DNA of 21,422 nucleotides from a virus. This document shows positions 1 to 21,422 of this stretch, one piece after another (positions within the stretch are counted from its first letter, which is position 1; every line of letters begins with the position of its first letter). A program made the translations under genes and the position numbers. The notes under the pieces were generated by a model. That model saw nothing but the letters and a program-made list of their open reading frames with translations. It was not told where the DNA came from and did not search any database. The stretch is taken from positions 1 to 21,422 of IMG/VR virus record IMGVR_UViG_3300027782_000422; one strand, written 5' to 3'.

Positions 1-30
1 AGTCCATTTGATGTTATAATGATTTGGTAA
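1..30 (+). CDS. C-terminal end of an upstream gene (partial)
   Basis: Frame 1 is open from the window edge and reads SPFDVIMIW before a TAA at 28-30, two bases before the ATG of the next gene. The tight spacing and same strand fit the last codons of another gene in the same glycan-enzyme operon. Only nine codons are visible, so the product cannot be named and the reading could be chance. Confidence 0.35.
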   Translation, partial: SPFDVIMIW

Positions 31-31
31 T

Positions 32-787
32 ATGAACTCACTTCCATTTATATCATGTAAATGTATAACTTATGGAAGGGTAGCTACGCTTGAGGAGAGT
101 ATTGAATCTTTCCTCAAGCAGGACTACCCTGCTGATAAGTGTGAGCTTATAATAGTTAATGACTATTCCTTACAAACCCTTGTTTACGATCACCCACAAG
201 TTAAGATAGTTAACCTAGTTAAGACCTTTGAGACTATAGGTGAGAAGGAAAACTATGCTACAGAACTATGCCAAGGAGACATTATATGTCAATGGGATGA
301 TGATGATGTAGCCCTGCCACACCATTTAAAGAATGTAGCTAAATACATGACTGATAAGGTGAACATCATTCACTGGGAAACAGGAGTGTTGTGTCATATT
401 ACAGGAATTGAACAAGTTGGTTGGATAGGTAACTCTGGTATTGTTTTTAGAAAGTCAGCTTGGAAAGCTATAGGAGGACATCCTCTTGAAAATGCTGGAT
501 ATGACATGACATTCATTGAAGCAATAAACGCATATGGAGGAAGACTATTTGCTAAACCTCCTAAGGAAGAAGCAAGTTGGTTCTATATGTGGGGTGGTAG
601 GGGTTATCACATGAGTGGTGAGGGTACAGACCATCCTGGAAAGCTTAACGCTATACAAAGACACAGTGCTCACATTGAATCAGAAAGAATCAAAGGAAAA
701 GTTCCTACAGGAGAAGTTAAACTAGTTCCTCATTGGAGTAAAGACTATTCACAAATGTTAAAAGATTTTATCAATGCAAATAAATAG
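32..787 (+). CDS. GT2-type glycosyltransferase
   Basis: A 251-residue GT-A fold family 2 glycosyltransferase, expected to transfer a sugar from a nucleotide sugar in the cytoplasm. The N-terminus (FISCKCITYGR, then LEESIESFLKQDYP and ELIIVNDYS) is the usual GT2 nucleotide-binding opening. QWDDDD at residues 88-92 is the metal-binding DxD region, and W184-G190 (WFYMWGG) lies where GT2 acceptor-loop residues occur. It lacks membrane segments, so it is probably soluble. Its last 14 bases overlap the methyltransferase gene that follows, which implies translational coupling and a shared pathway. The acceptor and sugar are unknown. The family call is strong; involvement in virion or host glycan modification is inferred from the neighbours. 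Confidence 0.85.
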   Translation: MNSLPFISCKCITYGRVATLEESIESFLKQDYPADKCELIIVNDYSLQTLVYDHPQVKIVNLVKTFETIGEKENYATELCQGDIICQWDDDDVALPHHLKNVAKYMTDKVNIIHWETGVLCHITGIEQVGWIGNSGIVFRKSAWKAIGGHPLENAGYDMTFIEAINAYGGRLFAKPPKEEASWFYMWGGRGYHMSGEGTDHPGKLNAIQRHSAHIESERIKGKVPTGEVKLVPHWSKDYSQMLKDFINANK

Positions 788-1427
788 ACTAAGTATTGAT
801 TCTACACATTCTAATACAGACTTATGTAAACTTGCTGTTAAGTATCCTACAGACAAGTGTCCTTATCATAATCATCCTCATTTACATAGACATGCTTACA
901 CTTCCATATATAACTTATTGTTTTCAAATCTTCGTTACAAAGAGATTACAATAGGTGAGGTGGGTATATTAGATAATCATTCTATGTTATGTTGGAGAGA
1001 ATACTTCCCTAATGCAACATTGTTTGGTTATGAATATCATGATGATAAGTTGCAAAAAGGAATACGTGATAATCTTAACAATGCTACATACACTCATGTA
1101 GATGTTACCAGTGAACAATCTCTTAACAATGTGTTCAACAAAAATAACTTCTTTGACATAATCATAGAAGATTCTACACACGTGTTTGAAGATCAGATTA
1201 GATTTTTAAACATAGCATACAAATGTGTTAAGCCAGGAGGTATAATCATCATCGAAGATATCTTCCTTAGAGAAGATGAAAACAGATACATGGAAGCCAT
1301 GGATCACATTAAAGAATACTTCTCATCTGCTACATTTATTATGGCTAATCATGAGTTAAAGTTTTCTCCAGGGTGGGACAATGATAAGCTTTTAGTTTTA
1401 CATAGAAATGACAAACCATGTTCTTAA
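774..1427 (+). CDS. Class I SAM-dependent methyltransferase
   Basis: A 217-residue Rossmann-fold methyltransferase. It has a TDKCPYH...HAYTSIYNLLF segment (residues 26-50) of the kind seen in sugar O-methyltransferases of the MycE/macrocin type, motif I as GEVGILDNHSM (61-71), an acidic residue at the end of strand 2 (FGYEY, 84-88), D110 in the next motif, IIIEDSTH at 129-136 and KPGG at 153-156. Family knowledge suggests O-methylation of a sugar, with metal help from the ED/H residues. It overlaps the upstream glycosyltransferase by 14 bases and the downstream one by 10, so the three are probably made together and act on one glycan. The substrate itself is not visible in the sequence. Confidence 0.8.
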   Translation: MQINRLSIDSTHSNTDLCKLAVKYPTDKCPYHNHPHLHRHAYTSIYNLLFSNLRYKEITIGEVGILDNHSMLCWREYFPNATLFGYEYHDDKLQKGIRDNLNNATYTHVDVTSEQSLNNVFNKNNFFDIIIEDSTHVFEDQIRFLNIAYKCVKPGGIIIIEDIFLREDENRYMEAMDHIKEYFSSATFIMANHELKFSPGWDNDKLLVLHRNDKPCS

Positions 1428-1954
1428 ATATTATCACTCCTTGTAGTAGACCTCATTTTTTACATAGAATTGCAGAAAGCATTAACATACCTAAAGAAAA
1501 TTACAGATGGATTGTTGTGTTTGATTCAGAGACTATTCCAACTGATATTCCTGAATGTGAAGCTTATTGTATAAAGGATGTAAAAAGCGTATGTGGAAAT
1601 GCACAAAGAAACCTAGCAATTAATCTAGTAACAGAGGGTTGGATATATTTCAACGATGATGATACAACTATGCATCCAGAGTTGTGGGACAATATCAAAG
1701 ACTTAAACAATGATTTTATATCATTTGATCAACTGTGGAACAGTGGTGTACATAGATTGTATGGAAACATAATTAAGTTAAGCTATGTAGATAGCCATAA
1801 CTTCATTGTACATACATCTATAGTGAATCAAGAAAGATTTGTTCTATCAAGGAGAGATGCTGATGGTGTATTTGCTGAGAACTGTTATAAAAAAGCAAAG
1901 AATAAACATTACATAAACAAGATACTATCTGTATACAATTCATTAGTATCATAA
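1418..1954 (+). CDS. Short GT-A-like glycosyltransferase
   Basis: A 178-residue protein that opens like a GT-A glycosyltransferase: LNIITPCSRP at residues 3-12, WIVVFDSE at 31-38, an NAQRNLAI segment at 61-68 and FNDDDT at 79-83, where the D80-D82 run would bind the metal and nucleotide sugar. It is shorter than typical GT2 enzymes (about 250 or more residues) and seems to keep only the nucleotide-binding half plus a small acceptor region. It ends directly at a strong terminator, so it is the last gene of this plus-strand operon. Glycosyltransferase is the best call; activity is less certain because of the short C-terminal part. Confidence 0.7.
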   Translation: MFLNIITPCSRPHFLHRIAESINIPKENYRWIVVFDSETIPTDIPECEAYCIKDVKSVCGNAQRNLAINLVTEGWIYFNDDDTTMHPELWDNIKDLNNDFISFDQLWNSGVHRLYGNIIKLSYVDSHNFIVHTSIVNQERFVLSRRDADGVFAENCYKKAKNKHYINKILSVYNSLVS

Positions 1955-1986
1955 AAAAAGCCTCCTTTTTTAAGGGAGGCTTTTTT
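1954..1986. terminator. Bidirectional intrinsic terminator
   Basis: A perfect 12-bp inverted repeat: AAAAAAGCCTCC at 1954-1965 and GGAGGCTTTTTT at 1975-1986, with a 9-base loop. Both strands give a GC-rich stem followed by a U-run. It begins at the stop codon of the plus-strand glycan operon and also lies downstream of the minus-strand structural operon that ends at 2097, so it can serve both convergent units. Confidence 0.92.
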
Positions 1987-2096
1987 AGACCTATAATACT
2001 GAGACTATAGGGGGGAAAATTCTTCTTTAAGGGGCTCATTCTAGACTGAGTTACCACAACCTGAGCGTGCAGAGCGAGGGATGCAGGAGAAGACAG

Positions 2097-2267
2097 TTAT
2101 TTTGATAACCTCTTTTGTTTAAGAGGCCACATCTTACTTTTTAATCTAGGAGCTGTATCAGCTTCTTTCATATAATTACCATTGATTGGTTTAGGAGGAG
2201 CTACCTTTGGAGCACTACGAGGTGCACCTGATTTCTTAGCTTTACCTGACGTCATAGCTTTTGCCAT
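2097..2267 (-). CDS. Small basic phage protein, 56 aa
   Basis: A 56-codon frame on the minus strand, ATG at 2267-2265 and TAA at 2099-2097. It starts MAKAMTSGKAKKSG and ends KQKRLSK, and is rich in Lys, Pro, Ala and Ser. It sits two bases after the end of the next small Lys-rich gene upstream and continues that series, with the same MAK- opening as several neighbours. There is no recognisable domain. The composition and position suggest a nucleic-acid-associated or packaged virion protein, but this is inference. It is the last gene of the operon; about 110 non-coding bases separate it from the terminator. Confidence 0.7.
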   Translation of the reverse strand: MAKAMTSGKAKKSGAPRSAPKVAPPKPINGNYMKEADTAPRLKSKMWPLKQKRLSK

Positions 2268-2269
2268 AA

Positions 2270-2740
2270 TTATTTCTTTTTAGCCTTACCACTAGACTTC
2301 ATTTTACCACCACAGTTCATGCATGGTTTAGCTTTAGCTTTAACCTTTGCACCTTTCTTAGCAATAACACCACGTCCTTTAAGGATGTCAGCTTGTGTAA
2401 TCTTACCATCTTTGTTTAAGTCAGGGAAAGAACCACCAGATTTAGCCTTTTTAATTTTACCACCAGCTTTCTTTTGTGCATATTTCTTTTCAAAATCTCC
2501 TTTGCTCATATAAGTGGTATCACCTTTATTAACTGTAGCATACTTCTTAGTACCTTCACCAGAAGCCATAGGTTTATCTACACGAGGTTTAATCTTACCT
2601 GCAGTTATTGCATTAATGGTTTCTAACATTTCACCTCTGTTATACATTTTAGTAGTGTCTGAATTAGCTCTTTTCTTTAAGAACGCAGCCACTTTAGGAT
2701 CTATTGGTCCACCACCTTGGTATTTTTTAATCTTTGCCAT
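2270..2740 (-). CDS. Lys-rich phage protein with EF-hand/dockerin-like loop
   Basis: A 156-residue, strongly basic protein. Residues 1-10 read MAKIKKYQGG. At 105-118, FPDLNKDGKITQAD fits the calcium loop pattern DxNxDGxIxxxD (ligand positions D107, N109, D111, D118), as in EF-hands and dockerins, followed by ILKGRGV. A CMNC pair (C140, C143) and a Lys-rich tail close the protein. SFPDLNKDGK-type segments are familiar in small structural proteins of tailed phages, but I know no established function. The gene lies in a run of Lys-rich genes on one strand, 28 bases downstream of the 210-residue gene. A particle or DNA-associated role is inferred from composition and context; a single loop may bind calcium weakly or only have a structural role. 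Confidence 0.75.
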   Translation of the reverse strand: MAKIKKYQGGGPIDPKVAAFLKKRANSDTTKMYNRGEMLETINAITAGKIKPRVDKPMASGEGTKKYATVNKGDTTYMSKGDFEKKYAQKKAGGKIKKAKSGGSFPDLNKDGKITQADILKGRGVIAKKGAKVKAKAKPCMNCGGKMKSSGKAKKK

Positions 2741-2768
2741 CTTAGTTATTTTTTTTTTTATTTTAAAT

Positions 2769-3401
2769 TTAACATTTCCATTTTCTTAAAGCTAATGTTT
2801 TCCTTGTTGGTTCACCATTAGGTTTTTTTGCAGGTCCTTTAACTCCTGACATCCTAGCACAGAATGATCTTTTTCTAGCACCACCTTCTGGCTGTGGAGC
2901 TTTAAGATTAGAACCTGGATTAGCTCTGTTGTAAGAGGCTCTACCTTTTGCATTGAGACCACCTGTAGGATTCTTACCTTCTTTGCGAGTCCAAGCTGGT
3001 GTAGATCCACCATTCTTCATTGTAGGATTTTCCTTATGCCACTTCTTTACAGAAGCAACACCCTGTTTAACAGTTTTAGCTTTAGACTTCTTTGTAAGAT
3101 TTATTTTATCCCATTTACCAGCAGAAGGACCACCTGTATGATCTACAACTATATCTCCTTTATCACCTATACCTCTATCAACTTTTTTCTTAAATACTTT
3201 ATGTGTTTGACCACCAGCTTTAACAATCTTACCACCTTTCTTTAATGATGTACCATCTTTTTTAATTAGATGACCATTAGGAACAGGTGTTATAGCACCT
3301 TTTATAGCTGTAATAGTGTCTCCATTTCTGAGAACTCCTTTACCTACATAAGCTTCTGCTTTCTGTGGGTTGTACACCTTTGTTTTAGGTATTCTAGCCA
3401 T
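2769..3401 (-). CDS. Lys/Gly-rich phage protein with conserved C-terminal domain
   Basis: A 210-residue basic protein. Residues 1-130 hold short beta-like Gly/Lys segments (NGDTITAIKGAITPVPNGHLIKKDG region). Residues 135-210 form a distinct conserved phage domain: TPAWTRKEGKNPTGGLN, then KGRASYNRANPG, RKRSFCARMSG, and a C-terminal TLALRKWKC. I recall this domain from many tailed-phage proteins of unknown function (possibly the one catalogued as DUF6321, not certain). Conserved Arg, Lys, Cys and aromatic residues could suit nucleic-acid binding. Its start overlaps the end of the 326-residue LCIB-like gene by 8 bases, so expression is probably coupled. Function is unassigned. Confidence 0.75.
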   Translation of the reverse strand: MARIPKTKVYNPQKAEAYVGKGVLRNGDTITAIKGAITPVPNGHLIKKDGTSLKKGGKIVKAGGQTHKVFKKKVDRGIGDKGDIVVDHTGGPSAGKWDKINLTKKSKAKTVKQGVASVKKWHKENPTMKNGGSTPAWTRKEGKNPTGGLNAKGRASYNRANPGSNLKAPQPEGGARKRSFCARMSGVKGPAKKPNGEPTRKTLALRKWKC

Positions 3402-4374
3402 TTATAAAATTTGAAAAGTTTGTTGTAAGAGATGTCCAAGTTGAACCAGTTCTTACTTCCAATGAATTAAAATTAATAAATGCAGAATAACCATCATCAG
3501 CATTAATGAATGTACCACTAAACAAATATAAATTGTTTACAGATCCTAATGCAGGAATGATTGTATTATGTAAGATGTTATAACTTGCAACTCTTATAAG
3601 TTCTGTAGCTTGAATCATATTCTCTGAATATGTGTGAGAATTGTAATAAGCATAAGAAGCATAAACAATCAATGCAAGTTGATATCTTTGATAATTGTTT
3701 ATAAAAGGAGCATTTGTAGCCACTGGTGCAACACCATTTAATGTAATTGCATCAGCAATAGCTGTAGCAACAGCTCCACATGTATTATCACTTGTAGCAG
3801 AACTCTTACCTCTTCTTAACATTCTACCTACATTATCATTAGCTACAACAAGATCAGCTTGTTGTGTAATTCCTATATGAGGCATGTTAATTAACAATAA
3901 TGGTCCATTTGTATTATCATCTGATGTGGTGTGACTTTGCCAAGCTTGTGCTCCTAATATACCTGTATGAGGATATCCAGCAAGCCCACCACCCATGAAT
4001 GGTCCAAGATAGTTGTTTAATGCTGGGGGATTTTGACCTATATTAAATATATTAGCAAACTCAGAAGCATTAACATCATCTGAACAAACTGTAGAATTCA
4101 AAACAGTATTATATGCATCAGCACCTAAACTATCAAGAAAACTTACTAAGCCATAAGCAACACTATTAGCTAATAAAGCGTTTGGATATGTGGCATTAAC
4201 CACCCCACTATAATTTTTATTCACTTTATTAAAATACTCTACAGGTTGCATCTCTTTCCAGATACCAACAGTAGGAGCACCTCTATATAAATTAAGGCTC
4301 CCTGGAACTATGTCTCCATTTCTGTTAAACCTTGCATAAGGCTTTAAAGGGATTCTTGTGTTTGTTGTTGCCAT
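3394..4374 (-). CDS. Particle-type N-terminal module fused to LCIB-like carbonic-anhydrase domain
   Basis: A 326-residue protein in two parts. Residues 9-41 (LKPYARF, GDIVPGSLNLYR, PTVGIW) match the N-terminus of the poly-Thr protein encoded at 6277-6762, suggesting a shared attachment module. Residues about 60-245 resemble the LCIB/LCIC family of beta-type carbonic anhydrases: TVCSDDVN (C97, D99, D100), MGGGLAGYPHTGILGA (127-142), H148, MPHIGI (H166), GRMLRRGK (R187-R188), then NTCGA (C199). In that family two Cys and one His bind zinc. The usual anhydrase signature of classical beta enzymes is not needed. The C-terminal 80 residues are beta-rich and unassigned. It is embedded in the Lys-rich operon with 1-8 base spacing on both sides. 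The domain call is from remembered motifs; activity is unknown. Confidence 0.65.
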   Translation of the reverse strand: MATTNTRIPLKPYARFNRNGDIVPGSLNLYRGAPTVGIWKEMQPVEYFNKVNKNYSGVVNATYPNALLANSVAYGLVSFLDSLGADAYNTVLNSTVCSDDVNASEFANIFNIGQNPPALNNYLGPFMGGGLAGYPHTGILGAQAWQSHTTSDDNTNGPLLLINMPHIGITQQADLVVANDNVGRMLRRGKSSATSDNTCGAVATAIADAITLNGVAPVATNAPFINNYQRYQLALIVYASYAYYNSHTYSENMIQATELIRVASYNILHNTIIPALGSVNNLYLFSGTFINADDGYSAFINFNSLEVRTGSTWTSLTTNFSNFING

Positions 4375-4375
4375 A

Positions 4376-4747
4376 TTATTTACCTTTTCTAGCTCTGCCC
4401 ATTGCTTTAAATGTCTTAGCTAAAGCTTTACGCTTAGGAGTACATGTAGCTTTGGTCATTGGTGTACAATATCCTTTATGGGCTGGATTAACAGCCTTTT
4501 GAATCCATTTACCATCTTTAGCTTTAGTCTTTAACGCAGGTAGTTTATCAAAACTTTTTTTATCAAAGTTTAGACCTTTAGGTTTAGGAGCATACTTGCC
4601 CTTACCAGCTTGCTTATCTAAAGCATCAGCCATGTCAATATCTCGTTTGTCTTGAACAGACTTCTTAATAAGCTTGCCTGTCATTTCACCACGAACCATT
4701 CCTTTAGGAACTCCAGCACCAGTTTGTGCTTTCTTAATAGTTGCCAT
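4376..4747 (-). CDS. Lys-rich small phage protein with NPAHKGYCTP motif
   Basis: A 123-residue very basic protein. The C-terminal third holds KDGKWIQKAVNPAHKG, YCTPMTKATCTPKRKALA and KTFKAMGRARKGK, a block I recognise from small proteins of many tailed phages and whose function I do not know. The two Cys in CTPMTKATC are eight residues apart. The N-terminal part is low-complexity Lys/Gly/Asp. It lies one base downstream of the 118-residue gene and one base upstream of the LCIB-like gene, so the whole run is one transcript. A structural or packaged DNA-binding role is plausible from charge alone. Confidence 0.75.
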   Translation of the reverse strand: MATIKKAQTGAGVPKGMVRGEMTGKLIKKSVQDKRDIDMADALDKQAGKGKYAPKPKGLNFDKKSFDKLPALKTKAKDGKWIQKAVNPAHKGYCTPMTKATCTPKRKALAKTFKAMGRARKGK

Positions 4748-4748
4748 G

Positions 4749-5105
4749 TTATTTCTTTTTAGAAGATTTTAACTTAGGAGCCATCTCACCACTGCGTTTT
4801 TCTATTAATTCAGACTCACGCTTTAAAGCAGCCTTTCTAAAACCTGCAGGGTTGATTTCTTTATGAGCAGGTGTCTTTTTATCAAGACCATAAGACTTCT
4901 CAGAACGTCCCATTTTACCACCATCTTTCATACTAGTGGCACCAAGTTCTTTATCTTTCTTTAATTTAGGAGTCATTCTAGCATCTGCTAAAGTGTTTTC
5001 TTGAACCTTAGTCCAAGCACCTTGAGGATCAATAGGACCTACACGCTTATCAGAAGCTTTCAATCCTGACATGCTACCCATGCCAGCTTTTTTCATCTTT
5101 GCCAT
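4749..5105 (-). CDS. Lys-rich small phage protein, 118 aa
   Basis: A 118-residue basic protein beginning MAKMKKAGMGSMSG and containing GPIDPQGAWTKVQE (residues 23-36) and EINPAGFRKAALKRE (83-97). No catalytic motif is visible and it is predicted to be largely disordered with helical stretches. Its ATG overlaps the TAA of the 49-residue gene upstream (TAATG at 5107-5103), a coupling arrangement repeated in this operon. It belongs to the set of small Lys-rich proteins and its role is unknown. Confidence 0.7.
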   Translation of the reverse strand: MAKMKKAGMGSMSGLKASDKRVGPIDPQGAWTKVQENTLADARMTPKLKKDKELGATSMKDGGKMGRSEKSYGLDKKTPAHKEINPAGFRKAALKRESELIEKRSGEMAPKLKSSKKK

Positions 5106-5254
5106 TATTTTTTAGTTTTAGCTTTTATTTTCTTTTCTTGCTTTAGCATAGCAGATGTTGGTTTCTTTCCAGATCCTTTAGCAGCACGAATGTTGTCCCA
5201 CAACCCACGTTGTGAAACAGAACCATCCTTACGTTTAATCATTTCTTTTGCCAT
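5105..5254 (-). CDS. Small basic phage protein, 49 aa (SQRGLWDNIRA type)
   Basis: A 49-codon frame with ATG at 5254-5252 and TAA at 5107-5105. It reads KRKDGSVSQRGLWDNIRAAK followed by GSGKKPT and a Lys-rich end. This short block is familiar to me from small proteins of many tailed phages, always unassigned. TAATG overlaps link it to genes on both sides, strong evidence that the frame is translated. The charge and W-D-N-I-R-A core would fit nucleic-acid or capsid contact, but no function is established. Confidence 0.8.
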   Translation of the reverse strand: MAKEMIKRKDGSVSQRGLWDNIRAAKGSGKKPTSAMLKQEKKIKAKTKK

Positions 5255-5529
5255 TATAATGTACCTTTAGGAGCTTCTTCCACTTCTTTAACAATACCTG
5301 CTTCTACACCTCTAGCTAGAACAGATTCAATAGCACCTGTTGCTCTATCTGCTAAGAAGATGGCATGTGCTTCTGGTGTATTTGTAATAGCACGTAAAGC
5401 GTTTAATATAACACCAAACTCTCCTCCAGAGATGGTAAAGTTATGTTCTGTTGACCATGTATATTTCTTACTAGGGTCATAACTTGGGGCTTCATTAGCC
5501 ACTTCTACTTGGTTGATTTCTTCTGACAT
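5254..5529 (-). CDS. Small acidic phage protein, 91 aa
   Basis: A 91-residue acidic protein: KKYTWSTEHNFTISGGEFG (residues 21-39) then VILNALRAITNTPEA (40-54) and a C-terminal helix ending in Glu-rich sequence. It is the first gene of the minus-strand structural operon, starting about 18 bases after a predicted transcription start of the TATCTTTG promoter at 5552-5583. Its acidity contrasts with the following basic proteins, so it might pair with one of them. I recognise the general type from phage genomes but not a function. Confidence 0.75.
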   Translation of the reverse strand: MSEEINQVEVANEAPSYDPSKKYTWSTEHNFTISGGEFGVILNALRAITNTPEAHAIFLADRATGAIESVLARGVEAGIVKEVEEAPKGTL

Positions 5530-5551
5530 AGTTATAATTTTTGTTTAACTA

Positions 5552-5583
5552 CAAAGATATGTATAATTTAATTACTATCCAAA
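5552..5583 (-). promoter_or_regulatory. Bacteroidota-type promoter for the 5529-2097 operon
   Basis: On the minus strand TTTGG (CAAA at 5580-5583), a 20-base spacer, and TATCTTTG (5559-5552) match the Bacteroidota -33 TTTG / -7 TAnnTTTG pattern. The start of transcription would fall near 5547, about 18 bases before the ATG at 5529. The -33 element lies inside the end of the preceding gene. Confidence 0.72.
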
Positions 5584-5858
5584 TTTATTTCAAACGTGAT
5601 GGTAGCAGAGCTTTTGATGCTCTTGCTCAGGTCCAGTTTGATATGAAATAGATTGTGGAATTTTAATAGTTCTTCTAACAGCATATTATTATACTTGGGC
5701 ACAGATGCAGCCAATCTAAAATGATAAGAATGAGGATTTTTAACTATTTCTAGTGTAGAAAGCTCATCCACTGATGCAATAATTCCTTCAAGGTGAGCAA
5801 AATAAGCAAGTTCGTTATCTTGCATCACCTCAGGAAAGAATTTCTTGTTAATCTGCAT
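5568..5858 (-). CDS. Hypothetical protein, 96 aa
   Basis: A 96-residue protein of mixed charge with no recognised domain. It begins MQINKKFFPEVMQDNELAYF and ends TITFEINLDSN, and looks like a small alpha/beta fold rather than a disordered protein. Its ATG overlaps the TAA of the Dps-like gene upstream (TAATG around 5858), so the two are translated together and may work together. Nothing in the sequence points to a specific function. Confidence 0.65.
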   Translation of the reverse strand: MQINKKFFPEVMQDNELAYFAHLEGIIASVDELSTLEIVKNPHSYHFRLAASVPKYNNMLLEELLKFHNLFHIKLDLSKSIKSSATITFEINLDSN

Positions 5859-6262
5859 TAAGACAAGGTTAATAAATATTTAGTTTTTGCTGCTTCGCCA
5901 CTCAATGCATCTGCTAAGTTAGCAATATCATGATAGCTATTTACTTCACCATATTTTTTCAAGTTACTAGCAAAGTCCATTAGTGCTGTGACAACTACTG
6001 TAGCGTCTGTAGCACCTAACGCTTCTATCTTATAAGGTGCAGGACGTTTGCCTGTATAACCCATGAGCTTCTCGATTACACCATCTTTGAAATCATGTAC
6101 ATAATCATACAACCCTCCTAGAGCTTGATGCTCAGCATAACTCTTTGTCTGCCAATGTAATAGATGTAATTGCTCATGGAAATATGTAAGCTTCCCAGCT
6201 ATTGTTTCCAAGTTTAATTCTCCTGATTTCATCATCTCATCAGGGAATAATGATTTTGCCAT
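5858..6262 (-). CDS. Dps/ferritin-like four-helix protein
   Basis: A 134-residue ferritin-like protein. The helix with LHLLHWQTKSYAEHQALG (residues 32-49) holds H36-W37 and H45, as in Dps ferroxidase sites, followed by VHDFKDGVIEKLMGY (55-69) with D57, D60 and E64 as likely metal ligands. This matches a phage family of ferritin-like proteins related to Dps (I associate it with DUF5856). Dps proteins oxidise iron and shield DNA; whether the phage form makes shells or binds iron is unknown. At 134 residues it is slightly shorter than bacterial Dps (about 160). It is coupled to the 96-residue gene and lies amid structural genes, so it may also be a particle protein. Confidence 0.75.
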   Translation of the reverse strand: MAKSLFPDEMMKSGELNLETIAGKLTYFHEQLHLLHWQTKSYAEHQALGGLYDYVHDFKDGVIEKLMGYTGKRPAPYKIEALGATDATVVVTALMDFASNLKKYGEVNSYHDIANLADALSGEAAKTKYLLTLS

Positions 6263-6276
6263 TTATGTTGATTTTA

Positions 6277-6762
6277 TTATCTAGGAGCAGTAGTTGTAGT
6301 TGTAGTAGTAGGTGTTGCAGTGGTTGTAGTAGTTGTTGTTGTAGGTGTTGCTGTAGTAGTGGTAGTAGTAGTTGTATTACTAAAACTTACTTCAGGATCA
6401 AAACTAGAACATGTACAACCAGCTCCTGCTGTAATAACTGTTGTAGTTCCTGCTGCATCTGCTGCAGATATAGAACCAGTTACAGCACATATAGTGGCTA
6501 CTAATAAATTGCTACCAACTAAGTTTACAGTTTGTGTGCTGTTGTCAACACCAGATCTGTAAGTGATAACTGTTGATACAGCACCTTCAGCAGTTGCTAT
6601 AATTTGATAAGAGGTACCACCACTGTTACACTCGTACCCTTGTACTTGCTGCCAGTTACCCACTTTTGGTTTTGTTCGTCTAAGGATTAAGCTCCCTGCA
6701 ACTACTCTGCCACTACCATCGTAGCGGACATAAGCTTTAAGATCACGATTGTTACTTCCCAT
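6277..6762 (-). CDS. Modular phage protein with poly-Thr tail
   Basis: A 161-residue protein. Residues 8-37 (LKAYVRYDGSGRVVAGSLIL, then RRTKPKVGNW) match the N-terminus of the LCIB-like 326-residue protein. The middle, about 40-125, is a beta-rich domain with Cys (C45, C92, C116, C118) of unknown fold. Residues 130-158 are three Thr runs of 8, 8 and 7 separated by ATP, ending APR. Such tracts are common in uncultured phage structural proteins and could be extended linkers or O-glycosylation targets. The mixed ACA/ACT/ACC codons argue for protein-level selection rather than recent slippage. It is likely a decoration or tail protein; the exact role is unknown. Confidence 0.7.
   Translation of the reverse strand: MGSNNRDLKAYVRYDGSGRVVAGSLILRRTKPKVGNWQQVQGYECNSGGTSYQIIATAEGAVSTVITYRSGVDNSTQTVNLVGSNLLVATICAVTGSISAADAAGTTTVITAGAGCTCSSFDPEVSFSNTTTTTTTTATPTTTTTTTTATPTTTTTTTAPR
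6289..6375 (-). repeat. Poly-Thr coding tract (three ATP-separated runs)
   Basis: Low-complexity trinucleotide DNA encoding Thr runs of 8, 8 and 7 separated by Ala-Thr-Pro. Codons ACA, ACT and ACC are mixed. Similar shorter tracts occur in the proteins encoded at 8450-8842 and 20038-20415. Confidence 0.85.
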
Positions 6763-6794
6763 TGTTTAAATTTTATGGTTAATAGTTAAGGTTA

Positions 6795-7397
6795 TTATTT
6801 TTTATATGAAAATGTATATCTTTCTTTATATACACTTAAATTATTTTGATTACATCTGTTTGTTACTGTACTATAACTAACTGTCAGCTCTTTTGAACAT
6901 TGTAATGCTGATACAAATTCTAATAGTTCTCCAGTTTGTAGGTCTTTTACATATACAGTTTTAGACTTTGGATGAATTGTCATCTTTCTACGAGCATCTG
7001 ACATTTTTTGTCTTGCTTCTATAGTATGTGTAATTCCTCGTTGACCTATTCCTCCATCTGTTTTATTTAATATATTGAAACCCAATTGTTTATATTTTTC
7101 TATATACTCAATTTCTTTTTTACAGGCTTCTTCTTTTGTTAAGTCTCTTTCTATTATAGAAAATATTACATCTTCTTTTTTGTTTTCTATAATATTATCC
7201 ATCCAGCTATATAGTTCAGGATTACTATTTTTAGAATTATACTTTCTATTATTAGCATGTTGTTTCCATCTACCTATTGGATCTCCTGTAAATCCAATAT
7301 ATATTGAGTTATCTTCTGATAATACTGAATAAATTACATATACATAGTAATGGTTATCTGGTAAATCTTTATATACAATGCCATTATACTTTACCAT
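6795..7397 (-). CDS. GIY-YIG homing endonuclease (free-standing)
   Basis: A 200-residue enzyme. The GIY-YIG catalytic domain covers residues about 16-112: YVYVIY (18-23), SIYIGFTG (31-38), RWKQH (R43), a Glu in the KKEIEYIEKY segment (94-102) and LNKTDGG (110-116). A NUMOD3-type repeat (EARQKMSDARR, 127-137) and a NUMOD1-type C-terminal DNA-recognition domain (TVYVKDLQTGELLEF onward, 147-200) follow. The family makes site-specific double-strand cuts that promote its own spread. No intron is visible around it, so it is a stand-alone mobile gene lying between a glycosyltransferase gene and a tail-type gene. Its AT content looks slightly higher than that of its neighbours, as is common for such genes. 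Confidence 0.88.
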   Translation of the reverse strand: MVKYNGIVYKDLPDNHYYVYVIYSVLSEDNSIYIGFTGDPIGRWKQHANNRKYNSKNSNPELYSWMDNIIENKKEDVIFSIIERDLTKEEACKKEIEYIEKYKQLGFNILNKTDGGIGQRGITHTIEARQKMSDARRKMTIHPKSKTVYVKDLQTGELLEFVSALQCSKELTVSYSTVTNRCNQNNLSVYKERYTFSYKK

Positions 7398-7398
7398 A

Positions 7399-8415
7399 CT
7401 AATACTGTAAATTGTATTTTTGTTTCAATTCTAATAATTGTTGTACGTAATAATGATTAGCGTGTTTTTTAGAACCTTCATCATTTAACACTACGTCTAA
7501 GTGTGTATCTTTAAAAGGATCTTTACCAGCGTGATATGCTCCTTTATAGAAGGCAGGATATCCCATACTGTTTTGTCCTGTAATTCCTGCATTGTGTAGA
7601 AGTGTTGTTCTATCCAGTTTCTCAATTGGATCTGAAGACCAACAGAATTCTAATTCAGGAATGTTCTTAGTCTCTTGTTCTCTAAGCCAAATGTTCCATA
7701 GCACAGCCCACATATCTGCACACCAGCTTTGAAACCCTTTGTTCTCATCTTTAAAGAACTGTTTGTTTATGTTCTGAAGATATGTACGAATAAGTACAGA
7801 ATCATTCATCACCTTCTTCCAGAAGTCAGAATCTATGTTCTTAAGGAAGTATTGAGCTCCTCCTGAATGTTCATTGTTAGCTTCAGCTATTTCTCTATTG
7901 ATGCCCACCAAGCTTGTAAGTTCAGCTAGAACATCTCTAGTTTTGTATTCTTCAAGCTTCTCTGGAAGCACATCTCTCACTTTACTATCAAAGTATGAAG
8001 CATTGATATAACTGTTTGTATCAGATAGATAGTTTATATTATCATCTTTAAACTCATCAATGTTAAATTTATCTGTAAATATGACATCACAATCACAGTA
8101 AAACACTGCTTTGGTAATCATATCAGGGTTGTCCTGAAAATACCTCATTAAGCAATAGGGACGTAGAATAGGAATATAAACTCCTAAATACTGACTAACG
8201 TCTCCTGTATCCTTGTAGAAAGCAAATTGTGCTTCAGGATACAACTCCATTATCTTCTCCCATTTACCATTGTATTCTCTAAAACTAGGTGTGTACACTA
8301 AAACAATTGCCTTGTCTGAGTGCCCAAGCTTCTTCAAGCTTTCCAACCATAGATGTACCTGCCATGTGTAGTAGATATCATCTGGCTGGGCACAGATAAA
8401 TTTAAGATCCTTCAT
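7399..8415 (-). CDS. GT-A fold glycosyltransferase (GT8-like)
   Basis: A 338-residue protein. KFICAQPDDIYYTWQVHLWLESLKK-type opening (residues 5-29, shown in part) fits a nucleotide-sugar binding fold; FYCDCDVIF at 105-113 gives a DxD motif (D108, D110); HSGGAQYF (183-190) is like the acceptor-side motif of GT8-type and peptidyl-Hyp/Ser glycosyltransferases; and LLHNAGITG (272-280) supplies the late His of this fold. It is soluble. It lies between two phage particle genes, 1 base upstream of the homing endonuclease, and so may modify particle proteins. The fold call is sound; the sub-family and sugar are unsure. Confidence 0.7.
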   Translation of the reverse strand: MKDLKFICAQPDDIYYTWQVHLWLESLKKLGHSDKAIVLVYTPSFREYNGKWEKIMELYPEAQFAFYKDTGDVSQYLGVYIPILRPYCLMRYFQDNPDMITKAVFYCDCDVIFTDKFNIDEFKDDNINYLSDTNSYINASYFDSKVRDVLPEKLEEYKTRDVLAELTSLVGINREIAEANNEHSGGAQYFLKNIDSDFWKKVMNDSVLIRTYLQNINKQFFKDENKGFQSWCADMWAVLWNIWLREQETKNIPELEFCWSSDPIEKLDRTTLLHNAGITGQNSMGYPAFYKGAYHAGKDPFKDTHLDVVLNDEGSKKHANHYYVQQLLELKQKYNLQY

Positions 8416-8449
8416 ATATGTAGTTTGTTGGTTTTTTTATTAAACAGTA

Positions 8450-8842
8450 TTAATAACTATATACTGCAGTGATTCCTGATGAATTTCCAGGAGCCCAAGC
8501 TACCCAAGTTCCAGTCCCTAACTCAGAGGTATTTTTTGCAACGTTTCCAACTCCAGTATTAAAAATATACCAAGCATCTCCACTAAAGAATATAGAACCA
8601 TTTCCACCTGTCTTTGTAAAAGCTTCTGAAGAGGTACTTCTTGTATAAGTTCCATTAGCAGCAGTGTATGAACCATTAGAAATAACAATACTATTAATAA
8701 ATGGAGCTATTGTAGTTGTTGTTGTTGTGGTAGCAGGAATATTCCTACCCATCACTCCTGTAAGCCTTTCTAATTGATTAGATATCTGCCAAAGCAAATT
8801 ACTCTTTGTACTCCAGCCTATTTGTCTTGATGGTATTGCCAT
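8450..8842 (-). CDS. Tail/adhesin-type protein with shared N-terminal module
   Basis: A 130-residue protein. Residues 1-29 (MAIPSRQIGW, LLWQISNQLERLTG) are nearly the same as the start of the 169-residue protein just upstream, which points to a common attachment module. A Thr run at 38-44 links it to a C-terminal domain (about 48-130) with SNGSYTAANGTYTRS, FTKTGGNGSI and AWYIFNTGVG, a pattern found in small phage tail-fibre domains. It resembles a receptor-binding or decoration protein built as anchor, linker and head. Spacing of 4 bases to the upstream gene suggests an operon. Confidence 0.7.
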   Translation of the reverse strand: MAIPSRQIGWSTKSNLLWQISNQLERLTGVMGRNIPATTTTTTTIAPFINSIVISNGSYTAANGTYTRSTSSEAFTKTGGNGSIFFSGDAWYIFNTGVGNVAKNTSELGTGTWVAWAPGNSSGITAVYSY

Positions 8843-8846
8843 GTTA

Positions 8847-9356
8847 TTAAGCTATTTGGTAAATTCCTGATAAATCAAAATGGCTAGTTACAGTTGTGCC
8901 ACCCACTGGTGTATTGAATTTCCAGTTTAAATCTGTTGTACTTCCTGAATAGTATAATTTATGTATTGTTGGACTAACTACTACATCTGTAACACCAGCA
9001 ATGTGGTATAAAGAAGACCCTGTTGTTTGATGTAATGTACCACCAGCTTGTCTCATTGTTTCAACAGAAGCAAATGGTAATGTAATTTGGTATTGTAAGG
9101 TGCCAAAGTTAGTACAACCAGCAAAGTCTACATATACTCTAAAATAACAAAGATTTCCTTGTAAAAGAGTATATGATCCTGTAGCAGTTGTACCAGCTAA
9201 TGTTCCAGAACCATCTGTAAATAATGGATCAAATGATGCAGTTATTATATTTTGTGCATTATAAGTCACCTTAGTAAGATATTCCAATTGCTTGGATATC
9301 TGCCACAAGAGGTTTTCCTCTGTGCCCCAGCCAATCTGTCTAGAAGGTATTGCCAT
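8847..9356 (-). CDS. Tail/adhesin-type protein with shared N-terminal module
   Basis: A 169-residue protein whose residues 1-28 (MAIPSRQIGWGTEENLLWQI, then SKQLEYLT) match the neighbouring 130-residue protein. The rest, about 38-169, is a beta-sandwich-like domain typical of phage fibre tips: TLLQGNLCYFRVYVDF, YQITLPFAS and a C-terminal FDLSGIYQIA. There is no poly-Thr linker here. It starts about 15 bases after a predicted transcription start of a TATCTTTG promoter and is the first gene of that operon. A receptor-binding or tail decoration role is inferred. Confidence 0.7.
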   Translation of the reverse strand: MAIPSRQIGWGTEENLLWQISKQLEYLTKVTYNAQNIITASFDPLFTDGSGTLAGTTATGSYTLLQGNLCYFRVYVDFAGCTNFGTLQYQITLPFASVETMRQAGGTLHQTTGSSLYHIAGVTDVVVSPTIHKLYYSGSTTDLNWKFNTPVGGTTVTSHFDLSGIYQIA

Positions 9357-9375
9357 GATTAAATGAAATTAATTT

Positions 9376-9405
9376 CAAAGATATGTTACTTTTTACTATT
9401 AACAA
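9376..9405 (-). promoter_or_regulatory. Bacteroidota-type promoter for the 9356 gene
   Basis: Minus strand ATTG (CAA at 9403-9405), a 19-base spacer and TATCTTTG (9383-9376). Transcription would start near 9371, about 15 bases before the ATG at 9356. It is in the 142-base gap (9357-9498), which otherwise holds only AT-rich sequence and no strong terminator. Confidence 0.72.
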
Positions 9406-9498
9406 TGAGTATCAATAATTTACAATAACAAATTTAGTTATAAGTGTTTTAACTTTTTTAGTTAGAGGTTTAGAAATATCTACATATTGGTAGTAATA

Positions 9499-9627
9499 CT
9501 ACTTACCTTGACCTTTATATTTCTTTACTGGTTTGTCTTTTGGACCTTTTGATTTAGCAGCTTTACCACCTTTGCGTTTTCCAAATGTAAGTTTTGTAGA
9601 GGCCACTCCTCCTTTTGCTTTTGCCAT
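9499..9627 (-). CDS. Small basic phage protein, 42 aa (KKYKGQGK type)
   Basis: A 42-codon frame with ATG at 9627-9625 and TAG at 9501-9499: MAKAKGGVASTKLTFGKRKG, then GKAAKSKGPKDK and PVKKYKGQGK. This block (GKRxxGKAxKxxGPKxxxxKKYxGQG) is one I recognise from small proteins of many Bacteroidota and other tailed phages, function unknown. It is 10 bases downstream of the 128-residue membrane-protein gene on the same strand. The strong positive charge and MAK- start match the Lys-rich cluster at 2097-5254. Confidence 0.78.
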   Translation of the reverse strand: MAKAKGGVASTKLTFGKRKGGKAAKSKGPKDKPVKKYKGQGK

Positions 9628-9637
9628 GTTGATTGTT

Positions 9638-10024
9638 TTATCTTTTTATAGTGAAGAATTGTAATACTATAACACCAACTAATACCAGTTTTTGAGCAAA
9701 CTCCCATCCACTATTATCTTTAGCAACAGGAATACGCATATTTAACCTTTCATCATATCTCACTCTATACTGATTTGTAACTGTATACAAGCTATCATAT
9801 GTTGTTTTTTTCTTATTTATAATGCTATCTTTTATATAAACATATGTATTCAACGAATCAATTGTATTTTGATTAGATTGAAACTTATCATTTATAGTGG
9901 TTGCCTGTTTTAAGGTCATTATCACTACAGAATCATTTCCTATCTTCTTAACGATTGGATACTGGCAATAGGTTAAATTTGACACCAGTGTCAGCAAGAT
10001 TGCTGTCAAGTTTACTTTTAGCAT
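9638..10024 (-). CDS. Membrane protein with N-terminal signal and C-terminal TM
   Basis: A 128-residue protein with a signal-like N-terminus (MLKVNLTAILLTLVSNLTYC), an extended central region rich in Asn, Thr and Asp (about 30-100, probably coiled or beta-hairpin), and a C-terminal hydrophobic helix KLVLVGVIVLQFF (112-124) followed by TIKR. Its first 77 bases overlap the end of the lipoprotein gene upstream in another frame; later Met codons would remove the signal, so the long overlap is probably real. It lies in the lysis cassette, and such overlapping pairs are typical of spanins. Function is inferred, not shown. Confidence 0.6.
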   Translation of the reverse strand: MLKVNLTAILLTLVSNLTYCQYPIVKKIGNDSVVIMTLKQATTINDKFQSNQNTIDSLNTYVYIKDSIINKKKTTYDSLYTVTNQYRVRYDERLNMRIPVAKDNSGWEFAQKLVLVGVIVLQFFTIKR

Positions 10025-10277
10025 TACTTAATTCAGATTTTAATGAGCTAACCTCTGCTTTTAACGATACAATTTGGCTAACTGCTTGGTTTACTATTTT
10101 TGTTTGTGCTTTGGTAGCACCTTCTTGTACAGCTGCACTATTTTTATTATTTTCTGAAACTTTGCTAAGTAGAGATTCAAACTCTTTATCTTCTTTAACT
10201 GTTTCATCAATGTGCTGAGCTGTGGTATATTGACATCCATATAGACTTATTAATATTAAAAATGTTAACGTTCTCAT
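9948..10277 (-). CDS. Lipoprotein with coiled coil (o-spanin-like candidate)
   Basis: A 109-residue protein. Residues 1-15 (MRTLTFLILISLYGC) form a short signal ending in a lipobox-like LYGC with C15 as the lipidation site. The rest is an alpha-helical coiled coil, with VSQIVSLKAEVSSLKSELSN (86 region) showing heptads. A small outer-membrane lipoprotein with a coiled coil next to a TM-plus-coil protein is the classic o-spanin arrangement. It is TAATG-coupled to the 100-residue gene and overlaps the following gene by 77 bases. The spanin role is inferred; it could also be a tail or envelope lipoprotein. Confidence 0.6.
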   Translation of the reverse strand: MRTLTFLILISLYGCQYTTAQHIDETVKEDKEFESLLSKVSENNKNSAAVQEGATKAQTKIVNQAVSQIVSLKAEVSSLKSELSNAKSKLDSNLADTGVKFNLLPVSNR

Positions 10278-10579
10278 TAGTGTAACTTTTTTATGGCCCC
10301 TAATTGTTGTAATGTTTGTAACTGAGTGGTAGTCACAGCTTTAGTACTGTCACTAACTCTTAATGCTTCCTGTACCTTATCTAATCTACCTTCCACCTTT
10401 TCAATACGTACATTCTGAGAAGTTGCCTGCTCTTTAAATGTTGTACGAACATCTACGTATAGATATGAAATAGCAATAAGTACTAGGAAAAGGGTGCCCA
10501 CTATTGGGTTCTTAGCAAACTCCTTAAACGATATAGGTAAAGGGTTTGCTGATACATTTAAGTCTTTTTTCGCTGCCAT
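10277..10579 (-). CDS. TM-plus-coiled-coil protein (i-spanin-like candidate)
   Basis: A 100-residue protein with a short N-terminal cytoplasmic part, one transmembrane helix at about 26-43 (VGTLFLVLIAISYLYVDV) and a periplasmic helical part with heptad-like spacing (QNVRIEKVEGRLDKVQEALR, 55-74). This topology is that of an i-spanin, and it is TAATG-coupled to the lipoprotein gene downstream, forming a possible pair. It is also TAATG-coupled to the 130-residue membrane protein upstream. The pairing is inferred from topology and order only. Confidence 0.6.
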   Translation of the reverse strand: MAAKKDLNVSANPLPISFKEFAKNPIVGTLFLVLIAISYLYVDVRTTFKEQATSQNVRIEKVEGRLDKVQEALRVSDSTKAVTTTQLQTLQQLGAIKKLH

Positions 10580-10971
10580 TATCTTAATTTGTTTTTGTAT
10601 TCTAATACAGCTAAACGCTGTTTGATCTCTGCTCTTTCAGTTGCTGCAGATTCTTTTATACTAGTCATTTTTTCAATTATCTCCATCTTCATATCAGCTC
10701 TTGCTTGTGAAGCTGCTGCTCTGATGGCCTCCATCTCAATAGTAGTTCCCTGTGGGGGAATAGCTTTATTCTCAGCATTTACTACAACTGCTATCTTATT
10801 ATTTAAAACAGTTATCTGGTTGTTTAATGTACTCACTTGGGTTAGTAACCAACCAATAGCTGATACACATATAGGCAAAAGTGTAAAGACTAGCTTCTCT
10901 ACCAACCCTGACTTACTTTTATCAGCTGCCAGTTGCTCAGATATCTTCTCATTTCTTTCTTCTTGTGTCAT
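10579..10971 (-). CDS. Single-TM coiled-coil protein of the lysis cassette
   Basis: A 130-residue protein with a charged N-terminus, one transmembrane helix at about 24-44 (VEKLVFTLLPICVSAIGWLL) and a long helical region with ARADMKMEIIEKMTSIKESA heptads (90-110). It resembles the TM-plus-coil proteins found beside phage endolysins, either holin/antiholin-like or spanin-like. It follows 7 bases after the end of the second homing endonuclease gene and is coupled to the next gene. The exact role cannot be told from sequence. Confidence 0.55.
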   Translation of the reverse strand: MTQEERNEKISEQLAADKSKSGLVEKLVFTLLPICVSAIGWLLTQVSTLNNQITVLNNKIAVVVNAENKAIPPQGTTIEMEAIRAAASQARADMKMEIIEKMTSIKESAATERAEIKQRLAVLEYKNKLR

Positions 10972-10978
10972 TATATAC

Positions 10979-11635
10979 TTATTTTATATATTTAAAAATG
11001 TATCCTTTACATTGATTTCTAATTCCTCTAGCTACCATAGAAGCTTTACCTGAATATTTAATGGGGTCTAAACCTACTGATCTACAGGCTTCCGACATAC
11101 TATGGTACACTCCAAAGCTTTTGCCATCTATGTTAAATACTTCTGTGGATATAGCTTGTCCAGAATCTACAGAACTCAAAGACTGTTTGTGTTTCTTTTC
11201 TTCAGAGGACACTCTACCTTTTATATAAATCCCACGTTTAATCTTTGTTTCTTCTGACTGTATAGTACCATATCTATGATTATTAGGTCCTAGTTTCTGT
11301 TGTCTAAGTTTTTCTTTTGTTTCTTTAGATCTAATACAGTTCCAAATACCATCTCCACCGTCAGTTAGATTACATAAAGTCCCTGTACCTAAATCTTTTC
11401 TACCATACAAACTTATAAATTCTTGTTCTTTAATGGACGCTTCTTCTTTAGTAAGACCTTCTACTAATATTTCTATATCAATATTAGTTTTATTATATAT
11501 ATTAATCCAGATGGAGTTTCTTTTAGAAGCATTTGATTCATACGCTCTAGCATAATCCTTTTTATTACCTATTCCAATATAGAATGGTTCACTTTTGTCA
11601 AGTCTAATATGTCTATAAACGTACCAGTTATTCAT
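10979..11635 (-). CDS. GIY-YIG homing endonuclease within the lysis cassette
   Basis: A 218-residue enzyme. The GIY-YIG domain lies at about 4-95: WYVYRHI (4-10), FYIGIG (18-23), Arg in YARAY (R30), a Glu in KEQEFISLY (69-77) and LCNLTDGGDG (87-96). NUMOD3-like repeats (SKETKEKLRQQKLG, 103-116; SEETKIKRG, 127-135; SSEEKKHKQS, 143-152) and a C-terminal NUMOD1-type DNA-recognition segment (VFNIDGKSFGVYHSMSEACR, 166-185) follow. Its ATG overlaps the TAA of the endolysin gene (TAATG at 11635). It is a mobile gene inserted between the endolysin and a membrane protein, with no intron visible. It is of the same family as the enzyme at 6795 but clearly diverged. Confidence 0.87.
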   Translation of the reverse strand: MNNWYVYRHIRLDKSEPFYIGIGNKKDYARAYESNASKRNSIWINIYNKTNIDIEILVEGLTKEEASIKEQEFISLYGRKDLGTGTLCNLTDGGDGIWNCIRSKETKEKLRQQKLGPNNHRYGTIQSEETKIKRGIYIKGRVSSEEKKHKQSLSSVDSGQAISTEVFNIDGKSFGVYHSMSEACRSVGLDPIKYSGKASMVARGIRNQCKGYIFKYIK

Positions 11636-12255
11636 TATCCAACTAGTAATTTATTAAATTCTTGAAAATGTTTCCATCTATCCTCAATTCCTATTAATCC
11701 ACCATTTACTCTTTTTGTAACTGATTCAACTACTTCTCTAGTAGCTCCTTTATCACATAAAATAAATAAGTTATTCTTTTTAAAAAACCAACCTGCTGTC
11801 ATTAGTGGATAGGTAGTTGCAATTAAATCTGGATTTTCTAAAAAATCTATACCTGTATCTTTAGTTAATTCAGAATAATTGGATTTACCTGTAATTTGCA
11901 GGTAACCACGACCTCTGAACTTATAACCATCACCTGATGCTTCAGGTCCGTTGCCCATTCTACCACCATATACAAGATTTGCAATCTTCTCAGGCTTCTT
12001 AGCATAAGCTGCAGCCTTAGGTTCATCAATAGTTTTATCAGGTCTTGTGAAGTACTTTTTAAAGATCCCTGTTAAGCCTTTAGCCCCATAGTTTAGATTC
12101 TCTGAAACAGCTTTGAATCCACCTGATTCATGTCCTGTTTGTGCTAGGAAATGAGCTAAACGTAAAGGAGTATTAATCTCAAACTTCTCTACTACACCAG
12201 GGATTTGTGCAATCACTGTGTCAGGAATATGTCCTTTTAACTTTTCTATGTTCAT
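11635..12255 (-). CDS. GH19 chitinase/lysozyme-like endolysin
   Basis: A 206-residue family 19 glycoside hydrolase. AHFLAQTGHESGGF (34-47) carries the catalytic acid E43; SENLNYGA (51-58) carries the second acid E52; KFRGRGYLQITGKSNY (112-127) is the GH19 substrate-groove motif. GH19 phage enzymes cut the glycan chains of peptidoglycan between N-acetylmuramic acid and N-acetylglucosamine. It has no signal peptide, so it would need a holin to reach the wall. It is flanked by membrane-protein genes, consistent with a lysis cassette. Its TAA overlaps the ATG of the downstream homing endonuclease gene. Confidence 0.92.
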   Translation of the reverse strand: MNIEKLKGHIPDTVIAQIPGVVEKFEINTPLRLAHFLAQTGHESGGFKAVSENLNYGAKGLTGIFKKYFTRPDKTIDEPKAAAYAKKPEKIANLVYGGRMGNGPEASGDGYKFRGRGYLQITGKSNYSELTKDTGIDFLENPDLIATTYPLMTAGWFFKKNNLFILCDKGATREVVESVTKRVNGGLIGIEDRWKHFQEFNKLLVG

Positions 12256-12257
12256 AG

Positions 12258-12860
12258 TTATTTAATTTTCCAATAGCTACTTACACCATATATAACTTGA
12301 CTATTGTTGTTTAATCCAATATGTAAACCAAATATCTTATCTTTCTTACTCTTGTAAAGTACTCCCCCCTGTATAGTTTGAAGTTCTATTTGTTTATTAC
12401 CAGTGACACCCCCACCCATAAATAAAGCTCCCTTAGAAGGAGCCTGCTTAGTAATAGTAGTAGTTGTATGGATAGTAGGTATCTTATAGTTATAATTATA
12501 AGATCTATTCTGTAAGTTGTTTTTGTGTACTGTATCAGCTATAGCTACATATCCCAATGTGTCTAGCTTTAATGTATCAGTGTAGATGTTCTTTGCCAAG
12601 TAAGCAATCACCAAGGAATCATATTGTGCTTTGAGCTTAGGATAGGATGTATCAGCTATGTATTCTGGAGGAGTTGAAACAGTATCATGTATTGTCTCTT
12701 TGATCTTTAACTTCTTGATAATCAATGAGTCATGAACTGTCCAAGCTGTATCGTGTACAGTTACTATTTCAGACTTTTTGTCTATGTAAGTACATCCATC
12801 ATTTTGAAAAAACATAAATGCTAGTAAAACAACAATTATAACACTAAGTAGTTTATTCAT
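12258..12860 (-). CDS. Membrane-anchored protein with beta-rich C-terminus
   Basis: A 200-residue protein with an N-terminal anchor (LLSVIIVVLLAFMFFQ, 4-19), an extended middle of repeated VHDT/TIHDTV segments (35-60) and a beta-strand-rich end of Gly-alternating pattern (GALFMGGGVTG, 143-153; GVLYKSKKDKIFGLHIGLN; VIYGVSSYWKIK). The end looks like a few outer-membrane beta strands. Such proteins are common beside endolysins in Bacteroidota phages and may bridge the two membranes, a spanin-like role. It is 2 bases upstream of the endolysin gene and overlaps the holin-like gene by 8 bases. Function is inferred. Confidence 0.6.
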   Translation of the reverse strand: MNKLLSVIIVVLLAFMFFQNDGCTYIDKKSEIVTVHDTAWTVHDSLIIKKLKIKETIHDTVSTPPEYIADTSYPKLKAQYDSLVIAYLAKNIYTDTLKLDTLGYVAIADTVHKNNLQNRSYNYNYKIPTIHTTTTITKQAPSKGALFMGGGVTGNKQIELQTIQGGVLYKSKKDKIFGLHIGLNNNSQVIYGVSSYWKIK

Positions 12861-13104
12861 TATCTTCAGTTTGGTTTTTCTTATTTATGAACTTGTCTAC
12901 AGAAGCAATTCCAAAACAAGCTATTGTTAACACCTTGAAAGAATCATATATAAACTCATTGACAATCAATTCTTTATGAAGTGTTCCTGTAACAATATCT
13001 GCTATGGCAAATATAACCATCATAACAAAAGATGCAAATCCAATTACAGCTTTTTCATTAATTGAGTTACTGTCATCAAATAGATCAGAAAAGAATTTCT
13101 TCAT
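12853..13104 (-). CDS. Holin-like two-TM protein
   Basis: An 83-residue protein starting at MKKFFSDLFD (ATG at 13104-13102); an upstream in-frame codon would give a longer form, but this start gives the usual short positively charged cytoplasmic end. Two hydrophobic segments follow, IGFASFVMMVIFAIADIV (residues 22-39) and FKVLTIACFGIASVDKFI (56-73), and the C-terminus is charged. Size, topology and position before the endolysin gene fit a class II-type holin. Its start lies 20 bases inside the end of the 97-residue gene. Holin action is inferred; no motif proves it. Confidence 0.62.
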   Translation of the reverse strand: MKKFFSDLFDDSNSINEKAVIGFASFVMMVIFAIADIVTGTLHKELIVNEFIYDSFKVLTIACFGIASVDKFINKKNQTEDNE

Positions 13105-13378
13105 GTTTTTCGTTTTTAATTGTTTTTCTATTATTAGGTAGGATGGCATAGCTTTCTAATTCTAATTCTCTATTAGGAAGATCAAAAGGAATAGAAGCTG
13201 TTTTCTTATAGATAATTCTTTCTAGATTATCTATACGTGTTTTGTCTACATTAGACTGAGCCATTAGGGCTTTGACATCTGATTTGATTTCAGTAACATC
13301 GTTCCAAATCATCATTGCTAGTATTGATACTAAGCCAGGGAAAATCCAAACTTTGAAGGTTCCAACTTGTTCTTTCAT
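13085..13378 (-). CDS. Single-TM protein of the lysis cassette
   Basis: A 97-residue protein with one N-terminal transmembrane helix (VWIFPGLVSILAMMIW, 10-25) then a helical segment with coiled-coil tendency (VTEIKSDVKALMAQSNVDKT region, 28-48) and a basic C-terminus. It is the first gene of the lysis operon, following a 70-base gap that holds a long imperfect hairpin (13399-13430). It may be an antiholin, holin or membrane organiser; no family is recognised. Confidence 0.55.
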   Translation of the reverse strand: MKEQVGTFKVWIFPGLVSILAMMIWNDVTEIKSDVKALMAQSNVDKTRIDNLERIIYKKTASIPFDLPNRELELESYAILPNNRKTIKNEKHEEILF

Positions 13379-13398
13379 CTTGTTTCAAAAATGACAAT

Positions 13399-13430
13399 AG
13401 CATGCCCTTCCCTAACAGGGAGAGTATGCT
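13399..13430. other. Long imperfect hairpin in the lysis-operon leader
   Basis: Left arm AGCATGCCCTTCC (13399-13411) and right arm GGGAGAGTATGCT (13418-13430) pair over 13 positions with one C-A mismatch and G-T wobbles, loop of six. On the minus strand it lies between the end of the DUF2061 gene and the first lysis gene, followed by CATTTTTG, so it could stop or weaken transcription into the lysis genes. No ideal U-run follows, so its terminator strength is unclear. Confidence 0.6.
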
Positions 13431-13450
13431 ATATAGTTTAAAAATGGGGG

Positions 13451-13657
13451 TTATTTCTTCAGACCATACTTAATCCATTTGTACCAAATACGTTCATGGA
13501 TAAAGTATTGAATAGGTTTGTATATAAGTTCAGCCACCCCAAAGGCAGCTCCTATCTTAATGGATTTGCTAATCCACCACATAAGCAAGAAGCCTATTAT
13601 GGTGCTAATAATCCTGTAACTTATAGTTTTGGCAATATGTCTCTTTAGTAAGGGCAT
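13451..13657 (-). CDS. DUF2061-type small membrane protein
   Basis: A 68-residue protein starting MPLLKRHIAK (ATG at 13657-13655). The TTG at 13667-13669 would extend it but lies inside the -7 box of its own promoter, so the ATG is preferred. Hydrophobic segments at about 11-29 and 33-46 are followed by ELIYKPIQYFIHERIWYKW (residues 43-61), the HERxW signature of DUF2061 membrane proteins of unknown function. A transcription start near 13661 would leave a leader of only a few bases, so the message may be nearly leaderless. Its relation to lysis is unproven. Confidence 0.75.
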   Translation of the reverse strand: MPLLKRHIAKTISYRIISTIIGFLLMWWISKSIKIGAAFGVAELIYKPIQYFIHERIWYKWIKYGLKK

Positions 13658-13666
13658 AATCAAAGG

Positions 13667-13698
13667 CAAAGATATGTAAAAGAAATGAAATAACCAAA
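13667..13698 (-). promoter_or_regulatory. Bacteroidota-type promoter for the lysis/DUF2061 operon
   Basis: Minus strand TTTGG (CAAA at 13695-13698), 20-base spacer and TATCTTTG (13674-13667). Transcription would start about 3-5 bases before the ATG at 13657, making a nearly leaderless message. The same two boxes recur before 5529 and 19979. Confidence 0.72.
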
Positions 13699-13708
13699 TC
13701 TTTTTTTT

Positions 13709-14077
13709 TTAGTAGGGCTGATAGGATTTCTCCTCTATAAAGTCAGATCCATACTTTATATTAATTTCTTTTTTAATATGTGCTCGCTTGTCATTCAATC
13801 TATAAACACTTCTGGCTAGCTGGATGAAGTGTTCATCAAACAACCTGTCTCTCTCACAGTTTCTTAACCTGTCTTCTACATCCCACAGGTTTTTGTTCAC
13901 CTTGAGAAGCTCATCAGTCATAGGATCATGTAATATCTCAGGATTTATCACTGTGTTTAGGTAGTTTCTCTCCTTGAAAACATTAACTAATTTGTCTTTA
14001 TCCTTTATGTTCAAAGCTTTGATGGACAATATGGTCCATTTATCTACCACTTCTCCTATAGAAACTTCTATTTGCAT
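13709..14077 (-). CDS. DUF6165-like protein
   Basis: A 122-residue protein starting MQIEVSIGEVVDKWTILSIK (ATG at 14077-14075; the frame is open upstream but the promoter at 14102-14130 places the start here). The motif SIGEVVDKWTIL near the N-terminus (6-17), LWDVEDRLRNCE (69-80), FIQLARSVYRLNDKRAHIKK (86-105) and the end EEKSYQPY match the DUF6165 family as I recall it, small proteins found beside glycosyltransferase and sugar genes of unknown function. It diverges from the large glycan enzyme gene with overlapping promoters, so the two may be co-controlled. The helical, charged sequence gives no catalytic clue. Confidence 0.75.
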   Translation of the reverse strand: MQIEVSIGEVVDKWTILSIKALNIKDKDKLVNVFKERNYLNTVINPEILHDPMTDELLKVNKNLWDVEDRLRNCERDRLFDEHFIQLARSVYRLNDKRAHIKKEINIKYGSDFIEEKSYQPY

Positions 14078-14087
14078 ACTAAAAATG

Positions 14088-14118
14088 TTTGATATTCCAC
14101 GCAAATATACTAATTTTG
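14088..14118 (+). promoter_or_regulatory. Bacteroidota-type promoter for the 1124-residue enzyme gene
   Basis: Plus strand TTTG (14088-14091), a 19-base spacer and TAATTTTG (14111-14118). Transcription would start near 14123, 13 bases before the ATG at 14136. It overlaps the opposite-facing promoter of the DUF6165 gene, so the two may compete. Confidence 0.65.
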
Positions 14119-14130
14119 TTGTAAATACAA
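14102..14130 (-). promoter_or_regulatory. Bacteroidota-type promoter for the DUF6165 gene
   Basis: Minus strand ATTG (CAA at 14128-14130), 18-base spacer and TATATTTG (14109-14102). Transcription would start near 14097, about 20 bases before the ATG at 14077. The spacer is one base shorter than usual. Confidence 0.55.
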
Positions 14131-14135
14131 TTAAT

Positions 14136-17100
14136 ATGCCTAACAGTTATACATATTTTAAGGAAGAAGTTAGAGAATGGTTTAGAGAGAATGTTCCTGC
14201 TAACACAAAGGTGTTAGACGTAGGTCCTGGACAGGGCACCTATGGTAAGCTTCTGTATGAACTTGGGTACAACATAGATGCTGTTGAGGTGTGGGACCCT
14301 TACATCAGTGAGTATAAGCTGTGGGAGTATTATGGTAATGTACATATTGCTGATATACGTGAGTTTGATTGGTCTGAGTATGATTTTATCATCCTAGGTG
14401 ATGTGTTAGAACATTTGACAGCTGAAGAAGGACAGAAACTTATTAATGATATTGCCATGGCTAGGAAGCAATGTTTGGTTGCTATTCCCTATATGATGGA
14501 GCAAGATGGTGAGCAGTATGGTAATACATATGAAACCCACCTACAAGCAGATCTTACAAAGGAAATGATGGCAGAACGTTACCCTACACTAGATTTGCTC
14601 TATGCAAATGAACATTATGGGTATTATGTAAGTAAGAAGGTGGTAGACAAAGCATTTGTACTCTATGCCACAGAAGCCTATTATGATATTGTGACAGCCT
14701 GTGTGCATTCTCTTACAACATTTAGTCAGCATCCAGTGTTTGTTTACATGCTCAACTCTGACAAAAAGGTACCCAGAGCTACAACCATTAGATGGAACTG
14801 TGATATAGATCCAATAGAATACAATACCAAAGACCAGTTTTATATCAACAGGACAGATGATAGGATATATAACATCCTCATACAGCGTCCACTGATTGTT
14901 ATAGACTGTCTTAAATATACTGACACTGTAATGTATGTAGACAGCGATAGTGTTGCTACACCTTTTGTAGACAGAGTGTTTAACTATCCTGTCTCTGAAT
15001 ATCCTCTATTTACATCTAGTATCTATGACCAGATGTTCCTAAATGGAAAAGGAGACCTTGAAAAACCTATTTGTGAACTTCTAGCTATAAAGAGAGGCAG
15101 ATATATACAAACAGGATACTTCCTAGCTAGTGTAAGTTGTCTGAAGTTCTTAAAGGAGTGGGCTAATATGTGTACCCATCCTACAATACTAAAAGACTTC
15201 AAGAAATACGCACCCTTCCATGAAGAAACTGTAGCCAATGCTGTACGCTGGAAGTATGAAATAGATCAGTCATTACCACTCATCTATACCAATGCTAGCT
15301 TAGATGTACTAGAGAATATAGATAAATATGAGTTTGGTAAAGAACATTGGGAATGGTTTAAACTACCTGATAGTAAGCATGAGTTGTTCTTCTACCATGG
15401 AGAGAAAAGACCAACTGTAATGTACAAGATGATTAATAAATTGAAAGGCAATAAGAGAGTGTTGTTCCTAGCTCCTCACTTATCTACAGGTGGTATGCCT
15501 GCATTCCTATTAAAGAGAATACAGGAGATAAAAGACCATGTAGAGATATATGTAGTTGAGTATCAATGCCATAGCTTAGACTTTGTTGTACAGCGTAATG
15601 CAATCAAAGAGATTGTAGGATCTAACTTCACTACACTGTATGAGAACAAGATGGAACTGTTTGATATTATTGATAGCTGGAAGCCAGACATCATTCATCT
15701 AGATGAGCCTGCTGAGAGATATGACAGAGAGATGATTACTAAGTTGTATGATACAAACAGATCATACAAGATTGTAGAGACATTCCATGATGTAGCATTT
15801 AAGCCTGAAGAAAAGATCTTTCAGTCAGAAGCATATGCATTCTGTACACCATATCACCTCAACAAATTTACCAATCTACAAGGTTATACAAAGGTGATTG
15901 AGTTTCCTATAGAGGATAAAAGGCCAGATGCTGTAGGTAAAATAATAGCTAAGAATATACTAGAGTTTGCTCCATTCAAGACCAGTGTTGTAAACATAGG
16001 ACTATGGACCCCAGGCAAGAATCAAGCAGAGGGAATAGAGATAGCTAAGAAGTACCCTCATATGGATTTCCATTTTGTAGGTAATCAAGCTGGTAACTTC
16101 AAAGACTACTGGGAACCATTAATGAAAGACTTACCACCTAATGTAAAGATATGGGGAGAAAGAAATGATACATGGAAGTTTATGAGAGCTGCAGATATAT
16201 TCATGTTTAACAGCACATGGGAATGTAATCCTCTTGTACTTAGAGAAGCAATCAGCTATGGTCTTCCTATCATAGCTAGAAACCTTCCTCAATATGAAGA
16301 CATGTTTACTAAGTATTTACAACCAATAGATACAGACTTAAACACTATACAAACTAACTATGAAGTACCTACAGAGAATACATTCAGACAAGACAACATA
16401 GACTTCTACAACCACGTAGACTCTATTTCTCTACAGCCACAAGATGTAACCATCACACAACACTATGTTGTTAATCCATTTCTTGAGATAACAGGTGTGA
16501 GTGATAGTAATTTCAAGGTGGAATTCTATGATGAGCAGGGAGCGTGTCACTACAGTAGTGTGATCAAAACCAACCAGTGGGTAAAGTTAGATAGAAGCTA
16601 TTACACTAAATGGAGAAGTAAGATATGGCAGGATGATGTTCTTATACATGACTACACATTAGACTATACAGATAAGACTGTATTCATCTACTTTGATAGT
16701 GAGAGTCTTGGAGATACAATTGCATGGATACCATACTGTTTAGAGTTTAAGAAGAAGCACAACTGTCATGTTGTTGTTAGCACATATAAAAACTTCTTGT
16801 TTGAGAAAGCATATCCAGAGCTTGAGTTTGTTGCACCTGGAACACCTGTCAATGCTTATGGAGAATACATAATAGGTTGGAGATATAATAAAGATCAAGA
16901 GCCTGAGTTGTGTAACACCATACCTCTACAGAAAGCAGCTGCTAATATACTTGGACTACCATATAGAGAAATAAGACCTAGGTTTGCTTATACACCTGTG
17001 GAGTTTGAAGACAAGAGTAAGTATGTAACTATTGCTACAAACAGTACAACAGGATGTAAGTTTTGGACTAGAGAAGAGTGGCAGGAGTTAATTAACTATC

Positions 17101-17510
17101 TAGTGGATAAAGGATACAAAGTATATAACGTATCTAAAGAAAGAAATCCATTTGACAGATGTGTACAGATAGAAGATACATCAATGGATAACACCATCAA
17201 TATGATTTGGAACAGTAAGTTCTTTATAGGACTATCTAGTGGATTAAGCTGGTTAGCTTGGATGATGGGTAAGCGAGTGGTGATGATATCTAACTTCACC
17301 AAAGCAGACCATGAGTTTCAATCTAACTGTATTAGAATTACAGATGAGACTGTATGCCATGGCTGTTGGAACAATAAAAACTTCAAGTTTGATAGAGGAG
17401 ACTGGAACTGGTGCCCAATCTGGAAGGGTTATGACAGACAGTTTGAATGCCATAAAACCATCACAGCAGGTAAAGTTATAGCTTCCCTTCAGCCTTTAAT
17501 TGCTCTCTAA
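14136..17510 (+). CDS. Four-domain methyltransferase-glycosyltransferase-glycosyltransferase-heptosyltransferase fusion
   Basis: A 1124-residue protein; the ATG at 14136 fits the promoter, and the open frame further upstream runs antisense into the neighbouring gene. Domain order: (1) class I methyltransferase, 1-168, with KVLDVGPGQGTYGKLL at 25-40 and ILGDVLEH at 86-93; (2) GT8-like GT-A domain, about 172-430, with DSDS at 269-272 and FFYHGEKRP at 418-426; (3) GT-B domain of GT4 type, about 438-735, with HLSTGGMPAFL (448-458) and an E-x7-E pair (E696, E704); (4) TibC-type autotransporter heptosyltransferase, about 780-1124, with NQWVK, DSESLGDTIAWIPY (854-867), SSGLSWLAWMMGK (1034-1046) and Cys 1074, 1077, 1093 and 1105, which match the iron-binding Cys cluster of TibC as I recall it (first three equally spaced). 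It is soluble. The target is unknown; a glycan on a protein is likely from domain four. Confidence 0.85.
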   Translation: MPNSYTYFKEEVREWFRENVPANTKVLDVGPGQGTYGKLLYELGYNIDAVEVWDPYISEYKLWEYYGNVHIADIREFDWSEYDFIILGDVLEHLTAEEGQKLINDIAMARKQCLVAIPYMMEQDGEQYGNTYETHLQADLTKEMMAERYPTLDLLYANEHYGYYVSKKVVDKAFVLYATEAYYDIVTACVHSLTTFSQHPVFVYMLNSDKKVPRATTIRWNCDIDPIEYNTKDQFYINRTDDRIYNILIQRPLIVIDCLKYTDTVMYVDSDSVATPFVDRVFNYPVSEYPLFTSSIYDQMFLNGKGDLEKPICELLAIKRGRYIQTGYFLASVSCLKFLKEWANMCTHPTILKDFKKYAPFHEETVANAVRWKYEIDQSLPLIYTNASLDVLENIDKYEFGKEHWEWFKLPDSKHELFFYHGEKRPTVMYKMINKLKGNKRVLFLAPHLSTGGMPAFLLKRIQEIKDHVEIYVVEYQCHSLDFVVQRNAIKEIVGSNFTTLYENKMELFDIIDSWKPDIIHLDEPAERYDREMITKLYDTNRSYKIVETFHDVAFKPEEKIFQSEAYAFCTPYHLNKFTNLQGYTKVIEFPIEDKRPDAVGKIIAKNILEFAPFKTSVVNIGLWTPGKNQAEGIEIAKKYPHMDFHFVGNQAGNFKDYWEPLMKDLPPNVKIWGERNDTWKFMRAADIFMFNSTWECNPLVLREAISYGLPIIARNLPQYEDMFTKYLQPIDTDLNTIQTNYEVPTENTFRQDNIDFYNHVDSISLQPQDVTITQHYVVNPFLEITGVSDSNFKVEFYDEQGACHYSSVIKTNQWVKLDRSYYTKWRSKIWQDDVLIHDYTLDYTDKTVFIYFDSESLGDTIAWIPYCLEFKKKHNCHVVVSTYKNFLFEKAYPELEFVAPGTPVNAYGEYIIGWRYNKDQEPELCNTIPLQKAAANILGLPYREIRPRFAYTPVEFEDKSKYVTIATNSTTGCKFWTREEWQELINYLVDKGYKVYNVSKERNPFDRCVQIEDTSMDNTINMIWNSKFFIGLSSGLSWLAWMMGKRVVMISNFTKADHEFQSNCIRITDETVCHGCWNNKNFKFDRGDWNWCPIWKGYDRQFECHKTITAGKVIASLQPLIAL

Positions 17511-17862
17511 TCTTTGTAGCAGAGATGTCACTTATTTCTTGAGGAGGAACATGTTCAACAACATCATATCCTACACCTCTACCAAAGTTGATAGACTCAA
17601 TGTCAGGAATGATTATTAGTCTCACTTTGTTTTCTTCAATGAGATCTATTAGTTCTTCTGATAGATTCATCATTATTTGATATGCTGACCATGGGTTCTT
17701 TTCATCTTGCTTAACGTCTCGTACACACAGTAAGACCTTCTTTCCCTGGTTTAACTGTTGATCAATTAACCATCTGTGACCTTCGTGCCATGGTTGCCAT
17801 CTTCCAATGAACATAGCGTAGCCATCTGTCTTTCTATTTCCTTCAGCTAAAATATTCTGCAT
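17476..17862 (-). CDS. HxGH nucleotidyltransferase (NMNAT/cytidylyltransferase-like)
   Basis: A 128-residue Rossmann-type nucleotidyltransferase. GRWQPWHEGHRWLI (20-33) gives the HxGH motif (H26, H29) and ISATKIREQL (113-122) gives the ISxTxxR motif; both are hallmarks of enzymes that join a nucleotide to a phosphate-like group. The phage form resembles NadM-like adenylyltransferases, and NadM itself would make NAD. Its position right after an APS kinase and sulfotransferase raises the possibility of a substrate linked to sulfate activation, but nothing in the sequence fixes this. Its start overlaps the kinase gene by 16 bases, and its end overlaps the convergent large enzyme gene by 35 bases. 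Confidence 0.75.
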   Translation of the reverse strand: MQNILAEGNRKTDGYAMFIGRWQPWHEGHRWLIDQQLNQGKKVLLCVRDVKQDEKNPWSAYQIMMNLSEELIDLIEENKVRLIIIPDIESINFGRGVGYDVVEHVPPQEISDISATKIREQLKAEGKL

Positions 17863-18281
17863 ATACGTTTGATTTGATCCACACTCTTCTCTATAGAAGT
17901 GTTAGATGTATTAATAATTGAATCTATATTATCTCTATTTGGAACTTCAAAGTCTTCCACTTTAAATTGATCTCTACCTCTATCTTCTTCATATATAAGA
18001 TAGATCCACTTAACATCTCTAGTTAGACTGCTTAGATACTGTCTAGCTTCTTCATAAGGATACACTAGTGATAGAACAACATTGTGTCCTTTGTAGCTTA
18101 AATACTTTGCTATGTCACTAGCTCTGTTTAAGTTTTTAATCCTACCTTCTCTGCTGTAGTCTTTGTTATTAAACATGTCTCTTAAATCATCACCATCAAT
18201 GTGGTGGAATCCCTCTGCCATAAACTTTTTAGCTAGGGTTGTCTTGCCTGATGCAGGCTGTCCAAAAATAACTATTATCAT
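17847..18281 (-). CDS. cysC: APS kinase-like P-loop kinase
   Basis: A 144-residue kinase. GQPASGKTTLA (7-17) is the P-loop; IDGDDLRDMF (28-37) matches the DGDNxR substrate motif of adenylylsulfate kinase; SREGRIKNLNRASDIAKYL (43-61) with R47 and R53 and SLVYPYEEAR (70-79) follow the same family. It would phosphorylate APS to PAPS, the sulfate donor for sulfotransferases. It is short (usual length about 180-200), lacking much of the C-terminal lid region. It overlaps the sulfotransferase by 4 bases (ATGA), and the pairing supports the PAPS-making role. Phages of several groups carry cysC-like genes. Another nucleoside or nucleotide kinase cannot be excluded. Confidence 0.72.
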   Translation of the reverse strand: MIIVIFGQPASGKTTLAKKFMAEGFHHIDGDDLRDMFNNKDYSREGRIKNLNRASDIAKYLSYKGHNVVLSLVYPYEEARQYLSSLTRDVKWIYLIYEEDRGRDQFKVEDFEVPNRDNIDSIINTSNTSIEKSVDQIKRICRIF

Positions 18282-19096
18282 TTTGTATATCTAAATTGTT
18301 GAAAAAACCATTGATAATTATCAAAGATCCAATTACTAACATCCTTACCTAATAAAGCTTTTGCTTTAGAAGGTACAGGTTCTAATCTAGTACGAATAGT
18401 ATGGTCACCAAAGCTTCCATACACTTCATCATCTTCTTTAGTAACTTGTTCTATATTGTCCCAATCATGTTGGTAATATGGAATGCCTAAGTACTGATAT
18501 ATCCTTGTCATCTCTGTATCAGGATATAAACACAAGTCTTCAAATCTAACGAACAACATGTTCTTATCTGTACCCATTCTAAATATCTCTTGTAATCTTT
18601 CTATAGCTAGTCCAACAGGTTGACTCTGTGCCCAGATGTCTATACGTTTTGGAACTGTTGTTCCTTGCATCTGTGCCCAATTGAGAATAGCATTAGCCTT
18701 ATCAGGATTCTTTCTATAGTTGTTTTCCATAGAAGCAAAGATATCTCTAAGGTCCCTGACCATACATATAATCTTTGGCTCTGGGTGGATGAAGTTTAGG
18801 AAGTCATAGTGTATGCCCCATCCACGAGATTTGTCTACAACGTATTTCTTATTAGTAATAGCATTGTAATAAGCCTCCATCCCAAATCTACAAAATGCTT
18901 GGAAAGCTGTTTTCATTATTTCAGGGTCCTGTGCTTTAAACTCTGGACTGTCTGTGTAATTACCTCTAGCAGCAAACACCAATTCAAGAACACCACTAGT
19001 TGGTGTAGCATATACATCTGGATTTTGTGCTAATATGTTTTGTAACAACGTTGAACCTGCTCTTGGTAAAGAGCTTTGATAGAATATATTTTCCAT
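18278..19096 (-). CDS. PAPS-dependent sulfotransferase
   Basis: A 272-residue sulfotransferase. The 5'-phosphosulfate loop is SSLPRAGSTLLQ (8-19), the 3'-phosphate region IICMVRDLRDIFASM (109-123) with R114 and S122, and a later VRFEDL (about 193) is typical of the family. It would transfer sulfate from PAPS to a hydroxyl group of a glycan or protein. It is soluble, without a signal, so it would act in the cytoplasm. It sits between a GT9-like glycosyltransferase and an APS kinase with 1- and 4-base junctions, so the three probably make one sulfated product. The acceptor is unknown. Confidence 0.88.
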   Translation of the reverse strand: MENIFYQSSLPRAGSTLLQNILAQNPDVYATPTSGVLELVFAARGNYTDSPEFKAQDPEIMKTAFQAFCRFGMEAYYNAITNKKYVVDKSRGWGIHYDFLNFIHPEPKIICMVRDLRDIFASMENNYRKNPDKANAILNWAQMQGTTVPKRIDIWAQSQPVGLAIERLQEIFRMGTDKNMLFVRFEDLCLYPDTEMTRIYQYLGIPYYQHDWDNIEQVTKEDDEVYGSFGDHTIRTRLEPVPSKAKALLGKDVSNWIFDNYQWFFQQFRYTK

Positions 19097-19097
19097 A

Positions 19098-19979
19098 TTA
19101 AGATTTTAAAGATGCAATGACTTGATCTACATTAAATATTTCTGTTTCATTGTTATATGGAAACTCTAATAAGTTTCCTGATATATCAAACTTCTGCAAG
19201 TATGCATTGCGTAACTCAGGCTTCTTAGTGAATGGATTACACACAATGTTATCATGAACATGATGTCCAAACACTACAGGTTTGTTACACACCCAAAGGA
19301 CTGTTGAAGGTTTGTTCATAGCAGCAGCTGCGTGATGGCCAAAGCTATCCATCAACAATCTCTTACTACTAAGTTCTATAAGAACAGCTAGTGCTCTGAA
19401 GTTGTCTGTAACAGGAGTGGTGAAGTCATAACCAATCTGATCTTCTCTTCTTATGTGTACAATGTTATAGTCATTTTTAAATTCATGTATAACATTCTCC
19501 ACTACATAACTAGGAATGTCTCTAGCCCATGAGTATTTCAACTCTTGTCCTGGAGCACCACCATTTGTTTGTAATAATAAAATAGGTCTGTCAGACGTAA
19601 ACTTCTGACCAAAGAACTTACGTTCTCTATCTGTAAGATAGAGCTTAGGAGTAACATCTTCAGGTGTAGGAACACCAAACATTCTTGTCCATGTATGACT
19701 CAAATGTTCATTCTGCATAAGATGTTCTGTCTGTACATATGGATCATGTGCAAACACCTTAAACTCTTTACCCTCTATGAAATCTTCATAGAAGTATTGT
19801 GTCATACCAAAAGAAAATGAGCGATACACAAAGGGGTTGTTTATAAACACCTCTGGGTATCCACTCATTACAATTAATTGACTATCAGGATATTGTGTAT
19901 GAATTGCTTCACATACAGATGTGGCAAGTATACACTTACCTATACCACCATTGATTTGGAAAATAATTACTTTAGACAT
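19098..19979 (-). CDS. GT9-like glycosyltransferase
   Basis: A 293-residue GT-B fold protein. QINGGIGKCILATSVCEAI (8-26) is the loop of the GT9/heptosyltransferase family, SQLIVMSGYPEVFINNP (33-49) forms the next strand, and LLMDSFGHHAAAAMNKPS (208-225) is the C-terminal nucleotide-sugar motif that in GT9 enzymes holds the S/T-GxxH-type residues, here DSFGHHA. It is the first gene of an operon and starts about 12 bases after a predicted transcription start. It is distinct from the TibC-type domain in the large fusion and probably adds a sugar in the same glycan pathway as the sulfotransferase. Confidence 0.72.
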   Translation of the reverse strand: MSKVIIFQINGGIGKCILATSVCEAIHTQYPDSQLIVMSGYPEVFINNPFVYRSFSFGMTQYFYEDFIEGKEFKVFAHDPYVQTEHLMQNEHLSHTWTRMFGVPTPEDVTPKLYLTDRERKFFGQKFTSDRPILLLQTNGGAPGQELKYSWARDIPSYVVENVIHEFKNDYNIVHIRREDQIGYDFTTPVTDNFRALAVLIELSSKRLLMDSFGHHAAAAMNKPSTVLWVCNKPVVFGHHVHDNIVCNPFTKKPELRNAYLQKFDISGNLLEFPYNNETEIFNVDQVIASLKS

Positions 19980-19995
19980 AATTTAGCTTTACAAG

Positions 19996-20027
19996 CAAAG
20001 ATATACATTGCTTATAATAAAACCAAA
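19996..20027 (-). promoter_or_regulatory. Bacteroidota-type promoter for the sulfation operon
   Basis: Minus strand TTTGG (CAAA at 20024-20027), 20-base spacer and TATCTTTG (20003-19996). Transcription would start near 19991, about 12 bases before the ATG at 19979. Spacing and both boxes are the same as at 5552 and 13667. Confidence 0.74.
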
Positions 20028-20037
20028 TTATTTAATA

Positions 20038-20415
20038 TTATTTTGCTGTGGTGGTAGTTGTGCTAGTTGTAGCAGGAGCACTGGTAGTTGTTGTGGTGGT
20101 GGTTGTAGGACCAGCCAAAACAGCCTCAGCAAGATCTACAAAAGCTGTAGTATCTAAGTCTGCATACTGCACTCTGAAACTTTGTGCATCTGGTTGATTT
20201 GGTAACCAATCAGAGAAAAGGTCATAGAATGTGTTGATAGCATGATACTGTTTAGGACCTGTATAACCTTCTGGTTTGTTTGCCCATACATCATTTACGC
20301 AAGCATCTACTAGAGCTTGGAAGTCAGAAACATTTGCCTGTACATTTTGGGTATCAGTGATTACCTGTACTGTACCAAAGCCAAAGATGTGAATTGTGTT
20401 AAATGGATTTGCCAT
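20038..20415 (-). CDS. Phage protein with C-terminal Thr-rich tail
   Basis: A 125-residue protein. Residues 1-100 form a compact domain: NTIHIFGFGTVQVI (6-19), ALVDACVNDVWANKP (34-48), YHAINTFYDLFSDWLP (57-72) and FRVQYADLDT (80-89). I recognise this fold-like pattern from phage genomes but not a function. The last 22 residues are Thr runs (8 and 5) split by SAPATTS, similar to the tail of the protein at 6277-6762. It lies between the fibre gene and the sulfation operon. A linker or glycosylation substrate role for the tail is inferred. Confidence 0.68.
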   Translation of the reverse strand: MANPFNTIHIFGFGTVQVITDTQNVQANVSDFQALVDACVNDVWANKPEGYTGPKQYHAINTFYDLFSDWLPNQPDAQSFRVQYADLDTTAFVDLAEAVLAGPTTTTTTTTSAPATTSTTTTTAK

Positions 20416-20435
20416 TGTTTATTGTTTTTGTAAAG

Positions 20436-21422
20436 TTAAATTAAATTATTGTTTTTCAAAATATTTTTGATCATTTTTATTTCATCCTTCAGACTATCAT
20501 TCTCAGCCTTAAGCTCTTTGAAAGCGTTTACATAAGAAGCATAGATGGCATCTTTCTCAAATTGTAGGATTGGACTACCACCTTGTTCAACTATCACCTC
20601 AAGACCATTCTCATCCACTCTAGATAGTGGGTTTGTTTCCACTACACAAGACATTACTTGTTGTACTTCCTGTGCTATGAAACCATATTTCTTATGGCAT
20701 GATGTATCACCATTCCAGCAATAGCTTACAGGCCTCAACTTAACAATATCATCTAGACCAAAGCAAGTATCTTGAATAGTATTCTTTCTTCTACAGTCAG
20801 AAATACCACCACCCCATTGACATAAGTTGTTTACAAATGTGTAGTTGTTTGCCACACCTGGAATACAAGAACCAATAATGTGTGAGTTAGTTGTACTATT
20901 ACTACAGTTGTATGTACCACCTAAAATTGTTGACCAAGGAGAGAAGCAGTTTACACAATTGCAATAACCACCTACTATAATTGAACAAGCAGAACCTACA
21001 AAGTTAGTAGAACCACCTCCTGCAAATGAATGTGCTCCAAATGCATTATTAACAAATCCACCTCCTGCTACTGAATAAACACCATTTCCAGCGTTATTAT
21101 ATCCTCCACTCACTGTTGAACCAACACCACTTCCAATATTTGCATAACCTCCACCAATTGATGAGCAGGCACCTGAACCAACATTATTATTACCACCTGC
21201 CACTGTAGCACAAGCTCCTACAACATTATTACCTCTACCACCACCAATTGTAGAATGTCCTCCTGATACAATATTAGATTGACCGCCACCTACTATAGAA
21301 CAAGCTCCTGAAGCTGTGTTCCCATATCCACCTGAAACTGTAGAATAATCTCCTGTTGCTTTTGAATTATATCCTGCAAGTGCTGCTGCTCTATTACCTG
21401 TAGCACAGTTTAACACACCTCC
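20436..21422 (-). CDS. Tail-fibre-like protein with S74 intramolecular chaperone (N-terminus cut by window)
   Basis: The frame stays open to the window edge, so the N-terminus is missing; 329 codons are visible. Counting from the GTG at 21416-21414 (not a true start): nine 15-residue GGxxN-type repeats (about 13-147), as in YadA-like heads and trimeric phage fibres; a Cys-rich stretch; then the peptidase S74 chaperone from about 205, with SDCRRK (S206, K211) as the cleavage Ser-Lys dyad, LDDIVKLRPVSYCW and KYGFIAQEVQQVM, and a C-terminal coiled coil KELKAENDSLKDEIKMIKN. S74 domains help fibres trimerise and then cut themselves off. Sixteen Cys residues in the visible part are unusual for an extracellular fibre. 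It is probably a tail fibre or spike. Confidence 0.88.
   Translation of the reverse strand, partial: GGVLNCATGNRAAALAGYNSKATGDYSTVSGGYGNTASGACSIVGGGQSNIVSGGHSTIGGGRGNNVVGACATVAGGNNNVGSGACSSIGGGYANIGSGVGSTVSGGYNNAGNGVYSVAGGGFVNNAFGAHSFAGGGSTNFVGSACSIIVGGYCNCVNCFSPWSTILGGTYNCSNSTTNSHIIGSCIPGVANNYTFVNNLCQWGGGISDCRRKNTIQDTCFGLDDIVKLRPVSYCWNGDTSCHKKYGFIAQEVQQVMSCVVETNPLSRVDENGLEVIVEQGGSPILQFEKDAIYASYVNAFKELKAENDSLKDEIKMIKNILKNNNLI
20976..21380 (-). repeat. Nine in-frame 45-bp degenerate repeats in the fibre gene
   Basis: Nine units of 45 bases encode the pattern GGxxNxxxGxxSxx (15 residues), exact in length without gaps, followed by a longer degenerate unit to about 20922. Units differ at most positions, so they are old, selected repeats of a beta-helix or beta-roll fibre head rather than recent duplications. 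Confidence 0.85.

Follow-up and report, generated by a model that had tools for sequence, protein, structure and literature searches.

Does a phage encode a carbonic anhydrase of the LCIB type, a family discussed mostly in algae, and if so, does the domain belong to the virus particle? The question arose from a first-pass annotation of the window, the whole 21,422-nucleotide stretch analyzed here, which is a 21-kb fragment of a virus (an IMG/VR record). The open reading frame claimed at 3394-4374 exists, on the minus strand; the annotation had named no strand, and the plus strand contains many stops across the same interval. The motifs quoted for its product were all recovered at the residue numbers given for them, i.e. 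C97-S-D-D, GGGLAGYPHTGILGA (128-142), H148, PHIGI with H166, RRGK (187-190), and TCGA with C199. The locus has the following features.

3394..4374, minus strand: tagged LCIB-domain protein of 326 amino acids (open reading frame, Pfam PF18599, and 94% identical relatives in other IMG/VR contigs)
3451..4149, minus strand: LCIB_C_CA domain, residues 76-308 (Pfam, Foldseek)
2270..5529, minus strand: co-directional run of six genes, in order 5254-5529, 4749-5105, 4376-4747, 3394-4374 (LCIB, number 4), 2769-3401, and 2270-2740 (open reading frame coordinates and spacing)
5552..5583, minus strand: Bacteroidota-type promoter match TTTG-N-TAnnTTTG, 22 nucleotides ahead of the start of gene 5254-5529, the first of the run

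The intergenic gaps in the run measured 148, 1, 1, -8, and 28 nucleotides, and the six genes are probably transcribed together. Elsewhere in the window, three adjacent minus-strand genes at 17476-19096 resembled a sulfation cassette (cytidylyltransferase-like, APS kinase, and sulfotransferase). A 1178-residue fusion of a methyltransferase-like part with several glycosyltransferase domains was encoded at 13974-17510 on the plus strand, opposite to the structural genes. A GIY-YIG homing-type endonuclease gene was seen at 6795-7397 on the minus strand, and 10979-11635 looked similar by eye.

Assignment to the LCIB family was supported by profile and fold searches alike. Pfam PF18599 (LCIB_C_CA) matched residues 76-308 with E=7e-18 and 65.2 bits against a curated cut-off of 25, covering profile positions 11-222 of 223. 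With phmmer, the window protein found PtLCIB4, the active LCIB-family carbonic anhydrase of Phaeodactylum tricornutum (PDB 5b5y), at E=1e-5. A profile of the viral relatives reached 6kfs and PtLCIB4 at E values of about 1e-14 to 2e-14, with LCIC and LCIB matched more weakly, and hhalign of the viral profile against three algal LCIB fragments gave E=6e-21. An AlphaFold2 model from a 53-row alignment had a mean pLDDT of 78.5, with residues 96-98 and 103-137 below 50; an earlier one, built from 19 sequences, scored lower at pLDDT 72. When the 53-row model was compared with the PDB by Foldseek, the first seven matches were all crystal structures of the LCIB family, headed by PtLCIB4 (E=4e-11, probability 1.00, TM 0.77 on the target) and then LCIC/LCIB, with beta-carbonic anhydrases next. 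The similarity, judged from the sequence comparisons, is far beyond chance, and homology of the window protein to LCIB is nearly certain. PHROG and NCBIfam held no match to it, and the sole match in BFVD was one protein over 44 columns. The first-pass annotation had known of no described phage example, and none came to light in literature searches for a phage LCIB or, in INPHARED, among 50,697 deposited phage records.

Relatives were nevertheless numerous in metagenomic virus sequences, at least 102 IMG/VR stretches encoding one. The gene neighborhood of the window recurred in a genome of 113.6 kb (G001) with crAss-like terminase, portal, capsid, and DNA polymerase. Its terminase and portal matched those of crAss-like, Cellulophaga, and Flavobacterium phages, Leptolyngbya phage Lbo-JY46 being nearest; this phage was also the nearest cultured relative by terminase and capsid. 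The crAss_MUZ muzzle protein was found in G001 (E=8e-25) and in 8 of 17 other carriers searched. Terminase, portal, and muzzle, which define Crassvirales, are thus present in the syntenic G001 and its relatives, and the 21-kb window is a stretch without these genes. Gp23 of T4-like phages was detected in 7 of the 24 carriers searched. The carriers fall into two unrelated phage groups, crAss-like (the window type) and T4-like. The LCIB gene of G001 lies downstream of capsid and tail genes on the same strand, and in another carrier (L025) it is placed between the capsid gene (Gp23) and that of the head-tail adaptor Ad2.

The kinship with Lbo-JY46 led us to consider a cyanobacterial host. This was rejected, as psbA and psbD were absent from 24 carriers and both the window and G001 had Bacteroidota-type signals for translation and promoters. 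The 32 genes of the window showed no Shine-Dalgarno signal and were A-rich at -11/-12 and -3, and TTTG-N-TAnnTTTG occurred 7 times in the window against 0.8 expected, a number reached in 0 of 100 shuffles. Together these signals make up what we take to be the Bacteroidota pattern and point to a host in that phylum for the window-type phages, i.e. the window and G001, from which they were read; the larger T4-like carriers G008, G010, and G011 stand apart from that reading. A scan with the sigma-70 consensus was uninformative.

Cellular genomes were searched as well. A first scan with viral motifs found no locus, and a scan with algal motifs revealed two bacterial loci, which led to a family search in Bacteroidota and Calditrichota. 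LCIB was present in 35 of 396 Bacteroidota genomes and in 1 of 40 genomes from the phylum Calditrichota. Neighboring genes encoded PEP carboxylase and CutA1 (L109), a SulP/STAS permease (L110), SbtA with PII (L127), SbtA (L130), or bestrophin (L114, L116), a context that fits a role in bicarbonate supply. In a tree of 75 sequences, a branch with 100/100 support separated all viral LCIBs from those of Bacteroidota, Calditrichota, and algae. Because the window is a 21-kb fragment and Bacteroidota cells do carry LCIB genes, we weighed whether stray DNA of the host had been binned wrongly into a viral contig, or whether the motif had arisen by convergence. Both are contradicted by a near-identical gene in the syntenic 114-kb crAss-like genome with its terminase, portal, capsid, and muzzle genes, by the separate viral branch, and by the agreement of fold and sequence, and we regard them as highly improbable.

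The register of the active site was fixed by aligning the mutant sequences S47R and H88A of PtLCIB4, which placed C97 on Cys46, S98 on Ser47, D99 on Asp48, and H148 on His88.

4078..4086, minus strand: C97-S98-D99, predicted zinc ligand Cys and active-site Asp, S98 corresponding to PtLCIB4 Ser47 (alignment with PtLCIB4 and the S47R mutant; C and D invariant)
3931..3933, minus strand: H148, corresponding to PtLCIB4 His88 (aligned with the H88A mutant; kept in 69/69 viral, 22/22 bacterial, and 3/3 algal sequences)
3877..3879, minus strand: H166 in PHIGI, predicted zinc ligand His (68/68 viral, 22/22 bacterial, 3/3 algal)
3814..3816, minus strand: R187, invariant, candidate active-site Arg (68/68 viral, 22/22 bacterial, 3/3 algal)
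3778..3780, minus strand: C199 in TCGA, predicted second zinc ligand Cys (68/68 viral, 22/22 bacterial, 3/3 algal)

By homology, C97, H166, and C199 are the predicted zinc ligands. The Cys-His-Cys site proposed earlier is thereby retained in outline, with H148 removed from the candidate ligands: it matches His88 of PtLCIB4, a functionally important active-site residue distinct from those that hold zinc. Among 70 distinct viral sequences, whose divergence from the window protein reaches about 70%, C97, D99, H148, H166, R187, and C199 were kept wherever covered (68-69 rows), as they were in all 22 bacterial and all 3 algal relatives. Some of the peptide patterns used for scanning contained CSDD or PHIGI, so the conservation of residues in these two motifs is partly ascertained; H148, R187, and C199 lie outside the patterns. 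A tandem second copy picked by no pattern (L075:10811-11665) keeps CADD, SH, PHLGI, RRG, and TCGA, and dN/dS of the LCIB core relative to the window was 0.05-0.32. These comparisons are strong evidence that the viral family has retained its active-site residues. Of the two options left by the first-pass annotation, a carbonic anhydrase or a catalytically dead relative, the second has become the less likely, since the viral family retains every member of the catalytic set without variation. Catalysis itself is suggested rather than proven by the residues, as CrLCIB and CrLCIC are reported to be inactive despite an intact zinc motif, which is ascribed to disorder of an important His and Arg (His162/161, Arg194/193; review, PMC5876011). 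R187 would be the counterpart of Arg194/193.

The earlier statement that the N terminus is common to the LCIB protein and a neighboring poly-Thr protein proved real for residues 10-46, as a similarity (46% identity, E=3e-9) rather than a match.

4237..4347, minus strand: N-terminal anchor tag, residues 10-46 (similarity to the poly-Thr protein; found in more than 20 non-LCIB proteins; in several pairs, synonymous divergence far above that of the remaining gene)
6277..6762, minus strand: paralogous tag protein with a poly-Thr tail and an anchor like that of the LCIB protein

The first ~45 residues of the window LCIB protein reappear in over 20 further proteins of the carrier phages, where they precede other payloads, namely poly-Thr tails, BspA-type leucine-rich repeats (LRR_5), or Fib_succ_major. 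L072:10984-12030 and L064:6861-8084, for instance, join the LCIB-type tag to Fib_succ_major (with the tag duplicated) or to a BspA-type LRR. Between the window and L010, dS was 1.12 for the tag and 0.15 for the LCIB part, with the same trend in L006 and L004, indicating that tag and LCIB part recombine. The window contains a second common tag, MAIPSRQIGWxTxxNLLWQISxQLExLT, in two minus-strand genes with differing C-terminal parts (8450-8842 and 8847-9356); it is also present in G001 at 90451-90888 and had no match in deposited phages.

Across the viral family, the LCIB domain was seldom bare; it followed at least five kinds of N-terminal module, some of those in other phages resembling the starts of tail fibers, or was embedded in a protein of 776 amino acids. 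The latter arrangement was observed in L080 and L081, downstream of a baseplate-like gene, and the L080 protein had no match in deposited phages. Searches of the N-terminal modules and of the L080 protein against PHROGs and phages gave no useful match, and the modules matched no known tail or head family. In L017, L019, L020, L068, and L072, the segment after the last catalytic Cys was swapped for another common one (TAAxWVMTN...), a mosaic within the LCIB family. Pairs of adjacent co-directional LCIB genes are frequent in T4-like carriers and were seen in seven (L028, L075, L076, L087, L088, L090, and L093). The first gene of a pair has an N-terminal module, which the second mostly lacks; among these tandem-pair carriers, Gp23 was found on the contigs of L075, L088, and L090.

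The payloads on the tag, the varied fusions, and the position of the L025 gene between Gp23 and Ad2 argue for a virion-mounted domain. The suggestion that the domain rides on the virion thus gained support from gene context and fusions, and we infer a particle location on these grounds. The same architecture would also suit an LCIB fold kept as a binding module. It would then be an adhesin or a structural piece of the virion whose zinc site stabilizes the fold or binds a ligand, and no relevant CO2 hydration would take place, as proposed for Chlamydomonas LCIB/LCIC. Payload swaps on common tags and fusion to fiber-like N termini are typical of receptor-binding proteins, tag and LCIB part recombine, the sister payloads LRR and Fib_succ_major are non-enzymes, and inactivity has precedent in the family (PMC5876011). 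Against a mere binder stands the full catalytic set, invariant in very divergent sequences and including H148 and R187, which are not needed for holding zinc. Adhesins, moreover, tend to change quickly at the surface with which they act, whereas here the core is the slowest part. We consider a purely binding role unlikely.

If the protein acted instead as an auxiliary metabolic enzyme in the infected cell, with no part in the virion, it would late in infection feed bicarbonate to PEP carboxylase and to the synthesis of carbamoyl phosphate and fatty acids, and the tag would serve assembly or localization only. The linkage of cellular relatives to PEP carboxylase and bicarbonate transporters and the copies without an N-terminal module agree with such a role, which would require no signal peptide. 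The gene is found among late structural genes, however, with fusions to diverse structural-looking modules, and embedding in the 776-residue protein of L080 would be odd for a free cytosolic enzyme. This role appears slightly less probable than that of a binder.

Of these readings, we consider a virion-mounted zinc carbonic anhydrase domain the most likely, at slightly under an even chance. In its favor are the LCIB homology, the conserved catalytic set, the virion context, and the bicarbonate-related neighbors of bacterial LCIB genes. Counting against it are the inactivity reported for CrLCIB and CrLCIC, the weak modeling at 96-98 and 103-137, where viral LCIBs carry an insertion, the NM that most of them have in place of YG before PHIGI, the N-terminal modules that match no known tail or head family, and some second copies that lack such a module. 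The crAss-like phage would make a two-part virion protein in which a tag of ~40 residues mounts interchangeable payloads on the particle, here an LCIB-type (theta/beta) carbonic anhydrase domain. This domain would bind one zinc via C97, H166, and C199; the rest of its active site would consist of D99, H148, and R187. It would probably form an LCIB-type dimer or hetero-dimer. The interconversion of CO2 and bicarbonate could take place at the surface of the particle or of the host, or once the domain has entered the cell. The phage might gain from a quicker exchange between CO2 and bicarbonate, from a shift of pH close to the host surface, or from delivery into the cell. More hesitantly, we propose that the particles of two unrelated phage lineages may bear a functioning carbonic anhydrase, which in the T4-like phages might be a hetero-oligomer of two LCIB paralogues, and that it may serve to alter CO2, bicarbonate, or pH at host contact or entry.

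The enzymes known on phage particles are mostly depolymerases and cell-wall hydrolases. If the proposal is true, carbonic anhydrase would join them as a new class, and phage entry would be tied to the chemistry of inorganic carbon in water. Were the domain a binder only, crAss-like and T4-like phages would still have taken a metabolic zinc enzyme into their virion proteins repeatedly. The find is not categorically new: it adds a viral branch and an architecture to a known enzyme family. A zinc-enzyme domain family of algal and bacterial CO2 handling, with catalytic residues intact, is fused to tail- or particle-type segments, suggesting that some virus particles may carry carbonic anhydrase. 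To the LCIB family, studied in algal carbon concentration, a large viral branch is added, as is one in Bacteroidota with links to bicarbonate transporters, and both supply new sequences for the question of which LCIBs are active.

Among known systems, PtLCIB4 has the same fold as the window protein and was its top structural match. Its C46-S47-D48, His88, PHVGV-type His, RRGR Arg, and C-terminal CG Cys all have counterparts in the window protein, at about 20% identity. The viral protein differs by its N-terminal tag, by an insertion after CSDD (NIGQ.P...LGPF), and by A/G in place of the Arg six residues past the first Cys; most viral LCIBs have NM in place of YG before PHIGI. Chlamydomonas LCIB and LCIC (5k5w, 5b5x) share family and fold with the window protein at a much weaker sequence match. 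They are chloroplast proteins of the CCM, inactive in the cited work (PMC5876011), and the adjacent LCIB gene pairs of T4-like phages recall the LCIB/LCIC pair. Viral carriage of carbonic anhydrases has precedents, reported as metabolic genes and not described as virion fusions: a carboxysomal enzyme in a sponge virome (PMC7863781), which is of another class than LCIB, and those of giant viruses (PMC13037468), for which LCIB was not named. The cellular LCIB_C_CA proteins of Bacteroidota and Calditrichota have the motifs C-S-D-[DE]-[VI]-N, F-x-x-GG, H-[IV], PHIG, and CG in common with the viral ones, and those of Bacteroidota come from the same phylum as the likely host of the window-type phages. 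The insertion in the weakly modeled region (96-98, 103-137) is viral and absent from cellular LCIBs. The Bacteroidota and Calditrichota proteins are of ~230 amino acids, stand alone, are encoded beside bicarbonate-related genes, and lie outside the viral branch at 100/100.
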